Notes under the pieces: model-generated
The model's database searches: none
The model's input: the letters and a program-made list of their open reading frames with translations, nothing else
What the model was told of the DNA's origin: nothing
Shown here: positions 1-64,000 of the stretch, piece after piece
Numbering within the stretch: the first letter of the stretch is position 1
Layout of the letters: each line of letters starts with the position of its first letter
NCBI GenBank assembly: GCA_013289615.1
Contig: JABCZO010000003.1
Location: 62,001-126,000 of the forward strand
Length of the DNA stretch: 64,000 nt
Direction of reading: 5' to 3'
Source: Gammaproteobacteria bacterium
GTDB lineage: Bacteria; Pseudomonadota; Gammaproteobacteria; Steroidobacterales; Steroidobacteraceae
Program-made: the position numbers and the translations under genes

Positions 1-1
1 C

Positions 2-2932
2 GGTGCGCAGCCTGCCGGTGTCGGCGCCTTCGGCGGCAGCTTGGCCTATACCTGCTCCAACGCCAACACCCCGCACGATGGCCTCATCGGCGGCTATCTC
101 GGCCTGGGTATCGATGAGTACGGAAACTTCCTGAATGGCTCCAACCTGATGCCCGGCTATGTTGGCGGCAACACCGCCACCGGCGACAACACGGTTCTGG
201 GCTACGGCTATCACCCGGGGCGCATCGGCCTGCGCGGTGCCGGCAGCATCGCCTTCAGTGCGCTCAACACGCTTAATTCCGCCTTTTACCCGGCGACCTT
301 ATCAGTCGCCAATCAGCAGGCGGCGGTACAGAATACCTGCAGCACGGGCACCCTGTGGGACTACTCCAATCCGGCAAACCCGAAGCAGCAGAAAAATACG
401 CCAGTGGCGGACTACACGCCGATCGTCAACGCCTACAAGGAGCTGCCGGCCGGCTTTTTGATCGCCAACGAGGGCGCGCAGACGCGCGCTGCGGCGACGC
501 CGATCACCTATGATCTGAAGATCACGCCGGCCGGACTGCTGAGCCTTTCCTACAGCTATAACGGCGGTGCCAGTCAGCTGGTGATCAACGGCCAGGACAT
601 CACCGCCACCAATGGCGCGGTGCCGGGCACCTTCCGATTCGGCTTTGCCGGCTCGACCGGCGGCAGTACCAACATTCACGAGATCCTGTGCTTCAAGGCG
701 ACACCGTTTGAGCAGTCCTCGAGCTCTGCCGGACTCAACCAGCAGCAGGCCGCGCAGGTGAATACCGGCACGCAGGTCTACCTGGCGTTCTTCGATCCGA
801 GCAACTGGTCCGGATCCCTGACGGCGTCGAACCTGCTGTACAACGCCGCGAACCAGACGGTGAGCATCAGCTCGATCGCCAATTGGGATGCGTCGTGCGT
901 GCTGACAGGGGTGCTCGCCAACCGCACCTGTGCCGCGACCGGCGTCAACGGCGCCACCCCGGCCGAGGCGCCGACCAGCCGCGTCATGATGACCTGGAGT
1001 GGCAGCGGCGGCATTCCGTTCGAGTGGGGTAGTCTGCCGGTCGCTGAGCAGAATACGCTCGACGCCGGCGATGCCAATCCGCACAACGCCAATCGGCTAA
1101 ACTACCTGCGCGGCGATCGCACCAACGAGCAGAATGCATTGGGCGTCGGGCTGTTCGGGGCGCGCGTCAGCGTGCTGAGTGACATCGTAGACTCCAGCCC
1201 CACCCCGGTGGGACCGCCGAGCCTGCGCTATCCGGCTGCCTGGTCGGACTTCCTGATCCTCGCTCCGAGCCTGCCCGAGAATAGCGGCCAGAGCTATTCG
1301 ACCTACATTACAGCCCAGCAGGGGCGACTGAACGTGGTCTATGTGGGTGCCAACGATGGCTTTCTGCACGGCTTCAGATCCGGCTCCTTCGATGTCAACG
1401 GCAACTTCGTCAACAACGCCGGTACCCCGAACGACGGCTATGAAATCATGGCGTACATGCCGGGTGCGGTGCTCAACACCATTCATAATGCGGCCAATCC
1501 GGCGCTGGATTTCTCCAACATCCAGTACGGTCACAACTTCTACGTCGATGCGACGCCAGGCAATGGCGACCTGTTCTACGGTGGCGTGTGGCATACCTGG
1601 ATCGTGGGCGGCCTGGGGCCGGGCGGCTCGGCGATCTACGCGCTGGATGTCACCAATCCGTCTACCGCATTCACCGAGGCCAATGCCGTCAACGTAGTCG
1701 TTGGCGAATGGAACCCGGCCACGCTGGCCTGCGCCAACGTCGCCAACTGCGGCAACAATCTCGGCAACACCTATGGCACGCCGCAGATCCGGCGCTTCCA
1801 CAACGGCATGTGGGGCGCGGTGTTCGGCAATGGCTTCGGCAGCAGCAGCGGCGACGCCGGCATCTATGTGATGACGATTGATCCGAACAGCGGCGCCCGC
1901 ACGTTCTATTACCTGAGTGCGAGTAAGGCGGGCACGTCGGATGGCATCGCCTACGCGTCCGCGGCGGACATCGACGGCGATCACATCGTCGACTACGTGT
2001 ACGCCGGTGATCTGCTCGGTAACCTGTGGCGCTTCGACCTCACCAGCAGCAATCCGGCGCAGTGGGCGCTGACATCGACGACGCCGCTGTTCACCACGCC
2101 GGCCGGCCAGCCGATCACGACCCAGGTGGTGGCACTGGTCACCACCCAGACCACGTCGCTGCCGCGAGTCATGCTGGATTTCGGCACCGGCCGGCAGATC
2201 CCGTTGACCAACCAGTCACCGACCACTTACGCGACCGGCGCCCAGGGTTTGTACGGCATCTGGGACTGGAACATGAGCAGCTGGAACCTGAAATCGGCGC
2301 AGAAATTCGCAAGCTTGCCCTCCCCGCAATCAGTCACCCTCGCAACGCTGGCGACGCAGACCGTGCAGGATGTGTTTACCTCTGGCGCCGGCAATAATTT
2401 TCGAACCATCAGCAGCAACCCGGTGTGCTGGGCCGGTTCCACGACCTGCACCGGCGTCAATAACCAGTTTGGCTGGTCGCTGAGCCTGCCAAGTGCCGCG
2501 GAACAGGTGATCTTCAATCCGACCCTGCAGCTCGGCGTGTTCTTCGTCAACACCACGATTCCGCCGTCAACCGACCCGTATCAGTGCCTGGCGACCACCA
2601 CCACCGGCTGGACCTATGGCATATCGCCGAGCAACGGCGGTACCTTCGCGACTTCGACCTTCGGTGACAGCGCCAGCACCATCAAGACCAACACCTACAA
2701 CAACCATATCGTGGGTGCAGAAGCTACCAACGGCACCGGCAGCAGCTCGGTCGTGCTCGCCGGAGCTAATACCTTCCTGGTGATGCAGACCAGTTCGCCG
2801 GGCAGCAGCGGCGGCAGCAGCGGTAGCGGCAGCAGCAGCAGCAGCGGTGGCTCGACCAATCCCGGCACGGCTCTGCCGTTCAACGGACCAAACCCCCATA
2901 GCACCCGCGTCACTTGGGTTGAGCGACGCTGA
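2..2932 (+). CDS. PilY1/PilC-type type IV pilus protein, 5' truncated by window
   Basis: The reading frame is open from base 2, so the true start lies upstream; about 976 residues are visible. The C-terminal half has the look of the PilC/PilY beta-propeller: repeated short Gly/Asp-rich blades (GANDGFLHGF, FGNGFGSSSGDAGIY, GDLLGNLWRFDL) and a calcium-loop motif DIDGDHIVD (bases 1967-1993) matching the D-x-D-x-D-x3-D site of PilY1. PilY1 proteins are large tip/secretion-linked proteins that control type IV pilus extension and adhesion. A Gly/Ser low-complexity tract near the C-terminus probably acts as a linker. A pilin gene follows after 14 bp, so this is likely the end of a minor-pilin operon (fimU/pilVWXY1E type). 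Confident on family; the N-terminal half is not recognisable to me. Confidence 0.9.
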   Translation, partial: GAQPAGVGAFGGSLAYTCSNANTPHDGLIGGYLGLGIDEYGNFLNGSNLMPGYVGGNTATGDNTVLGYGYHPGRIGLRGAGSIAFSALNTLNSAFYPATLSVANQQAAVQNTCSTGTLWDYSNPANPKQQKNTPVADYTPIVNAYKELPAGFLIANEGAQTRAAATPITYDLKITPAGLLSLSYSYNGGASQLVINGQDITATNGAVPGTFRFGFAGSTGGSTNIHEILCFKATPFEQSSSSAGLNQQQAAQVNTGTQVYLAFFDPSNWSGSLTASNLLYNAANQTVSISSIANWDASCVLTGVLANRTCAATGVNGATPAEAPTSRVMMTWSGSGGIPFEWGSLPVAEQNTLDAGDANPHNANRLNYLRGDRTNEQNALGVGLFGARVSVLSDIVDSSPTPVGPPSLRYPAAWSDFLILAPSLPENSGQSYSTYITAQQGRLNVVYVGANDGFLHGFRSGSFDVNGNFVNNAGTPNDGYEIMAYMPGAVLNTIHNAANPALDFSNIQYGHNFYVDATPGNGDLFYGGVWHTWIVGGLGPGGSAIYALDVTNPSTAFTEANAVNVVVGEWNPATLACANVANCGNNLGNTYGTPQIRRFHNGMWGAVFGNGFGSSSGDAGIYVMTIDPNSGARTFYYLSASKAGTSDGIAYASAADIDGDHIVDYVYAGDLLGNLWRFDLTSSNPAQWALTSTTPLFTTPAGQPITTQVVALVTTQTTSLPRVMLDFGTGRQIPLTNQSPTTYATGAQGLYGIWDWNMSSWNLKSAQKFASLPSPQSVTLATLATQTVQDVFTSGAGNNFRTISSNPVCWAGSTTCTGVNNQFGWSLSLPSAAEQVIFNPTLQLGVFFVNTTIPPSTDPYQCLATTTTGWTYGISPSNGGTFATSTFGDSASTIKTNTYNNHIVGAEATNGTGSSSVVLAGANTFLVMQTSSPGSSGGSSGSGSSSSSGGSTNPGTALPFNGPNPHSTRVTWVERR
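2801..2853 (+). repeat. Ser/Gly low-complexity coding repeat in pilY1
   Basis: An imperfect run of ggc/agc triplets encodes a Ser-Gly tract near the PilY1 C-terminus. It could be prone to slippage in steps of three bases, which would change linker length without breaking the frame. Confidence 0.6.
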
Positions 2933-2946
2933 CAGGTAGCGCTCCT

Positions 2947-3420
2947 ATGAAACCTAGAGAAATCACCTCCACCGACAGGCCGTCGCCGGGGTTCACGCTG
3001 GTGGAGCTGATGATCGCGCTGACGATCATCGCCGTGCTGGCGTCGATCGCGGTGCCGATGTACACCAAGCAGGTGCAGAAATCCAGGCGCGTCGACGCAC
3101 GTACGGCGGTTACCGATCTTGCCGGCCGCGAAGAGCGCTACCTGAGCACCGCGGGCACCTATACCAACGTAGCGGCGAACCTTGGATATACCGCGCTGCC
3201 GGTGGTGGTCGGCAGCGGCTACTACACGCTGTCGGTGAACGTTCCGGTCGTGGCCGCCGGCGTTCAACCAACCTACACGGTGATTGCCACCGTGGTTGCC
3301 GGATCGAGCCAGATCAGGGACGGCGCTTGCCAGTACTTCAGCGTCGACAACACCGGCAAGCAGTTCTCGTCCGCCACGAACGCTGGCGGCGCCGACACCT
3401 CGGCAACCTGCTGGAATTAG
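2947..3420 (+). CDS. pilE: type IV pilin (PilE-like)
   Basis: 157 residues. A 15-residue basic leader ends in Gly15, followed by FTLVELM: the prepilin peptidase (PilD) site, with the conserved Glu at mature position +5 (Glu20), then a hydrophobic N-terminal helix to about residue 45. Two cysteines, in DGACQYF and TCWN, would close the C-terminal disulfide loop usual in PilE-type minor/major pilins. The gene lies 14 bp after the pilY1-like gene, the order seen in minor-pilin operons. Whether it is a major or minor pilin cannot be read from the sequence; minor is more likely given the neighbour. Confidence 0.88.
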   Translation: MKPREITSTDRPSPGFTLVELMIALTIIAVLASIAVPMYTKQVQKSRRVDARTAVTDLAGREERYLSTAGTYTNVAANLGYTALPVVVGSGYYTLSVNVPVVAAGVQPTYTVIATVVAGSSQIRDGACQYFSVDNTGKQFSSATNAGGADTSATCWN

Positions 3421-3467
3421 CGCCCGACGGTGGCGCGTGACCGCCACCAGTCGGCCCGATATGATGG

Positions 3468-3486
3468 GCTTCGCGCCACGCGAAGC
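3468..3486 (+). promoter_or_regulatory. 8-bp hairpin just upstream of aroK
   Basis: GCTTCGCG (3468-3475) and CGCGAAGC (3479-3486) form a perfect 8-bp stem with a 3-nt loop, ending 5 nt before the aroK ATG. The only weak Shine-Dalgarno-like element (GAAG) lies in the 3' arm, so the hairpin could limit aroK translation. Confidence 0.4.
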
Positions 3487-3491
3487 ACCGC

Positions 3492-4040
3492 ATGCTCGGC
3501 AAACACAGTATCTTTCTCATCGGTCCGATGGGTTCTGGCAAGACCGCAGTGGCCAGATGCCTGGCGCGCTTGCTCGACTATCCGTTCTACGACAGTGACC
3601 ACGAGATCGAGCAGCGCAGCGGCGCCGATATTCCGTTGATCTTCGAGCGTGAGGGCGAAACGGGTTTCCGCCGCCGCGAGCGCGAGCAGATTGCCGAACT
3701 CACCGCCAGGCCGCGCATCGTACTGGCAACCGGCGGCGGGGCGATACTGGACGCGGACAATCGCCGCGACCTCGCCAGCCGCGGTTGGGTGGTCTATCTC
3801 GAGACGTCGATCGCACAGCAGGTCGAGCGTGCCGGCCGCACGCGTCACCGGCCTATGCTACACGGCGCCGATCCGAAGGCCCGGCTCGAGGAGCTGATGC
3901 GTGTGCGTGAGCCGCTGTATCGGGAGATCGCCGACATGCGCACCTCGACCGACCGGCGGCGGGTGCGCTCGGTGGCCGAGCGCATCCTGCAGCAGTACAA
4001 GGCCGGCCTGCAGCGTCCCGCGGCCAGTGCCAGCGGCTGA
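3492..4040 (+). CDS. aroK: shikimate kinase
   Basis: 182 residues, normal for AroK. It phosphorylates shikimate with ATP, step five of the chorismate pathway, in the cytoplasm. Walker A GPMGSGKT is at residues 11-18, the shikimate-binding Asp region DSDHEIE at 34-40, FRRRERE around 61-67, and the glycine-rich GGG substrate loop around 81-85. The lid arginine lies in TRHRPML. aroB starts 5 bp after the stop, the conserved aroK-aroB pair; in many gammaproteobacteria this pair follows pilus genes. The product chorismate feeds the trp operon 34 kb away. The start is chosen because Walker A sits at the usual distance, although the ribosome site is weak. Confidence 0.95.
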   Translation: MLGKHSIFLIGPMGSGKTAVARCLARLLDYPFYDSDHEIEQRSGADIPLIFEREGETGFRRREREQIAELTARPRIVLATGGGAILDADNRRDLASRGWVVYLETSIAQQVERAGRTRHRPMLHGADPKARLEELMRVREPLYREIADMRTSTDRRRVRSVAERILQQYKAGLQRPAASASG

Positions 4041-4045
4041 CTCTA

Positions 4046-5122
4046 ATGCAGACACTCACTGTCAGCCTGGGCGAGCGCTCCTATCCGATCCTGATCGGTA
4101 CCGGACTGCTGCGCTCACGCGAGCTGCTCGCGCCGCAGCTGTCGGGCCGCAACGCGGTGCTGATCAGCAACACCGTAGTCGCTCCTCTGTACGCGCAGCT
4201 GCTCAAGCACAGTCTTGAGGGCCAGCGGGTGCTGGAAGTCATCCTGCCCGATGGTGAGCAGCACAAGACCCTGGCCACGGCAAGCCGCGTATTCGACGTG
4301 CTGATCGCCAACCGCATCGGCCGCGATGCCGTGGTGCTCGCACTGGGCGGTGGGGTGGTCGGTGACCTGGCGGGATTTGTCGCCGCCTGCTACCAGCGCG
4401 GCGTCGACCTGGTGCAGATTCCGACCACGCTGCTGGCGCACGTGGATTCATCCGTCGGCGGCAAGACCGCGGTCAATCACCCGGGCGGCAAGAACATGAT
4501 AGGCGCCTTCCATCAGCCGCGCGCCGTGATCGCCGATACCGATCTGCTGCAGACGCTGCCGGACCGCGAGCTGCGCGCCGGGCTGGCCGAGGTCATCAAG
4601 TACGGGCTGATCTGCGATCCGATTTTCTTCGACTGGATCGAGGCGAACGTAGACGCGCTGCTGGCCAGATCAGCGCAGGCACTGAGCCACGCGATCTATC
4701 GCTCCTGCCAGATCAAGGCGCAGATCGTCGCCCGCGATGAACGCGAGCACGGCGAACGCGCACTGCTGAACCTCGGTCACACCTTTGGTCACGCGATCGA
4801 ATCCGCGACCGGCTATGTCGACTGGCAGCACGGCGAGGCCGTCGGTACCGGCATGCTGATCGCGGCCGAGATGTCGCAGCGCCTGGGCAATCTCGACCCA
4901 TCGGTGGTCGGGCGCCTGCGTGCGCTGCTGCAGCGCGCCGGCCTGCCGGTCGCTGCGCCACGCATCGGCGCCGCACGCGCCTTCGACTACATGAGCGTCG
5001 ACAAGAAGGTGCATGCCGGCCGGGTGCGGCTGGTGCTGCTGACGGGGTTGGGCCGGGCGGTCGTGACCAGCGACTATCCCGACGCCGCGCTGCGCGACAC
5101 GCTGGCGGCACATTTCGGATGA
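4046..5122 (+). CDS. aroB: 3-dehydroquinate synthase
   Basis: 358 residues, full length. It converts DAHP to 3-dehydroquinate using NAD and a divalent metal, step two of the shikimate pathway. Visible motifs: NAD-binding [11 protein letters not shown] (about 94-104), [19 protein letters not shown] (substrate/NAD loop), the metal ligands in the [13 protein letters not shown] helix, and [12 protein letters not shown] with the metal-binding histidines. It lies directly behind aroK and its stop overlaps the next start by 4 bp, so the three genes are probably co-transcribed. Confidence 0.96.
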
Positions 5123-6276
5123 GCGGCTCGGGTCTGGCCGTGTACGCGGCGGACGATGTGCGCAGCCGCGGCCGTCGTTACCCCGAGCCGCCGCCGCAGT
5201 ACCGCAGCGAGTTCCAGCGCGACCGCGACCGCATCATCCACTCCAACGCCTTCCGGCGGCTGGCCTATAAGACCCAGGTGTTCGTCAATCACGAAGGCGA
5301 CCTGTTCCGTACCCGGGTGACCCACTCGATCGAGGTGGCGCAGATCGGCCGCTCCATCGCCCGCGCGCTGGCACTGAATGAAACACTCAGCGAAGCCATC
5401 GCGCTGGCCCACGATCTGGGCCACACACCCTTCGGACACGCCGGCCAGGACGCGCTCAACGAATGCATGCGCGACTACGGCGGCTTCGAGCACAATCTGC
5501 AGTCATTGCGCACGGTCGATGAACTCGAAGAGCGCTACGCACTGTTCCCGGGCCTGAACCTGACCTTCGAATGTCGCGAAGGCATTCTGAAGCACTGCGC
5601 CGTGTCCAAGGCGCGCGAGCTCGGCGAGCTGGGCGAACGCTTTGTGCAGCGGCGGCAGCCGGGACTGGAGGCGCAGCTGGCAAATCTTGCCGACGAGATC
5701 GCCTACAACAATCACGATGTCGATGACGGCATTCGCGCCGGACTGATTACGCTGGAAGAAGTCGCGCAGGTGCCGCTGGTGCAGCGCCAGTTCGATGAGG
5801 TGATGCATCTGTACCCTGATCTGCAGGGCCGGCGGCGGGTGCACGAGACCGTGCGGCGCATGGTCAATGTAGTGGTGATCGACGTGATCGAGTCGAGCCT
5901 GGCGCGGCTTCAGGCCGCCGGTCCCCATGACATCGAGGCGGTACGCTCGCTTGGCGCGCCGCTGATTGGAATGAGTGAAGCCATGCGCGCGCAGCATCTG
6001 GAACTGAAGCAGTTCCTGCGCGAACAGGTGTACCGGCACCAGCGCGTGCTGCGCATGACGACCAAGGCCAAGCGCGTCCTGAGCGCGCTGTTTACTGCAT
6101 TCATGGACGAGATCAAGCTGATGCCGGCGGAACATCGTGATCAGGCGCAACGCGCCGAGCAGCGCGAGGGCATTGCCGGCCGTGCCCGTACCGTCGCCGA
6201 CTATGTTGCCGGCATGACCGATCGCTACGCGATTCTGGAATACCGCCGGCTGTTCGATCCGGCAGAAAGAACGTAG
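5119..6276 (+). CDS. deoxyguanosinetriphosphate triphosphohydrolase-like protein (HD domain)
   Basis: 385 residues. An HD-superfamily phosphohydrolase of the dGTPase-like group, which cleaves dNTPs to deoxynucleoside and triphosphate. The N-terminal signature [13 protein letters not shown] is followed by the metal-binding H...HD...D set: [10 protein letters not shown] (His), [13 protein letters not shown] (His-Asp and His), and [13 protein letters not shown] (Asp). The length fits the shorter dGTPase-like family found next to aroB in many proteobacteria rather than E. coli Dgt (about 500 residues). It starts with ATG overlapping the aroB stop (ATGA). The exact nucleotide preference cannot be judged. 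Confidence 0.92.
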
Positions 6277-6324
6277 CAAGCCCATTGCCGGGTGGCGTCC
6301 ATACCTGGCAGCGACGGGTGCAGA

Positions 6325-6333
6325 TGCTAGAAT
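6325..6333 (+). promoter_or_regulatory. possible extended -10 promoter before pyrF
   Basis: TGCTAGAAT resembles an extended -10 element (TG-n-TAGAAT), about 50 bp before the pyrF ATG. No clear -35 is seen 17 bp upstream. Low confidence; it would give pyrF its own promoter separate from the aro genes. Confidence 0.25.
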
Positions 6334-6382
6334 TCAACGGCGCGGCGCGGCTTGCTCGCCGGCAGAGTCATGGAGACGGATT

Positions 6383-7120
6383 ATGCGCACTGAAACGTCA
6401 GCTCGAGAGCGCCTGATCGTCGCGCTGGATGTCGATACCCTCACCGAAGCGCTGCAGATGGTCGGCCGATTGGGCGACGATGTCAGCTTTTATAAAGTTG
6501 GACTGCAGTTGTTCATGGCGGGAGGGTTGACGATCGTCAAGCGCATCGTCGAGGAAGGGAAAAAGGTATTCCTGGACCTCAAGATCGACGACACGCCCCG
6601 CACCGTTCAGGAAGCGGTGAGAACCAGTGCGATGAATGGGGTCGAGTTTTTTACTCTGCAAGGCAACGCCGATACTGCCCGCGCCGCCAGAGCGGGCCGT
6701 GGCCAGCGCTCAACTCCAAAATTCCTGCAGGTCACTTATCTTTCCAGCTGGGATAGTTCCGATCTGCTCGATCATCTGCACGCCGATCCAGGCGCAGGCA
6801 AGAGCTCGATCGATGACCAGGTGGTCCATCGGGCAAGACGAATACTTGATTCCGGCTGCGACGGTGTCATTGCATCAGGTACTTCGGTGAGCAGGCTACG
6901 GCGCGAGTTTCCCGAGCTGTTGATCGTGACGCCGGGCATTCGGCCATCCGGCGCCAGCAGCGATGACCACAAGCGATCGATGACGCCGATTGAAGCCATC
7001 AGCTCAGGTGCGGACTACCTGGTGGTGGGACGCCCCATTCGTTCATCCAATGATCCGAAGGCAACCGCGCATCGGATCCAGCAGGAGATCGAGCAGGCGC
7101 TGCGCAGCCGGGCGGCCTGA
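6383..7120 (+). CDS. pyrF: orotidine 5'-phosphate decarboxylase
   Basis: 245 residues. It decarboxylates OMP to UMP, the last step of pyrimidine synthesis. The start of the TIM barrel LIVALDVDT carries the substrate Asp; FYKVGLQLF holds the Lys; the catalytic Asp-x-Lys-x-x-Asp signature is DLKIDD (about residues 66-71), with Thr-Pro in place of the usual Ile-Pro after it. The C-terminal phosphate-binding segment is VTPGIRP followed by GADYLVVGRPI. GGAG precedes the ATG by about 8 nt. The middle region has an unusual insertion (GRGQRSTPKF and SSWDSSDLLDHL) compared with E. coli PyrF, so it belongs to a divergent subgroup. A UMP role is nearly certain. Confidence 0.9.
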   Translation: MRTETSARERLIVALDVDTLTEALQMVGRLGDDVSFYKVGLQLFMAGGLTIVKRIVEEGKKVFLDLKIDDTPRTVQEAVRTSAMNGVEFFTLQGNADTARAARAGRGQRSTPKFLQVTYLSSWDSSDLLDHLHADPGAGKSSIDDQVVHRARRILDSGCDGVIASGTSVSRLRREFPELLIVTPGIRPSGASSDDHKRSMTPIEAISSGADYLVVGRPIRSSNDPKATAHRIQQEIEQALRSRAA

Positions 7121-7455
7121 GGCGGATCACTCGAAGAGAGATCGAAAAAGATAGGGTTTTCCGCCCGCTATGACCCCTTGGAGACAGTCGCGAATGGCCG
7201 CTGTTGGGAATCTCACTGCGTCGGCCATCTTCGTGATGCCGCGCGTCTGCCTACACGGATCTGCACGATAAGGGCGTTCGTGCACCGGCAGCCCCATTTT
7301 CGGGTATCAGGGGAATAGCTCATTTGCGGGACCGCTTCAGCGGCTGTTTGATTAGAACGAGCAGAACGGAACTGTCAGCCCTAGTTTCTTACCGCCGTGA
7401 CTCGTCCCAACGATTCTGCTATGGTAACACCACGATAGCTTTAGGTATTACTTTA
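7121..7455. other. 335-bp non-coding stretch between pyrF and the VapB-type antitoxin
   Basis: No convincing gene. The stretch is less GC-rich than its neighbours and precedes an accessory toxin-antitoxin pair, which suggests a junction of acquired DNA. The only structure I find is the inverted repeat at 7418-7439. I see no tRNA, no IS end and no strong terminator after pyrF. Confidence 0.5.
7418..7439. promoter_or_regulatory. candidate VapBC operator (inverted repeat)
   Basis: GCTATGGT (7418-7425) and ACGATAGC (7432-7439) form 8-bp arms with one mismatch around a 6-bp spacer, 17 bp upstream of the antitoxin ATG. AbrB/VapB antitoxins repress their own operon by binding such palindromes at the promoter. 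Confidence 0.4.
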
Positions 7456-7692
7456 ATGGCAACCAATGTGACCAGCAAAGGGCAGGTGACGGTCCCCAAG
7501 CGTGTGCGGGACTATCTGGGCCTCAAGCCGGGAGTGGCCGTGACCTTTGAACGTCTGCCGGGCGGGGAGGTGGTGCTGCGAGCGGTCAAGCGGGGTGCAA
7601 AGCCGCACCGCAGCGTCTTCGCAGGACTTCGCGGCCGCGCGACAGTGAAGATGAAGACCGAGGAGATCCTCGCGCTCACGCGCAGCACCTAG
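7456..7692 (+). CDS. AbrB/VapB-type antitoxin
   Basis: 78 residues. The N-terminal half is a swapped-hairpin AbrB/MazE domain: TSKGQVTVPKRVRDYLGLKPG at residues 5-25, the DNA-binding signature of VapB-type antitoxins. The C-terminal tail (SVFAGLRG, then a MKTEEILALTR helix) would wrap the toxin. The ATG at 7456 is chosen because it puts the AbrB motif at the N-terminus; the frame is open further upstream without recognisable sequence. The stop is 4 bp before the PIN toxin start, so the two are an operon that likely autoregulates from the upstream palindrome. Confidence 0.88.
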   Translation: MATNVTSKGQVTVPKRVRDYLGLKPGVAVTFERLPGGEVVLRAVKRGAKPHRSVFAGLRGRATVKMKTEEILALTRST

Positions 7693-7696
7693 CGGC

Positions 7697-8104
7697 ATGA
7701 TCCTCGTCGACACGAACGTGCTGCTGGATGTGCTGCAGGACGATCCGAAATGGGCCGGCTGGTCGCAGGGGCAGTTGGAGAGCGCGCACCTGACCGATCG
7801 GCTGGCGATCAATGCCGTGATCTATTCCGAGCTGTCCATGGCGTTTGCGCGCATCGAGGACCTGGACGCCGTGATCGCCGAGGCTTCGCTCACGCTTGAG
7901 GCGACACCGCGCGAGGCCTTGTTTCTAGCGGGCAAGGTGTTTCTTGACTATCGCCGGCAGCGCGGCACCAAGCAGCGGGTGTTGCCCGATTTTTACATCG
8001 GCGCGCACGCGGCCGTGAACGACTATCCGATCCTGACGCGGGATGTCGCCCGCTATCGCAGCTATTTCCCGACCGTGCGACTCATCGCGCCGGCGGATGA
8101 CTAG
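7697..8104 (+). CDS. PIN-domain ribonuclease toxin (VapC family)
   Basis: 135 residues, typical VapC length. A Mg-dependent RNase that cuts specific RNAs (often tRNA or rRNA) when released from its antitoxin. The acidic PIN residues are visible: Asp5 in ILVDTNV, Glu in YSELSMAF (about 50), Asp in PDFYIGAHA (about 96), and Asp in LTRDVARY (about 115). The four-residue set is complete, so the toxin looks intact. It lies 4 bp behind the AbrB-type antitoxin. The target RNA cannot be predicted. Confidence 0.9.
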   Translation: MILVDTNVLLDVLQDDPKWAGWSQGQLESAHLTDRLAINAVIYSELSMAFARIEDLDAVIAEASLTLEATPREALFLAGKVFLDYRRQRGTKQRVLPDFYIGAHAAVNDYPILTRDVARYRSYFPTVRLIAPADD

Positions 8105-8301
8105 GCACGTCGTACAAACTCGCGGTTGGCTGCCGGCACGTCAGCTTTGAGGCGCGAATTTCGCGGGGCTGATCTCCGCTCTTGGCCGACCTCGGCCGGC
8201 GGCTGGGCAAGTGCGCGCTTCTCGGTTTGTACTTCCGCCGTTGACCGTAGCAACCGGTAGCGAATGTCCGCCTTTTGCATCCGAGCGAGATGGTCGGTGG
8301 C

Positions 8302-8328
8302 CGCGCTGCCCCCATCAAGGGCAGCGCG
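8302..8328. terminator. hairpin downstream of the membrane protein gene
   Basis: CGCGCTGCCC (8302-8311) and GGGCAGCGCG (8319-8328) form a perfect 10-bp GC-rich stem with a 7-nt loop, 16 bp beyond the stop of the minus-strand gene. There is no T-tract on either side, so it may be a stabilising hairpin rather than an intrinsic terminator. Confidence 0.4.
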
Positions 8329-8344
8329 CCCTGCTCCAGTGCCC

Positions 8345-9007
8345 CTATTCTCGGCTGCGGATAAGTTGCCGGCTCTGCATCAGCGCCGCTGTGTGCAACA
8401 TGACAAATAGCGGCACCATAAATGCCGGGATCAGCAGCAGCGGCAGTGTCGCCATCGGCGCGGTGCTGATCTCGCCGGGGGCCCCGGTCGCGAAGAAGGC
8501 GCTCACGGTCCCGATGCTGACGGCGATGAGCAGGTCCAGTATCCCGAGGACATTCCAACGGATGAATGTGCCGCGGGCGGCAAAGCCGGGCTGACGCACC
8601 AGGGCAAGGATTATCCACGGGGCCGTGACCCCGATGGCCATGTCGCCGAGGCCAGCTGGCAGGGCGAACACTGCCGGCAGCACGTTGTACGCGTAGAGAG
8701 AGAGGAAGCCCAGGCCGGCCCATCGCCAGGCCTGCATTCCCGCAATGAACCGAAGATCCAGCGAGAGCACGAATTCGCGGAAGGATTGCGAGAGTTGCAG
8801 CCAGCCGAAAAAGAGCACCAGGGGCGCTGCAACTCCAATCCCAATGGGCAGCGGTGGTGCCCCGGGAGGGCCAACGAATGCGCCGGCGGCACCGGCGGAT
8901 ACGACGAGCAGGAGCCAGACGGTCAGTGCGATCGCGACGGCGAGGCGAATACTGCCTCGCCCGTCGGACTGAGACTCGGCAGGCTGGGGAAGGACCATCG
9001 CTGTCAT
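8345..9007 (-). CDS. hypothetical multi-pass membrane protein
   Basis: 220 residues with about six hydrophobic segments: residues around 20-42 (AVAIALTVWLLLVVSAGAAG), 52-68, 90-110, 112-135, 145-170 and 185-205. I do not recognise the family. The start at 9007 is preceded by GGAGAG at good spacing. It is divergent from an HxlR regulator, and both start within about 110 bp containing two palindromes; HxlR proteins often control a divergent neighbour, so this gene is probably its target. HxlR systems commonly respond to reactive small molecules such as aldehydes and quinones. Role unknown. Confidence 0.75.
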   Translation of the reverse strand: MTAMVLPQPAESQSDGRGSIRLAVAIALTVWLLLVVSAGAAGAFVGPPGAPPLPIGIGVAAPLVLFFGWLQLSQSFREFVLSLDLRFIAGMQAWRWAGLGFLSLYAYNVLPAVFALPAGLGDMAIGVTAPWIILALVRQPGFAARGTFIRWNVLGILDLLIAVSIGTVSAFFATGAPGEISTAPMATLPLLLIPAFMVPLFVMLHTAALMQSRQLIRSRE

Positions 9008-9027
9008 GACGCTCTCTCCTATTAGTC

Positions 9028-9044
9028 CCTTGCATTTTGCAAGT
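9028..9044. promoter_or_regulatory. candidate HxlR operator 1
   Basis: CTTGCA (9029-9034) and TGCAAG (9038-9043) are 6-bp inverted arms with a TTT spacer, 22 bp before the membrane-protein start. Same half-site as operator 2, with centres 39 bp apart. Confidence 0.55.
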
Positions 9045-9064
9045 GTATGGTAACCGTAGCACAA

Positions 9065-9085
9065 TGACTTGCACTCTGCAAGTCA
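9065..9085. promoter_or_regulatory. candidate HxlR operator 2
   Basis: Perfect palindrome of 9-bp arms around CTC; core ACTTGCA-CTC-TGCAAGT at 9067-9083. It ends 30 bp before the hxlR ATG and repeats the half-site of operator 1, so it is a good candidate for an autoregulatory site. Confidence 0.65.
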
Positions 9086-9115
9086 CTCGCTTCCAAGGCG
9101 TGGAGAGCCGGACAC

Positions 9116-9529
9116 ATGGATACCGCAAAGCGCTTCGCACGTTCCGCCTGCGCAATCGCCAACTCGCTCGACATCGTGGGCGACAAGTGGTCGCTGCTCG
9201 TGGTGCGCGACTTGCTGCACGGCAAGCGCACCTACGGCGAGCTCGCGCGTTCGCCGGAGCGCATTCCGACCAACCTGCTTGCGGATCGGCTCGAGCGCCT
9301 GGTAAGTGCCGGCATCGTTACCCGCACTCCCTATCAGCAGCGTCCGGTGCGGTACGCCTACACGCTTACCCCGAAGGGCCGCGCCCTGGGCGACGTGTTG
9401 CTCGCGTTTGTGCGTTGGGGCAAACAGTACATTCCGGGTACGCTCACATTGAAGCAGGCTCCAGCGGGCGGGGAGGTTGCGGCGCCGGCGGCGAACTCAC
9501 GCCGCGCGCGCGCAAAGCGCGCGGGATGA
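9116..9529 (+). CDS. HxlR-family winged-helix transcriptional regulator
   Basis: 137 residues. The HxlR domain spans roughly residues 10-105: the conserved Cys11 (SACAIANSLDIVGDKWSLLV), the DNA-recognition helix around RIPTNLLADRLERLV, and the wing with RPVRYAYTLTPKGRAL. The C-terminal 30 residues are basic and disordered (SRRARAKRAG). The N-terminal cysteine is the position used for thiol sensing in several HxlR proteins (HypR, QorR, YodB). GGAGAG precedes the ATG. Probably a repressor of itself and the divergent membrane protein through the two palindromes. The O-methyltransferase 64 bp downstream may be in the same transcript. Confidence 0.9.
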   Translation: MDTAKRFARSACAIANSLDIVGDKWSLLVVRDLLHGKRTYGELARSPERIPTNLLADRLERLVSAGIVTRTPYQQRPVRYAYTLTPKGRALGDVLLAFVRWGKQYIPGTLTLKQAPAGGEVAAPAANSRRARAKRAG

Positions 9530-9593
9530 GGCGGCGCTGGCCTCGCCGGCGGGAAGAGCGCAAGCTTTCGAGGCCAGGTGAGGAGGCGGTCAG

Positions 9594-10268
9594 ATGAGCG
9601 AAGAGCAGTATGAGGCCGTCGATCGATACCTCGCAGAGCGGTATGCCCCCGCCGATGAAGCCTTGGCTTTCACCCTCTCCGCTAGTGCCGCCGCGCAGCT
9701 ACCACCGATCGCGGTCAGCCCGACCCAAGGCAAGCTGCTGCAGCTGCTTGCCCGAATGGTTCAGGCGCGGCGGATTCTGGAGATCGGCACGCTCGGGGGC
9801 TATAGCGGTCTGTGGCTCGCCGGTGCGCTGCCCGCCGACGGGCGCCTGATCACCCTTGAGCTCAATGCGCGCCATGCGGGGGTGGCGCGCAGCAACTTCG
9901 TGCGCGCCGGCCTGGCCGATCGCATCGAACTTCGGGAGGGCCAAGCGCTCGATAGCCTCGAAAAGCTCCACGCAGAGGGCACCGACCCGTTTGATTTCTT
10001 CTTCATCGACGCGGACAAAGTCAACAGCCCGAATTATGTGAGCTGGGCGTTGAAGCTTGCGCACCGCGGCAGCGTGATCGTCATCGACAACGTGATTCGC
10101 GAAGGCGCGATCGTCAATGCCCGCAGCCACGATCCGGCGGTGCAGGGGACGAGGCGGCTGCACGACATGCTCGCGGCCGAGCCGCACTTGAGCGCGACCG
10201 CGATCCAGACCGTCGGCGCCAAGGGCTACGACGGCTTTGCCATCGCCCTGGTGACCGCCGATCCATAG
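9594..10268 (+). CDS. class I SAM-dependent O-methyltransferase
   Basis: 224 residues, typical for the caffeoyl-CoA/catechol O-methyltransferase-like family. SAM motif I is LEIGTLGGYSGLWLA (about 61-75); an acidic motif II (LITLELN) follows; FFFIDADK with a downstream NYV is the metal-binding Asp region, and VIDNVIREGAI continues it. A perfect AGGAGG lies 7 nt before the ATG. Enzymes of this group methylate small catechol-type hydroxyls; co-location with an HxlR regulator suggests xenobiotic or quinol handling, but the substrate is unknown. Confidence 0.88.
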   Translation: MSEEQYEAVDRYLAERYAPADEALAFTLSASAAAQLPPIAVSPTQGKLLQLLARMVQARRILEIGTLGGYSGLWLAGALPADGRLITLELNARHAGVARSNFVRAGLADRIELREGQALDSLEKLHAEGTDPFDFFFIDADKVNSPNYVSWALKLAHRGSVIVIDNVIREGAIVNARSHDPAVQGTRRLHDMLAAEPHLSATAIQTVGAKGYDGFAIALVTADP

Positions 10269-10298
10269 GGAAGGGCGTCCGACGCGCGCCTCGGGGTG

Positions 10299-11996
10299 CT
10301 ACGCCGCCGCAGTGGGCGCTCTGCTCCTGGCGAGCTCGTCGCGCAGCTCGCGCCGCAGGATCTTGCCGACATTGGTCTTTGGCAGCTGGTCGCGAAAGTA
10401 GATCGCGGCCGGGCGCTTGTAGGCAGTCAGATACTGGTGCGCGAAGTCCATCACCGCCTGCTCGCTCAGCGACGGGTCTTTCTTGACGATGAACAGCGCC
10501 ACCACTTCGCCGGAATGCTCGTCCGCCTGCGCCACCGCAGCCACCTCCAGTACCCCCTGGCACTTCGCGATCTGGTCCTCGATCTCGTTCGGGTAGACCT
10601 TGAATCCGGACACGATGATCATGTCCTTCTTGCGATCCTCGATGAACACGAAGCCGCGTTCATCGAAGCGCCCGATATCGCCGGTGCGCAGCCAGCCGTC
10701 CGGCAACATGACTTTCGCGGTCTCGTCCGGCCGCTGCCAGTAGCCGCGCATCACCTGCGGGCCGCGCAGGCAGATCTCCCCGACCGCGCCGATCGGCAGC
10801 GTGCGCCCATCATCGTCGCGGATCGTGAGTTCGGTCGACGGCACCGGCAGGCCGATCGAGCCGTTGAAATCGGAATCCGGGCCGATGAGCTTGGTGACGC
10901 AGCCGACCGGCGAGGCCTCGGTCAGGCCCCAACCCTGGCTCAGGGTGCAGCCGGTCAGCTCCTTCCAGCGCGCGGCGACGGCACTCTGCAACGCCATGCC
11001 GCCGGCCAGCGTGACCACCAGGCGCGAGAAATCCAGCTGCGCGAAACCCGGTGTGTGCATCAGCGCATTGAACAGCGTATTGACGCCCAGGAAGAACATC
11101 GGCGGATGGCGGCGTAAATCCTTGATGAATGCGGGGAAGTCCCTCGGGTTTGCGACCAGCAGGCCGGTGCCGCCCAGGGAGGCGAACAGCCAGCAGTTCC
11201 CGGTCAGCGAGAAGATGTGATAGAGCGGCAAGGCGCAGACAAAGGTCAGCTGTTCGAGCGCGACCTGCTGGAACCAGGCGCGTGACTGCAGGATGTTGGC
11301 CACCATGTTGCCGTGGGTGAGCATCGCGCCCTTGGCAACCCCGGTAGTGCCGCCGGTGTACTGCAGGTAGGCCAGATCATTGCGGTCCAGGTTCACCGGC
11401 AACAGCTGCAGGTCGCGGCCCTGATCGATGACCTTGCGGAAGCTGTGTGCCTCGGGAATCGTCCAGTGCGGCACCTTCCTGTGCACATGGCGCAGCACGA
11501 AATTGACGATCGCGCCCTTGGGCCAGTCCAGCATGTCGCCGACGCCGGTGACGATCACCTGGCGCACGTTGGTATCCGGCAGCGCCTGCTGCAAGGTCGC
11601 GGCGAAGTTCTCCAGCACCACTACCGCCGCCGCGCCGGAGTCCTTGAGCTGATGCTCGAGCTCGGTGGCAGTGTAGAGCGGGTTGGTATTGACCACAGTG
11701 AGTCCGGCGCGCAGCGCCCCGAACATCGCGATCGGGTATTGCAGCAGATTCGGCAGCATGATGGCGATCCGATCGCCGCTCTTGAGCCCGGCGCGATGCT
11801 GCAGCCAGGCGCCGAAGGCGCGCGAGCGTGCATCGAGTTCGCGGTAGTTGAGCGCCGTGCCCATGCTGTGATAGGCGATCCGCTTTGCGTAGCGACCACA
11901 GGCGTCCTCGATCAGCGACTTCAGTGAGTCGATCTCGAACGGATCGATGTCGGCGGGTACTGAGGGCGGATACTGCGGCAACCAAAACCTGTCCAT
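10299..11996 (-). CDS. fadD: long-chain acyl-CoA ligase (AMP-forming)
   Basis: 565 residues. It activates fatty acids to acyl-CoA through an acyl-AMP intermediate at the inner membrane. The AMP-binding P-loop is YTGGTTGVAKGAML (about 213-226), then QGWGLTEASP (about 365), the linker Asp-Arg signature DERGFVFIEDRKKDMI, and the C-terminal catalytic Lys in KTNVGKILRRELRDEL. The start at 11996 is preceded by AGGGGG at good spacing and matches E. coli FadD length (561). It converges with the O-methyltransferase. A DmdC/FadE-like dehydrogenase 5 kb away would act on its product. Confidence 0.92.
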   Translation of the reverse strand: MDRFWLPQYPPSVPADIDPFEIDSLKSLIEDACGRYAKRIAYHSMGTALNYRELDARSRAFGAWLQHRAGLKSGDRIAIMLPNLLQYPIAMFGALRAGLTVVNTNPLYTATELEHQLKDSGAAAVVVLENFAATLQQALPDTNVRQVIVTGVGDMLDWPKGAIVNFVLRHVHRKVPHWTIPEAHSFRKVIDQGRDLQLLPVNLDRNDLAYLQYTGGTTGVAKGAMLTHGNMVANILQSRAWFQQVALEQLTFVCALPLYHIFSLTGNCWLFASLGGTGLLVANPRDFPAFIKDLRRHPPMFFLGVNTLFNALMHTPGFAQLDFSRLVVTLAGGMALQSAVAARWKELTGCTLSQGWGLTEASPVGCVTKLIGPDSDFNGSIGLPVPSTELTIRDDDGRTLPIGAVGEICLRGPQVMRGYWQRPDETAKVMLPDGWLRTGDIGRFDERGFVFIEDRKKDMIIVSGFKVYPNEIEDQIAKCQGVLEVAAVAQADEHSGEVVALFIVKKDPSLSEQAVMDFAHQYLTAYKRPAAIYFRDQLPKTNVGKILRRELRDELARSRAPTAAA

Positions 11997-12027
11997 CGTC
12001 AGACCCCCTCTATCATTTTTGCGCCGC

Positions 12028-12690
12028 TCAGCGTCGGCCGGTGCGCGCGGCGGCCGGGCTGGCCGCGGCACGCAGCATCGGCTCCAGTTTGGGCCATACA
12101 TTGTCCAGCAACAACGGTTGCCCCTGCTCGTTCGGATGCATGCCGTCGGCCTGCATCAGCGCCGGATTGAGCGCCACCTGATCGAGCAGGAACGGCACCA
12201 GCGTCAGCTTGTGCGCCTGCGCCAGCTCGGTATACATGTTGTAGAAGCCGGTGGTGTAGCGCTCGCCGTAGTTGGGCGGCATGCGCATGCCGAGCAGCAG
12301 CACCGGCACGCCGCGCGCGCGCGCCAGCGTGATCATCTTGTCCAGGTTGTCACGGGTGCTGGCCAGCGGCAGGCTGCGCAAGCCGTCATTGGCGCCCAGT
12401 TCGAGTATCAGGATGCGCGGCTGCTGCAGCTCGAGCGCGTGCGGCAGCCTGCCCAGGCCGCCCGCGGTGGTTTCGCCGCTGACGCTGGCGTTTATTACCC
12501 GGAATCCGTACCCTAACTGTGAGACCTTGCGCGCCAGCAAGCTCACCCAACCCTGTTCGACGTGGATCCCGTAGCCGGCGCTGAGGCTGTCCCCGAACAC
12601 CAGGATGGCCGGCGATGGCTGGTCCGCGCGCGCCGCCGGTGTAGCCAGCGCCAGCAGCAGTGCCCACAGGAAAACCATGACGCGTGACAT
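12028..12690 (-). CDS. tesA: GDSL-family arylesterase / thioesterase I (TesA-like), periplasmic
   Basis: 220 residues with a signal peptide cleaved after ATPAARA (about residue 22). The four SGNH blocks are all present: GDSLSAGYG (Ser nucleophile), SVSGETTAGG (Gly), LELGANDGL (Asn) and DGMHPNEQG (Asp-His). This is the multifunctional esterase/lysophospholipase/thioesterase of the periplasm. As in E. coli it is divergent from the ybbA-ybbP transporter pair. Two starts are possible, 12690 and 12678; the first gives a basic n-region. Either way the gene head overlaps the ybbA start, and the ATG at 12678 shares a CATG with the ybbA ATG. Confidence 0.9.
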   Translation of the reverse strand: MSRVMVFLWALLLALATPAARADQPSPAILVFGDSLSAGYGIHVEQGWVSLLARKVSQLGYGFRVINASVSGETTAGGLGRLPHALELQQPRILILELGANDGLRSLPLASTRDNLDKMITLARARGVPVLLLGMRMPPNYGERYTTGFYNMYTELAQAHKLTLVPFLLDQVALNPALMQADGMHPNEQGQPLLLDNVWPKLEPMLRAAASPAAARTGRR

Positions 12691-13384
12691 CGTTCTTGAA
12701 GCCCGCAATTTGAGCAAGCAGGTTAGCAGCCCGGAAGGCCCGCTGACCATCGTGCGCAATATCTCGTTCACGGTCACGCGCGGCGAGTCGATTGCGCTGG
12801 TGGGTCCTTCGGGCGCCGGCAAGTCCACGCTGCTGGCACTGCTGGCGGGCCTCGATCTGCCGAGCTCCGGGGAAGTGGTGCTGGCCGGGGAGATCCTGGG
12901 CGCGCTGGACGAGGACGGGCGTGCGCGCCTGCGTGCCGAGCGCGTCGGCTTCGTGTTCCAGTCGTTTCATCTGCTGCCCTCGCTGACCGCCCGCGAAAAC
13001 GTCATGCTGCCGCTGGAGCTGTCCGGCCGTGATGATGCCCGGGCGGCGGCCGACAACATGCTCGAGCGTGTCGGCCTGGCCGCGCGGGCGCGCCATTACC
13101 CGCGGCAGCTGTCCGGCGGCGAGCAACAGCGCGTGGCGCTGGCGCGCGCGTCGGTCGGCCACCCGACGGTGCTGTTCGCAGACGAGCCCACCGGCAACCT
13201 CGACACCGCCACCGGCGAGCGCATCGCGCAGCTGCTGTTCGAGCTCAACCGCGGCTCGGACACGACCCTGGTGCTGGTCACCCACGAGGCGGCACTGGCG
13301 GCGCGCTGCGGGCGCGTGCTGTCGATGGAGGCGGGCGCGCTGCTGACCGATGTCGCCGGCTCCGATGCAGCCAGTCATGCGTAG
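12677..13384 (+). CDS. ybbA: LolD/YbbA-like ABC transporter ATP-binding protein
   Basis: 235 residues. Walker A GPSGAGKST (about 43-51), Q-loop VFQSF, signature LSGGEQQRVALARA (about 141-154), Walker B VLFADEPTGNLD, and the switch His in LVTHEA. The MacB/LolD-type ATPase partners an FtsX-like permease, here the next gene, whose start lies inside this gene's 3' end. It is divergent from tesA, as in E. coli. The function of the YbbA-YbbP pair is still poorly defined; lipoprotein or lipid extraction next to an esterase is a reasonable inference. No clear ribosome site is visible for the ATG at 12677. Confidence 0.92.
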   Translation: MTRDIVLEARNLSKQVSSPEGPLTIVRNISFTVTRGESIALVGPSGAGKSTLLALLAGLDLPSSGEVVLAGEILGALDEDGRARLRAERVGFVFQSFHLLPSLTARENVMLPLELSGRDDARAAADNMLERVGLAARARHYPRQLSGGEQQRVALARASVGHPTVLFADEPTGNLDTATGERIAQLLFELNRGSDTTLVLVTHEAALAARCGRVLSMEAGALLTDVAGSDAASHA

Positions 13385-15854
13385 CCTGATCCTCGCGCTG
13401 CGCGCACTGCGCCGCGAATGGCGCTCCGGGGAGCTGGCGGTACTGTGGTTGTCGCTGACCATCGCCGTGGCGGCGCTCAGCGGCGTCGGCTTCCTGGTCG
13501 ATCGCATCGGCCGCGCGGTCGACCTGCAGGCCAGCGAGGTGCTGGCCGCGGATCTGCGGGTCGAATCCGACGCGCCGATCGCCGCCGATGAGCAGTCACG
13601 GGCGCAGCAGCTCGGGCTTACCACGGCGCGGCTCACCACGACGCTGTCGGCGATCTTCAATGGCGATGCCAACCAGCTCGCCAATGTGCGCGCCGTGAGC
13701 GCCGGCTATCCGTTGCGTGGCCACCTGACGGTGGCCGACCGGGCGTTTGCGCCGGGCAGCATCACCGCGGCGATCCCCGCCGCCGGTGAAGTCTGGCCCG
13801 ATTCGAGAGTCGCCGCGGCGCTCGGCGCCGAGCTGGGCAGCGAGCTCTCCGTCGGTGCGCGCTCGCTGCGGGTCACACGCATCCTGATCTCGCGTCCCGA
13901 CCAGAGCTCGACCTTCGTCGAATTCGCCTCGGCACTGCTGATCAACGATGCGGATCTGGAATCCACCAGGCTGATCCAGCCGGGCAGCAGGATAAGGTAC
14001 GTGCTCCTGCTTTCGGGCAACAGCGCGCAGCTCGATAGTTTCCGCCGCTGGCACCAGGGGCAGGAGGCGCGCCACGAGCGCGTGGAAGATGTGGCCGATG
14101 CCAGCCCGCAGATCGGCGACGCCAGTAAGCGCGCCGCGCGCTTCCTGGCGCTTGCGAGCCTGGTCGCGGTGCTGCTGTGCGCGGTGGCAATCGCGATGAG
14201 CGCACGCAGCTACGTGCGCCGTCACCTCGATGCGGTCGCGCTGATGAAAACCCTGGGTGCCTCGCGCCACCTGGTGCTCGCGGTCAACCTGTGGCAACTG
14301 CTGCTGCTGGCCACGGTGGCGAGCCTGCTGGGCGCGGGCGCCGGCTGGCTGACGCAGCTGTGGCTGGTGCGGGTGCTGCAGGGCCTGCTGCGGGCCGACC
14401 TGCCACCGGCGGGTGCCTGGCCGGGCGTGGTCGGCTTCCTCATCGCGCTGGCAGTGCTCGCAGGTTTTGCGCTGCCGTCGCTGCTGCAGCTGACCCGCGT
14501 GCCCGCGCTGCGTGTGCTGCGGCGTGATGCCGGGCCGCCGGCGCTGAGCTTCCTGGCCGCTGGCGCTCCGGTGCTGCTGGCGATCGCCGGTGTCGTCTAC
14601 GGCGCGCTGGGCGAGCTTTCCTTGAGCCTCTGGTTCCTGTTGGGGCTGGCGGGGGCGATACTGGCACTGGGCGTCGCGGGTGCGGCGCTGGTGCGATCAG
14701 CGGCGCACGTGCGCGGGTCGGCGGGCGTGGCCTGGCGCTATGGCGTCGCCAACCTCGCGCGCCGGCGCACCGAAAGCATCACCCAGATCGTGGCCTTCGG
14801 CCTGGGCATCATGCTGCTGCTGGCGCTGGCGATCCTGCGCGACGACCTGGTGACCGACTGGCGCGCGAGTCTGCCGGCCGACGTGCCGAATTATTTCTTC
14901 GTCAACATTGCCGCGGATGCGCGCACGGATTTCGAGCACGAGCTGCAATCGCAGGGCGCGCGCCTGACACGCATGCTGCCGATGATCCGCGGCCGGCTGC
15001 TCAGCATCAACGAGCAGCCGCTGTCGTCGCTGCACTTCCCCGGCGTGCGCGGCCGCGGCTTTGCCGACCGCGAGCAGAACCTGACCTGGGCGGCCGATCC
15101 TGGCGACGATAATCGCATCGTCGAAGGCCATTGGTGGACCGCGGCCGACCAGGGCAAGCCGCTGGTGTCGCTGGCGGTCGAGTACCAGGAGTCGATGGGC
15201 CTGAAGCTGGGCGATCGGCTGCGCTTCGACGTCGGGGGCGAGAACTACGACGTCACCGTCGCCAGTTTTCGCAAAGTGAAGTGGGACAGTTTTCGGCCGA
15301 ATTTCTTCGTGATGTTTCCGCCCGGATTGCTGGACGCGGCCGCGGGCACTTACATGACCAGTGCCTACCTTGAGCCCAGCAGCGGTGCCATGGCGCAACT
15401 GGTGCATCGCTTCCCCGGCGTGTCGATATTCAACGTCGGGGATCTGCTGGCCCAAATTCGCGCGGTGGTGGACAAGGCCGTCACCGCGGTGCAGACCGTA
15501 TTCCTGTTCACGCTGCTGGCGGGCCTGACGCTGCTGCTGGCGGCAGTGCAGGCGAGCCGCGAGGAACGGTTGTACGAAACCGCGATCCTGCGCGTGCTCG
15601 GCGCGCGCCGCGCGATGATTCTCGCCAGCGTGCTGGCGGAATTCGCGCTGCTGGGAGCGGTGGCGGGATTGCTCGCCGCGACCGGCGCGTCGCTCGGCGG
15701 TGCCTGGCTCGCGCATGCCCTGGACCTGAAATACCGCTTCAATTCCGGGCTGTGGATAGCCGGCGTGCTGGGGGCGGTGCTGGTGGTCGGCGTCGCCGGG
15801 TGGATCTCGACCCGATCGGTGGTGCGGGTGGCACCGCGATCGGTGCTGTACTGA
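13350..15854 (+). CDS. ybbP: FtsX-family ABC transporter permease (YbbP-like)
   Basis: 834 residues if started at 13350; ATGs at 13365 and 13377 are also possible, the last overlapping the ybbA stop region. Long type-VII-like ABC permease: one N-terminal TM (about residues 25-45), a large periplasmic domain, two FtsX modules with TM clusters around 255-420 and 720-830, and a second periplasmic domain between them. The FtsX cytoplasmic motif is visible as VALMKTLGASRHLV (first) and ETAILRVLGARRAMI (second). Length is close to E. coli YbbP (804). It forms the transporter with YbbA, with tesA divergent. Confidence 0.9.
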   Translation: MSPAPMQPVMRSLILALRALRREWRSGELAVLWLSLTIAVAALSGVGFLVDRIGRAVDLQASEVLAADLRVESDAPIAADEQSRAQQLGLTTARLTTTLSAIFNGDANQLANVRAVSAGYPLRGHLTVADRAFAPGSITAAIPAAGEVWPDSRVAAALGAELGSELSVGARSLRVTRILISRPDQSSTFVEFASALLINDADLESTRLIQPGSRIRYVLLLSGNSAQLDSFRRWHQGQEARHERVEDVADASPQIGDASKRAARFLALASLVAVLLCAVAIAMSARSYVRRHLDAVALMKTLGASRHLVLAVNLWQLLLLATVASLLGAGAGWLTQLWLVRVLQGLLRADLPPAGAWPGVVGFLIALAVLAGFALPSLLQLTRVPALRVLRRDAGPPALSFLAAGAPVLLAIAGVVYGALGELSLSLWFLLGLAGAILALGVAGAALVRSAAHVRGSAGVAWRYGVANLARRRTESITQIVAFGLGIMLLLALAILRDDLVTDWRASLPADVPNYFFVNIAADARTDFEHELQSQGARLTRMLPMIRGRLLSINEQPLSSLHFPGVRGRGFADREQNLTWAADPGDDNRIVEGHWWTAADQGKPLVSLAVEYQESMGLKLGDRLRFDVGGENYDVTVASFRKVKWDSFRPNFFVMFPPGLLDAAAGTYMTSAYLEPSSGAMAQLVHRFPGVSIFNVGDLLAQIRAVVDKAVTAVQTVFLFTLLAGLTLLLAAVQASREERLYETAILRVLGARRAMILASVLAEFALLGAVAGLLAATGASLGGAWLAHALDLKYRFNSGLWIAGVLGAVLVVGVAGWISTRSVVRVAPRSVLY

Positions 15855-15856
15855 CA

Positions 15857-16633
15857 TCAGTGGGCGAAGCTGATCGTCGCCCAGGCCTGCGGCACCGCCT
15901 CGCCGCGCCAGGTCAGCCCTTCGATGGTCAGTTGATACTCGCCCGGGCCCAATGCTGAGCTGTTGAGTTCGATGTGCAGGTTGCCGCCGGAATCGCGCTG
16001 CATATTGTGCAGCACACCGACGCGGCCCTCATCGATGCGGTCGATGGTGACGCGAAACGCGTTGAGTTGCGACCACGACAGATCGATCTTCAGGTCCGCC
16101 ATCTGTGTATCGCCGCCGCCGATCGTGACCATACTGTGTTGCACCGGCCCGGTGCGGCTCGGGATCACGCTGATCGTGCGCGTGGATTTCGCCGGATCGA
16201 GCGGTTGCGACAAGGCGCGTTGCAGCAGGCTCGCCTCCGAGCGCTCGTGTGCCGACAGCCGGCTCTGCATCACCAGGCAGGCAATTGCCAGGATCAGCGC
16301 CAGGATCGCGGCGCCGATCAGTACCGGCAGCTGTTCCCACCAGCGCTTGGCGCGCTGTTCCCACGGCGCCGCACGGCCACCGGCCTCGAGCAGGCGCAGC
16401 GCGGCATTGATGCGATCGGTGAGCGCGATCTCGTCCAGCAGTTGCGGGTGCTCGCGGCAGAAGTGCTCGAAATCCTGGGCGCCCTTGAGCGGCAGCTGGC
16501 CGCCAATGTAGCGTTCGACGATCTGGTTGCGGAGGATGAATTCGCGGTCCATGGGCGACGCCAGCAGCCGCGCCCGCATCGACGGCGCAGCGTTATCCGC
16601 ATCGGCGGGGCTTCCAGGAGCGGCGGCTTGCAT
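15857..16633 (-). CDS. hypothetical single-pass membrane protein (anti-sigma-like layout)
   Basis: About 258 residues from the ATG at 16633; a GTG at 16681 and an ATG at 16552 are alternatives. The cytoplasmic N-terminal part (MDREFILRNQIVERYIGGQL followed by FEHFCREHPQLLDEIALTDRI) is a short helical domain resembling the start of anti-sigma-like proteins but without a zinc motif. One TM segment (LPVLIGAAILALILAIACLVM) follows, then a periplasmic Ser/Thr-rich beta region of about 130 residues. No sigma factor is adjacent. It is divergent from another unknown gene and converges with ybbP, whose stop is 2 bp away. Function unknown. Confidence 0.7.
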   Translation of the reverse strand: MQAAAPGSPADADNAAPSMRARLLASPMDREFILRNQIVERYIGGQLPLKGAQDFEHFCREHPQLLDEIALTDRINAALRLLEAGGRAAPWEQRAKRWWEQLPVLIGAAILALILAIACLVMQSRLSAHERSEASLLQRALSQPLDPAKSTRTISVIPSRTGPVQHSMVTIGGGDTQMADLKIDLSWSQLNAFRVTIDRIDEGRVGVLHNMQRDSGGNLHIELNSSALGPGEYQLTIEGLTWRGEAVPQAWATISFAH

Positions 16634-16755
16634 GCGCCTATCGTGCCGCGCGGCCGACTTCAGGCGCCGGTGCCAGCTCACAGTTCCGGCCGGCAGCGCG
16701 TTAAGATCGCGAATTGCGTCACACTATCCACTCCGTGCCCAACCCCTGTAGCACG

Positions 16756-17202
16756 ATGTTGTGGGCACGCAGTGGCTGGCGCATCGATGGTGCACGGTTG
16801 ACCAAATCGGATAAAACCCAGCCGGGTAAGACCACGCCGCTTGCCGGTGGCGTAAGCCACGATGCGCGCGGCAATGCCGTGTGGCAATGGGCGAGCGAGA
16901 CCGCGCGTCACGCGGCGGTAAGTACTTCGCAACTGCTGCGCCGGCTGCATGTGTCGAGCCTGTCGCTGCAAGACGATGCGAAACCGCGCCGCGCGCCGGC
17001 CAAGCCCTCGCCGGCCACGCCCTCGCCGATCCGCCCTGCCGCGAGCGGCACACCTGCTGCGCCCGCGCGCAAGACCCAGGCCGGCTTCAATCCGTACGAT
17101 GGCGGCGCGATGTCTCACGCCGCTGCTGGGGAGAAAAAGCAGTCGGCGGCGCCGATGCCGGCGCGCCGTTCCTGGTGGCGCCGCCTGTCTCAACGCCGAT
17201 AA
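16756..17202 (+). CDS. hypothetical protein, Ala/Pro-rich with a GFNPYD motif
   Basis: 148 residues from the ATG at 16756; a TTG at 16714 is an alternative. The N-terminal half (LAGGVSHDARGNAVWQWASE, then TSQLLRRLHVSSLSL) looks ordered and reminds me of a conserved small hypothetical in gammaproteobacteria; the middle is Ala/Pro/Lys-rich, and the end carries GFNPYD and a basic WWRRLSQRR tail. No signal peptide or TM segment. It lies 18 bp before an acyl-CoA dehydrogenase and may be co-transcribed. The function is not known to me, and the call rests on coding appearance and recollection of similar sequences. Confidence 0.6.
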   Translation: MLWARSGWRIDGARLTKSDKTQPGKTTPLAGGVSHDARGNAVWQWASETARHAAVSTSQLLRRLHVSSLSLQDDAKPRRAPAKPSPATPSPIRPAASGTPAAPARKTQAGFNPYDGGAMSHAAAGEKKQSAAPMPARRSWWRRLSQRR

Positions 17203-17220
17203 GCTGCCCCAGGCACCGAC

Positions 17221-19002
17221 ATGTACCAGGCACCGGTAAGGGATCTGCGTTTCGTGCTCGATGAGCTGCTGGGCGTCGCGAGCCTGGCGGCGTTTCCGCG
17301 CTATCACGAGTTCTCCAGCGACCTGGCCGCAGCCGTGATCGACGAGGCGGCGCGATTCGCGCAGGACGTGCTGGCGCCGATCAATCGCATCGGCGACAGC
17401 GTCGGCGCCACGTTCCGCGACGGCGCGGTGAGAATGCCGGAACAGTTTCGCAGTGCCTACCGGCAATTCATCGACGGCGGCTGGACACAGCTCGCGGCGG
17501 CGCCGGAGTTTGGCGGCCAGGGCGCGCCGCTGGTGCTGGCGGTCGCGGTCGAGGAGATCGGTTTCGGCGCCAACGTCGCGTTCATGCTCTGTCCGCTGCT
17601 GGCGCGTGGGGCGAGCGAGGCGCTCGAGGCGGTGGCCTCGCCACAGCTGCAGGCACGGCTGCTGCCGAAGATGGTACAGGGTGAGTGGACCGGCACCATG
17701 AACCTGACCGAGCCACACGCCGGCTCGGACCTGGCTGCGATCCGCACCCGCGCCAGCGCCGACGGTGATCATTACCGCATCAGCGGACAGAAGATATTCA
17801 TCACCTATGGCGAGCACGACCTGGCACCCAACATCGTGCACCTGGTGCTGGCGCGCATCGATGGCGCCCCGGCCGGGACCAAGGGCATTTCGCTGTTCGC
17901 GGTACCCAAGTTCCTGATCAATCCTGATGGCAGCCTGGGACAGCATAACGACCTGCGCTGCGTATCGATCGAACACAAGCTCGGCATCCACGCGAGCCCG
18001 ACCTGCGTGATGTCGTACGGCGATCACGGCGGCGCCATCGGCTATCTGATCGGCAAACCGCATCACGGCCTCGAGTACATGTTCATCATGATGAACTCCG
18101 CCCGCCTGTCGGTCGGCGTGCAGGGCGTCGGCCTCGCCGAGCTGGCCCTGCAGCAGGCCAGCGACTGGGCGCGCAGCCGCATCCAGGGTCGTCCGGCCGG
18201 CGGCGGCAGCGCGGCCGTGAGCATCGGCCACCATCCCGATGTGCGCCGGATGCTGTTGACCATGAAAGCCAACGTCGAGGCGATGCGCGCCCTGGCTCTG
18301 TACGCGGCACTGCAGCTCGATCGTGCGCGCGCGGAGACCGATCAGCCACGGCGCGCGGCGGCGTTGACGCGTGGCGAGCTGCTGATCCCGATCGTCAAGG
18401 GCTGGTGCACCGATCAGGCTTCGGAACTGGCCTCGCTCGCGGTGCAGGTGCACGGCGGCATGGGCTTCATCGAGGAGACCGGGGTGGCGCAGACGCTGCG
18501 CGATGTGCGCATCACCTCGATCTATGAAGGCACCACCGGGATCCAGGCCAACGACCTGGTCGGACGCAAGCTCGGCCGCGATCGGGGCGCCGGGATGAGC
18601 GCGCTGCTGTCCGACACGATGCGCGAGTTGAACGACCTGCGCGGCAGCGATGCCACCATTCGCAGCGTACGCAACGCCACGATCGAGGCGCTCACCATGC
18701 TGCGCGACGCCACCGAAGTGCTACGCCAGCAGGTCAGCGACACGCCGGCGCGTGCCTATGCGGTCGCGGTGCCGTACCTGCACCTGTGTGGCCGGGTGCT
18801 CGGGGCGGCGATGCTGGCGCGCAGCGCCGCGATTGCGGCCGCCCGGCTTGCCGGCGGCGCAGGCGATGTGAATTTCTATCGCGCCAAGCTGCAAACGGCG
18901 CGTTTCTACGCCGAGCACCTGTTGCCGCAGTCCCTGGGTCTGCTGCGCATCATCAAGTCCGGCGGCGCCAGCGTGGCCGACGCCGATCCGGACCTGATCT
19001 AA
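17221..19002 (+). CDS. acyl-CoA dehydrogenase (DmdC-like, long form)
   Basis: 593 residues, the long form with an extra C-terminal domain as in 3-methylmercaptopropionyl-CoA dehydrogenase (DmdC) and related FadE-like enzymes. Motifs: FGGQGAPLVLAVAVEE, the flavin/substrate signature MNLTEPHAGSDLAAIRTRA (about 160-178), KIFITYGEHD, HKLGIHASPTC, and the C-terminal HGGMGFIEETGVAQTLRDVR with the catalytic Glu in IYEGTTGIQANDL. It oxidises an acyl-CoA to the enoyl-CoA with FAD, passing electrons to ETF. Nearby fadD fits fatty-acid catabolism; true DMSP metabolism is not implied, since no dmdB/dmdD genes are seen. Confidence 0.9.
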   Translation: MYQAPVRDLRFVLDELLGVASLAAFPRYHEFSSDLAAAVIDEAARFAQDVLAPINRIGDSVGATFRDGAVRMPEQFRSAYRQFIDGGWTQLAAAPEFGGQGAPLVLAVAVEEIGFGANVAFMLCPLLARGASEALEAVASPQLQARLLPKMVQGEWTGTMNLTEPHAGSDLAAIRTRASADGDHYRISGQKIFITYGEHDLAPNIVHLVLARIDGAPAGTKGISLFAVPKFLINPDGSLGQHNDLRCVSIEHKLGIHASPTCVMSYGDHGGAIGYLIGKPHHGLEYMFIMMNSARLSVGVQGVGLAELALQQASDWARSRIQGRPAGGGSAAVSIGHHPDVRRMLLTMKANVEAMRALALYAALQLDRARAETDQPRRAAALTRGELLIPIVKGWCTDQASELASLAVQVHGGMGFIEETGVAQTLRDVRITSIYEGTTGIQANDLVGRKLGRDRGAGMSALLSDTMRELNDLRGSDATIRSVRNATIEALTMLRDATEVLRQQVSDTPARAYAVAVPYLHLCGRVLGAAMLARSAAIAAARLAGGAGDVNFYRAKLQTARFYAEHLLPQSLGLLRIIKSGGASVADADPDLI

Positions 19003-19004
19003 GC

Positions 19005-19988
19005 TCAGCTGGCGGCGGCCTGGCCTCCGAGCACCGGTACCATGTTGGCGAGCAGGAATTCGACGAACAGCCGTATGGCCGGCGAACCGGCGCGCTCGGC
19101 GGCGTAGACGGCCTGCAGCTGCAGCGGGGCGGCTACCGACCATTCCGGCAGTACGCGCTCGAGTTTGCCCATCGCCAGGCCCTGGCGACACAGGAATTCC
19201 GGCAGCACGCCTACCCCGAGGCTCGCCGCGGTGCTCGCATGCACCAGCGCCGGATCATTGACCTGCAGCGCCGGCCGCAGACGCACCTCCTGGTCGTCGC
19301 CGTCACCACGCCCTCGCCGTCCCGGCTCATCGCGGCGCAGGCGCAGTGTGCCCGGCGGCGCCTCGGGCTCGCCACCGGCCTGCAGCGCCCGCAGCACGCT
19401 GTGATCGGACAGCTGCGCCGGGGTCCGCGGTCGCCCATGGCGCGCCAGGTAGGCCGGCGTCGCGCACAGCAGCAGCGGCGGATTGCCGAGCGGCGTGCGA
19501 GTCAGCCCCGGCAGCGCCCCGGCAGCCGGTAACTCGGAAGGCAGCGGCGAGGGGTCATTGCAGACCAGCAGATCCCAGTCGGCGCCCGGGCCCACCGGCA
19601 GGGTATCGATCACGACCACCTGCAGCTCGAAGTCGGCGTAGTGCTCGAGGAAGCGCGGTATCAGCGGGGTAACCAGCAGCCGGCCGTAGCCGGGATCCAC
19701 GACGACCCGCAGGCGCCGTTCGCTGGCCGCGGGCGTCGCGAAGCGCGCCCTGACCGCTTCCACCTCGGCCAGCAGGCGCTGGCTGTGCGGGGACAGCAGG
19801 GCTCCCGCCGGGGTCAGTCCGACCCGCCGCGTCGTGCGTATCAGCAGTCGCGTGCCGAGCCGGCGTTCGAGGCTTAAGATGGCGCGACTGACGGCGACTT
19901 TGGGCACCCCCAGTGCGCGCGCGGCGGCGGTGAAGGACTTGAGTTCACACACATGCGCAAACGCTGCCATTTCCGACGCCAGCCACAT
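19005..19988 (-). CDS. LysR-family transcriptional regulator
   Basis: 327 residues. The N-terminal winged HTH is at about residues 8-66 (MAAFAHVCELKSFTAAARAL, VAVSRAILSLERRLG, LIRTTRRVGLTPAG); a periplasmic-binding-like effector domain follows. It resembles the large DsdC/AaeR-like group (CrgA type). An ATG at 19970 is an alternative start. It converges with the acyl-CoA dehydrogenase (stops 2 bp apart) and is divergent from the SAM methyltransferase, with only 71 bp between; that methyltransferase is the most likely target. Effector unknown. Confidence 0.9.
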   Translation of the reverse strand: MWLASEMAAFAHVCELKSFTAAARALGVPKVAVSRAILSLERRLGTRLLIRTTRRVGLTPAGALLSPHSQRLLAEVEAVRARFATPAASERRLRVVVDPGYGRLLVTPLIPRFLEHYADFELQVVVIDTLPVGPGADWDLLVCNDPSPLPSELPAAGALPGLTRTPLGNPPLLLCATPAYLARHGRPRTPAQLSDHSVLRALQAGGEPEAPPGTLRLRRDEPGRRGRGDGDDQEVRLRPALQVNDPALVHASTAASLGVGVLPEFLCRQGLAMGKLERVLPEWSVAAPLQLQAVYAAERAGSPAIRLFVEFLLANMVPVLGGQAAAS

Positions 19989-20052
19989 ATTGTTTCCCCA
20001 GAAGACTGATACTGGCCTGCATTTCGAATACTGTACCCAGGACGGAACAATA
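19988..20052. promoter_or_regulatory. LysR / methyltransferase divergent control region
   Basis: TATTGTTTCC (19988-19997) and GGAACAATA (20044-20052) are near-perfect inverted copies flanking the region, and an ATACTG direct repeat lies between them. These are candidate LysR binding elements; the weak point is the long spacing. Confidence 0.3.
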
Positions 20053-20059
20053 ACAAGCC

Positions 20060-20725
20060 ATGCAGCGTATCCCGGAAGAAGAACTAATGGAGGATCCAGC
20101 GCAGGCGCTGGCCTACACCCAGGCTGACTTCAGCGCCACCCACGGCGCCCGGATCAAGATCTTTCGCAGCCTGTTTCCGAGCCTTGCGCTCAGCGGTCCG
20201 GTACTCGACCTGGGCTGCGGTTCCGGCGACGTGCTGCTGCGCTTCGCACGCGCCTTCCCCAACTCCCGCTTCATTGGCATCGATGGCTCAGAGCCGATGC
20301 TGCAGCTGGCGCAGCGCGCCATCGATGCTGAGCCGGCGCTGCGCGAGCGGGTGCAATTGCGCCACGGCATCATCCCGAACTGCGCGCTGCCGCAGGAGCC
20401 CTGGCAGCTGGTGATGAGCCACAGCCTGCTGCACCAGCTGCATGACCCGCAGGTGTTGTGGCGCACCATCAGCGACTGTGCCGGCAGTGGTTGCGCGGTG
20501 TTCGTCGCCGACCTGCGGCGACCGGCCAGTGAACTCGACGCCCGCCACATGGTGGTGGCGACCTCCAGGGACGAGCCGGAGATCCTGCAGCGGGATTTTT
20601 TTAATTCGCTGTGCGCCGCTTTTGAGCCCGACGAGGTTCGCGCGCAGCTGGCGGCTGCCGGGCTGGCGCAGCTGCAGGTGCACACCCACGACCCGTTCCA
20701 CCTCACGATCTCCGGTCTGATGTAG
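20060..20725 (+). CDS. class I SAM-dependent methyltransferase
   Basis: 221 residues. SAM-binding motif I is VLDLGCGSGDVLLRFA (about 49-64), followed by FIGIDGSEPMLQLA with the acidic ribose-binding residue, and a post-motif SHSLLHQLHDP. The fold is that of ubiquinone/trans-aconitate-type methyltransferases. The ATG at 20060 is preferred because I recall relatives beginning with a similar MxRxPExELM segment; an ATG at 20087 has a slightly better purine-rich upstream. The substrate is unknown. It is divergent from a LysR regulator and ends before a long hairpin. Confidence 0.85.
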   Translation: MQRIPEEELMEDPAQALAYTQADFSATHGARIKIFRSLFPSLALSGPVLDLGCGSGDVLLRFARAFPNSRFIGIDGSEPMLQLAQRAIDAEPALRERVQLRHGIIPNCALPQEPWQLVMSHSLLHQLHDPQVLWRTISDCAGSGCAVFVADLRRPASELDARHMVVATSRDEPEILQRDFFNSLCAAFEPDEVRAQLAAAGLAQLQVHTHDPFHLTISGLM

Positions 20726-20762
20726 GCCGGCCGGGACACCTTTCAAATCGGGGTGGGATTTT

Positions 20763-20827
20763 AGAGATATCTGGCTATAGGGCAGGAATTTTGTTATCAA
20801 AATTCCGCCCTATAGCCAGATATCTCT
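20763..20827. repeat. long AT-rich inverted repeat (about 29-bp stem) between convergent genes
   Basis: Left arm 20763-20792 and right arm 20799-20827 are reverse complements over 29 bp except for one extra A (20784 area) in the left arm; the loop is 6 nt (GTTATC), whose outer G and C can also pair. Each arm contains the palindrome AGATATCT. It is far less GC-rich than the flanks. It lies between the stop of a plus-strand methyltransferase and the stop of a minus-strand ABC gene, so it could act as a bidirectional terminator or be a small mobile palindrome. No clean T-tract follows the stem. Confidence 0.85.
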
Positions 20828-20868
20828 CAGGTACCTCCCAGCTCTGAAAGGCTCCTGGTTCGCTTACA

Positions 20869-22191
20869 TCAGACCGGGTTCTCGAGGTTGAACATCTCGT
20901 TGGCGTCGTCGTAGGCGAACACCTCGCCATAGCGCGCCAGGCTGATCACCGCGCGCAGGGTCTGCTCGGCATCGTTTTCGCCCATGAAGTCCTCGAGTTC
21001 ATCGATGAAGCGGCTCTTGCGTGCGGCGTGCGAGGCGCGCTCATCGAGCACCCGGCGGATGTGGGCCGCAAGCTGCACGTAGTTGAGCAGATGACGCGCG
21101 AAGATCTGCTTGCGCACATTGATATGGGCGTTGGCGAACGCCATGCCTTCGGGCGTGAGCTTGATGTCGCCGCCCTCGACTTCGGCGAACCGCATCATCT
21201 GCAGCGTCTCGGCGACCGGGAATAACTCGTCGATTTCCATCTGCAGGTCGGAGGCGATCTTCGGCAGATCGGCGATGCCGTTGAACGGCGGTGCGGCCAC
21301 GGTCTCCATCAGGCCGGCGAGCAGGTTCGAGGACACGCGCGGCAGTACCGTGCCTATACCTAAGCCCGGGAAGCGTTCGGCACGCGCATTGGGCGCCGCT
21401 CCGGAGCGGCGCGAGGTCATCTCGACGTAGATCTTCTCGACCAGTTCGCGGAACGTCGGATCCAGGCGCTTGCGCGGCTGCGGCAGCGTGACGTCGATCT
21501 CGCTCAGGATGCGTCCCGGGTTGCTGCCGAACACCAGGATGCGGTCGCACATCAGCACCGCCTCCTCGATGTTGTGCGTGACCAGGATCACGCCCTTGAT
21601 TGGCATCTGCCCTTCCGCCCACAGGTCGAGGAAGTCGGTGCGCAGCGTCTCGGCGGTCAGCACGTCCAGGGCCGAGAACGGCTCATCCATCAGCAGGATG
21701 TCCGGATGCACCACCAGGGCACGCGCGAAGCCGACACGCTGGCGCATGCCGCCCGACAGCTCGCGCGGATAGGCCGACTCGAAGCCGTCCAGCCCGATCA
21801 GGTCGATCGCGGCCAGCGAGCGCTTGCGGATCGCCGCCTTTTCCATGTGCTGCGCCTCGAGCCCGAGCGCGACGTTTTCGAACACCGTGAGCCAGGGAAA
21901 CAGCGCGAAGCTCTGAAACACCATGGCGATACCCGAGGCGCAGCCTGCGATCGGCTCGCCGCGAAAGGCCAGCGCGCCGGCGCTGGGCTCCGCCAGTCCG
22001 GCGATCACCCGCAGCAGCGTGGACTTGCCGGAACCCGAGCGTCCGAGCAGGCCGACGATCTGCCCGGCCACCAGCGTCAGGTTGACGCCATCGAGTACCA
22101 GCAGCTCGCCGCCGTCCGGCTTCGGAAAGGACTTGCAGACGTTCTCGACCGACAGCAGCTTTTGGGTAACGAGTTCCGGTGCGGCGTTCAT
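20869..22191 (-). CDS. ABC transporter ATP-binding protein with AAA-associated C-terminal domain
   Basis: 440 residues. The N-terminal 250 residues are a nitrate/sulfonate/taurine-type ATPase: Walker A GRSGSGKST, Q-loop VFQSFALFPWLTV, signature LSGGMRQRVGFARA, Walker B ILLMDEPFSALD, and switch VTHNIEEAV. The remaining 190 residues match the AAA-associated C-terminal domain seen in this group (LMETVAAPPFNGIADLPKIA, then LTPEGMAFANAHINVRKQ), thought to be regulatory. It starts 19 bp after the permease gene ends. No substrate-binding protein is adjacent, as usual for this two-gene type. The substrate is probably an anion, but the sequence does not say which. Confidence 0.9.
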   Translation of the reverse strand: MNAAPELVTQKLLSVENVCKSFPKPDGGELLVLDGVNLTLVAGQIVGLLGRSGSGKSTLLRVIAGLAEPSAGALAFRGEPIAGCASGIAMVFQSFALFPWLTVFENVALGLEAQHMEKAAIRKRSLAAIDLIGLDGFESAYPRELSGGMRQRVGFARALVVHPDILLMDEPFSALDVLTAETLRTDFLDLWAEGQMPIKGVILVTHNIEEAVLMCDRILVFGSNPGRILSEIDVTLPQPRKRLDPTFRELVEKIYVEMTSRRSGAAPNARAERFPGLGIGTVLPRVSSNLLAGLMETVAAPPFNGIADLPKIASDLQMEIDELFPVAETLQMMRFAEVEGGDIKLTPEGMAFANAHINVRKQIFARHLLNYVQLAAHIRRVLDERASHAARKSRFIDELEDFMGENDAEQTLRAVISLARYGEVFAYDDANEMFNLENPV

Positions 22192-22210
22192 TTCATCTCC
22201 AACGCGTGCG

Positions 22211-23938
22211 TTAGCTGAGCCGATATTTGCGTTCGGCGAAATAATACAACGGTCGCCAGAACACCCGATTGATCGCCACCACGAACAGGCTCATGGTCGC
22301 GATCCCGAGGATGATGCGATGAAAGTCGCCCGCGCTGGTGGCCTCGGCGATGTAGGCGCCGACGCCGTGGGCCTTGACCTGGACGTTACGCCAGCTCGCA
22401 AGCTCGGCGAGGATGGCCGCGTTCCAGGAGCCGCCCGAAGCGGTGATGGCGCCGGTCACGTAGTAGGGCAGTACGCCGGGCAGCGCGACCTTGCGCCACC
22501 ACAACCATCCACTGACGCCGAAGTTCGCCGCCGCGTAGCGCAGCTCGGTCGGCATCGCGGCGGCACCCGCGATGACGTTAAACAGTATGTACCACTGGGT
22601 GCCGAGGATCATCAGCGGGCTCAGCCACACGTCGGGATTCAACCTCCAGGTCACGATACCGAACACCGCCAGCGGAAACAGCAGGTTGGCCGGAAACGCC
22701 GCCAGAAACTGCGCGATCGGCTGCACGATCTGGACCGCATTGGGCCGCAATCCGACCCAGATACCGATCGGCACCCACACCACGCTGGCGAGCCCGATCA
22801 GTACCATGACACGCACCATGGTCAGCAGCGTCAGACCCGCGACCTGCGCGGCTTCGTGCCATGTAGTCTCGCCGATCAGCATGTGCGCGATGCGCCACGC
22901 AGTGAACGCGACCAGCAGCACCAGCAACGAGAACCACAGCAGATCGGCGCGTCGTCCGACCCGAGCGGTCGCAGTGGTTGCATCCAGCAGCAGCTGCGGA
23001 CGCGGCGCCCTGCGGCTGGTCCAGCGAATGAAGGCAAAGAACACTGCCTGCAGCGCGTTCATCAGCCGCGAGCGTTGCATCATGGTCAGTGCCCAGGATT
23101 CGGGCACCAGCCCGCCCTGCTCCTGATCCAGACGAAAGCGGTCGCCCCACACCACCAGCGGGCGGAAGATCAGCTGGTCGTACAGCAGGATGACGATGAA
23201 CATGGTCGCGATCGCCCAGCCGACCGCGCGCAGCGACCCCTGCTGGATGGCGAGCGCAATGTAGGAGCCAACGCCCGGTAACGCAATGTTGGTGGTGCCG
23301 ACCGTCATCGACTCCGAGGCCACCACGAAGAACCAGCTGCCCGACATCGACATCATCGTGTTCCACAGCAGCGCCGGCATCGCGAACGGCACCTCGAGCC
23401 GCCAGAACTTCATCCACGGCGTCAGGCGGAACGACTCGGCGCATTCTTCCAGTTCATGCGGTACTGTGCGCAGCGACTGATAGAAGCTGAAGGCCATGTT
23501 CCAGGCCTGGCTGGTGAAAATTGCGAAGATCGACACGAACTCGGCGCCCAGCACGCGGCCCGGTGCCAGCGACATGAAGAACACCACGGTGACCGAGATG
23601 AACCCCAGGATCGGCACTGACTGCAGGATGTCGAGGATCGGCACCAGCAGTTTCTCGGCACGGGCGCTCTTCGCCGCCCAGGTGGCGTAGGTAAAGGTAA
23701 ACAGCAGCGACAGCGCCAGCGCCGCGAACATGCGCAGCGTGGTGCGCGCCGCGTAGAACGGCAGATTGGTCGGGTCGAGCGAGAGCGGTACCGCCCCCAG
23801 TTTGGCGAGCGGCTCGAACAGGCCGCGGCTGGCTTCGGCAAAGAAGGTCAGCAGCCCGATCACCACCACGATCGCGACCAGGTCCCAGCGTGTCGCCACG
23901 TCGCGAACGAAGGCAAAGGGTTGGGATCGATTCACCAT
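22211..23938 (-). CDS. ABC transporter permease, duplicated (fused) anion-type
   Basis: 575 residues with two binding-protein-dependent transport permease modules in one chain. Module one is at about residues 60-270, with an EAA loop around ELEECAESFRLTPWMKFWRLEVP; module two is at about 350-570, with its EAA-like loop around ELRYAAANFGVSGWLWWRKVALP. About 12 TM segments in all. It pairs with the downstream ATPase, giving a complete membrane unit without a separate second permease. The ATG at 23938 follows the hydrolase gene by 74 bp, so it probably has its own promoter there. Confidence 0.9.
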   Translation of the reverse strand: MVNRSQPFAFVRDVATRWDLVAIVVVIGLLTFFAEASRGLFEPLAKLGAVPLSLDPTNLPFYAARTTLRMFAALALSLLFTFTYATWAAKSARAEKLLVPILDILQSVPILGFISVTVVFFMSLAPGRVLGAEFVSIFAIFTSQAWNMAFSFYQSLRTVPHELEECAESFRLTPWMKFWRLEVPFAMPALLWNTMMSMSGSWFFVVASESMTVGTTNIALPGVGSYIALAIQQGSLRAVGWAIATMFIVILLYDQLIFRPLVVWGDRFRLDQEQGGLVPESWALTMMQRSRLMNALQAVFFAFIRWTSRRAPRPQLLLDATTATARVGRRADLLWFSLLVLLVAFTAWRIAHMLIGETTWHEAAQVAGLTLLTMVRVMVLIGLASVVWVPIGIWVGLRPNAVQIVQPIAQFLAAFPANLLFPLAVFGIVTWRLNPDVWLSPLMILGTQWYILFNVIAGAAAMPTELRYAAANFGVSGWLWWRKVALPGVLPYYVTGAITASGGSWNAAILAELASWRNVQVKAHGVGAYIAEATSAGDFHRIILGIATMSLFVVAINRVFWRPLYYFAERKYRLS

Positions 23939-24012
23939 TGGTACTCGCCAGCGTTCGAAAGCAGAGGATGCGTGCGCGCAAGCGCAGGCGGGCCTAGTGT
24001 TGCAGGTTTATC

Positions 24013-25350
24013 TTACAATTTTTTCACTGCCGCCTTGGGCTGGCGCAGTCGGTAGCAGCGGGGCGGATCGTTGAGGCGGTTCAGATACTGGCGGCGTAGG
24101 CCGATGCTCAAGCCGTACCAGTCGAACTTGCGGCCCAGCTCGCGGCGCAAACCCGCATCGGTCACGTAGCTGCTGCGGCCAGGGCGTGCGATCACGCCTT
24201 CGCGCAGGCGCCGGGTGCGGCCCCGATGCAGCAGATCGACCAGGGCCGCCGCGACGTCCTCGCTGCGCGGCAGCTCGCTGTGCTCGCAACGCAGTGAGTA
24301 ATTGCGCACCCCGGGCAGCGTGGCACAGCAGCAGGCTACGGTGCCGTCGCCGGCTGAACTGAGCTGGTAGCGAAACTGCTGTCCGCGCCGTTCGATGCCG
24401 GTCACGGTGCGCTGTCCGGTGCCGACGATCGAGAGGAAGCGCTGATCGGGTGCGGCGAGCTGGCCGGCGAAGCCGCGCGCGGCACGCAGCAATGCCGGGT
24501 CCGGGCGCGCTCCGGTACGCGGCCAGGTGCCCGGATCGTACAGGTCGAGCGTTGCGCTGGGGGCAGGCAATAGCTGGTACAGGCTCATGAAGCCACGAAA
24601 CGCCAATCGGGTCAGGGTCTGGGCGTCGTGCACCCGGTCGATCGCGGCGAGCCGGCCGACGATCGGGTAGGTCGAGCGCAGCGCCTGCACGGCCGCGATC
24701 GAACCGCCGTGCGGTGCACCGATGCCGATCACACGGGTAATGCGTTCGGCGCCGGCGCTGCTGCCATAGTGCGCGAGCGCGGCGCGCGCCAGCAGCGCGC
24801 CCATGCTGTGGCCAATCAGTGCCAGCTGCGCGGCGTCGTCGCTTGCCAGCCGGGCGGCGAGCGCGCGGCCTGAAGTCAGCACATCGCCTCGCCAGTCGTA
24901 GTCGTACAGCACTACGTCAAAGCCGGCGGCGCCGAGGCGCAGTTTGAGCGCCAGGTAGCTGTACACGATCGCGCCCAGCGGCTGCAGTGCCTGCGGCGGC
25001 GAGTTGCCCGACGTGACGCGCGGTAATCGCAATTCGGTCAAGCGCCCCTTGACGATGTCGCTCGGATCGATCCACAGCAGATCGGGTGGCTGGCCGGCCG
25101 AGCGCGGCGTTCCGAGCTGGCTACCAAGGATTCCGGGCAGCAGATAGATCTTCAGTCCTGCGCGAGCGTGCGCGCGGCGACGCCGGGCGGCCTGGCTCCG
25201 GCGAGCAAGCTGCGCCAGCGTGGCGTATTCGCATCCGCCCAGATACGCGGCCAGTTCGCGCCGATGCGTGCCATTGGCCAGCGCACGCTCGAGCTCGGCC
25301 TCGGGCCAGCACATGCGGTCGTAGACCGACACCTTAGCGGCCGAGCTCAT
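24013..25350 (-). CDS. PGAP1/LCAT-like alpha/beta-hydrolase
   Basis: 445 residues. The hydrolase core begins with IYLLPGILGSQLG (about 68-80, oxyanion-hole region); the nucleophile elbow is GHSMG with Ser182, then GIGAPHGG; the Asp in SSAGDGTV and the His in CEHSELP complete a plausible triad. This resembles LCAT/PGAP1-like lipases acting on lipid esters. No signal peptide is obvious, so it is likely cytoplasmic or membrane-peripheral. The ATG at 25350 overlaps the oxyR stop (ATGA), so translation is coupled to oxyR. A longer upstream extension of the frame is only a shadow of oxyR. The pairing with OxyR is unusual. Confidence 0.85.
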   Translation of the reverse strand: MSSAAKVSVYDRMCWPEAELERALANGTHRRELAAYLGGCEYATLAQLARRSQAARRRRAHARAGLKIYLLPGILGSQLGTPRSAGQPPDLLWIDPSDIVKGRLTELRLPRVTSGNSPPQALQPLGAIVYSYLALKLRLGAAGFDVVLYDYDWRGDVLTSGRALAARLASDDAAQLALIGHSMGALLARAALAHYGSSAGAERITRVIGIGAPHGGSIAAVQALRSTYPIVGRLAAIDRVHDAQTLTRLAFRGFMSLYQLLPAPSATLDLYDPGTWPRTGARPDPALLRAARGFAGQLAAPDQRFLSIVGTGQRTVTGIERRGQQFRYQLSSAGDGTVACCCATLPGVRNYSLRCEHSELPRSEDVAAALVDLLHRGRTRRLREGVIARPGRSSYVTDAGLRRELGRKFDWYGLSIGLRRQYLNRLNDPPRCYRLRQPKAAVKKL

Positions 25351-26264
25351 TTGTCGGTATCGAGCGCCGGAGCGCTGTGGCGTGCGATCTGGTCGCAGAC
25401 CGCCGCGATCACCGTGGCGCGTGCGCTGCTCTTGCGCCACACCGCACCGATGTTGCGGCTCGGCACCGGGCGGGCGAACGGTCGCACCGCCGTTCCCCTG
25501 GCGGCACCATAGGCGCCGTGCACCGCCAGCGCCGGCAACAGCGTGAGCCCGGCTCCGGTGGCGACCATCTGCCGCAGGGTCTCGATGCTGGTAGCACGGA
25601 AATCCTGTTTCTCGTGCACGCCGCTGCGGCTGCACACCGCCAGCGCCTGCTCGCGCAGACAGTGACCATCCTCCAGCAACAGCAGGGTCTCGCCCTTGAG
25701 GTCCTCGATACGGATCTGCGAGCGCGCCGCCAGCGGGTGGGCCGCGGGCAATGCCGCAACGAACGGTTCCTGGTACAGCGCGCGCGTGGCCAGGCCCTCG
25801 ACCTGCACCGGCAGCGCCAGGATGCCGACGTCGATATCGCCATTGTGCAGCCGCTCGAGCATCGGCTCGGTCTGATACTCGTACAGCATCAGTTCCAGCC
25901 GCGGCAGCGCCTTGCGGATCTTCAGCGCCACCAGCGGCAGCAGGTAGGGGCCGATCGTGGGCAGCAGTGCCAGGCGCAACTGGCCGGCGAGCGGATCGCG
26001 CCGTGTCTGCGCCAGTCCGACGATGGCGTCGGCGCTCTCGAGCATGGTGCGCGCACGCTGCGTGATCTCCTCGCCGGCGGGTGTCAGCGTCACGCGCCGC
26101 GGTCGCCGCTCGATCAGCTGCACCCCCAGGTAGAACTCCAGCTTGCGCAGCTGCGCCGACAGCGTCGGTTGGCTGATGAAGCATTTGGCGGCCGCGCGGC
26201 CGAAATGGCGGGTGTCGGCCACGGCCACCAGGTAGCGCAGGTCCTTGAGCTTGAGATCGGTCAT
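25347..26264 (-). CDS. oxyR: hydrogen-peroxide sensor OxyR (LysR family)
   Basis: 305 residues from the ATG at 26264, exactly E. coli OxyR length. N-terminal LysR HTH (about 1-60, with SQPTLSAQLRKLE). The two redox cysteines are Cys202 and Cys211 in GHCLREQALAVC, the same 9-residue spacing as Cys199/Cys208, so peroxide sensing by disulfide formation is expected. An in-frame ATG 10 codons upstream would lie over the OxyR-box-like palindrome. It is divergent from a 70-residue ORF and coupled to a downstream hydrolase. Usual targets (katG, ahpC, dps) are not in the window. Confidence 0.95.
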   Translation of the reverse strand: MTDLKLKDLRYLVAVADTRHFGRAAAKCFISQPTLSAQLRKLEFYLGVQLIERRPRRVTLTPAGEEITQRARTMLESADAIVGLAQTRRDPLAGQLRLALLPTIGPYLLPLVALKIRKALPRLELMLYEYQTEPMLERLHNGDIDVGILALPVQVEGLATRALYQEPFVAALPAAHPLAARSQIRIEDLKGETLLLLEDGHCLREQALAVCSRSGVHEKQDFRATSIETLRQMVATGAGLTLLPALAVHGAYGAARGTAVRPFARPVPSRNIGAVWRKSSARATVIAAVCDQIARHSAPALDTDK

Positions 26265-26272
26265 TGGATATC

Positions 26273-26289
26273 GATATATAGCATCTATC
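26273..26289. promoter_or_regulatory. candidate OxyR box
   Basis: GATAT-N7-CTATC fits the 17-bp OxyR motif GATAG-N7-CTATC at nine of ten fixed positions. It sits 9 bp before the oxyR start and 28 bp before the divergent small gene, in an AT-rich patch, so it could control both. Confidence 0.5.
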
Positions 26290-26316
26290 GGCATTATAAA
26301 GTCAATTGATTGGACG

Positions 26317-26529
26317 ATGGAACACGACGGTCGCGGACACGGCGGTATCGGCGATCAATGGCTGCAGTCTGTGCATCAGCTCGCACGAGAAGAGGCTGCG
26401 CCAGCAGGCTACACGCGCGAGATGATCCAGAGCGCGGTGCGCATCGCCGCGACGGTACACGCGGTGGCCGGGGTGCTCGAGTACAACCAGGATGAAGCGT
26501 CCACGGCAGCCGACGCGCAGGCGGCGTGA
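26317..26529 (+). CDS. small hypothetical protein divergent from oxyR
   Basis: 70 residues, hydrophilic and helical: QSVHQLAREEAAPAGYTREM, then IQSAVRIAATVHAVAGVLEY, with an Ala-rich tail. No Cys, no TM, no signal. The start at 26317 is the first ATG after the AT-rich oxyR promoter, only 52 bp from oxyR. I do not recognise the family. Its position beside a likely OxyR box suggests an OxyR-controlled small protein. Coding status is moderately supported by amino-acid composition and lack of a competing frame. Confidence 0.55.
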   Translation: MEHDGRGHGGIGDQWLQSVHQLAREEAAPAGYTREMIQSAVRIAATVHAVAGVLEYNQDEASTAADAQAA

Positions 26530-26603
26530 GGGTCGGCCGGGCAAGTGCAGCAGATCGAGCCCGCATTCGTTAAATTCCGCGCGCTCAACACCTGGCTCGA
26601 AAC

Positions 26604-27527
26604 TCACTGTTCGCGCTTGAGGTCCGAAGGATGTACCCAGGAATCCTTCAAGTGGTCGATGAGCCATCTGCCAGCAGGCCCTGGCGGTTCGGAAGCCTGG
26701 TGATACGCCGACATGGTCAACATGAAGCCACTTGGTGGCATGTCATCGACATCTAGGACGACCAAAGAGCCGGAAGCGATGTCTTTCTCGACCATGTGCA
26801 GAGGCATGCCGCCCCAGCCAATGCTGTCCTTCAGAAACGCGTGCTTGGTCGAGAGGTCCGCCAGGCGCCAGGTTGATGGGGAAACAACGCCAAAGTCCCG
26901 ACCGGCCATGAGATCGGACCTGTCGGTCAGTACGAGTTGCAGATGTTTCGCCAGCTCGTGCCTTGGTATCCGATGGTTAAAGCGCGTGAGGGGGTGACTT
27001 GATGAGGCAACCGCGACCAGCGGTACCTCTCCCAGTCGCTCACTGACCAGTGACGGGAATGCCACCGGAAGCGTCGCCAATATCCCCAGGCTGCATCGAC
27101 CGTCCAGTACGGGTTGATATGCCGCTCCCAAGCCCTCGACGAACAGGCGCAGCGGTGTCAACGGAAACCGGCTCGCGAACGCCTTCGCGGCCGCGCTGAC
27201 GACTGCAGTCGGGAAAAACACGTCGACCACCACAGACAGCTCCGTCTCCAGGCCTGAAGCCATCAACTTTGCGCGGGCCTTCATCGTGTCCACCCCCGAC
27301 ACGATGCCGCGGGCATCTGCGAGCAACAGCACCCCTTCTGGCGTGAGTTTCGGGAACCGACCCGAGCGGTCAAAGAGCACGACCCCGAATTGATCCTCCA
27401 GCCCGCTGACCCAGCCGCTCACCGCCGACTGAACGCGATTGAGCTTGCGAGCTGCGGCCGAGAAGCTGCCCTCATCAACAGCTGCGATGAAGGTTCTGAG
27501 ATGGTCCAGGGAGACGCCGTCAAGCAT
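26604..27527 (-). CDS. LysR-family transcriptional regulator
   Basis: 307 residues. HTH at about residues 3-62 (LDHLRTFIAAVDEGSFSAAA, QSAVSGWVSGLEDQFG, LFDRSGRFPKLTPEG) and a LysR substrate domain after it. The gene is less GC-rich than its neighbours, a possible sign of transfer. It is divergent from a truncated and a complete NmrA-like oxidoreductase gene; such LysR/NmrA pairs are common, with the oxidoreductase as the regulated gene. A perfect 7-bp inverted repeat lies 13 bp upstream of its start. Confidence 0.9.
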   Translation of the reverse strand: MLDGVSLDHLRTFIAAVDEGSFSAAARKLNRVQSAVSGWVSGLEDQFGVVLFDRSGRFPKLTPEGVLLLADARGIVSGVDTMKARAKLMASGLETELSVVVDVFFPTAVVSAAAKAFASRFPLTPLRLFVEGLGAAYQPVLDGRCSLGILATLPVAFPSLVSERLGEVPLVAVASSSHPLTRFNHRIPRHELAKHLQLVLTDRSDLMAGRDFGVVSPSTWRLADLSTKHAFLKDSIGWGGMPLHMVEKDIASGSLVVLDVDDMPPSGFMLTMSAYHQASEPPGPAGRWLIDHLKDSWVHPSDLKREQ

Positions 27528-27539
27528 TCGACTGTCCTT

Positions 27540-27558
27540 CCATCTGCAAAACAGATGG
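27540..27558. promoter_or_regulatory. candidate LysR operator
   Basis: CCATCTG (27540-27546), spacer CAAAA, CAGATGG (27552-27558): a perfect inverted repeat that contains a T-N11-A LysR box. It lies 13 bp upstream of the LysR start, in the divergent region before the NmrA-like genes. Confidence 0.5.
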
Positions 27559-27686
27559 TTTGCATCTCAATATAGCGTCTTCTCAGCAGCGATGCCTGTC
27601 GGCACTATCTGCAGCCATTCAGCCATCACTTCAAAGGATACGAAGTGATGGCCATCCATCTTGATTCGAGTGAGCCGGAGGTTGTC

Positions 27687-27845
27687 ATGAAAATCGGTGT
27701 GAGTGGTGCCAGCGGCCATTTGGGCAGAGCGGTTGTTTCGACACTGCTGCAGCGCGCCGACGGGCACGAGGTAGTGGCCCCGCAGCCGAAACCGATTTTT
27801 CCACCGGGAAACTACTCATTGGAGAACTGCCGTGTCAGATCCTAA
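27687..27845 (+). pseudogene. N-terminal fragment of an NAD(P)H-binding NmrA/QorB-like protein
   Basis: The first 31 codons read MKIGVSGASGHLGRAVVSTL and onward, the dinucleotide-binding start of NmrA/quinone-oxidoreductase-2-like proteins (normally about 280 residues). After HEVVA the homology stops and the frame ends at 27845, inside the next gene. It keeps an excellent ribosome site (CCGGAGG, 5 nt before the ATG). It is therefore a deletion remnant, possibly still translated as a short peptide. A whole NmrA-like gene with different sequence follows at once, so the deletion may have joined two paralogues. Confidence 0.65.
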
Positions 27846-28737
27846 AAAGCTCATCGCCGTTGTCGGCGCAACCGGTCATCAGGGCGGCGCCGTCGTGCGC
27901 GCGCTGCAGGCGAGCGGCCAATTCAAGGTACGCGCATTGACGCGCGATCCGGCCAAGCATCCGCAGCTGGCTGACGAAGTCGTGCTGGCGGATCTAAACC
28001 GTCCGGAAACACTGAAAGCCGCGTTTGCCGGAGCATACGGGGTTTTTCTGGTAACCAATTTCCACGAACCGGGCACCGACGAGCGCAAGCAGGCACTCGC
28101 GGCCGTTCACGCGGCGAAAGATGCCGGCGTTCAGCACTTCATCTGGTCGACGCTGCCGAATGTGGAGACGATCAGCCGCGGCAAGCTCGATGTCCCGCAT
28201 TTCACGGACAAGGCAAAGATCGACCGCATCGTGAGCGAGGCTGGATTCGCGCACCACACATTCGTGATCGCGCCGTTCTTCTATCAAAATCTAGTCGGCG
28301 TAATGGCTCCGCAGAAGCAAGCGGATGGGGCTCTAGGTTGGGCGCTGCCGCTCGATCCGGAGCAGCGCGTCATTCACATGGGCGACATCACCGAACTCGG
28401 CCCCATCGTGGTCGGTGCATTCGCGCATCCGGAACTTGCGGGGCACGGCGAACATTTGCCGCTGGTCGGCGACTTCCTGAGCTTCAACCAGATCATCGCC
28501 ACGCTGAATCGACAGGGACACAAGTTCTCGATCAAGCAAGTCCCGAAAGAACTTTTTGCCGGCTGGTTCCCGGGCGCCAAGGAAATCGCGGAGATGCTCG
28601 CCTACTTTGAGGCCCACACCTACCTCGGTGCGGATTCGCGTGACGCAATTACGCTGGCCAACAAAGTCGCCGGCCGACAGCCGACGAAGTTTGCCGCGTG
28701 GGCTCGGGCGAAGTTCGCGATCCCGGCAGCAGCCTGA
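27832..28737 (+). CDS. NmrA-like NAD(P)-binding oxidoreductase
   Basis: 301 residues. Rossmann glycine motif AVVGATGHQGGAVVRAL (about 8-24), HIWS-type strand HFIWSTLPNVE near residue 105, and the NmrA-like region PFFYQNLVGV. The tyrosine/lysine pair of classical SDR enzymes is not evident, as in the NmrA sensor/atypical SDR group. The GTG start at 27832 has GGAG 6-7 nt upstream. It starts inside the end of the truncated fragment and is followed after 28 bp by a yceI gene. The substrate is unknown; a role in redox sensing or quinone reduction is plausible from the family. Confidence 0.87.
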   Translation: MSDPKKLIAVVGATGHQGGAVVRALQASGQFKVRALTRDPAKHPQLADEVVLADLNRPETLKAAFAGAYGVFLVTNFHEPGTDERKQALAAVHAAKDAGVQHFIWSTLPNVETISRGKLDVPHFTDKAKIDRIVSEAGFAHHTFVIAPFFYQNLVGVMAPQKQADGALGWALPLDPEQRVIHMGDITELGPIVVGAFAHPELAGHGEHLPLVGDFLSFNQIIATLNRQGHKFSIKQVPKELFAGWFPGAKEIAEMLAYFEAHTYLGADSRDAITLANKVAGRQPTKFAAWARAKFAIPAAA

Positions 28738-28765
28738 AAACACCACCCTCAGAAGGAGACCCGCC

Positions 28766-29449
28766 ATGAACGCATCACGTACTGATCTCGCAAACCGCTT
28801 TTCGCCTGACGCATCGGTCGCGGCGCGCCTCGTTGCCGCCGTCCTGTCGCTGGTGCTCGCTTCCGCCGCCGCCGGGGCCACCGACATCAAGGCCCCCAAG
28901 GGCACTTACAAGAACGATCCCTACCATTCCAGCCTGACGTTCAAGATTGACCACATGGGTCTGTCGCACTACACCGCACGCTTCACCAGGTTCGACGCCA
29001 CGCTCGACCTCGACCCGGCCAAGCTCGCCGCCTCATCGGTCACGGTCAACATCGACCCGACCTCGGTGCGCACCGACTACTCGGGCGACTTCAAGGCCGC
29101 CCACAAAGACTCGCCGTACAAGAGCTTCGAGGAGGAGATCGGGCGCGCCGACAAGTTCCTCAACGCCGACAAGTTCAGCACTATCAGCTTCAAGAGCACC
29201 AAGGTCGTGCAGGCCGGCGAGACGCTGAAAGTAACCGGCGACCTCACCTTCCTCGGCGTGACCAAGCCGGTGACGCTGCTCGGCAGCGTGGTCGGCTCGG
29301 TGGAAAAGCACCCGTTCCTGGGCAAGGGCGTGGTGGGCTTCTCGGCCACCGGCACGGTCAAGCGCTCCGACTGGGGCATGATCGGCACGCAGGCCTTCCT
29401 CGGCGACGACGTGACGATCATCTTCGAAGGCGAGTTCGACCAGCAGTAA
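28766..29449 (+). CDS. YceI-family periplasmic lipid-binding protein
   Basis: 227 residues. A long N-terminal segment with a hydrophobic stretch (ARLVAAVLSLVLASAAAGA, residues 20-38) is a signal peptide, followed by the YceI lipocalin-like barrel: YHSSLTFKIDHMGLSHYTAR, ASSVTVNIDPTSVRTD, FSTISFKSTKV, then KVTGDLTFLGVTKPV. The YceI family binds isoprenoid/quinone-like lipids in the periplasm. AGAAGGAGA lies before the ATG. Seven bp later begins a cytochrome b561 carrying a second YceI domain, so the two are an operon, as often found in proteobacteria. Confidence 0.92.
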   Translation: MNASRTDLANRFSPDASVAARLVAAVLSLVLASAAAGATDIKAPKGTYKNDPYHSSLTFKIDHMGLSHYTARFTRFDATLDLDPAKLAASSVTVNIDPTSVRTDYSGDFKAAHKDSPYKSFEEEIGRADKFLNADKFSTISFKSTKVVQAGETLKVTGDLTFLGVTKPVTLLGSVVGSVEKHPFLGKGVVGFSATGTVKRSDWGMIGTQAFLGDDVTIIFEGEFDQQ

Positions 29450-29456
29450 GCCGCGC

Positions 29457-30701
29457 GTGAACCCGAACGAGCAGCGCTACAGCGCGGTCGCGATCGTCCT
29501 GCACTGGGCAATCGCGGCCGCGATCCTGTCCAACCTGTTCGTCGGCTGGTGGATGAAGGACGCCATCGACGAGGCGGCCACCCAGGCTCGCGCGATCGCC
29601 GCCTTCCAGCTGCACAAGTCCATTGGCCTCACGGTGCTGCTGCTGACCGCGCTGCGCCTGCTCTGGCGGCTCACGCACAAGCCGCCGCCGCTGCCGGCCG
29701 GCATGGCGGGCTGGGAGCGCTTGTGCGCCAAGGCCACACACTGGGCCTTCTACATCCTGATGGTGGTGGTGCCGCTCTCGGGCTGGACCTACGTCTCCTC
29801 GCAATGGGCCGATGGCAAGCCGCTCAATGTGCCGACGCTGTGGTTCGGCCTGTTCCATGTGCCGCACCTGTTCGATGCGCACGCCATGACGGATGCGGCG
29901 CGCGCGGCGGTGTCCGAGCGCAACGCCGCAGCGCACTACTACCTGGCCTGGTCGCTGGCCGGCCTGTTCGTGCTGCACGTGGCGGCGGCGCTGAAGCATC
30001 ACTTCTTCAATCGCGACCGCGTACTCACCCAGATGTTGCCGGTGTTGCCACCACCCGACGGCTCGGCGCCGCCGCCGGATGAGCCGGCGCGCCGCGCGAT
30101 CCTGCGCACCGGCGCGGGCCTGATCGTCGCGGCGCTGGCCGCGCTGGGCTATGTGCTGTGGCGCGGCCCGGTCACCTCGGCCGCGGGCGCGATCACTGGC
30201 GGCACGCTGACCAGCGTCACCGGTTCCTGGATCATGGATCCCGCCAGCAGCATCGGTTTTTCAGGCAACCACGCCGGCAACGACTTCCACGGCAAGTTCA
30301 TGCGCTGGAGCGCGGACATCCGCTACAACCCGGCGGCGCCGGAAAGCTCCAGCATCGCGGCCAGCATCGAGACCGGCTCGGCTGCCGACGGCGTGCCGCT
30401 GCACGAAGAAACGCTACCGCAGGCCGAGTGGTTCAACGTGGCCAGGTACCCCAAGGCCGAGTTCAAGGCCACCAGGGTTTCGGCCGACGGCGCGATCGAA
30501 GGCACGCTGACGATCAAGGACCGGCCGCTGCCCGTGACGGGCCTCAAGGCCAGCGTCGACAAGGGCGTGCTGCACATCAGCGGCAAATTCGACATCGCCC
30601 GCAAGGACGCCGACCTCGGCCAGGAATCCGACGCCGACGGCGATTACGTCTCGTTGAAGATCGGCGTAGACGTCAACGTCACAGCGAAGGCGCCGCAATG
30701 A
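29457..30701 (+). CDS. cytochrome b561 fused to a C-terminal YceI domain
   Basis: 414 residues, GTG start. Residues 1-180 are a di-heme cytochrome b561 of the bacterial CybB type with four TM helices and heme-ligand histidines in IVLHWAIAA, QLHKSIGL, ATHWAFYIL and LFVLHVAAALKHHF. A further TM (about 218-236) leads to a YceI domain at about 240-414 (WIMDPASSIGFSGNH, SSIAASIETGS, FKATRVSADG, LTIKDRPLPV). It probably passes electrons from the quinone pool to periplasmic acceptors or superoxide, with the YceI part binding a quinone-like lipid. It follows yceI by 7 bp. Confidence 0.9.
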   Translation: MNPNEQRYSAVAIVLHWAIAAAILSNLFVGWWMKDAIDEAATQARAIAAFQLHKSIGLTVLLLTALRLLWRLTHKPPPLPAGMAGWERLCAKATHWAFYILMVVVPLSGWTYVSSQWADGKPLNVPTLWFGLFHVPHLFDAHAMTDAARAAVSERNAAAHYYLAWSLAGLFVLHVAAALKHHFFNRDRVLTQMLPVLPPPDGSAPPPDEPARRAILRTGAGLIVAALAALGYVLWRGPVTSAAGAITGGTLTSVTGSWIMDPASSIGFSGNHAGNDFHGKFMRWSADIRYNPAAPESSSIAASIETGSAADGVPLHEETLPQAEWFNVARYPKAEFKATRVSADGAIEGTLTIKDRPLPVTGLKASVDKGVLHISGKFDIARKDADLGQESDADGDYVSLKIGVDVNVTAKAPQ

Positions 30702-30714
30702 AGGCGTCGGTTGT

Positions 30715-32211
30715 TCATTGTCCCGCGTTCGCCGGCGGCGTGCTCGCGCCTGCCGGCGGCGTGCCCATGGCCTGGAACAGTGCCGCCGTGTCGACCAGGC
30801 GCGATGCGGTGTCCTGGATTTCCGACAGCCTGGCGTTCTGCCAGCGCTGTTCGCTGGCAACCGTGGAAGGGTACGAGACCGCGCCGAGCGCGAGGCGGCT
30901 GCGGCTCTCGGCGAACGATTGCTGCGCGGCTGCCGCTGCAGTCTGTGCAGCCTGTAGTGCCAGGGCATCCTGGTTGAGTGCGGTCAGCGCGTCGGCGACG
31001 TTCTGGAACGCGTTGAGCACCGTCTGCTGATACTGGGAAACACTGGCGTCGAAGTTGGCCACCGCTGCCTTGCGCTGCGCCCGCAGTGCGCCGCCGTGAA
31101 AGATCGGCTGCGCCAGCGTGGCGCCGGCGCTCCACACCGCGGCCGGGCCGGTGAACAGGGAGGCACTATGAAATGTGGCGGAGCCGTAGCTGCCCGACAC
31201 CGTGATGCGCGGAAACAGTTCCGCGGTCGCCACTCCCACCTGCGCCGCGGCCACATGCACCGCAGCTTCCGTCGCCAGCACGTCGGGGCGCTGATGCAGC
31301 AGATCGGACGGAATGCTGACCGGCACCTCGTCCGGCAACCGAAACGATGCCAGCGCTAGCGCCTCCGGGGCCTGATCCGGCGTGCGGCCCATCAGCACTG
31401 CCAGGGCGTGCCGGGCACGCAGCGCCTGTGCGTGCAGCGCCGGTAGCGATGCGTCCAGCGCCGCGGCGTTCTGCTGCGCCGTGAGTACATCCTCGTGCGA
31501 TGCGGCGCCGGTGCGGTAGGCCTTGTCGGCGAGGTCCGCCTGTTCATGCGCCAGCTGCGACTGCCGCTCGCCGACCGACAGCGATGCCGAGAGCGCCGAT
31601 GCGTTCACGGCGCTGATGACGATATTTGCGGCCAGCGCGCGCTGCGCGGCGGCCAATTGATAAGACTGCAGATCCACCTGCGCCGCCGCCTCGCGCACGC
31701 CATAGCGCACCGCGCCGAACAGATCGAAGGTATAGCTGAGCTGAAGCTGGCCGGCGAACACGTCGTACAGATTGGTCGGCGGTCCGAAATCCGGGAAGCC
31801 GAGCGCGCGCTGGCGACTGACTTGGCCGCCAGCATCGATTGACGGCAACAGCGAGCCGCCCACCTGCGCCCGGTATTCCTGATGCACCGCTTCCAGCGTG
31901 TGTCGCACTGCGGCCAGCGACGGATTGTTGCGCAGGCCTTCGTCCACCCAGGCGTTCAGGGTGTCCAAGCCGAACTGTCGCCACCATTCCGGTACGGCCT
32001 GAGCGCCCAGCGTGAAGCGTTGTGCGACGCCGTCAGCCGCTACGCTCGTGTCGGGCGGGCCTTCCGCGGCATAGCTGTTGGTCGTGGCGGGGGCCGGCGG
32101 TTTATTCAGCGGCGCGAAAGCACAGGCCGCAAGTGCCAGAACGCTTACGCTCAGCGCCACAGTGCTGATGCGACTGCTGCTAGTCATTCGACTGCTGCTG
32201 CTGTGTCTCAC
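30715..32211 (-). CDS. outer-membrane efflux lipoprotein (NodT/OprM family)
   Basis: 498 residues from a GTG at 32211 that overlaps the RND gene stop (GTGA); an ATG at 32187 is the alternative. Lipobox LALAAC with Cys30 (from the GTG) gives a lipid-anchored outer-membrane factor. Two TolC-type OEP repeats follow, with conserved QVDLQSYQLAAAQRALAAN and FPRITVSGSYG segments. Third gene of a tripartite pump (adaptor, RND pump, channel). It converges with the cytochrome b561 gene (stops 13 bp apart). Confidence 0.93.
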   Translation of the reverse strand: MRHSSSSRMTSSSRISTVALSVSVLALAACAFAPLNKPPAPATTNSYAAEGPPDTSVAADGVAQRFTLGAQAVPEWWRQFGLDTLNAWVDEGLRNNPSLAAVRHTLEAVHQEYRAQVGGSLLPSIDAGGQVSRQRALGFPDFGPPTNLYDVFAGQLQLSYTFDLFGAVRYGVREAAAQVDLQSYQLAAAQRALAANIVISAVNASALSASLSVGERQSQLAHEQADLADKAYRTGAASHEDVLTAQQNAAALDASLPALHAQALRARHALAVLMGRTPDQAPEALALASFRLPDEVPVSIPSDLLHQRPDVLATEAAVHVAAAQVGVATAELFPRITVSGSYGSATFHSASLFTGPAAVWSAGATLAQPIFHGGALRAQRKAAVANFDASVSQYQQTVLNAFQNVADALTALNQDALALQAAQTAAAAAQQSFAESRSRLALGAVSYPSTVASEQRWQNARLSEIQDTASRLVDTAALFQAMGTPPAGASTPPANAGQ

Positions 32212-35200
32212 GCTGCAACCCCCGGAGCCGGCTCATCGGTTCGCACGCGAAACCAGGCCGCGTACAGCGCCGGCAGGAAGAACAGTGTCAGCACCGTGGC
32301 CACGGTGATGCCGCCCATCAGCGCGGTGGCCATGGGTCCGAAGAAGTTACTGCGCAGCAACGGTGTCAGTGCCAGCACCGCCGCCGCCGCGGTCAGCGTG
32401 ATCGGCCGGAAGCGTCGCACGGTGGCGTCGACGATCGCGTGCCAGCGGCCGTGGCCGGCGCGGATGTCCTGTTCGATCTGGTCGAGCAGGATCACCGAGT
32501 TGCGCATGATGATGCCGAACATCGCGATGGTGCCGAGCATGGCGACGAACCCGAACGGCTTGCCGAACAGCAGCAATGAACCGATCACGCCGATCAGGCC
32601 GAGCGGCGCCGTCAGCACCACGATCAGCGTGCGGCTGAAACTCTGCAACTGAATCATCAGCAGCGTCAGCACGGCGATCAGCAGCAGCGGCATCTGCACG
32701 TTGATCGAGCCCTGCGCCTTCTGGTTTTCCTCCACCGGGCCGCCGACCTGGATGCGATAGCCGACCGGCAGGTGACTGCGCACCCCGCCGAGCTTGCGGT
32801 CGATCGCGGTGGTGACGTCGAGACCCTGGACGCCGTTGCGCGTTTCGGCCTGCAGCGTGATGGACGGCTGGCGATCGCGCTCCCAGATCACCCCATACTC
32901 CAGGCCGTAGCGCACCTGCCCCAGCTGAGCGAGCGGGATTGCCTCGCCTGACGGGGTTGGCATCGCCAACCGCTCGATCTGCTCGGGATTCACGCGCTCG
33001 GCGGCCGGTGCGCGCAGGTCGAGCGGAATCAGCTTGTCGCGCTCGCGGTACTTGCTGGTGGTATAGCCGGACAGGCTCATGTCGAGGAATTGGGCGATGT
33101 CCTGCGACGTGATGCCCAGCTGCCGCGCCTTGACCTGGTCCACCTCGAAGCGCACCGAACGCTCCGCCGGTTCATCCCAGTCGAACTGCACATGACGGGT
33201 GCCCGGTTCGGCCCGCATGATCACTGCCACCTGTTCGGCGATGCCGCGTACCGTCGCAATATCGTCGCCGTTGACGCGAAACTGCACCGGATATCCCACC
33301 GGCGGGCCGGTCTCGAGGCGGCTGATGCGACTGCGTAGCGCGCTGAAGTCGCGCGCCAGCAGCGGATCGAGGTAACGCGCCAGCTGTTCGCGCCGCTCGA
33401 CGTCCTTGGCGGTTATCACGAACTGCGCGAAGTTGGGCTGTGTCAGTTGCTGATCCAGGGGCAGATAGAAGCGCGGCGCGCCGCTGCCGACGAAGCTCAC
33501 GTAGTTGCTGATCTCGGGCCGATCCTTGATGGCGGCCTCGAAGCGCTTCACCTGCAACAGCGACGCGTCGATCGATGCGCCTTCGGGCAGGCGCAGATCG
33601 ACCAGCAGCTCGGGCCGGTCGGAGCTGGGGAAGAACTGGCGGGGCACCAGCGCAAAGCCGGCCAGCGCGATGACGAACAACACCACCACCAGGCCCAGCA
33701 CCAGAAAGCGGCGCTGCAGGCAGAAATCCACCCAGCCGCGAAAGCGGCGGTAGAACGCGGTGTCGTAGATGTCCGGCTCGCCGTCTCGAGGCGCGCCGCC
33801 CGGCGTCGCCGCTGCCGGACGCCAGCGGTGCGGCAGCAGACGGCGCCACCATTCCCCGCCCGCCGGCGCGTGTGCGCTACGCTCGGGCAGCATGTGATAG
33901 CCCAGCAGCGGAATCACGATCACCGCGGCGACCCACGACAATAACAGCGCAATCGCGGACACCTGGAAGATCGAACGGGTGTATTCGCCGGTGCTCGACT
34001 TGGCCAGCGCGATCGGCAGGAAACCGGAAACCGTGACCAGCGTGCCGGTCAGCATCGGAAATGCGGTACTGGTGTAGGCGAACGCGGCAGCGCGCACGCG
34101 GCTCCAGCCTTGCTCGAGCTTTACCGACATCATCTCGACCGCGATGATGGCGTCGTCCACCAGCAGCCCCAGTCCCAGGATCAGCGTGCCCAGCGACACC
34201 TTGTCCAGGCCGATGCCGAGCATATCCATGAACAGCGCCGTGGCCGCCAGTACGAACGGAATGGAGATCACCACCACCATGCCGGTGCGCACTCCCAGGC
34301 TCAGCAGGCTGACCAGCAGCACGATGGCGACCGCTTCGGCCACCGACGCCAGAAAATCATCGACCGAATGCGACACCGCGCGCGGCATGCTGGTGACTTC
34401 AGCCAGCGTCAGTCCTGCCGGCAGGCGCTGCTGCAGTTGCCGGGTCGCCCGCTCGAGTGCCTTGCCGAGCTGGATCACGTTGCCGCCGGGTTGCATCGAC
34501 ACGCCGATGCCCAGCACCGGCTGCGCCATGAAGCGCATCTGCGGTCCCGGCGGATCGTCGTAGCCGCGCCGGATGGTGGCGATATCGCCCAGCCGGAAAG
34601 TCTGGTTGTTGATGCGCAGCAGCGTGTCGCCGAGCGCATCGGTACCCTCGAGTTGGCCGCTGGGGCGGACAAAGACGCGATCATCGGCGGTGGTCAGCAC
34701 GCCGGCCGCGGCCACCGCGTTCTGCGCGCCGATCGCCTGCGCGATCTGCTGCGAACTGATGCCGAGCTTGGACAGCCTGGCGTTCGCCAGCTCGATGTAG
34801 ATGCGCTGATTCTGGTCGCCGAAGTAGTCGACCTTGGCGACGCCGGGCACGCGCAGCAGCTCGGCGCGCAGCTGATCGGCATAGTCATGCAGCTGCGCCG
34901 GTGAGAAGCCATCGCCCTCGAGCGCGTACAGATTGGTGTAGACGTCGCCGAATTCGTCGTTGAAATAGGGCCCCTGCACACCCGCGGGCAGCTGGTAGCT
35001 CATGTCGCCGACCTTCTTGCGTACCTGGTACCAGGTTTCCGGCACGCGCGCGGCCGCTGCCGAGTCCTTGATGTTGAAGAAGATCAGCGATTCGCCGGGC
35101 CGCGAATAGCTGCGCAGAAAGTCGATCAGCGGGGTTTCCTGCAGCTTGCGTGCGATGCGGTCGGTGACCTGCTCCTGTACCTGCTTGGCGTCGGCACCGG

Positions 35201-35423
35201 GCCAGAAGGTCTGAATCACCATGACCTTGAAGGTGAACGGCGGGTCCTCCGATTGCGACAGGCGGCTGTACGAGAGCAAGCCGAACAACGCCACCATCGC
35301 CATCAGGAAGAACACCAGCGACTGGTGACGCAGCGCCCAGGCCGACAGGTTGAACCCGCCTTCCTCGTGGGTACTGTTCGGGTGGGCAGTGCCGGCGCCC
35401 GCGTTGCCCGCAGCATCACTCAC
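32208..35423 (-). CDS. RND-family multidrug efflux pump (HAE1 type)
   Basis: 1071 residues. Start is the GTG at 35423, overlapping the adaptor stop (GTGA); sequence further upstream in this frame is a shadow of the adaptor gene. The RND pattern is complete: N-terminal TM helix (QSLVFFLMAMVALFGLLSY), porter domain, TM2-6 cluster with the proton-relay Asp pair in LGLGLLVDDAIIAVE, second porter domain, and TM8-12 cluster. It resembles the TriC-like branch more than AcrB (starts SAWALRHQSLVF). A proton antiporter exporting drugs or lipophiles from the periplasm. Probably repressed by the divergent TetR. Confidence 0.93.
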   Translation of the reverse strand: MSDAAGNAGAGTAHPNSTHEEGGFNLSAWALRHQSLVFFLMAMVALFGLLSYSRLSQSEDPPFTFKVMVIQTFWPGADAKQVQEQVTDRIARKLQETPLIDFLRSYSRPGESLIFFNIKDSAAAARVPETWYQVRKKVGDMSYQLPAGVQGPYFNDEFGDVYTNLYALEGDGFSPAQLHDYADQLRAELLRVPGVAKVDYFGDQNQRIYIELANARLSKLGISSQQIAQAIGAQNAVAAAGVLTTADDRVFVRPSGQLEGTDALGDTLLRINNQTFRLGDIATIRRGYDDPPGPQMRFMAQPVLGIGVSMQPGGNVIQLGKALERATRQLQQRLPAGLTLAEVTSMPRAVSHSVDDFLASVAEAVAIVLLVSLLSLGVRTGMVVVISIPFVLAATALFMDMLGIGLDKVSLGTLILGLGLLVDDAIIAVEMMSVKLEQGWSRVRAAAFAYTSTAFPMLTGTLVTVSGFLPIALAKSSTGEYTRSIFQVSAIALLLSWVAAVIVIPLLGYHMLPERSAHAPAGGEWWRRLLPHRWRPAAATPGGAPRDGEPDIYDTAFYRRFRGWVDFCLQRRFLVLGLVVVLFVIALAGFALVPRQFFPSSDRPELLVDLRLPEGASIDASLLQVKRFEAAIKDRPEISNYVSFVGSGAPRFYLPLDQQLTQPNFAQFVITAKDVERREQLARYLDPLLARDFSALRSRISRLETGPPVGYPVQFRVNGDDIATVRGIAEQVAVIMRAEPGTRHVQFDWDEPAERSVRFEVDQVKARQLGITSQDIAQFLDMSLSGYTTSKYRERDKLIPLDLRAPAAERVNPEQIERLAMPTPSGEAIPLAQLGQVRYGLEYGVIWERDRQPSITLQAETRNGVQGLDVTTAIDRKLGGVRSHLPVGYRIQVGGPVEENQKAQGSINVQMPLLLIAVLTLLMIQLQSFSRTLIVVLTAPLGLIGVIGSLLLFGKPFGFVAMLGTIAMFGIIMRNSVILLDQIEQDIRAGHGRWHAIVDATVRRFRPITLTAAAAVLALTPLLRSNFFGPMATALMGGITVATVLTLFFLPALYAAWFRVRTDEPAPGVAA

Positions 35424-36556
35424 AGCGGCGCATCCTCGGGATGCGGCGGCGCCACCGGCTCGACCTTCTCGCCGGCAGCTACCGCATGCACGCCCTGCAT
35501 GACGACCCGCTCGCCTGCGGCAAGGCCAGCGCCGACCAGCACGTCGTGCTCGCCGTAGCGGGTGACGGTGACGCGGCGCAGCTCCAGCCGCGAGTCGGAC
35601 GGGCGCACCACCCAAACCGCCGGCTGCTCCTTGTCGTGAAACAGCGCGGTGGCCGGTAGGCGCACCACGGGGCCGCTCGGCGCTGGGGCCGACAACGATA
35701 CTTGCGCGGTCATGCCCAGCGGCAGCTGTTGTCCGGCCGTATCGAGGGCCAGTTTGACGCGATAGGTGCGCGCTTGCGGGTCAGCGGCCGGGGAAATATC
35801 GCGCACCCGGCCGCCATAGCTTTTGCCTGGCATCGCCACCAGGCTGACCGTCGCCGCCTGCCCAACCGAAACGCCTGCCAGCTGCCCTTCCGGCACGCTG
35901 AAAAACACATCGCGCTCACCCGACCAGGCAAAGCCGAACACCGCCTGGCCGGCGGCGAGCACCTGACCTACCTCGGCCTGCTCGCTGGTGATGGTGCCGT
36001 CGTTATCGGCCAGCAGCGTGTTGTAGTGCAATTGCGCCTGCGCCAGCGCCAGTTGCTGCCTGGCCTGATCGCGCCCGGCGAGCGCTGATGCGTACGCGTC
36101 GTGCGTCTGATCGAGCTGCAGCTGGCTGATCAGATTCTGCGCCGCCTGCGCCTCGTCACGGTCGCGCTGCTGGGTCGCGAAAGTCAGGCGATGCTCGGCG
36201 GCGTCGAGTGCGGCCGCTGCCTGCGCCTGGATCTTCAAGGCATCGGCATCATCGAGTCTTGCCAGCGCCTGGCCTTTCTTCACGTTGTCGCCCAGGCGCG
36301 CAGAGCGCGACAGCAGCTGGCCGGCGACCCGGAATGACAGTGGCATTTCAAAGCGTGAATGCACTTCGCCGGGAAAGCGCGCCGCCAGCGCGCCATCCAC
36401 CGCCTCTACCGGCAGCGCTATCACGGTGTGTGCGGGTTCGGCCGGTGCGCTGTGCTTGCTGCAGCCCGACAGCAGGGCGAGCGAGGCGGCAACGGCGCTC
36501 AGCCAGGCGGCCGAAGGCCCAAACGCGCCGCTGGCGCGGCGATCATGACGGCTCAT
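35420..36556 (-). CDS. RND efflux periplasmic adaptor (HlyD/AcrA family lipoprotein)
   Basis: 378 residues. Lipobox LLSGC with Cys32 after a basic N-terminus. Lipoyl-like half motifs (RVAGQLLSRSARLGDNVKKG and LADNDGTITSEQAEVGQVL) flank an alpha hairpin (about 110-185), then beta-barrel and membrane-proximal domains. First gene of the efflux operon; its stop overlaps the RND start by 4 bp. It is divergent from a TetR regulator over a 170-bp region with an inverted repeat. Confidence 0.93.
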   Translation of the reverse strand: MSRHDRRASGAFGPSAAWLSAVAASLALLSGCSKHSAPAEPAHTVIALPVEAVDGALAARFPGEVHSRFEMPLSFRVAGQLLSRSARLGDNVKKGQALARLDDADALKIQAQAAAALDAAEHRLTFATQQRDRDEAQAAQNLISQLQLDQTHDAYASALAGRDQARQQLALAQAQLHYNTLLADNDGTITSEQAEVGQVLAAGQAVFGFAWSGERDVFFSVPEGQLAGVSVGQAATVSLVAMPGKSYGGRVRDISPAADPQARTYRVKLALDTAGQQLPLGMTAQVSLSAPAPSGPVVRLPATALFHDKEQPAVWVVRPSDSRLELRRVTVTRYGEHDVLVGAGLAAGERVVMQGVHAVAAGEKVEPVAPPHPEDAPL

Positions 36557-36654
36557 GCGCTACTCCTTCAAGCCACACCGACGAGCGACCGGGCGAGCCC
36601 TGGGGACCGGCGCTCGAGACCCGGCCACCGCCACAACATCCATATCTGAACTCT

Positions 36655-36670
36655 AATACGCATTGGTATT
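36655..36670. promoter_or_regulatory. candidate TetR operator
   Basis: AATAC (36655-36659) and GTATT (36666-36670) are inverted arms with a 6-bp spacer; a further GTATT lies about 15 bp downstream. The AT-rich patch is between the efflux operon and its divergent TetR regulator, the usual place for a shared operator. Confidence 0.45.
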
Positions 36671-36726
36671 TGAAAGCAACTTTGTATTCTGATGCTGGCG
36701 CCGCGAAGACGTGCTAGCATGGGCGC

Positions 36727-37335
36727 ATGGCACGTCGAAGACTCACTCGCGAGGAAAGTCGTGATCTCACCCGCCAGCGGCTGCTCGAGGCCGGCGCGGT
36801 CATCATCGCCAAGAAGGGCTTGAACGGCGCCAGCGTTGAAGACATCGCCGCCCACGCCGGCTACACCCGCGGCGCGTTCCATTCGAATTTCCGCAGCAAG
36901 GCGGAATTGTTCGTCGAGCTTCTCAAGCGCGATCACCAGGACGTGCAACAGGGGCTGCAGCAGATCCTGAGCGCCGGCCTGTCGCTGCAGGACATGCAGC
37001 AGCAGCTGCAGATGTTCTACAGCCAGGTTTACCGAGGCAATGTCAGCTACGTCTTGTGGGCCGAAGCGCGGCTGCAGGCGCTGCGCGATGCCAAGTTTCG
37101 CACCCGGCTGAGCGCCTTGCTGCTGGAGAAACGCGACATGATTGCCTATTTCATCACCCAGTTCAGCGCGGCCATGCACCGGCAGCCGCCCGCGCCGGCT
37201 GGCGATCTGGCGTTCGCCACCATGGCGCTGATTGATGGCATGCGCTTCTACAATGCCTGCCTGCCGGAGCAACTGCCGGACGCCAGCGTGCAGGCGGCCC
37301 TGGGTACAGTATTCAGTGCGACGTTCTTCGACTGA
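36727..37335 (+). CDS. TetR/AcrR-family repressor
   Basis: 202 residues. TetR HTH at about residues 9-58 (RQRLLEAGAVIIAKKGLNGA, EDIAAHAGYTRGAFHSNFRSK), then a helical ligand domain with an AcrR-like C-terminal part. Divergent from the RND efflux operon, it almost certainly represses that operon and itself. The 3' end overlaps the start of the BtuF-like gene by 20 bp. Confidence 0.92.
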   Translation: MARRRLTREESRDLTRQRLLEAGAVIIAKKGLNGASVEDIAAHAGYTRGAFHSNFRSKAELFVELLKRDHQDVQQGLQQILSAGLSLQDMQQQLQMFYSQVYRGNVSYVLWAEARLQALRDAKFRTRLSALLLEKRDMIAYFITQFSAAMHRQPPAPAGDLAFATMALIDGMRFYNACLPEQLPDASVQAALGTVFSATFFD

Positions 37336-38251
37336 GGCAATCGCGCTCATCCTCGGCGCGCTGGCGCTGCTGCTAGCGCGGTTGCCGGCGGCGCACAGCG
37401 CCGCGGCACCGGCACCTGCGCCGGCGCCCGCGCTGCAGCTGCAGGATGACGAACAGCGCCCGCTCGAGCTGGCGCGCCCGGCGCAGCGCATCGTCAGCCT
37501 GGCACCCGGGGCCACGGCGATGCTGTTTGCCGCCGGGGCCGGGGCGCACGTGGTCGGCACCAGCCAGTACTCCAACGAGCCGGAAGCGGCCAAAGCAATC
37601 GAGCGCATCGGCGATGCCCAGAGCTTCGACCTGGAGCGCATCCTGGCGCTGCATCCGGACGTGGTGGTGGTGTGGAGCGGCGGCACCTCGGCAACGCAGC
37701 TCGCGCGCCTGCAAGGCGTCGGTCTTCGCATCTATCGGCATCGCCTGACCGGCCTGGACGATCTTCCATCGAGCCTGCTGCGCTTGGGTCGCCTGGCCGG
37801 CACGCCAGCGCAGGCGCAGGCGGCCGCCGCGCAGTTCGGCGAGCGGATCGCGGCGCTGCGCGGCCTCTACCGGCAGGCGCCGCCGGCCACGGTGCTGATC
37901 CAGGTGTGGAACCGGCCGATCTATACGGTCGGCCGCACCCAGATCATGACCGATGTGATTCACGCCTGCGGCTATCGCAACGTCTACGAGGACCTTGGCG
38001 ATCCGGGACCAGCGGTCACGCTCGAGTCGGTACTGGCGCGCGACCCGCAGATCATCCTGGCGCTGCCACCCGACCAGAAAGCCGGGCTCGAGTGGCTGGC
38101 CGCCTGGCAGGCCTATCCGTCGATGCAGGCGGTGCGTTCCGGACGCGTGATCTCATGGACCGACCAGCGCCTGAGCCGCCTCGGGCCCAGTATCGTCGAC
38201 GCGGCCGAGGACCTGTGCCGTGCCCTGCGCCAGCCGCCAGCGCGTTCCTGA
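37316..38251 (+). CDS. cobalamin/heme-type ABC substrate-binding protein (BtuF-like)
   Basis: 311 residues. The GTG start at 37316 gives a good signal peptide (basic VRRSSTEA, then ILGALALLLARLPAAHSA); it overlaps the tetR end by 20 bp. Class III binding-protein fold: RIVSLAPGATAMLFAAGAG, LERILALHPDVVVVW, a long helix, and VYEDLGDPGPAVTLESVLARDPQIIL. BtuF-type proteins bind vitamin B12, heme or siderophores for an ABC importer, but no permease/ATPase is adjacent, so partners must lie elsewhere. The precise ligand is unknown. Confidence 0.87.
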   Translation: MRRSSTEAIALILGALALLLARLPAAHSAAAPAPAPAPALQLQDDEQRPLELARPAQRIVSLAPGATAMLFAAGAGAHVVGTSQYSNEPEAAKAIERIGDAQSFDLERILALHPDVVVVWSGGTSATQLARLQGVGLRIYRHRLTGLDDLPSSLLRLGRLAGTPAQAQAAAAQFGERIAALRGLYRQAPPATVLIQVWNRPIYTVGRTQIMTDVIHACGYRNVYEDLGDPGPAVTLESVLARDPQIILALPPDQKAGLEWLAAWQAYPSMQAVRSGRVISWTDQRLSRLGPSIVDAAEDLCRALRQPPARS

Positions 38252-38258
38252 CACATTC

Positions 38259-38288
38259 TTGACGCACGGCCGCGGCGCTCGCCATACT
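38259..38288 (+). promoter_or_regulatory. candidate trp operon promoter
   Basis: TTGACG (38259-38264), an 18-bp spacer and CATACT (38283-38288) fit a sigma-70 promoter. Initiation would fall near 38295, almost at the leader ATG at 38298, implying a very short or absent 5' leader before the peptide. No TrpR operator is recognised. Confidence 0.5.
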
Positions 38289-38297
38289 CCGGCGCCT

Positions 38298-38384
38298 ATG
38301 TCAGTGATCGTCGGGTCCGCCGGTGCGTGGTGGTGGCGCAGCTTCGCTAGCGGAGTGGGCGCTGGACGTTGCGGCATGTCTTAA
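38298..38384 (+). CDS. trpL: trp operon leader peptide with three tandem Trp codons
   Basis: 28 residues: a short N-terminal part, then Ala-Trp-Trp-Trp-Arg with the TGG triplets at 38328-38336, ending TCT-TAA at 38384. Its place between a promoter and a terminator hairpin directly before trpE makes it the sensor of charged tRNA-Trp. A ribosome stalled on the Trp codons would leave the segment from 38351 free to form the antiterminator. There is no clear Shine-Dalgarno before the ATG, so it may be translated almost leaderless. Confidence 0.88.
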   Translation: MSVIVGSAGAWWWRSFASGVGAGRCGMS

Positions 38385-38426
38385 TTCGAATCTAACAGGT
38401 ACAAGCAAACACCAGACCCATCTCCG
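38351..38426 (+). promoter_or_regulatory. trp antiterminator (region 2:3 pairing)
   Basis: CGGAGTGGG (38351-38359) can pair with CCCATCTCCG (38417-38426) with one bulged T, and CTGG (38362-38365) with CCAG (38412-38415), extending the same helix. This pairing uses the 5' arm of the terminator and so excludes it. Region 2 starts 15 nt after the last Trp codon, as the stalling model requires. Confidence 0.75.
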
Positions 38427-38452
38427 GAAGCATCCGGGATGGGTTTTTTATT
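38416..38452 (+). terminator. trp attenuator: rho-independent terminator before trpE
   Basis: ACCCATC (38416-38422) pairs with GATGGGT (38438-38444) and CCGGA (38424-38428) with TCCGG (38433-38437), with T38423 bulged and loop AGCA; six T residues follow (38444-38449). The stem's 3' arm also holds the only purine-rich stretch before the trpE ATG (38456), so the hairpin may block translation as well as transcription. Confidence 0.9.
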
Positions 38453-38455
38453 ATT

Positions 38456-39841
38456 ATGAAGCCGCCCTTCGACATCGCCGGCGATTTCGACACACCGGTG
38501 TCGGCGTTCGCCAAACTCGCGCCGTTCGAGCCGCGCTTTCTTCTCGAAAGCGTCGAGGGCGGCGAGCGCATCGCACGTTATTCCTTCATCGGCTTTGGCG
38601 ACGTGCTGCAGGTGCGGCTCGACCAGCAGTCGTTCGTGCTCGGTGACGAACGGCGTGCGCTGCCGCGTACCCAGGCGGAACTGCTCGACGGCCTGCGCAC
38701 CGCGTTGCGCCGGCTGCCGTCCCCGACCCCGACGCTCGGACAGGTGCCGCTGGCGGGCGGCCTGGTCGGCTTTACCTCCTACGACGTCGTGCGTTTTTTC
38801 GAGCGCCTGCCACAACGCCTGGCGCCGCTGCCGGCCGTGCCGCTGCTGCATTACCTGGCGCCGCGCTCGCTGCTGGTATTCGATCACGTCAGCCGCGGCA
38901 TTGCGCTGCTGCACGCCGGCAGCGACGCGGAGCGCGAATCGCTGCGCCGCGAGCTGATCCGCGCGCTGCGCGGTGCGGTGCCCTTCATCCGCACCGGCGG
39001 CGGCTTCAGCGTGCCGACACCGGCGTTGACGCGCGCTGAATACATCGGCGGCGTGCAGCGGGTGCAGGACTACATCGGCGCCGGCGACGTCTACCAGCTG
39101 GTGCTGTCATCGCGCTTCGCGGGCCGGCATGCGCTCGACCCGTTCCAGGTCTATCGCGCGCTGCGGCTGATCAACCCATCGCCCTACATGTACTTCTGCC
39201 GGCTCGGTGCCATGACCGTGGTGGGCTCATCACCCGAGGCACTCGTGAAGCTCAGCCGCGGGCAGGCGGAGCTGCGGCCGATTGCCGGCACGCGACCGCG
39301 GGCCGACGATGCGCTGGTCGATGCACGGCTGGAGGCCGAACTGCGCGCCGATATCAAGGAAAATGCCGAACACGTGATGCTGGTGGATCTGGCGCGCAAT
39401 GACCTGGGCCGCGTTGCCATCCCCGGCAGTGTGCGGGTCGAACCGTATCGCTCGATCGAGCGTTACAGCCACGTGATGCACATCGTCAGCGGCGTGCGCG
39501 GCCAGCTCGCGGCGCAGTGCGACGCCTTCGACCTGTTCGCTGCAACGTTTCCGGCCGGCACGCTGGTCGGTGCGCCCAAGGTGCGGGCCATGGAAATCAT
39601 CGAGGAGCTCGAGCCGGTGAGGCGCGGCCTGTACGGCGGCACGATCGGCTACTTCGGAGCCCAGGGCGATATGGATCAGGCGATCACGATACGCACGCTG
39701 GTGTTTCATGACGATGAGTACAGCTACCAGGCCGGCGCCGGCATCGTCGCCGACAGCATACCGGCGGCCGAGCACGATGAGGTGCTCGCCAAGAGTGCGG
39801 CGCTGCTGGGCGCGCTGAAACTCGCGGAGGAGGGCCTGTGA
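38456..39841 (+). CDS. trpE: anthranilate synthase component I
   Basis: 461 residues, a short TrpE. It makes anthranilate from chorismate with TrpG supplying ammonia. The feedback-inhibition motif LLES is at residues 29-32, and the catalytic C-terminal half has RPIAGTRPRADDA, ELRADIKENAEHVMLVDLARND, and TFPAGTLVGAPKVRAMEII. Retention of LLES argues for TrpE rather than PabB. It starts 7 nt after the attenuator T-tract and its stop overlaps the trpG GTG by 4 bp. Confidence 0.95.
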   Translation: MKPPFDIAGDFDTPVSAFAKLAPFEPRFLLESVEGGERIARYSFIGFGDVLQVRLDQQSFVLGDERRALPRTQAELLDGLRTALRRLPSPTPTLGQVPLAGGLVGFTSYDVVRFFERLPQRLAPLPAVPLLHYLAPRSLLVFDHVSRGIALLHAGSDAERESLRRELIRALRGAVPFIRTGGGFSVPTPALTRAEYIGGVQRVQDYIGAGDVYQLVLSSRFAGRHALDPFQVYRALRLINPSPYMYFCRLGAMTVVGSSPEALVKLSRGQAELRPIAGTRPRADDALVDARLEAELRADIKENAEHVMLVDLARNDLGRVAIPGSVRVEPYRSIERYSHVMHIVSGVRGQLAAQCDAFDLFAATFPAGTLVGAPKVRAMEIIEELEPVRRGLYGGTIGYFGAQGDMDQAITIRTLVFHDDEYSYQAGAGIVADSIPAAEHDEVLAKSAALLGALKLAEEGL

Positions 39842-40434
39842 GGGCGCGCTTGCTGCTGATCGATAACTACGACTCCTTCACCTACAACCTGGTGCAGGGG
39901 TTCCTGGTGCTGGGCGCGGACGTGCGTGTCTATCGCAACGACGCCATCACGGTGGAAGAAGCGCGCGCGCTGGCCCCGACGCACCTGTGCATCTCGCCCG
40001 GTCCTGGCACGCCGCAGCGCGCCGGGGTATCAATGCCGATGGTGCGCGCTTTCGCCGGACTGATCCCGGTGTTTGGCGTGTGCCTCGGGCATCAATCGAT
40101 CGTCGAGGTGTTCGGCGGCACGGTGCTGCGCGCCGGCCGGCTGATGCATGGCAAGACCTCGCTGATCGATCACGACGAACGCGGCGTGTTCGAGGATGTT
40201 GCCGCGGGCTGCGAGGTCGGCCGCTATCACTCGCTGATAGCCGAAGCCGATTCGATGCCGGCCGAGCTCGAGGTCAGCGCCCGTACGGCCGAAGGCGAGA
40301 TCATGGGCGTGCGCCACCGTCAGCTGATGGTCGAGGGCGTACAGTTTCATCCAGAGAGCGTGCTGACGCCGGACGGACCGGCGATGATGCGCAATTTCCT
40401 GCGCTTCAGCGGCGGCGAGCGCGGCGCGGATTGA
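39838..40434 (+). CDS. trpG: anthranilate synthase component II (glutamine amidotransferase)
   Basis: 198 residues, GTG start overlapping the trpE stop. Class I amidotransferase: LLIDNYDSFTYNLVQ at the N-terminus, oxyanion loop SPGPGTP (53-59), nucleophile Cys82 in GVCLGHQ, and the His/Glu dyad in VQFHPESVL. It delivers ammonia to TrpE and may also serve PabB, since no separate pabA is visible here. Unlike E. coli, it is not fused to trpD. Confidence 0.96.
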   Translation: MRARLLLIDNYDSFTYNLVQGFLVLGADVRVYRNDAITVEEARALAPTHLCISPGPGTPQRAGVSMPMVRAFAGLIPVFGVCLGHQSIVEVFGGTVLRAGRLMHGKTSLIDHDERGVFEDVAAGCEVGRYHSLIAEADSMPAELEVSARTAEGEIMGVRHRQLMVEGVQFHPESVLTPDGPAMMRNFLRFSGGERGAD

Positions 40435-40444
40435 GGTCACGCTC

Positions 40445-41503
40445 ATGACTGACGCCCTGGTGCTGCGTGCGATGCTCGATCGGCTGCTCGAGCGCGAGAA
40501 TCTCAGTCAGCAGGAGGCCGCGCAGCTGCTGACCGCGCTGACCGCGCATGACCTGGCGCCGGCGCTCGCCGGCGCACTGCTGGCCGCGTTGCAGGCCAAG
40601 GGCGTCACGGCCGAGGAGTTGCGCGGCTTTGCCGGATCGATGCGCTCGCTGGCGCGCCTGCCGCAGCTGCCGGCACTGCCCGACGCAGTCGATATCGTCG
40701 GCACCGGCGGGGATCGCTCCGGCAGCCTGAATCTGTCCACCGGCGCCGCGCTGCTGGCGGCTGCCTGCGGACTGCCGGTGGTCAAGCACGGCAATCGCGC
40801 GATCTCGAGCCGCGCCGGCAGCGCCGACGTACTGGAGGCGCTGGGGCTGCCGCTGCCGCTGGACGAAACCGCGGCCGGCCGCTGCTTTGCCGCGCTCGGC
40901 TTTACCTTTCTGTTTGCGCCCTACTACCACGCCGCCACCAGGAGCATCGCACCGGTGCGCGCGGCACTGGGGGTGCGCACCGTGTTCAACCTGCTTGGCC
41001 CGCTGAGTAACCCGGCGGCGCCGCCACACCTGGTGATCGGCGCCTTCAGCATCGCGACCGCGGAACTGATGGCGCATTCGCTGGTCGGCAGCGGCATCAA
41101 ACGCGCCTTCGTGATTCACGGCGCCGAAGGCTGGGACGAGCCGACACCGATCGGCAGCTTTACGCTGTTCGATGTCGGTGCCGAGAGCGTGCGCCGCGAG
41201 CAGCGCACACCGGCCGATTATGGTTTACCGCAGTGCGATGCCGGCGCGCTGGCCGGCGCCGACGCTCCTCACAATGCGCTCGAGCTCACGCGCGTGCTGC
41301 ACGGCGGCGGCGGCGCGGCGCATCGGCACGCGCTGCTGCTCGGCGCCGCACTGGCGCTGGAAGTCAGCGGCCGCGAGAGTTCCGCCACGCTGGCGATCGC
41401 GCGCGCAGCGCAGGCGATCGACGGGGGTGCTGCCGCCGATCTGCTGTTGCGTCTGGAGCGCTTCGGCGCCGAGGAAAAACTGCGTGCGAGTCCCGGCCTG
41501 TGA
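40445..41503 (+). CDS. trpD: anthranilate phosphoribosyltransferase
   Basis: 352 residues. It transfers phosphoribose from PRPP to anthranilate. The diagnostic loop GTGGDRSGSLNLST (about residue 84) binds PRPP, and VKHGNRAISSRAGSADVLEALG is the anthranilate-binding region; Asp-Glu metal ligands lie in HGAEGWDEPTPIG. It begins 10 bp after trpG, and its stop overlaps the trpC GTG (GTGA). Confidence 0.96.
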   Translation: MTDALVLRAMLDRLLERENLSQQEAAQLLTALTAHDLAPALAGALLAALQAKGVTAEELRGFAGSMRSLARLPQLPALPDAVDIVGTGGDRSGSLNLSTGAALLAAACGLPVVKHGNRAISSRAGSADVLEALGLPLPLDETAAGRCFAALGFTFLFAPYYHAATRSIAPVRAALGVRTVFNLLGPLSNPAAPPHLVIGAFSIATAELMAHSLVGSGIKRAFVIHGAEGWDEPTPIGSFTLFDVGAESVRREQRTPADYGLPQCDAGALAGADAPHNALELTRVLHGGGGAAHRHALLLGAALALEVSGRESSATLAIARAAQAIDGGAAADLLLRLERFGAEEKLRASPGL

Positions 41504-42327
41504 GCGCGGATTTTCTCGCCGCGATGGCACAGGCCAGTCACGCGCGGGTCGCGCGCGCGCAGCAGCTTTGTCCGCAGCAAGAACTTCAGGCTCTGGCCAG
41601 GGCGGTGCCGAGGGCACCAGCGCTGCGGCTGTCGCAACACGGCTTTGATCTGATCGCCGAGGTCAAGCGGCGCTCGCCGGCGGCCGGACAGCTCAGGCCA
41701 GCCAGCGATGACATCGCCGTGCGCGTGGCCGCGTACGCCGATGCCGGCGCCGCGGCCATCTCGGTCCTGACCGAGCCCAGCCGCTTCGATGGCACGCTAG
41801 CGCATGTCACACAGGCGGCGCAGGGGCTGGCGGGGCGCATCCCGGTGATGCGCAAGGATTTCCTTGTCGATGCCTACCAGGTGTATGAGGCGCGGCTGGC
41901 CGGGGCGGGCGGCGTGCTGATCATTCTGCGCATGCTGACCCGTGCCCAGATCGAAGCACTGCTCGAGGCCGCGGCACAGCTGGAACTGTTCACGCTGCTG
42001 GAAGCTTTCGATGAGGTCGATCTGAAACTGGCGGCCGAACTGGTGCGCGAGCATGGGCGGCGCGCAGCGCTACTGGTGGGGGTGAATTGCCGCGACCTGG
42101 TGACGCTCAAGGTCGTGCCCGGCAGGCTCGAGGCGCTGGCGCCGCTGCTGCCGCGCACGGTGCCGCGGGTGGCCGAGAGCGGGGTGTCGACCGGCGCCGA
42201 CGCGGCGCGCCTGGCGGCCGAGGGCTATGACGTCGCGCTGGTGGGCAGCGCGCTGATGCAATCGGGCGATCCGCTCAAGCTCGCCGCCTCGATGCTGGCG
42301 GCCGGGCGCGCCGGCGCACGGGCCTGA
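41500..42327 (+). CDS. trpC: indole-3-glycerol-phosphate synthase
   Basis: 275 residues from the GTG at 41500. TIM barrel: IAEVKRRSPAAGQL with the substrate-binding Lys/Ser region (the usual Ser-Pro-Ser reads Ser-Pro-Ala), SVLTEPSRFDGTL, VMRKDFLVDAYQVYEAR with the catalytic Lys-Asp, VGVNCRDLVTL, and AESGVSTGADA. A monofunctional enzyme, separate from trpF. It makes indole-glycerol phosphate from CdRP, which TrpA then cleaves. Its stop is 7 bp before trpF. Confidence 0.95.
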   Translation: MSADFLAAMAQASHARVARAQQLCPQQELQALARAVPRAPALRLSQHGFDLIAEVKRRSPAAGQLRPASDDIAVRVAAYADAGAAAISVLTEPSRFDGTLAHVTQAAQGLAGRIPVMRKDFLVDAYQVYEARLAGAGGVLIILRMLTRAQIEALLEAAAQLELFTLLEAFDEVDLKLAAELVREHGRRAALLVGVNCRDLVTLKVVPGRLEALAPLLPRTVPRVAESGVSTGADAARLAAEGYDVALVGSALMQSGDPLKLAASMLAAGRAGARA

Positions 42328-42334
42328 GGCTGTC

Positions 42335-42940
42335 ATGTGGCTGAAGATCTGCGGCATGACCGACCCGGATGCGGTGCAAGCGGCGCTGGCGGCACGGGTG
42401 GACGCGATCGGGTTCGTGTTCTCGGCGTCGGTACGCCGGCTGGAACCCGCGCAGGCGGCGCAGCTGGCGGCTGGTGCGCGCTCTCGTGCCACCCTGGTCG
42501 CCGTGACCTTGCATCCGCAACAGCCGCTGATCGACCAGATAATCCGCGTATTCAAGCCCGACGCGCTGCAGGCCGACCTGTCCGACTTCGAGCGCCTGCG
42601 CCTGCCCGATACGCTGGCGCGCCTGCCGGTGCTGCGCGCCGATGTCGCTGCCGGCACCCCGCTGCCGCGCCGATTCCTGTTCGAAGGCGCGCGCAGCGGC
42701 AGCGGCGCAGCAGCGGATTGGGAAACGGCCGCGAGGCTGGCGCGTGCGAGCGAACTGATACTGGCCGGCGGGCTCAATGTGCACAATATCGCCGCCGCGA
42801 TCCGCGCCGTGCGACCCTATGGCGTCGATGTGTCGAGCGGTGTCGAGTCGGCTCCGGGCCGCAAGAGCGTGCAGAAGATCGCTGAATTTGTCGAAGCCGC
42901 GAGGGCGGCATTGCAGGGGATGGCTCATGATGCAAATTGA
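42335..42940 (+). CDS. trpF: phosphoribosylanthranilate isomerase
   Basis: 201 residues. The N-terminal KICGMTDPDAV carries the catalytic Cys; GFVFSASVRRL is followed by a barrel, then LAGGLNVHNI and GVDVSSGVESAPGRKSVQKI with the catalytic Asp and the phosphate-binding C-terminus. It performs the Amadori rearrangement of PRA to CdRP. The 3' end overlaps trpB by 14 bp. Confidence 0.95.
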   Translation: MWLKICGMTDPDAVQAALAARVDAIGFVFSASVRRLEPAQAAQLAAGARSRATLVAVTLHPQQPLIDQIIRVFKPDALQADLSDFERLRLPDTLARLPVLRADVAAGTPLPRRFLFEGARSGSGAAADWETAARLARASELILAGGLNVHNIAAAIRAVRPYGVDVSSGVESAPGRKSVQKIAEFVEAARAALQGMAHDAN

Positions 42941-44204
42941 ACAGATTGATACGGTGCCGGAACACGAGCGCGCGCTGGCGGATCTGCTGGCGGGGCGTTA
43001 CCCGGACGAGCGCGGGCGCTACGGGGCGTTTGGCGGTCGCTACGTGCCGGAGACGCTGATTCCGGCGCACGAAAGACTGGAGCGCGGCGCACGCCGCTGG
43101 CTCGCGGATGCTGAATTTCAATCCGAGCTGGATCAGCAACTGCGCGACTGGGTAGGCCGGCCGACGCCGATCAGCCCGGCGCCGCACCTGTCGAAGCGCT
43201 GGGGCGCGCAGGTGTGGCTAAAGCGCGAGGACCTCGCGCACACCGGTGCGCACAAGATCAACAACGCGCTCGGCCAGGCACTGCTGGCGCGCCGGCTGGG
43301 TGCCAGGCGCGTGGTGGCGGAGACCGGCGCGGGCCAGCATGGGGTCGCCAGCGCGGCGGCTTGCGCGCGCGTCGGCCTGCCGTGCACGGTGTACATGGGC
43401 GAGGTCGACATGGCGCGCCAGGCGCCCAATGTCGGGCGAATGAAGCTGCTCGGGGCCACCGTGGTTGCGGTCGCGAGCGGCGATCGTACGCTGCGTGCGG
43501 CGATCGACGAGGCGCTGCGTGACTGGGTCTCCGATCCGACCAGCAGCTACTACCTGCTCGGTTCGGCGGTGGGCGCTCATCCCTATCCGTACATCGTTCG
43601 CGAACTGCAGGCGATCATCGGGCGCGAAGCTCGTGCGCAGATGCTCGAGCACGCCGGTGCGCTGCCCGATCTGGTGGTCGCCTGCGTCGGCGGCGGATCG
43701 AATGCCATCGGCCTGTTTCACGCTTTTCTCGGCGATCGCAGCGTCGCCATGCTCGGCGTCGAGGCCGGCGGCCGCGGCGCCGGACTGGGAGACAATGCGG
43801 CCACGCTGGTCTACGGCCACCCCGGGGTGCTGCACGGGAGTTATTCGATGCTGCTGCAGGATCGACACGGCCAGATCCAGGAGACGCATTCGATATCGGC
43901 CGGGCTGGACTATCCTGGCGTGGGCCCGGAACACGCGCTGCTGGCATCGATCGGTCGCGTGCGCTACGAGGCGGCGAGCGACGATGAGGCACTTGCGGCG
44001 GTGAAGGAATGCTGTGAGTGCGAAGGCATCCTGCCGGCGATCGAGAGCGCGCACGCGCTCGCCGGGGCGCGCCGTTGGGCCGCATCGCATCCCGGTACGC
44101 GCATCCTGGTCGGGGTGTCGGGGCGCGGCGATAAGGACATGCTGACGCTGACCCAGAGCTTGCTGGCGCCGCTCGCCTCGGCGCTCAAAGAGGCTCAGCC
44201 ATGA
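42927..44204 (+). CDS. trpB: tryptophan synthase beta chain
   Basis: 425 residues from the ATG at 42927 (a second ATG follows at once). The PLP lysine is Lys110 in HTGAHKINNALGQ; the phosphate loop is VACVGGGSNAIG; ETGAGQHGVAS and GRGDKDMLT are also present. It condenses indole and serine to Trp, with indole channelled from TrpA. The extra N-terminal stretch of about 25 residues is longer than in E. coli TrpB (397). The stop overlaps the trpA ATG by 4 bp. Confidence 0.96.
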   Translation: MMQIEQIDTVPEHERALADLLAGRYPDERGRYGAFGGRYVPETLIPAHERLERGARRWLADAEFQSELDQQLRDWVGRPTPISPAPHLSKRWGAQVWLKREDLAHTGAHKINNALGQALLARRLGARRVVAETGAGQHGVASAAACARVGLPCTVYMGEVDMARQAPNVGRMKLLGATVVAVASGDRTLRAAIDEALRDWVSDPTSSYYLLGSAVGAHPYPYIVRELQAIIGREARAQMLEHAGALPDLVVACVGGGSNAIGLFHAFLGDRSVAMLGVEAGGRGAGLGDNAATLVYGHPGVLHGSYSMLLQDRHGQIQETHSISAGLDYPGVGPEHALLASIGRVRYEAASDDEALAAVKECCECEGILPAIESAHALAGARRWAASHPGTRILVGVSGRGDKDMLTLTQSLLAPLASALKEAQP

Positions 44205-45007
44205 CCGCGACATCATCGCCGGCTGGCACCGTGTTACCGCACGAGCGCATCGTGTCGGCACTGCGCGACGCGGCCAAGCATGGCCAGCCGGCACTGGTGG
44301 CGTTTCTGACCGCGGGCTTTCCGAGCCGCGAAAGATTTCGCGAACATCTGGCGGCCGTTGCCAGCGAAGCCGATGTGGTCGAAATCGGGGTGCCGTTCTC
44401 CGATCCGATGGCCGATGGTGTCACCATCCAGCGTTCCAGCGAGCAGGCGCTGCGCGCCGGCGTGACGCTCAGCTGGATATTGGAGCAGCTCGGGTCGCAG
44501 CCGCCGCTGGCCACCCCGCTGCTGCTGATGAGTTATATGAACCCGCTGCTGGCTTTTGGTCTTACGGCGCTGGCCAAGCACGCTGTGCGCGTCGGTGTCT
44601 GCGGTTTCATCGTGCCCGATCTGCCATTCGATGAGAGCGAGTACTTGCGCGTGGCACTGTCACCGCACGGGTTGGCGCTGGTACAGATGGTGACCCCGGT
44701 GACGCCGCCGGAGCGGCTTGCCAGGGTGGCGGGTGCGAGCCAGGGTTTTGTCTATGCGGTCACGATGACCGGCACGACCGGCAACAAGGCCGCGGCACCG
44801 AAGGAGATCGCCGATTATCTGGTGCGCGTGCGCGCGGCGGCCAGCGTGCCGGTGTGCGCCGGCTTTGGCATACGCGCGCGCGAGCAGGTCGAGGCCCTGA
44901 GAGGCATGGTGGATGGGGTCATCGTTGGCTCGGCGCTGGTGGAAGTGCTGGAGCGCGGCGAATCGCCGCAGCCGTGGCTCGCGGCACTTCGGCCGCCACG
45001 CCGATGA
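44201..45007 (+). CDS. trpA: tryptophan synthase alpha chain
   Basis: 268 residues. Catalytic Glu in DVVEIGVPFSDPMADG (about 63-78) and Asp in FIVPDLPFDESEYL; the flexible loop is YAVTMTGTTGNKAA; phosphate binding is in GFGIRAREQV and VDGVIVGSALV. It splits indole-glycerol phosphate to indole for TrpB. Last gene of the trp operon; no terminator is visible behind it, so transcription may read into the next genes. Confidence 0.96.
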   Translation: MTATSSPAGTVLPHERIVSALRDAAKHGQPALVAFLTAGFPSRERFREHLAAVASEADVVEIGVPFSDPMADGVTIQRSSEQALRAGVTLSWILEQLGSQPPLATPLLLMSYMNPLLAFGLTALAKHAVRVGVCGFIVPDLPFDESEYLRVALSPHGLALVQMVTPVTPPERLARVAGASQGFVYAVTMTGTTGNKAAAPKEIADYLVRVRAAASVPVCAGFGIRAREQVEALRGMVDGVIVGSALVEVLERGESPQPWLAALRPPRR

Positions 45008-45048
45008 GTGGGTAAACTGTCGCGCCATCTCCGCCTGGAGGTCGTGCA

Positions 45049-45771
45049 GTGGCTAGTTTCACGGTCGATGAGCGATTCTGTGGCCCACCCGGCTACGCCA
45101 ACGGCGGCTATTTCGCCGGCCTGCTGGCGCGCTACTCTCCCGACCTGGTGCGCGTGCGAATCGAAAAACCGATTCCGCTGCAGGTGCCGCTCGAAGTGCG
45201 CGGCGAGGGCAGCGCAGCGCTGGAGCTGCTGCACCAGGGGGAGATACTGGCCCGGGCGCAGCCGGCGGCCTTCGAGCTGGCGGTGCCGCAGGCACCCGAT
45301 TATCTGCGGGCGCTGGATGCGTCACGCCATTTCATCGGTTTCGCCCATCACGCCTTTCCAGCCTGCTTCGTCTGCGGCACCGATCGGGCGCGCGGCGATG
45401 GCCTGCGCATCTTCGCCGGTGAGCTGTCCGGCCACGACCAGGTGGCTGCGACCTGGGTGCCGGACGTGTCGTTATCGGCCGGCGACGGCAAGGTTCGGCC
45501 GGAATTCATGAGCGCGGCGCTCGATTGTCCCGGTTATTTCGCGGCACGAAGCGACGGGGTTGCGATGCTGCTCGGAGAATACAGCGTGCACGTCGACCGC
45601 TGCGTGCATATCGATGAGCCCTGCATCGTGATCGGCTGGAGGATAGCGGCCAGCGGCCGCAAGTACGAAGTCGGCACGGCATTGTTCGACTATGACGGCG
45701 ACCTGTGTGCTCGCGCGCGTGCCGTTTGGATAGAGCCGAAGCCGAGCGCTGGATTCATTCGGCAGGTATAG
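45049..45771 (+). CDS. possible hotdog-fold (thioesterase-like) protein
   Basis: 240 residues, GTG start with TGGAGG 8 nt upstream. It reads as two half-domains; the centre has HHAFPACFVCGTDRARGDGL, a Cys-x2-Cys-Gly stretch I associate with thioesterase-like hotdog proteins of unknown substrate. PEFMSAALDCPGYFAARSDG resembles the hotdog helix region. No signal peptide. It lies 41 bp after trpA and 8 bp before the TPR gene, so it may be part of a longer transcript. The family assignment is from memory of the motif and is tentative. Confidence 0.65.
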   Translation: MASFTVDERFCGPPGYANGGYFAGLLARYSPDLVRVRIEKPIPLQVPLEVRGEGSAALELLHQGEILARAQPAAFELAVPQAPDYLRALDASRHFIGFAHHAFPACFVCGTDRARGDGLRIFAGELSGHDQVAATWVPDVSLSAGDGKVRPEFMSAALDCPGYFAARSDGVAMLLGEYSVHVDRCVHIDEPCIVIGWRIAASGRKYEVGTALFDYDGDLCARARAVWIEPKPSAGFIRQV

Positions 45772-45779
45772 GGTGCAAC

Positions 45780-47648
45780 ATGGCTGAAGGGTTGCTTGGT
45801 GGACTGGTCGGGGCAGACGCCGATAAGACCGAGGCAGAGACCTCGGAGGCCCAGGTCGGCGCCGAGGCGTTTGCCGCAGCGGTCGCTGCCATTGCCTCGC
45901 GCCAGGATCCGGAGGTCGCGCGCGAGACGTCAGCCTTCCTGCGCGACCAGTCACAGCTGCTGCAGGTGCAGAAGAAGCATCTGCAGGAAGAGCACGCCCT
46001 GCGCCTCGCGCATTTGCGCAATCAGCTGCGCGAGGAGAAGATTCGACGCGCGGGACTGAGGCTGCGGGTCGCGTTCCAGCTGTTCATGGCCCTGCTCGCG
46101 ACGGTCGTTGGCGCAGGCATTCTCGTCATGCTGCGCGATGCCGTGACTTCCCGCAGCGTCGTGGTCGAGTCGTTCGATGCACCGCCGGCGTTGCTTGCCC
46201 GTGGCCTGACAGGAAGAGTCGTGGCGGCCGGTGTTCTCGACGAACTGCGCCGACTGCAGAGCGCGACGCGGGCCGACGCTGCAAAGCGTGATCTCGCCAA
46301 TGCCTGGTCAGGCGAAATCAAGCTTGCCGTTCCGGAATCGGGAGTGTCGTTGGGCGAGCTGTCGCGCATGCTGAAAGCGCGCTTCGGGAATGACCTTCAC
46401 ATCGAGGGCGAGCTTGTCCAGACAGACACTGCCGGGCTTGCACTTACGGTGCGCGGTGACGGCGTTGCGCCCAAGACTTTCACCGGCTCGGCGGGTGATC
46501 TCGGCAAGCTGTCGATCGACGCTGCCGGGTATGTCTATGCGCAGTCAGAGCCGGTACTGTGGGCCTATTATCTGCTCAACCGCGGGCGCAACGACGAGGC
46601 GATCAGTTTCAGTCGTGAGGCCATTGCCGGCGCGGACAAGGCCGATCGACCTTACCTGCTGAACACCTGGGCCAATGCGACCGCCAGTACCGGGAAGACT
46701 CGCGATGCACTCGCGCTGTATCGTGCCGCTATCAGGATAAAGCCCGACTACTGGGTCGCCCACAACAACATCACCCTCGCGCTCGAAGCGCTCGGCGACG
46801 AACAGGGCGCCTGGAGGGCGGGCGAGGTGATGCGCCGGATCGCGGGTGGACGACCCGGTCGCGCACCCGAGACCTATTACCAGAACGTCGATCTGCTGGT
46901 GTGGAACCTGGGACCCTGGCGCGACGCGATCATCGCCGATGCCGACGCCAATGGCGGCGTGGGAGCAAGTGCCGGATCCGCCGGAATCCAAATTTCAGAT
47001 ATCGAGATCAGGCAGCACGACCTTGCGTCGGCCGACATTACGCTGCAGACCGTAAAGCCAGACCCCACCGATCCCAGCATCCCGGTGCTGAGTCACTTCC
47101 TGCGCGGACGCCTGGCGGCGGAGGCAGGCGATGTCGCCAGGGCGGCGGCAGAGATGGAGGCCTTCGGCGCGACATTTGTCGATCCTGGCGTGATGTTTAA
47201 TTTTCCGGGTTACGCGTGCTGGATCGCGCCCGCCGAGGAAGCCGCGGGACACCCGGAAAAGGCCGACGCCGTGCTCAAGTCAACGGGCACGTACGTGGAC
47301 TGCTACCGCTTTCGCGCCGACATCCTCGATGGTCGCCGCGACTGGGCTGGCGCGCAGAAGGCCTATGCAGAGGCGGTCGCACTCGCACCCGACTTGCCGG
47401 CTGCCTACTATTCCTGGGGCGTGGCCCTCGGCCGCCACGGTGACGTCAGCGGCGCCGAAGCCAGGCTCAAAGATGCTCACGAACGCGGCCCGCACTGGGC
47501 GGATCCGCTAAAGGCCTGGGGCGACGTGCTGGCCGCGAAGGGTCGCTTCACGGATGCCATTGCGAAATACGACGAAGCACACAGGTACGCAGCCAACTGG
47601 CAGGCACTCAATGATGCTCGCGCGGCGGCGGCGAAGCAGGCGCTCTGA
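45780..47648 (+). CDS. membrane-anchored TPR-repeat protein
   Basis: 622 residues from the ATG at 45780. Residues 1-95 form an acidic then coiled-coil cytoplasmic part (LLQVQKKHLQEEHALRLAHL), followed by a TM segment at about 99-120 (FQLFMALLATVVGAGILVML) and a long soluble part. TPR-like repeats are visible around 265-370 (YYLLNRGRNDEAISFSREAI, GKTRDALALYRAAIRIKPDY) and 530-620 (AQKAYAEAVALAPDLPAAYY, GRFTDAIAKYDEAHRYAANW). I recognise no enzymatic domain. It could be a scaffold at the inner membrane, like the TPR parts attached to adenylate-cyclase/FlgM-type sensors, but the N-terminal output domain is absent. Confidence 0.75.
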   Translation: MAEGLLGGLVGADADKTEAETSEAQVGAEAFAAAVAAIASRQDPEVARETSAFLRDQSQLLQVQKKHLQEEHALRLAHLRNQLREEKIRRAGLRLRVAFQLFMALLATVVGAGILVMLRDAVTSRSVVVESFDAPPALLARGLTGRVVAAGVLDELRRLQSATRADAAKRDLANAWSGEIKLAVPESGVSLGELSRMLKARFGNDLHIEGELVQTDTAGLALTVRGDGVAPKTFTGSAGDLGKLSIDAAGYVYAQSEPVLWAYYLLNRGRNDEAISFSREAIAGADKADRPYLLNTWANATASTGKTRDALALYRAAIRIKPDYWVAHNNITLALEALGDEQGAWRAGEVMRRIAGGRPGRAPETYYQNVDLLVWNLGPWRDAIIADADANGGVGASAGSAGIQISDIEIRQHDLASADITLQTVKPDPTDPSIPVLSHFLRGRLAAEAGDVARAAAEMEAFGATFVDPGVMFNFPGYACWIAPAEEAAGHPEKADAVLKSTGTYVDCYRFRADILDGRRDWAGAQKAYAEAVALAPDLPAAYYSWGVALGRHGDVSGAEARLKDAHERGPHWADPLKAWGDVLAAKGRFTDAIAKYDEAHRYAANWQALNDARAAAAKQAL

Positions 47649-47775
47649 AGCCGTGCGCTCGTGACCGGCACGCAAATTCCTCGCCGCTTGCCCCAGCCGC
47701 TGTTCGCGCCGGATGACCGGACCTGCTGCGCCGCTGATGCCGCGTCGCGACCCACGGCCAGTTAGCCGGTGGACA

Positions 47776-48612
47776 ATGGCAAGCAGGCGGCTGCGTCGCT
47801 TGCTGCGGTCGCGCCTTTGGCCGGACGCTCGCACCAGGGTGCGCTGGTGGCGCTCTTTTCGGCGCGCATCGCCAGCCTTGCAGGTGCTCATCAGTGCTGC
47901 GCTGGTGCTGGTTGCCGCGCTCAGCCTCAACTGGATCTATCAGGTGATCCGCAAGCCATCGGAGCTGTTCTTTCCGGTCAGTGCGACACTCTACAAGTCG
48001 CCAGCTGAAACCTGGCGACAATACGCGCCCATTTTCAGGAAGCACGCAACCAGCGTGATGACGCCCGACCTGCTCGCGGCGATGGCCCAGGTCGAGGGTT
48101 CGGGAAATCCGCTGGTGCGTACCTACTGGCGCTGGTCCTGGCATACGACGCAGCCGTCGGACGTGTACCGGCCGGCTTCCAGCGCAGTCGGGATGTATCA
48201 GATTACCGACGGCACGTTTGCAGAGGCGCGGCGCTATTGCATTCACGATCACGCGGTGGCGCAGGATGGACCCTGGAACGACTGGCAGTCATGCTGGTTC
48301 AACAGCCTGTATTTCCGGGTAGTGCCCAGTCACGCGGTCGAGCTGACATCGGCGTACCTCGACCGCAGTGTCGCGATCATTCTCGAGCGTCGCCGGCTGC
48401 TGTCGGCCTCGCTGCCGGAAAAGCAGCAGCTGGCGGCGGTGATTCATCTTTGCGGCGCCGGTGCCGGCGATGGTTTCGCGAGGCGCGGATTTCATCTGCT
48501 GGATGGCCAGCGCTGTGGCGATCACGAGGTCCACGCCTACCTGGCGCGTGTCAGTTCGATGAAAACCGTGTTCGATCGCCTCGCGGCCGGCTCCTCCGAC
48601 GAGCGCCCGTAA
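47776..48612 (+). CDS. membrane-anchored lytic-transglycosylase-like (SLT-fold) protein
   Basis: 278 residues from the ATG at 47776, which has GGTGG upstream; an ATG at 47713 is the alternative. Basic N-terminus, TM at about residues 35-55 (LQVLISAALVLVAALSLNWI), then a periplasmic domain with SLT-like blocks: LLAAMAQVEGSGNPLV (candidate catalytic Glu) and SSAVGMYQITDGTF, which resembles the GLMQI motif. The rest is diverged and has several Cys residues (RRYCIHDH, WQSCWF, HLCGAG, QRCGDH) that could form disulfides. Probably a peptidoglycan-cleaving or -binding enzyme. It follows the TPR gene. Confidence 0.75.
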   Translation: MASRRLRRLLRSRLWPDARTRVRWWRSFRRASPALQVLISAALVLVAALSLNWIYQVIRKPSELFFPVSATLYKSPAETWRQYAPIFRKHATSVMTPDLLAAMAQVEGSGNPLVRTYWRWSWHTTQPSDVYRPASSAVGMYQITDGTFAEARRYCIHDHAVAQDGPWNDWQSCWFNSLYFRVVPSHAVELTSAYLDRSVAIILERRRLLSASLPEKQQLAAVIHLCGAGAGDGFARRGFHLLDGQRCGDHEVHAYLARVSSMKTVFDRLAAGSSDERP

Positions 48613-48715
48613 GGCGAGATCACTGGTTTGTCACCGGGCGGCCACTGCATTGTCATCGCTGCCCCTCCTAGAATCGATCGCAATGCCCGGACGGCACGGT
48701 TGAAGGAGGACGGTG

Positions 48716-49255
48716 ATGGCGACTTTATGCGCTGCAGACATCGATTGTTCAGCGCCGCTGCTGCGCGACTGGCTCGGCGGGGACTGGGCGTTGCTGTTTT
48801 CGCACCCGGCCGATTTTCAGGACCAGGGGCTGGAACGCGATCGTTGGCTGGAAATCCTGCGCGATGAGTTTCGTGCCCGCCGCGTGAGCCCGCTCGCCTG
48901 CCGGGGAGCCCCCGGCGTGCCTGATGGCAGCTGGGTCGGAGAGCTGATCTGCGATTACCGCCTGCTGCGGCTGCAGGCCGCAGGCGAGCACGACGGCGTG
49001 ATCGACATGGCGGCGCGCAGCCTGCGCGATGAAATCCTGAATTTGACGCCGCGCTTCGTGCTGATCGTCGATGAGTCGCTGAATCGTCGCGGCGTCCTCA
49101 AGTACAGCGCCGGCCGCAGCACGGTCTCGCCGCTGGATCTGCTGGCGTCGATCGACGCCTTCAGACGCCGGCCGGCGCGTGCCGAGCTATCCGAACGCCA
49201 GGCGGGCCAGGTCGGAGCCGCCCGTGTCAGCAGCGCTGCGCTTGCAGTCGCGTAG
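48716..49255 (+). CDS. peroxiredoxin-like protein lacking the catalytic cysteine
   Basis: 179 residues; AGGAGG precedes the ATG by 7 nt. GDWALLFSHPADF (22-34) matches the 1-Cys (Prx6-type) peroxiredoxin strand before the active site, but the following T-P-V-C-T-T is replaced by Q-D-Q-G-L-E, so the peroxidatic Cys position is Gly38. The C-terminal part RRGVLKYSAGRSTVSPLDLL also aligns with the Prx6 region YPxxxGRxxxE. The protein is about 40 residues shorter than active Prx6 enzymes. Four other cysteines exist (5, 11, about 64, about 80) but none at the catalytic position. Peroxidase activity is unlikely; a sensor or binding role is possible. Confidence 0.7.
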   Translation: MATLCAADIDCSAPLLRDWLGGDWALLFSHPADFQDQGLERDRWLEILRDEFRARRVSPLACRGAPGVPDGSWVGELICDYRLLRLQAAGEHDGVIDMAARSLRDEILNLTPRFVLIVDESLNRRGVLKYSAGRSTVSPLDLLASIDAFRRRPARAELSERQAGQVGAARVSSAALAVA

Positions 49256-49412
49256 AAATTGAGCCGGCGACCTGTCGCCGGATGGCTCGCGCCGTGCCGC
49301 GACCACCTGGCTACATAGCGAAACAAAAATTAGTCATGGCAAATGGCTATTGGACCGTCACAATCGGGATGTCTATCGTGGATTGGCTGCCTATCCAGTA
49401 CCGGAGCCGTCC

Positions 49413-50807
49413 ATGACAGAGATTGCACAAAGCCAGGTGCACGCGCCAAAGCGCGAATCGGCCTGGGCCGATTTCATCAGGAAGGACGACTGGTGGGCAA
49501 TCTGGATCGGACTCGGCCTGGTTGCGGTCGCCGCCGGGTTGGTGGCCGGCGGCGGCAGCCTCAAATGGCTGGCGGTTGCCCCGCAGAAGTGGAAGGCCTG
49601 GCCTGAAGCCGTCGGCCAGCTGCGCGAGCACGCCGCGCAATACCTGGCGCTGTTCGCGCTGTGGGCTACGCTGTTTGGAATCGGCGTCAGCGCGCTTGGG
49701 TACAGACTGTCGCGCTTCCTGCCCGCCTTCGCGCTGCTTTATGCAGTCACGCTCGGCCTCTATCTGCTGGGCCAGTGGGAGCAGGCGTCGCACTACAACC
49801 TCGAGCCGCCGCTGGTCGCGCTGGTGATCGGCCTGTTGATCGCCAATACCATCGGTGTACCGACATGGGCCGATGCCGGCTTGCGCGTCGAACTGTATAT
49901 CAAGACCGGCATCGTGCTGCTGGGCGCCAGCCTGCCGCTGACACTGATTGCCTGGGCGGGGCCGGTCGCCATTGTGCAGGCTGCGATCGTGTCGCTGGTG
50001 ACCTTCGGCGTCATCTACCTTACTGCGATACGCCTGGGACTGGATCGGCGCCTGGCGGCGACGCTCGGGACCGGGGGCGCGGTGTGCGGCGTGTCCGGTG
50101 CGATCGCCACCGCCGGCGCGGTGGGCGCCCGCAAGGAGCAGGCCTCGATTGCCATTTCGCTGGTGATCTTCTGGGCGATCCTGGCGATTTTCATCCTGCC
50201 GCTACTGGCCCGAGCGCTGCGGTTGCCGACCGGGGTGGCCGGGGCGTGGATCGGAACTTCCGAATTCGCCGACGCGGCGGGCCTGGCCGCCGCGCAGGCC
50301 TACGGCGGCTACGCCGGCCACGTCGCCGGCATCAGCGGCAACCCCGACGCCGCCGTCAACGCCTTTACGCTGATGAAGGTGATAGGCCGCGACGTATGGA
50401 TTGGCGTCTGGGCATTCGTGCTGTCGATCGTCGCCACCACGCGCTGGCAATCCACCGGCATCCGCTCGAAGGCGAATCCGGGCGAGATCTGGCAACGTTT
50501 TCCGAAGTTCGTGCTCGGTTTTCTGATCGCTTCCGCGATCGTCACCGTGATCTCGAGCGGCTACAGCTATGCGGACTATAAAAAGATAGTGCAGCCCGCG
50601 CTGGTGGCACCGCTGCAGGTGCTGCGGGTCTGGGCCTTCACTTTCACCTTCCTGGCGATCGGTCTGACCACACGCTTTCGCGAGTTCTTCACCGGCGGCG
50701 CCCGGCCGTTCTATGCCTTCACCGCCGGTGTCGCAGTCAACGTCGTGCTCGGCTACCTGTTGTCGACCCAGGTGTTCGTCGGCTTCTGGACGCGGTTCGG
50801 TCAATGA
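49413..50807 (+). CDS. YeiH-family putative sulfate exporter / transporter
   Basis: 464 residues from the ATG at 49413 with GGAG upstream. About 11 TM segments. Conserved family pieces: LNLEPPLVALVIGLLIANTI-like segment, ELYIKTGIVLLGASLPL, GTGGAVCGVSGAIATAGAVG, SEFADAAGLAAAQAYGG, and NAFTLMKVIGRDVWIG. The N-terminus is longer than E. coli YeiH (about 350) by some 80 residues including an extra TM. UPF0324/PSE family members are assigned to sulfate/sulfite export mostly by inference. Coupled to a small Cys protein by a 4-bp overlap. Confidence 0.88.
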   Translation: MTEIAQSQVHAPKRESAWADFIRKDDWWAIWIGLGLVAVAAGLVAGGGSLKWLAVAPQKWKAWPEAVGQLREHAAQYLALFALWATLFGIGVSALGYRLSRFLPAFALLYAVTLGLYLLGQWEQASHYNLEPPLVALVIGLLIANTIGVPTWADAGLRVELYIKTGIVLLGASLPLTLIAWAGPVAIVQAAIVSLVTFGVIYLTAIRLGLDRRLAATLGTGGAVCGVSGAIATAGAVGARKEQASIAISLVIFWAILAIFILPLLARALRLPTGVAGAWIGTSEFADAAGLAAAQAYGGYAGHVAGISGNPDAAVNAFTLMKVIGRDVWIGVWAFVLSIVATTRWQSTGIRSKANPGEIWQRFPKFVLGFLIASAIVTVISSGYSYADYKKIVQPALVAPLQVLRVWAFTFTFLAIGLTTRFREFFTGGARPFYAFTAGVAVNVVLGYLLSTQVFVGFWTRFGQ

Positions 50808-51058
50808 ACGGCTGGGCGCTGACGCAGCACGGTGCGACGCACGAATCGTCGGCGCCAAGTCGTATGGCGCCGGAGGAGCGCTGCGGCAGCTGCCGATATT
50901 TCTGCCAGGCGCCGCACGAAATCGAGCGGCAGATGCCGGGCCTGAAGAGCCTCGGATCGATGTTCGCTTCGGTGCGTGCATCCGACGGCCTGTGTCGCCG
51001 GCATGATCGTTACCTGGGCGCGTCCAGTCGCTGCGACGACTACGATTCTGAGATCTAA
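50804..51058 (+). CDS. small cysteine-rich protein, likely metal-binding
   Basis: 84 residues, starting with ATG that overlaps the exporter stop (ATGA). Cysteines come as ERCGSCRYF, DGLCRRHDRY and SSRCDDYD: four Cys that could bind one zinc or iron. I recall similar small proteins with Cys-Gly-x-Cys-Arg-Phe/Tyr-Phe and Leu-Cys-x-Arg-His motifs as conserved hypotheticals in proteobacteria. No signal or TM. Tight coupling to the transporter suggests a common role; the molecular function is unknown. Confidence 0.75.
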   Translation: MNGWALTQHGATHESSAPSRMAPEERCGSCRYFCQAPHEIERQMPGLKSLGSMFASVRASDGLCRRHDRYLGASSRCDDYDSEI

Positions 51059-51289
51059 ACAGCCATCACACGCACGCCACACCAAGGTCTGTACCACAGC
51101 GCCAGTCAAATCCGTGGTCGTGACGCTGGGAAACCAATCAAAACCGATCTTGAGTATCGAAAGACCGGCTAGCGGTATTAGGCCAGGATAAGGAACGCTT
51201 CGCCGGTCGTTCGACAAGCGCACGAAGAAGCGACATGGACGTCGCGATCCACCAGTGAGTTGCGCAACTGAAGTGGAGCACGAGCGCCT
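51059..51289. other. 231-bp intergenic stretch, possible transposon remnant upstream sequence
   Basis: Less GC-rich than its surroundings, with no convincing gene. It leads into an ORF whose first 40 residues resemble a TnpB-type transposase start, so it may be the left flank of a decayed IS element. A small hairpin GAGCG/CGCTC with a 6-nt AT loop follows at 51295-51310. Confidence 0.4.
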
Positions 51290-54091
51290 GTGAAGAGCGA
51301 TAATACGCTCATGCCGCTCTCGTTCACGCGCACTCTTCCGTTGAAGGTTCGTGCGGAAGCCTACTCATGGCTCAATGCCGCAGCAGTGGAAGTGAACCAG
51401 GTGTTCAACTACTGCCGATCATTCCTCTCCAACCTGAATGCACGCAGGCTGAATGCACGCAAGCGTTCCCCGACGCGCGCGCGCGCCGAACAGATGTACG
51501 CGCGCGGGTGGCACTCCGATGCGGCAGAAATGTTTCGCGCGCTCGCCGAGCACGGCGATGGGCAGGCACAACTACGCCTAGGCCAGCTGTACGAGCGCGG
51601 CGAGGGCGTGCTTCAGAGCTTCGTCGAGGCGGTGCGCTGGTTTCGCACCGCGGCCGAGCAAGGCTCGCCCCCGGCAATGGGGCGGCTCGGAGAAATCTAT
51701 CTGGTCGGTATGGCCGCCCCGGGCAGCGCGACGCCTGCGGCCCTGTCGCATCTGGAGGCGGGGGCGAGCCACGACTCGCTGCTCAAGCGCCTGTTTCCCC
51801 AGGGGCTGGCGGTACCGCAGGATCCTGGGCAGGCCGCGCAGTGGAATACGCGCGCGGCGCAGACCGGCGATGCGGCGGCTCAGGCGCGGCTTGGCCATCA
51901 GTATGCGAGCGGGCTCGGAGTGGCGCGTGACTTGATCGAGGCGGAGCGCTGGTTTGCGGCAGCCGCGACCCAGCAGCATCCTGCCGGCCAGCTCGGGCTC
52001 GGCCTGCTTCACGGCGGCGGCTATGGAGAGCGCGCTGATCATGCGCGCGCGCTGGCGTGGCTGGAGCTGTGCGCGGCGCGCGGGAACTCGACGGGTCAAC
52101 TATGCCTCGCCATGCTGCTGCTGTTCGGCGATGGCGTGCCGCACGATGACGCACGTGCGGCAACGCTGTTGGAACGGGCGGCGAATGCGGGCCAGCCGGC
52201 CGCCATGTTTCATCTCGGTGAACTGCATCGGCGTGGCCAAGGCGTGACGCAAAGTGCCTCGCAGGCCGAGACCTGGCTGCGTCGCGCGGCGAGCCGCGGA
52301 TATCTGAAGGCATGGCTGTCGCTGGCGCAGCTGTTTCGGTCGGGCCCGGACCCGGATCTTAGCAGTGCGGCCGCGTTGTGCCGTCAGGCTGCGGATGTCG
52401 GCGTTGGCGAGGCGCAGTATCTGCTGGGGCAGATGTACCTCGCCGGCGAGGGCGTGCCACGCGACGCGACCGAGGCCGCACGCTGGCTCGCCAAGGCGGC
52501 CGATCAAAACATCACCGCGGCCTATGATCGGTTCGGGGCGCTGTCCGCGGAAGGCTTGGGGCTGCTGCAGGACTTTCAGGCCGCGGCGGACTGGTTTGTG
52601 CGTGCCGCCGCGCAGGGCGACGTCAACGCGCTTTATCACCTCGGCACGCTGCAGCTCGGCGGCCTCGGCATTGCGCGCGACCCGCGCGCCGCACACAACT
52701 GGTACCGCCAGGCGGCGAGTCAAGGCAGCGGCGCGGCCAGCCTGCAGTTGGGCATTCTCTATGCCACCGGTCAGCAGACGCGCCAGAACTACACCATCGC
52801 CGCGCGCTGCTATACCCAGGCCGCGGTCTACGGTGTCGCGGCGGGTCGTTACAACCTGGCGTTCCTGCACTTTCGTGGTCTGGGAGTGCCGCAGGATACC
52901 GCGCGCGGTCTGCGGTTGCTGGAAGAGGCCGCCGATGCGGGCAGCATGGAGGCCGCCTGGGCCCTGCATCATCAGTCTACGGCCGGCGAATATTTGCCGC
53001 GGGACCTGCAGGCCGCCACGCGCTGGCTGGTGCGCGCCGCAGAGCTCGGCAGTTCAGCCGCCGCGTGCCTGCTCGCGCAGCGGCTGGAGCGCCCCGATCC
53101 GGCCGTCCCGACAGCCAAGCGCATCATCGGCTTGCTCACCGCCGGCGCCATCCAGGGCCATGCCGATGCGCAGGCGATGCTCGGGCTGATGTATTTCGAA
53201 GGCAAACACCTGGCTGAGGATCAGCGACAGGCGATGCTCTGGTTAAAGCGCGCGGCTAACGGTGGCAATGCCTTTGCGCAAGCCCGGCTGGGCGATATCT
53301 TGATCCAGGGCAACGGCGCGCCGGTGGACCGCGACAGCGCTGCGCTCTGGTACGAGCGTGCAGCCCTGCAGGGACACGCCGGCGCAATTGCGGCACTGAC
53401 CGCGCTGCGCATGGCCGCGGGCACCGGTGGGGATGAGCTGGCGCAGGTGTTTCAGCTGTGGCTGCGCGCCGCACAACAGGGCGATGCCGGGGCGCAGCGT
53501 ATGATCGGCGACTTCTATCTACGCGGCGTCGGCGTCGAAGCTTCTGTCGCGCAGGCGCGCCGCTGGCTCAGTGCCGCAGCACGTCAGGGCCAGGCGCCGG
53601 CGATGGTGCTGCTCGGCGGATTGCTGTTGCAGCACCCCACCGACGGCTCCGAACTGTCGCAAGCAGCCGAGCTGTTTCGGCGCGCCGCAGCCAAAGGCAA
53701 TAGCGATGCGCAATACAACCTCGGCGTGTGTCTGCGACGGGGCCTCGGTGTGGCCCGCGACGACATGGAGGCCGAGCGGCTCTATAGCAGTGCTGCGGAG
53801 CAGGGTCACGTGTCGGCCCAACTGGCACTCGGCTCACTCAAGGCGCAGAGCGCAGCGACGGAGACCGACTGGAAAGAGGCTGCACGCTGGTATCGACTTG
53901 CCGCCGATGCCAATCACCCCGCGGCCTTGGCGTGTCTTGCTGAATTGTACGAGCGGGGACATGGCGTCACACGCGACCAGTCTGCCGCGCTCGCGTTGTA
54001 CCGGCAGGCGTTGGCCGCTGGGCGCGCGGATGCCGTGCGCGCTGTGCAGCGTATCGAAGCAGCCCTCAGACAGCGCACAACCGGTGCCTAG
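51290..54091 (+). CDS. large Sel1-repeat protein with a transposase-like N-terminus
   Basis: 933 residues from the GTG at 51290; an ATG at 51311 is equally possible. Residues about 8-43 (LPLKVRAEAYSWLNAAAVEV, then NQVFNYC) look like the N-terminus of IS200/IS605-IS1341 TnpB-type transposases. From about residue 68 to the end there are roughly two dozen Sel1-type repeats of about 36 residues (AEMFRALAEHGDGQAQLRLG, QLYERGEGVLQSFVEAVRWF and so on). Sel1 arrays are protein-interaction solenoids. No signal peptide is seen, so the protein is cytoplasmic unless the real start differs. The native Sel1 gene probably began near residue 60, and the upstream part was captured. Confidence 0.8.
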   Translation: MKSDNTLMPLSFTRTLPLKVRAEAYSWLNAAAVEVNQVFNYCRSFLSNLNARRLNARKRSPTRARAEQMYARGWHSDAAEMFRALAEHGDGQAQLRLGQLYERGEGVLQSFVEAVRWFRTAAEQGSPPAMGRLGEIYLVGMAAPGSATPAALSHLEAGASHDSLLKRLFPQGLAVPQDPGQAAQWNTRAAQTGDAAAQARLGHQYASGLGVARDLIEAERWFAAAATQQHPAGQLGLGLLHGGGYGERADHARALAWLELCAARGNSTGQLCLAMLLLFGDGVPHDDARAATLLERAANAGQPAAMFHLGELHRRGQGVTQSASQAETWLRRAASRGYLKAWLSLAQLFRSGPDPDLSSAAALCRQAADVGVGEAQYLLGQMYLAGEGVPRDATEAARWLAKAADQNITAAYDRFGALSAEGLGLLQDFQAAADWFVRAAAQGDVNALYHLGTLQLGGLGIARDPRAAHNWYRQAASQGSGAASLQLGILYATGQQTRQNYTIAARCYTQAAVYGVAAGRYNLAFLHFRGLGVPQDTARGLRLLEEAADAGSMEAAWALHHQSTAGEYLPRDLQAATRWLVRAAELGSSAAACLLAQRLERPDPAVPTAKRIIGLLTAGAIQGHADAQAMLGLMYFEGKHLAEDQRQAMLWLKRAANGGNAFAQARLGDILIQGNGAPVDRDSAALWYERAALQGHAGAIAALTALRMAAGTGGDELAQVFQLWLRAAQQGDAGAQRMIGDFYLRGVGVEASVAQARRWLSAAARQGQAPAMVLLGGLLLQHPTDGSELSQAAELFRRAAAKGNSDAQYNLGVCLRRGLGVARDDMEAERLYSSAAEQGHVSAQLALGSLKAQSAATETDWKEAARWYRLAADANHPAALACLAELYERGHGVTRDQSAALALYRQALAAGRADAVRAVQRIEAALRQRTTGA
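51434..51463 (+). repeat. 15-bp tandem duplication at the transposase/Sel1 junction
   Basis: Two copies of CTGAATGCACGCARG lie head to tail (51434-51448, 51449-51463), encoding Leu-Asn-Ala-Arg twice, exactly where transposase-like sequence gives way to the Sel1 array. The length is a multiple of three, so the frame is kept. Confidence 0.7.
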
Positions 54092-54138
54092 GTTGCTCGC
54101 TGTGAGGCGGATGATAGGCCCAGAGCTGGTTTAGCCCG

Positions 54139-54753
54139 TCAGATCAGCCGAGGTACCAACCGATACCTCACTCGCGTGCGGTAGTTCGAATAGACGGGGT
54201 CGGCACCCAGAAAGCGCTCCTCGGCACAGGCGCGGGTGAACTGCAGCGCGCAATCGAGGAGCCACAGGCCGATGTTCCACGGGCTTGGATTGGCGATCGC
54301 AAAGCCGAGCATCCAGAACAGTTCGGATGCGTACAGCGGATGGCGCACCAGGTTGTAAAGGCCCTGGGTACGGATGCCGCGATGCGCCGGCACGATGCCG
54401 TAGCTGCGCTGCAGCGACAGCAGTGAGGCAACGACGCTGCAAAGGCCCACCAGCTGCACCACGTTGCCGACCGACGAGAAGGCCGAGGGTGCCGTCGGGC
54501 GCAGGATCAGAGGCAGGCACGTTCCGGCGAAGGCGAGCAGCCACAGTGGCGGCGATCTGGAGATCGCGGCGGCGTCGCGCTTGGCAATGTACATCGCGAC
54601 CGACACGGTATTGACGACCAGCAGGCCGAGCCAATTGATCGAGCCGGTGTCGTGGTACTTGCGGTAGCACGCGTAGGCCAGCAGGCCGAGTGCCACGACC
54701 ACGACGACGTTGGCAACGATCTTGACGGCGCTCGCGAAGAGCTTAGGGAGCAT
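54139..54753 (-). CDS. ICMT/PEMT-like membrane methyltransferase
   Basis: 204 residues, four to five TM segments. The C-terminal signature GLYNLVRHPLYASELFWMLG, then CAEERFLGADPVYSNYRTRV (Arg-His-Pro and Glu-Glu motifs) is that of isoprenylcysteine carboxyl methyltransferase/phospholipid methyltransferase-like proteins, which bind SAM at the membrane. It follows the fatty-acid-hydroxylase-family gene after 6 bp, so the two probably modify a lipid together. The substrate is unknown. Confidence 0.82.
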   Translation of the reverse strand: MLPKLFASAVKIVANVVVVVALGLLAYACYRKYHDTGSINWLGLLVVNTVSVAMYIAKRDAAAISRSPPLWLLAFAGTCLPLILRPTAPSAFSSVGNVVQLVGLCSVVASLLSLQRSYGIVPAHRGIRTQGLYNLVRHPLYASELFWMLGFAIANPSPWNIGLWLLDCALQFTRACAEERFLGADPVYSNYRTRVRYRLVPRLI

Positions 54754-54759
54754 TTGAAC

Positions 54760-55578
54760 TCACGAGGGCTGACTCGATGTCCGCAGGGTCGGCGACCGTG
54801 AGTGTCGGCGCCAGGGCCAGAACAGCATGTGATGCAATCTGAGAGGGATTTCGCCGCTTTCCAGTCCCGTCGGCGGGTACTCGTCTGGCTTGGGCGCTCG
54901 GTAAGTGCCGAACAGCAGGTCGAACACCGGGAAGAACTGATTGAAATTGCAGTCGTGATGTTCCGGCAGCGCGGAGTGATGCAGGCGGTGGAACTGAGGA
55001 CTGTTCAAGCAGGCTGACCAGCGCCCGAACCCGACTCGAAGGTTCATGTGCAGGAAGTAATTGTAGAGTCCCAGCGCGGTATAGAAACCCACCACGGTCA
55101 CATTGGTCTTCACCAACAGGCCGATCAGCGCGTAGATGGTGACGGCCTTCAGCACCATCTCCCCCCAGAAGTGTCGCGGCGCCGTCGAGACGTTCACGGC
55201 GGGGTCGCTGTGGTGCAGCGAGTGCATGGCCCAGAGCACCGGATAGCGATGCTGCGCGCGGTGAAACAGGTACTCGCCGCCGTCCATCAGCAGCGCGTAG
55301 CAGGGGATCGCGAACACCAATCCCACCCCGGATGCCGGCAATGCGAACAGGCCGCCACCGAGTGCGTTGACGATCAAGGTGGTGGCCGCACCGCTCACAG
55401 GCAGCAGCACGGCGTAGATCAGCCGCAGCGACACCACGTAAGCCACGTTAAGGCGCAGGCCGCTGATGCCCTGAGGGCGGGCCAGGCGCAATTGCTCGGT
55501 GACAAAGCCGAACGCGATCAAGCCGATCTGAAGCGCCAGAGTTCCCGCCAAGCCGAGCGCCGCACTCATCCAGGTCAC
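54760..55578 (-). CDS. sterol desaturase / fatty acid hydroxylase family protein
   Basis: 272 residues from the GTG at 55578, preceded by GGAGG at 8 nt; the ATG at 55569 is an alternative. The diiron histidine clusters are clear: HRAQH, HSLHHSD, a third in HRLHHS, and a C-terminal one near PEHHD. About five TM helices. Family members hydroxylate or desaturate lipids using O2 at the membrane. It lies 28 bp behind the AraC-type regulator and 6 bp before the methyltransferase, forming a three-gene minus-strand set. Confidence 0.9.
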   Translation of the reverse strand: MTWMSAALGLAGTLALQIGLIAFGFVTEQLRLARPQGISGLRLNVAYVVSLRLIYAVLLPVSGAATTLIVNALGGGLFALPASGVGLVFAIPCYALLMDGGEYLFHRAQHRYPVLWAMHSLHHSDPAVNVSTAPRHFWGEMVLKAVTIYALIGLLVKTNVTVVGFYTALGLYNYFLHMNLRVGFGRWSACLNSPQFHRLHHSALPEHHDCNFNQFFPVFDLLFGTYRAPKPDEYPPTGLESGEIPLRLHHMLFWPWRRHSRSPTLRTSSQPS

Positions 55579-55606
55579 GTCACCGCCCTCCCCGACAGCG
55601 CCTTGT

Positions 55607-56542
55607 TCAGCCGGTGGACGCGATCTGACCGCGTCGGCGCGCACGCTCCGCACGCTCGAGCGCGGCGGATCCGAGGCCAGGGTCCGGGCGCTTTGGCCAG
55701 TCCGGGACCGAAGATCTTGCCAGCTTGCGGCGATTGCGCTCGCCGTGGCGCGATACCGGCGCCAGACGCGTATATTCGGTCGGACTCTTGCGCATGTAGC
55801 GCCGGAACATGCGCGCGAAATAGGACGCATCGGTAAAGCCGGCAGCAATCGCGACGCCCGTGACCGAGGCATTCGACATCTTGAGCAGCTTGCACGCCGA
55901 TTCGATGCGCAGTCGCATCACGTAGTCGCGGCAGCTGCAGCCGAAGGTCTGGTGGAACAGGCGGCTGAAGCTGTAGCGACTCATGCCGCAAGCGCGCGCG
56001 AGCTGCGCGACGCGCAGCCGGTTGGTGTGGTCGCGCCGGATGTTCTCGACGATCCGTTCCATCACCGCCTTCTCAGTGTTGCCGCGCGCTTGCGCTTGCG
56101 GGGGCGGCAACATGGTGCCCGGACGTTCGATCTGGCGGGCCACCGGCTCGCGGCGCGCCAACAGCTTGGCGAGTTGCTGCAGATTGGCTTTCAATTCGCG
56201 CAGCGGTACCGGCTTTACCAGGTAATTCCAGACGCGGGCGCGAAACGCCCACACCGCCAGCTCCTCGCTGTGGGTCTCGGTGAACATCAGGATTGGCAAG
56301 CCGGAGTGCAGGCGCTTGACGCTCTGAAGCAGTTGCAGATCGGCCGCGCTGGGTTCCTGAAAGTCGAAGACCACGGCGTTGGATTGCGATTTGCTGAGCG
56401 TAGCCAGGACACGGTTCGGCACACAGGTGCTGACCGCGCACAGGCGTCGGCATTCCTCGAGCAACTCGGCAGGGCCGCTGTTCGAGGAACACGAAATCCA
56501 CAGCACTCGCAGCACGCCCGTCACTTTGCTCCCGGCCACCAT
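55607..56542 (-). CDS. response-regulator-like AraC-family transcription factor
   Basis: 311 residues from the ATG at 56542 (a GTG at 56545 is alternative). Residues 10-130 resemble a receiver fold: AVVFDFQEPS with a candidate Asp, ILMFTETHSEE with Thr, and NYLVKPVPLREL with the conserved Lys-Pro, but the N-terminal acidic pair is not evident, so phosphorylation is doubtful. Residues about 165-265 are an AraC double HTH (LRVAQLARACGMSRYSFSRL, VTGVAIAAGFTDASYFARMF, RRYMRKSPTEY). The C-terminus is basic. It is divergent from the flp/Tad locus and overlaps one of three GCACAAA-type repeats, so it may control both itself and the pilus genes. Confidence 0.82.
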   Translation of the reverse strand: MVAGSKVTGVLRVLWISCSSNSGPAELLEECRRLCAVSTCVPNRVLATLSKSQSNAVVFDFQEPSAADLQLLQSVKRLHSGLPILMFTETHSEELAVWAFRARVWNYLVKPVPLRELKANLQQLAKLLARREPVARQIERPGTMLPPPQAQARGNTEKAVMERIVENIRRDHTNRLRVAQLARACGMSRYSFSRLFHQTFGCSCRDYVMRLRIESACKLLKMSNASVTGVAIAAGFTDASYFARMFRRYMRKSPTEYTRLAPVSRHGERNRRKLARSSVPDWPKRPDPGLGSAALERAERARRRGQIASTG

Positions 56543-56554
56543 CACTTTTGTGCA
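56543..56554. promoter_or_regulatory. inverted copy of the GCACAAAAGT element at the AraC-type gene start
   Basis: CACTTTTGTGCA (56543-56554) is the exact reverse complement of TGCACAAAAGTG at 56670-56681. It sits over the start codon region of the AraC-type regulator, a place suited to autorepression. Confidence 0.5.
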
Positions 56555-56670
56555 GTGACTGTCATAATATGGCGCTGAAAAGTCAAGGCTATTTAACTTA
56601 TATGACGATTTCGGCGAGAACCGCCCTTAAACCATTGCGGCGCCGCAGAAATCCTCACTATGTCAAATAT

Positions 56671-56700
56671 GCACAAAAGTGCTGGTAGGCGCACAAACGT
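56671..56700. promoter_or_regulatory. direct repeats 20 bp apart, candidate AraC-type operator upstream of flp1
   Basis: GCACAAAAGT (56671-56680) and GCACAAACGT (56691-56700) are in the same orientation and start exactly 20 bp apart, about two helical turns, the pattern of AraC-family half-sites. They lie 140 bp before the first flp start and 130 bp from the divergent regulator. Confidence 0.55.
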
Positions 56701-56839
56701 TCTCGCCAGTGCCGGCTGAATCACCTAAGTTTGCACGATCACGGCGCTGCAGCTCGCTGCCAGGCGATCGATGAGCCCGGGCGGATGAAAACGCAGGGAG
56801 ACTGACTGGTTATCACAATCTATACATGAGGTGGCTCAC

Positions 56840-57007
56840 GTGAAGACGCTTATCGTTCGGTTTTTAAAGGATGAAGAAGGGCTGACGATGGTGGAGTACG
56901 CCATTGCGGGTGCCTTGGTGGCAGCCACGGCAGTCGCCGTGTTCACCAATTTGGGCGCGGCGATCGTGACCCGGATTACTGCACTCGTGGCGGCGGTAAA
57001 CGCCTAG
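56840..57007 (+). CDS. flp1: Flp-family type IVb pilin 1
   Basis: 55 residues, GTG start with GAGGTGG 6 nt upstream. Short basic leader KTLIVRFLKDEEG, then the prepilin site Gly-Leu with LTMVEYAIAGALV: Glu at +5 and Tyr at +6, the Flp signature, followed by a hydrophobic helix. Structural subunit of a Tad pilus, processed by the TadV/CpaA peptidase encoded downstream. Nearly identical in DNA to the next copy over about 140 bp. Confidence 0.92.
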   Translation: MKTLIVRFLKDEEGLTMVEYAIAGALVAATAVAVFTNLGAAIVTRITALVAAVNA

Positions 57008-57171
57008 GTTCGTCAACTGCTGGAGCGAGCGAAAAGGCGACCGCGCCGCGGTGAGCCTTAAGCTAGGAATCTCAACATCGAAACGGTTGGAATTGGCCGA
57101 TCGCAACGTATCCGCAGTCAGGGCACGCTGTATCAGCGCATTTGACCGGCACACGTCAGGGAGCATCAGAT

Positions 57172-57339
57172 ATGAAAGCATTGTTGATCAGGTTTTTTAA
57201 GGACGAAGAAGGGCTGACGATGGTGGAGTACGCCATTGCGGGTGCCTTGGTGGCAGCCACGGCAGTCGCCGTGTTCACCAATTTGGGCGCGGCGATAGTG
57301 ACCCGGATTACTGCACTCGTGGCGGCGGTAAATACTTAA
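57172..57339 (+). CDS. flp2: Flp-family type IVb pilin 2
   Basis: 55 residues from the ATG at 57172. Same site and helix as copy 1 (DEEGLTMVEYAIAGALVAAT). It differs from copy 1 within the shared block by only two silent changes (gat/gac, atc/ata) and at the last codons. The leader differs slightly (KALLIRFF). The near identity points to recent duplication or gene conversion. Confidence 0.92.
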   Translation: MKALLIRFFKDEEGLTMVEYAIAGALVAATAVAVFTNLGAAIVTRITALVAAVNT

Positions 57340-57546
57340 ACATCGTCAACGCCTGTAGGGAGGCCGAAAGTCGGGCCGCCGCTGCGCGGTGCCCCTCATG
57401 GAGGCGCAGGTCAGGCCATGGCAGCGAGCTGCACCGGACTTGCGAATCCCAAATCGCGGCGGGGGGATATCGACCGAACGCCATACGCCCCGGTGCCAGG
57501 GGCGGTGCGTTGACGACATCAATCGTCATAACAGGGAGTATCAGAC

Positions 57547-57714
57547 GTGAAAGCATGGTTGCTGCGTTTTTTTCAGGATGAGCAGGGCCTGACGATGGTG
57601 GAGTATGCGATTGCGGGTGCCTTGGTGACGGTCGCCGCTGTCGGCGCGTTCACCAATCTGGGCAACGCGGTCGTGACCCGAATCACGGCACTCGTCGCCG
57701 CCGTCAATACCTAG
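57547..57714 (+). CDS. flp3: Flp-family type IVb pilin 3
   Basis: 55 residues, GTG start preceded by a GGGAGTATCAGAC stretch like that of copy 2. DEQGLTMVEYAIAGALVTVA retains the prepilin site, but the coding sequence is more diverged (Gly-Ala-Phe-Thr-Asn-Leu-Gly-Asn). Probably an older duplicate. The tadV gene follows after 37 bp. Confidence 0.92.
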   Translation: MKAWLLRFFQDEQGLTMVEYAIAGALVTVAAVGAFTNLGNAVVTRITALVAAVNT

Positions 57715-57751
57715 CGCATGAAACAGCCACCGAGCCGCGGGGCATGCATTG

Positions 57752-58300
57752 ATGCATAGCTTCGCCGATCTGTTGTTGCTGTCGGGAATTTTGGCGACCG
57801 CGGTTTACAGTGATCTGCGCTGGCATCGGATTCCGAACTGGCTGAGCCTGCTGGGTCTGGTCGCGGGACTTGCCCTGCAAACGCTGGCGAATGGAGCCCA
57901 TGGAATGGTCTCCGGCCTGTTGGGAGCGGGCGTCGGTCTGGCCTGCTTTGCTCCGTTCTACCTGCTGCGAGCGATGGGGGCCGGCGACGTCAAGCTGCTG
58001 GCGGCCGTGGGCTCCTTCATGGGTCCCGAGGGCGCGTTCTACGCGGCCATGTGCTCCTTGCTCGCCGGCGGGGCAGGGGCTATCGGCTACGTGCTATGGC
58101 GCGTGGTGCGCGCGGCGATCAGCACCCTGGTGCAGGAAGGACTTGCGGCGGTGGGCGCCTCAGCACTGGTTGCCGCAGGTATCGCGCGACGCGATCGATT
58201 GCCGTTCGCCCTGCCAATCGCGGTCGGCGGCATGGCCGCCTGGTGGTACGAAATTGAATCCTCAGGGGTAGCCACGTGGCTTAGAGGGGGCCATACATGA
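57752..58300 (+). CDS. cpaA: prepilin peptidase of the Tad system (TadV/CpaA)
   Basis: 182 residues from the ATG at 57752, a polytopic membrane aspartyl protease without the N-methyltransferase domain. Active-site aspartates: Asp21 in YSDLRWHRIPN and Asp79 in MGAGDVKLLAAVG (GxGD motif). It cleaves and so matures the Flp pilins encoded just upstream. The stop overlaps the next ATG by 4 bp. Confidence 0.93.
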   Translation: MHSFADLLLLSGILATAVYSDLRWHRIPNWLSLLGLVAGLALQTLANGAHGMVSGLLGAGVGLACFAPFYLLRAMGAGDVKLLAAVGSFMGPEGAFYAAMCSLLAGGAGAIGYVLWRVVRAAISTLVQEGLAAVGASALVAAGIARRDRLPFALPIAVGGMAAWWYEIESSGVATWLRGGHT

Positions 58301-59670
58301 GCGTCAATGCCATCAGCGGCGTCGATGCGATCAGCGACGCCGTTGCCGATCTGATCGGGCCGGTCCTGACCCGCCTGATGGCGGTCGCACCGCGGCCGGG
58401 GAGCCTGGAAGCCAGCGGGCTCACCCCGGAGATGCTCGCGGATCTGACCCTGAAGCATCTGCTGCGCGCCGGTTCGCTGACCAGTGCCGCCCTCGGCGAG
58501 CGCCTGGGCGTTGCCGGGCCGGTGATGGAGCCGATCGTGCAGTTCCTGCGCCAGGAGGGACGGCTGCAGCTGCAATCGCGCGCCGGCTTCGATCACGAGG
58601 TGCGCCTGGCGTTGACCGAGCGCGGGGCCCAGAGCGCCAACGATGCGCTGCGGCGCTGCGGTTACATCGGCCCGGCACCGGTGCCGCTCGAGACCTATAC
58701 CCACATCGCGCGCGCGCAGACGATCCGCCGGCGCAGCCTTGCGCGCGAGAAGGTCAACCGCTCGTTCCGCGACATCATCATGGCGGATGATCTGTGCGAT
58801 CGCCTCGGTGTCGCGATGGGATCCGGGCGCGCGATTTTCATCTACGGACCCGCCGGCAGCGGCAAAACCTACATCGCCTCGCGATTGATCGCAGCGCTGC
58901 CCGGAGAAGTGCTGATTCCGCATGCGGTCGTGGTCAACGACAAGATCATTCGCGTGTTCGACGCCGCGGTGCACGAGCCGATCGAGCTGCTCGAGGGCAA
59001 CCGGCGCCTGCTGCTGGCACAGGGATTCGATGCGCGTTTCACGCTGTGCGAGCGCCCGATGATCCTGGTCGGCGGCGAGCTGACGATGGAGATGCTGGAC
59101 GTGCAGTTCTCGCCCGCCACCAGCGATTACATCGCGCCGCTGCAGATGAAAGCCAATGGCGGTATCCTGGTGATCGACGATCTGGGACGGCAGCGCTTTG
59201 TGCCGCAACGACTGTTCGATCGCTGGATCGTGCCGCTCGAGCAGCAGATCGACCACCTTTGCGCCGGTGCGGATGCGCTGTTCGCAACGCCCTGCGATGC
59301 GGTGATCGTGTTCGCGACCAACCTGGATCCGGCCGAGCTTGCAGACGAGGCCGTGCACCGGCGTTTGGGCTACAAGATCCAGCTCGGGCCGCTGTCGATC
59401 GAACTGTATACGCGCGTCTGGACCGCGGTGTGCGAAGAGATGGGCGTTGCCTTCGATCAGAAGCTGCTCAACTACGTGCTGTCGAAATTATATCCGCCCT
59501 CGGGCCGGCCGCTGCTGGCCTGCCACCCGCGCGATCTGATCTGCATGGCACTGGATAAGGCCGCCTACGACGAGCGCGGTTCGCGCTTCGCACTCGAGGA
59601 TCTGCGCTGGGCCTGGGACAACTATTTCTTACCGAACACCGATGGCGGCGAAGCCGCGGCACTGAGGTAA
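58297..59670 (+). CDS. winged-helix plus AAA-type ATPase within the Tad locus
   Basis: 457 residues. N-terminal about 40-115 looks like a winged helix (LTPEMLADLTLKHLLRAGSL, AALGERLGVAGPVMEPIVQF). The ATPase core has Walker A GPAGSGKT (184-191), Walker B GGILVIDDLG (about 288-297), a sensor-1-like ATN in VIVFATNLDP, and a C-terminal helical lid. It is not the TadA/CpaF secretion ATPase nor CpaE/TadZ, which have different motifs. It overlaps tadV by 4 bp and ends 2 bp before cpaB, so it belongs to the operon. Its role is unknown; a remodelling or regulatory ATPase for pilus assembly is the natural guess. Confidence 0.8.
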   Translation: MSVNAISGVDAISDAVADLIGPVLTRLMAVAPRPGSLEASGLTPEMLADLTLKHLLRAGSLTSAALGERLGVAGPVMEPIVQFLRQEGRLQLQSRAGFDHEVRLALTERGAQSANDALRRCGYIGPAPVPLETYTHIARAQTIRRRSLAREKVNRSFRDIIMADDLCDRLGVAMGSGRAIFIYGPAGSGKTYIASRLIAALPGEVLIPHAVVVNDKIIRVFDAAVHEPIELLEGNRRLLLAQGFDARFTLCERPMILVGGELTMEMLDVQFSPATSDYIAPLQMKANGGILVIDDLGRQRFVPQRLFDRWIVPLEQQIDHLCAGADALFATPCDAVIVFATNLDPAELADEAVHRRLGYKIQLGPLSIELYTRVWTAVCEEMGVAFDQKLLNYVLSKLYPPSGRPLLACHPRDLICMALDKAAYDERGSRFALEDLRWAWDNYFLPNTDGGEAAALR

Positions 59671-59672
59671 TT

Positions 59673-60461
59673 GTGGCGCGAGGCAGAGGTCCCATTCTGA
59701 TCGTGTCGTCGCTGCTGCTGGCAGGTGGCGCCGCCTGGATGGCGAATAAATGGATCACCGCGCGCGCGATGCCCGCCCAGACGGTTTCCTCGAGCCGGGT
59801 GCTGACTGCCGCGATGAATCTGCCCCTGGGAACGCAGATCAGCAGCCGGCATGTCGGCAGTATAGAGATGATCCCCGGGCAGGAGCCGGTGGGCACTTTT
59901 CACGATGAGAGGGACATCGAGGGCAAGGTTACTTCGGTCAACGTCCCGGCCGGTCAGTTGTTGATGGCATCGATGTTCGCGAAAGAGGGCGAAAGCGCTC
60001 TGGCGGCGAATGTCGAGAAGGACAAGCGCGCCGTGACGGTACGCGTCGATGATGTGATCGGGGTCGCGGGCTTTCTGTTGCCGGGCAATCGCGTCGACGT
60101 GGTCGCAACCCGCAAGGATGAGCGCACCCAGGTCGTCACGTCCGAGACGATCCTCAATAACATCAAGGTGCTCGCGGTAGATCAAAGCGCCGCGACCAAC
60201 TCCAATGAACCGGTGGTGGTGCGAGCGGTGACGCTTGAAGTGACGCCGCAAGAGGCCGAGACGCTGCTTAAGGGGAAAGCGGCGGGCGCGATCCAGTTGG
60301 CGTTGCGTAATCCGCTCGATGACAGCGACGCCCGCCACAAGCAGCCCGAGACGGTCAAAGCGGTGGCCAAGTTGCCGGTCAAGGTTCCGGCTCCGGAGCG
60401 CGATCCGTCGATCACGGTTATCCGCGGCACCAGCATCGCGCACGAAGCGGAGCGCGAATAG
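59673..60461 (+). CDS. cpaB: Flp pilus assembly protein CpaB/RcpC
   Basis: 262 residues, GTG start. N-terminal TM anchor (ILIVSSLLLAGGAAWMANKW), then a SAF-like domain (LTAAMNLPLGTQISSRHVGS, VNVPAGQLLMASMF) and the RcpC region (RAVTVRVDDVIGVAGFLLPGN, then VDVVATRK). Periplasmic partner of the secretin, thought to gate or bind peptidoglycan. The next gene begins 4 bp later. Confidence 0.92.
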   Translation: MARGRGPILIVSSLLLAGGAAWMANKWITARAMPAQTVSSSRVLTAAMNLPLGTQISSRHVGSIEMIPGQEPVGTFHDERDIEGKVTSVNVPAGQLLMASMFAKEGESALAANVEKDKRAVTVRVDDVIGVAGFLLPGNRVDVVATRKDERTQVVTSETILNNIKVLAVDQSAATNSNEPVVVRAVTLEVTPQEAETLLKGKAAGAIQLALRNPLDDSDARHKQPETVKAVAKLPVKVPAPERDPSITVIRGTSIAHEAERE

Positions 60462-60465
60462 ACCT

Positions 60466-62085
60466 ATGTCGCATCAGGGGGCAACGATCAGAATGAAAAA
60501 AACGGGATCGGCGACGCCACGGAGCCGACGCCTTGCGCTGCTCGCGGCCGGTTTGATCTGCAGCATGGCTACCGTCGCGCAAACGCAGGCGCCGGTGTCG
60601 CCGCTGCCGGCGCCGCGGCCGCCGGCGGTAGCACAGCCGCCGCTGATCTCGGGCGGCGCCACGATCGATCTGGCGGTGCCGCTGTATCAGTCGCGTGTGG
60701 TCTCGGTCGTCACGGCGGCCAACCGGGTGTCGGTCGCGAACCCCGATGTCGCCGACATCGTGGTGATTTCACCGACCGAGCTGTACGTGCTCGGCAAGGA
60801 TCTGGGCACCACCAACGTGCTGCTCTGGGATCGTGACAATCATCTGATCGGCGCCATCGACGTCGAAGTGCAGCATGATCTGAACAGTCTCAAGCGCAAG
60901 TACGCCGAGCTGCTTCCCGGCCAGGCCATCGAGGTGCGCGCATCGCAACGCTCGATCGTGCTGTCCGGTCGTGTCACCGACGCGGAATCCCTGAATGCCG
61001 CGCAGCGTATCGCGGAGACTTATCTGGCGCAGGTGCAGACCGCCAAGCAGACCGCAACCTTCCAGCAGAGCTCGTCGTCGCGGCGGGAAGACAAGACGGT
61101 CGGTGAGGTGATCAATCTGCTGCAGGTGGGCGGTACGCAGCAGGTGATGATCGAGATCAAGGTGGCCGAGATCGCGCGCACCGAGGTCAAGCGACTCGAT
61201 GCGCAGTTCAACTCGATCGCACAGGGCCTGGGGCATTGGACCGCAGGCGGCGTCAATGGCGGCGCCACATTTCCCAATGCGATCTTCCTGCCGCAGAACG
61301 CCAATATGCCGATATTCACCAATCCGGCGCAATATGGCCCGGCGATCGACGAGTTCCAGCCGACCACGATGGCGATCCAGAACCAGGGTCTGTTCGCGAG
61401 CTTTCTGGACAAGAATTTTCTGTTCAATCTGGCCCTGGACGCCGCCACTCAGCAGGGCCTGGCCCGCATTCTGGCCGAGCCGACACTGACGACGCTGAGC
61501 GGACAGGAAGCCAATCTGCTGGAGGGCGGTTCCTTCCCGATCCCGGTGCCGCAGAACAACAATACCGTGACAATCGCCTTCAAGGATTTCGGCATCGCGG
61601 TGAAGTTTCTGCCGGTGGTGCTCAACAGCGGGCACATCAATCTGAAGCTGAACATCAGTGTCAGTGAGCTGGCGAGCACCAACACGGTGACGCTGGGTGT
61701 CGCCGGCAGCTCGAGCGTGTTCGTGATCCCGTCACTGAGCGAACGCAGCGCTTCGGGTGTGGTGGAGCTCAGCGACGGACAGACCATCGGACTTGCCGGG
61801 CTGCTGGACGAGACCACGACCACTCTTGTGAACAAGTTCCCGGGGCTCGGCGAGATTCCCGTGCTGGGAGCGTTGTTTCGCAGCCAGAACTACCAGAAGG
61901 GTGAAACCGAGCTGGTGATTCTGGTGACGCCGCGCCTGGCGCAGGCCCTGCCGGTCGGCAAGACCCGCCTGCCCACCGACTCGTACACCGAACCCTCCAA
62001 TTGGGACTACTTCGGGCGCGGTCGGCTGGAAGGCACCGGCCCGAAGACGCCTGACACAGGCGCTCCCGAAGGGACCACCAAATAA
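60466..62085 (+). CDS. cpaC: Tad secretin CpaC/RcpA
   Basis: 539 residues from the ATG at 60466; an ATG at 60493 is the alternative. Signal peptide to about AQTQA. A pilus-assembly N-domain (IDLAVPLYQSRVVSVVTAAN, VLGKDLGTTNVLLWDRDNHL), a BON-like part, then the secretin core (LLEGGSFPIPVPQNNNTVTI, DFGIAVKFLPVVL, GLAGLLDETTTTLVNKFPGLG, IPVLGALFRSQNYQKGETEL). Outer-membrane channel for the Flp pilus. Its stop overlaps the lipoprotein ATG by one base. Confidence 0.94.
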   Translation: MSHQGATIRMKKTGSATPRSRRLALLAAGLICSMATVAQTQAPVSPLPAPRPPAVAQPPLISGGATIDLAVPLYQSRVVSVVTAANRVSVANPDVADIVVISPTELYVLGKDLGTTNVLLWDRDNHLIGAIDVEVQHDLNSLKRKYAELLPGQAIEVRASQRSIVLSGRVTDAESLNAAQRIAETYLAQVQTAKQTATFQQSSSSRREDKTVGEVINLLQVGGTQQVMIEIKVAEIARTEVKRLDAQFNSIAQGLGHWTAGGVNGGATFPNAIFLPQNANMPIFTNPAQYGPAIDEFQPTTMAIQNQGLFASFLDKNFLFNLALDAATQQGLARILAEPTLTTLSGQEANLLEGGSFPIPVPQNNNTVTIAFKDFGIAVKFLPVVLNSGHINLKLNISVSELASTNTVTLGVAGSSSVFVIPSLSERSASGVVELSDGQTIGLAGLLDETTTTLVNKFPGLGEIPVLGALFRSQNYQKGETELVILVTPRLAQALPVGKTRLPTDSYTEPSNWDYFGRGRLEGTGPKTPDTGAPEGTTK

Positions 62086-62390
62086 TGTCACACAGGATGG
62101 ACACCATCATGCGCCACTTCGCTTTCGCCGCTGCGGCGGCCGGGCTGGTCCTGAGCGGCTGTGCTGCCCAGACGCCGCTCCAAGCCGACTACGGCAATTC
62201 GGTCAGACAGATGCAGAGGTACCAGGTCTACGACCGCAGGACCTTGTTTAAGCCGAATGCTGCGCCGGTCGAAGGCGCCGATCCCGACATGCTGAATCTG
62301 GCGGTGCAGTCGCTGCGCACCGAAAAAGTTGATCGCGCACAGGTCTCGCAGCCAATGACGATCAACATTGGCAGCCAGACCGGGCAGTAG
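62085..62390 (+). CDS. small Tad-locus lipoprotein
   Basis: 101 residues. A signal peptide ends in a lipobox LVLSGC (Cys about 26 if the start at 62085 is right; ATGs at 62097 and 62109 are alternatives). The mature part is short and hydrophilic. It occupies the place of CpaD/RcpB-like or pilotin genes, so a pilotin or secretin-assisting role is plausible; no clear CpaD homology is seen. Confidence 0.75.
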   Translation: MSHRMDTIMRHFAFAAAAAGLVLSGCAAQTPLQADYGNSVRQMQRYQVYDRRTLFKPNAAPVEGADPDMLNLAVQSLRTEKVDRAQVSQPMTINIGSQTGQ

Positions 62391-62395
62391 CGGCC

Positions 62396-63604
62396 ATGGC
62401 ACGTCAACGCGAACGCGGGGCAACGATGGTGCTGGTGGTCGTGGGCCTGTTCGCCCTGATCGCGGTCGCCGGCCTGGCCATCGATACGGCGCATGTGCTG
62501 CTGAACAAGTCACGTCTGCAGAGTGCGCTGGATGCCGCAGCGCTGGCCGCCGCGAAGGTACTGGATCAGACCGCGTCGACTGCGCAGGCGAGCGCGGCGG
62601 CCGGCAGTGTGTTTACGCTGAACCTCGCGCAGTATCAGGAGTTGCAGAACGCGGTCGGCGGGGGCGTCGCGCTGACGACCGAGTACTCGTCGACGCTCAT
62701 TCCGTTCTCAGCCGGCACCACGCCGGCGGCGTTCGTACGCACCTCGATTACCGGATTTCAGACATCGATGAGTCTGGTCTCGGTGCTGGGGATCAGCTCG
62801 ATCGCGGTCGCGGGCAATGCCGTCGCCGGCCCGAGTCCGGCCGTGGTGCAGGAGTGCAACATCATCCCGGTCTTTGTGTGCGGGAACGCTGCAGCGGGGG
62901 GCAACGGACTCCATGGCTATACAGTGAACCAGGTAACGGCTCTCAATGAACAGTCGGGTGCTGCCATCGGGCCCGGTAACTTCGGATATCTTGCATTGGG
63001 CGGTAACGGTGCGAACACATTACGCTCCAACCTGGCGGGTAACTATGCCGCTTGCGCCTCGATCGGCGGTTCGCTCACGACGAAGCCCGGCGTGAACTCA
63101 GGTCCGGTCTCGCAGGGCATCAATACACGGTTTAACATCTACCAGGGCCCGGTGTCGCCCGCCCAATACCCGCCGGACGTGATCAACAGCGCGGCGCATC
63201 AGACCAACCTGTCGATCGACGCGAACGGCAACGCGATTCAGGCCGGCCAGATCGTCACCACCGGCAGCCAGCTGACGTTCAACTACGCCGACTACCAGGC
63301 GTTGGTGGCGGCCGGCAGCTACGACACGCCGCCGTTACCCAGCGGTACGGCGGCGTTCGGCCGTCGCGTGATGGCAGCGCCGGTCGGCGATTGCACCGGT
63401 TTTGCCAACGGCAGAAGCACCGTCACCGTGAATGGTTTCATCTGCGTGTTTCTGCTGCAGGCGTTGACCGGCGGCGGAAAGGACCCGATCTTCGGCGAGG
63501 TCATCAACAGCTGCGATGCCGGCGGCCGGCCCGGTGTAGGGTCCAGCAACGTCGGACCACACATCATCGAGCTGTACAAGAGCGCCGGGAGCCCGGATTC
63601 ATGA
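62396..63604 (+). CDS. TadG-like Flp pilus assembly protein
   Basis: 402 residues. N-terminal MARQRERGATMVLVVVGLFA, then LIAVAGLAIDTAHVLLNKSR and LQSALDAAALAAAKVL is the Tad_N signature (PF13400-type) with its single TM. The long exported part is rich in Gly/Asn/Ser and holds several Cys residues. No clear VWA MIDAS motif. TadG/pseudopilin-like proteins contribute to pilus assembly at the envelope. The stop overlaps the next ATG (ATGA). Confidence 0.87.
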   Translation: MARQRERGATMVLVVVGLFALIAVAGLAIDTAHVLLNKSRLQSALDAAALAAAKVLDQTASTAQASAAAGSVFTLNLAQYQELQNAVGGGVALTTEYSSTLIPFSAGTTPAAFVRTSITGFQTSMSLVSVLGISSIAVAGNAVAGPSPAVVQECNIIPVFVCGNAAAGGNGLHGYTVNQVTALNEQSGAAIGPGNFGYLALGGNGANTLRSNLAGNYAACASIGGSLTTKPGVNSGPVSQGINTRFNIYQGPVSPAQYPPDVINSAAHQTNLSIDANGNAIQAGQIVTTGSQLTFNYADYQALVAAGSYDTPPLPSGTAAFGRRVMAAPVGDCTGFANGRSTVTVNGFICVFLLQALTGGGKDPIFGEVINSCDAGGRPGVGSSNVGPHIIELYKSAGSPDS

Positions 63605-64000
63605 GCCGCCAGCACTCTGGTCACGCCCGGCATCCCCCGCAGCGCGGGTTCGCGATGGTCGAGTTCACGATCGCGGCGCCGGTGCTGCTGTTTCTGATGT
63701 GCGGCACGGTCGAGTTCGGCCAGTACCTGATTCAGTACAGCACGCTCAACGATTCGGTGCGCAACGCCGCGCGTTACGTCGCCGGAGCGGCGCTGGATAG
63801 TACCGGCGCGCTGCTGCAGACCGGCGGCGCCTGGGGCACGATCGTGACGCACGGGCAGAACCTTGCAGTCCACGGCAATATCGCCGGCACCGGCGCCGCG
63901 CTGCTGCCCGGGCTCACGAGCGGGCAGATCACCGTGACGCAGAACGCGGCCACCGACAATATCACCGTGACCGCAGCCTACCCGTATCAATCGGTGTTCG
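63601..64000 (+). CDS. TadE-like pseudopilin, cut by window end
   Basis: About 133 codons are visible and the frame is open at the end. The N-terminus RGFAMVEFTIAAPVLLFLMC has the prepilin-like Gly-Phe with Glu +5 and a TM, then GTVEFGQYLIQYSTLNDSVR and NAARYVAGAAL, typical of TadE. The last part (GLTSGQITVTQNAATDNITV) is the TadE C-terminal beta region. The ATG at 63601 overlaps the TadG-like stop. Processed pseudopilin of the Tad system; the remaining tad genes are presumably beyond the window. Confidence 0.9.
   Translation, partial: MSRQHSGHARHPPQRGFAMVEFTIAAPVLLFLMCGTVEFGQYLIQYSTLNDSVRNAARYVAGAALDSTGALLQTGGAWGTIVTHGQNLAVHGNIAGTGAALLPGLTSGQITVTQNAATDNITVTAAYPYQSVF

Follow-up and report, generated by a model that had tools for sequence, protein, structure and literature searches.

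A probable trp attenuator of the ribosome-mediated type, with a predicted near-leaderless trpL, ahead of a gammaproteobacterial trpEGDCFBA operon

Textbook knowledge of trp attenuation comes mostly from Escherichia coli, where trpL possesses a Shine-Dalgarno (SD) sequence and a 5′ untranslated region (5′ UTR) and its reading frame ends just before strand 2, the 5′ strand of the antiterminator. A comparable set of elements lies ahead of trpE in an uncultured gammaproteobacterium (genome G000; 74 contigs, 83% complete), within a 64,000-nt stretch of DNA that was analyzed as a whole and is referred to below as the window. An earlier note, made from the sequence alone, had read these elements as a complete trp attenuator. 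Two features of the locus stand out: the distance from the predicted transcript start to the trpL ATG leaves, as read from the sequence, too little space for an SD, and the trpL reading frame continues through strand 2. The elements, with their positions in the window, are as follows.

38259–38288, plus strand: sigma-70-like promoter TTGACG-N18-CATACT, read from the sequence (−35, 38259–38264; −10, 38283–38288; spacer 18)
About 38294–38298, plus strand: predicted transcription start, from the promoter position
38298–38384, plus strand: trpL leader peptide ORF, 28 codons, MSVIVGSAGAWWWRSFASGVGAGRCGMS (ATG 38298–38300; TAA 38382–38384)
38328–38336, plus strand: consecutive Trp control codons TGG TGG TGG, codons 11–13, read from the sequence
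38335–38363, plus strand: 1:2 (protector) hairpin, 38335–38346 paired with 38351–38363 (folding, −15.0 kcal/mol)
38350–38366, plus strand: strand 2, the antiterminator 5′ strand (duplex with strand 3)
38411–38428, plus strand: strand 3, common to antiterminator and terminator (duplex, alignment, folding)
38414–38449, plus strand: intrinsic terminator 3:4 (stem 38414–38446, bulge 38423, loop 38429–38432)
38444–38449, plus strand: U-tract, read from the sequence
38456–39841, plus strand: trpE, anthranilate synthase component I (Pfam PF00425, PF04715), its ATG 6 nt after the U-tract
39838–45007, plus strand: trpG, trpD, trpC, trpF, trpB, trpA (ORFs; Pfam for trpG, trpD, trpF, trpB, trpA)

The ORF list and Pfam matches place the attenuator ahead of the whole trp operon, trpEGDCFBA; the name of trpC comes from its reading alone, and the other six trp genes have Pfam matches. 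The promoter described in the earlier note is present at 38259–38288 and is the sole sigma-70-like match on either strand in 38100–38700 (9 of 12 positions; shuffle mean 0.0), and the 28-residue leader ORF with its three consecutive TGG codons can be read directly, with its end where the note had put it. On the minus strand, an antisense open frame of 177 codons (38381–38914) overlaps the attenuator and the start of trpE, and is probably a by-product of high G+C content.

These sequence elements very likely form a trp attenuator of the classical, ribosome-mediated kind whose leader gene is near-leaderless. In the proposed mechanism, RNA polymerase would start at or a few nucleotides before the trpL AUG, and a start in this position would require ribosomes to load at the 5′ end without an SD. 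When charged Trp-tRNA is scarce, the ribosome would stall at codons 11–13 and cover strand 1, allowing strand 2 and strand 3 to pair and transcription to continue into trpEGDCFBA. When Trp is ample, the ribosome would pass through strand 2 and stop at 38384; strand 2 would be covered in passing or be back in the 1:2 hairpin, strand 3 would pair with strand 4, and transcription would end at the U-tract. The sequences themselves establish the elements, their conservation, the 2:3 and 3:4 pairing in relatives and the bounds on the leader stop; where transcription starts, how the leader is initiated, and the stalling, read-through and response to Trp are inferred.

In the window, the terminator (38412–38450) folds at −22.0 kcal/mol with a z-score of −5.99, and 0 of 200 shuffles were equal or better. 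The terminator, its bulge and the U-tract agree with the bulged hairpin and six T described previously just before trpE, but the length does not: the stem has 11 strong base pairs with one bulged U, or 14 bp when a weak A-U/G-U extension is counted, rather than 12. The complementarity claimed between a region-2 segment and the 5′ side of the terminator is also borne out, the duplex of strand 2 (38350–38366) with strand 3 (38411–38428) reaching −20.9 kcal/mol, with a z-score of −3.5 when the strand-2 region is shuffled. The whole leader (38295–38470) is not more stable than its shuffles, 58 of 200 of which do as well (z −0.57), and the 1:2 hairpin, at −15.0 kcal/mol (z −0.87), and the partial folds containing 2:3 lie within the shuffle range, with z-scores from −0.80 to −0.87. 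In folding without strand 1, a check of the kind that had been suggested, the minimum-energy fold remains the terminator, not 2:3; it becomes the 2:3 pairing only with strand 4 absent. That 2:3 wins only before strand 4 is made is the behavior expected of a co-transcriptional switch. Since the partial folds have z-scores of only about −0.8, the support for 2:3 pairing comes mainly from conservation. The full length of the Rfam Trp_leader model (RF00513) can be aligned to 38326–38452 with 19.8 bits, and the window attenuator is not assigned to this family because the score falls under its gathering score of 41; under the curated Rfam cut-offs, no family reaches its gathering score within the window.

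Conservation was assessed in 160 trpE upstream regions of the window's order, including the window's own; G021, G047, G054, G234, G237, G305, and G327, which gave partial or divergent TrpE matches, were left out of this set. A Trp-rich leader ORF, for which the search demanded WW or W.W, was detected in 154 of the 160 regions and contains two Trp codons in 45 leaders, three in 95, and four in 14. Among the six regions in which it was not recovered, that of G308 had been taken from the wrong place; by eye, G313, G238, G269, and G287 retain both a promoter and a terminator, their Trp run being degenerate, while G041 shows neither promoter nor terminator. The script called no terminator in 9 of the 154 leaders, leaving 145; exclusion of G211 as a wrong leader reduced these to 144, and of two further leaders as too long to the 142 that were aligned. 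The z-score of the 2:3 duplex is below 0 in 144/145 genomes (median −2.93), and at least 6 bp of 2:3 form in the fold lacking strands 1 and 4 in 143/144, strand 2 being taken for this purpose as the best duplex partner.

Across the 142 aligned leaders, the 3:4 pairs of the window are standard in 79.5% of cells (41–72% with partners slid by 1–3) and the 2:3 pairs in 71.9% (41–55% when slid), with the true register favored in that the pairs scored are those of the window's own fold. Double changes, with both partners altered, occur in 100 cells for 3:4 (19–100 when slid) and 126 for 2:3 (26–112 when slid). For 3:4, a slide of −1 approaches the true register (71.6% paired, the same 100 double-change cells), and for 2:3 the same slide gives 54.6% paired and 112 double-change cells versus 126. 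Pairing is therefore kept, the excess of double changes over the slid controls is modest, and the strands are mostly conserved in sequence. The earlier note had named lack of conservation of the TGG run and of 2:3 pairing in relatives as one result that would count against an attenuator; both are conserved.

Some members of the order depart from this pattern. In leaders L017, L241, L243, L245, L246, and L248 (genomes G031, G256, G285, G304, G316, and G296), the strand-2 frame adds a Trp codon inside strand 2 (..PEWA.GC); a ribosome stalled there would occupy strand 2 itself, and this subgroup has no promoter by the criterion used. In family f12, TrpE was not matched at E 1e-120 in genomes G207, G218, G230, G239, G246, G252, and G262, and for G047, also of this family, there is only a 49% relative.

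The position of trpE bears on a further suggestion of the earlier note, that the hairpin may block translation of trpE as well as transcription. In the window, the 6 nt that separate the U-tract from the trpE ATG hold no SD-like string, so that GGGATGGG in strand 4, the only G-rich string near upstream of trpE, would be the sole candidate ribosome site for the gene. In such an arrangement the 3:4 hairpin would both end transcription and hide the trpE ribosome site, such that leaked transcripts would be poorly translated. This dual block fits the window sequence but is considered doubtful even here, as 12 nt separate the end of GGGATGGG from the ATG, which is distant for an SD. Nor is it general: with trpE starts taken from the homology match, just 8/145 genomes have a U-tract ending no more than 9 nt from trpE, and in 7 of these no SD-like string follows it, whereas loose patterns detect such a string after the U-tract in 85/145. 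A double block is thus possible in those genomes in which the U-tract lies close to trpE, and is not a property of the order as a whole.

The second unusual feature, that the trpL ORF crosses strand 2 and ends beyond it, was not remarked upon in the earlier note. In the window, the ORF stops 30 nt past the start of the G-rich core of strand 2. With 8 of the 145 leaders lacking a recognizable strand-2 core, stop positions were compared in 137, of which 43 have the stop 1–7 nt before the core and 94 have it 9–30 nt past the core start, the window's stop being at the outer limit of the latter range. As a ribosome footprint reaches back some 15 nt from the P site, a ribosome halted at the leader stop of the window would have almost no contact with strand 2; the Trp-replete state in the window probably rests on ribosome passage or on the 1:2 hairpin. 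On a TrpE tree of 45 family members (43 labeled), the stop-before and stop-after states require at least five changes; the stop-after state of the window is common to G004, G011, G006, and G009, and in the sister genome G010 the same frame already terminates ahead of strand 2.

Two candidate causes of the two stop classes were rejected. TrpR (PF01371) is near-universal, being found in 139/167 genomes of the order; it was not found in G000, an 83% complete genome. CTAG, the core of the TrpR operator, is present in only 2/128 promoter stretches. A stronger 1:2 hairpin in stop-after leaders was likewise not seen, the median energies being −15.1 kcal/mol for stop-before leaders (43) versus −13.3 kcal/mol for stop-after leaders (101).

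It is tentatively proposed that the trp attenuator of the order is run by 5′-end-loaded ribosomes, and that the position of the leader stop, either just before the strand-2 core or 9–30 nt past its start, could act as a repeatedly reset knob for basal read-through, with the clade of the window at the outer limit. Neutral drift of the stop codon, rather than tuning, would account for its lability within one family and is in keeping with the inability of a nearly ubiquitous TrpR to explain the two classes. Strand 2 also leaves little room for stops, and the core sequence itself explains why few lie inside it. The outer limit is not so explained, however: in 0/137 leaders is the stop further than 30 nt from the core start, compared with 172/274 first stops of the other two frames that lie beyond this limit, and drift is regarded as a rather unlikely account.

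That trpL is near-leaderless is suggested by the position of its promoter across the order. By a criterion of at least four matches of six in each hexamer, with gaps to the start codon allowed up to about 60 nt, a promoter was scored for 130 of the 154 leaders; its −10 element ends 6–10 nt before the start codon in 128 and 35–36 nt before it in 2. Many of the 24 regions without a promoter by this criterion have, by eye, TTGAC and a weaker −10 close to the ATG, and one subgroup does not. When two regions with <90 nt of upstream sequence are set aside, the 6–10 nt gap is found in 128/152 regions of the order versus 23/3040 Markov shuffles, a comparison in which this gap is somewhat favored because the −10 (TATACT) was fitted to the set and the promoter score was used in choosing start codons. 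The start codon is ATG in 127 of the 128. This conserved gap accords with the earlier note's prediction of a transcript start almost at the leader ATG, and suggests that a near-leaderless trpL is probably the rule in much of the order.

Control leaders were sought elsewhere in the class, where 117/149 genomes gave a TrpE match, 115 of them from other orders. Of these 115, 106 were scanned and then 6 more, the remainder being two loci of insufficient length and G124. The 6–10 nt gap occurs in 0/22 Trp-rich trpE leaders from other orders, hand-picked from 39 regions with a Trp-pair ORF, and leaders were present in 2 of the 6 genomes scanned later, neither with a promoter at 6–10 nt. Within the window's genome, no other near-leaderless gene with the same promoter shape was found, trpL being the sole match. 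A literature search covering titles and the beginnings of abstracts, with subscription journals mostly outside its coverage, found no report of a leaderless trpL in Gammaproteobacteria.

The same attenuator could instead be transcribed from further upstream, by read-through or from another promoter, giving a longer 5′ UTR and a trpL that is not leaderless. A periplasmic-binding-protein gene ends at 38251, 7 nt before the −35 element, making read-through transcripts possible, and the trpL of Campylobacter jejuni has been predicted to have a ribosome site (PMC3847290). Such an arrangement is nevertheless improbable given the promoter 6–10 nt ahead of the start codon in most regions of the order, and no SD-like string precedes the trpL ATG of the window even if a longer transcript is allowed. 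The end of the periplasmic-binding-protein gene occurs a second time in the genome (L002; G000:C64, match 1342–1401), 88% identical over 60 matched bases; the sequence there diverges at about the −35, has by eye a transposase-like reading and not a trp leader, and could represent an assembly strain variant or a duplication.

A chance collection of a GC-rich ORF and the terminator of an upstream gene, with which the unexceptional 1:2 hairpin and whole-leader fold would be compatible, can be dismissed in view of the order-wide conservation of the leader, promoter gap and pairing and the location ahead of trpE.

A near-leaderless classical attenuator shares with E. coli trpL (RF00513) its Trp codons, the competition between a 2:3 and a 3:4 hairpin, the U-tract, and the position ahead of trpE, but differs in having no room for an SD and a stop after strand 2. 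The 22 trpE leaders from other gammaproteobacterial orders, many of them with WRW, also comprise a short Trp-rich ORF but lack the promoter gap. Closer parallels to the layout are found in more distant bacteria. In Sinorhizobium meliloti, rnTrpL of the trpLE(G) attenuator (rnTrpL/peTrpL) has the trpL ATG at its very 5′ end and is reported as a possible leaderless mRNA (PMC7298713); a leaderless trpL would be common to both systems, predicted in the window from promoter position, but S. meliloti is an alphaproteobacterium with a 14-aa peptide, a trpE(G) fusion, and reported trans roles. For Streptomyces lividans, an actinobacterium and thus also unlike the window, leaderless status is reported for the attenuator peptides LeuL1, LeuL2, IlvL, and MetL, and a trpL1 ahead of trpE with three consecutive Trp is described (PMC8079986). 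Classical trp attenuators have also been predicted in Corynebacterium and Streptomyces (PMC1262725). The Sinorhizobium and Streptomyces cases indicate that leaderless attenuation is already known in kind; what appears to be new in the window is a near-leaderless layout combined with a stop beyond strand 2, within a classical attenuation mechanism whose functional steps are all predicted.

Since closely related members of the window's family differ in whether the stop precedes or follows strand 2, the predicted effect of stop position on basal read-through is directly testable. If a near-leaderless trpL is indeed widely conserved, 5′-end loading would be a way of coupling ribosome to polymerase for attenuation in Gammaproteobacteria too.
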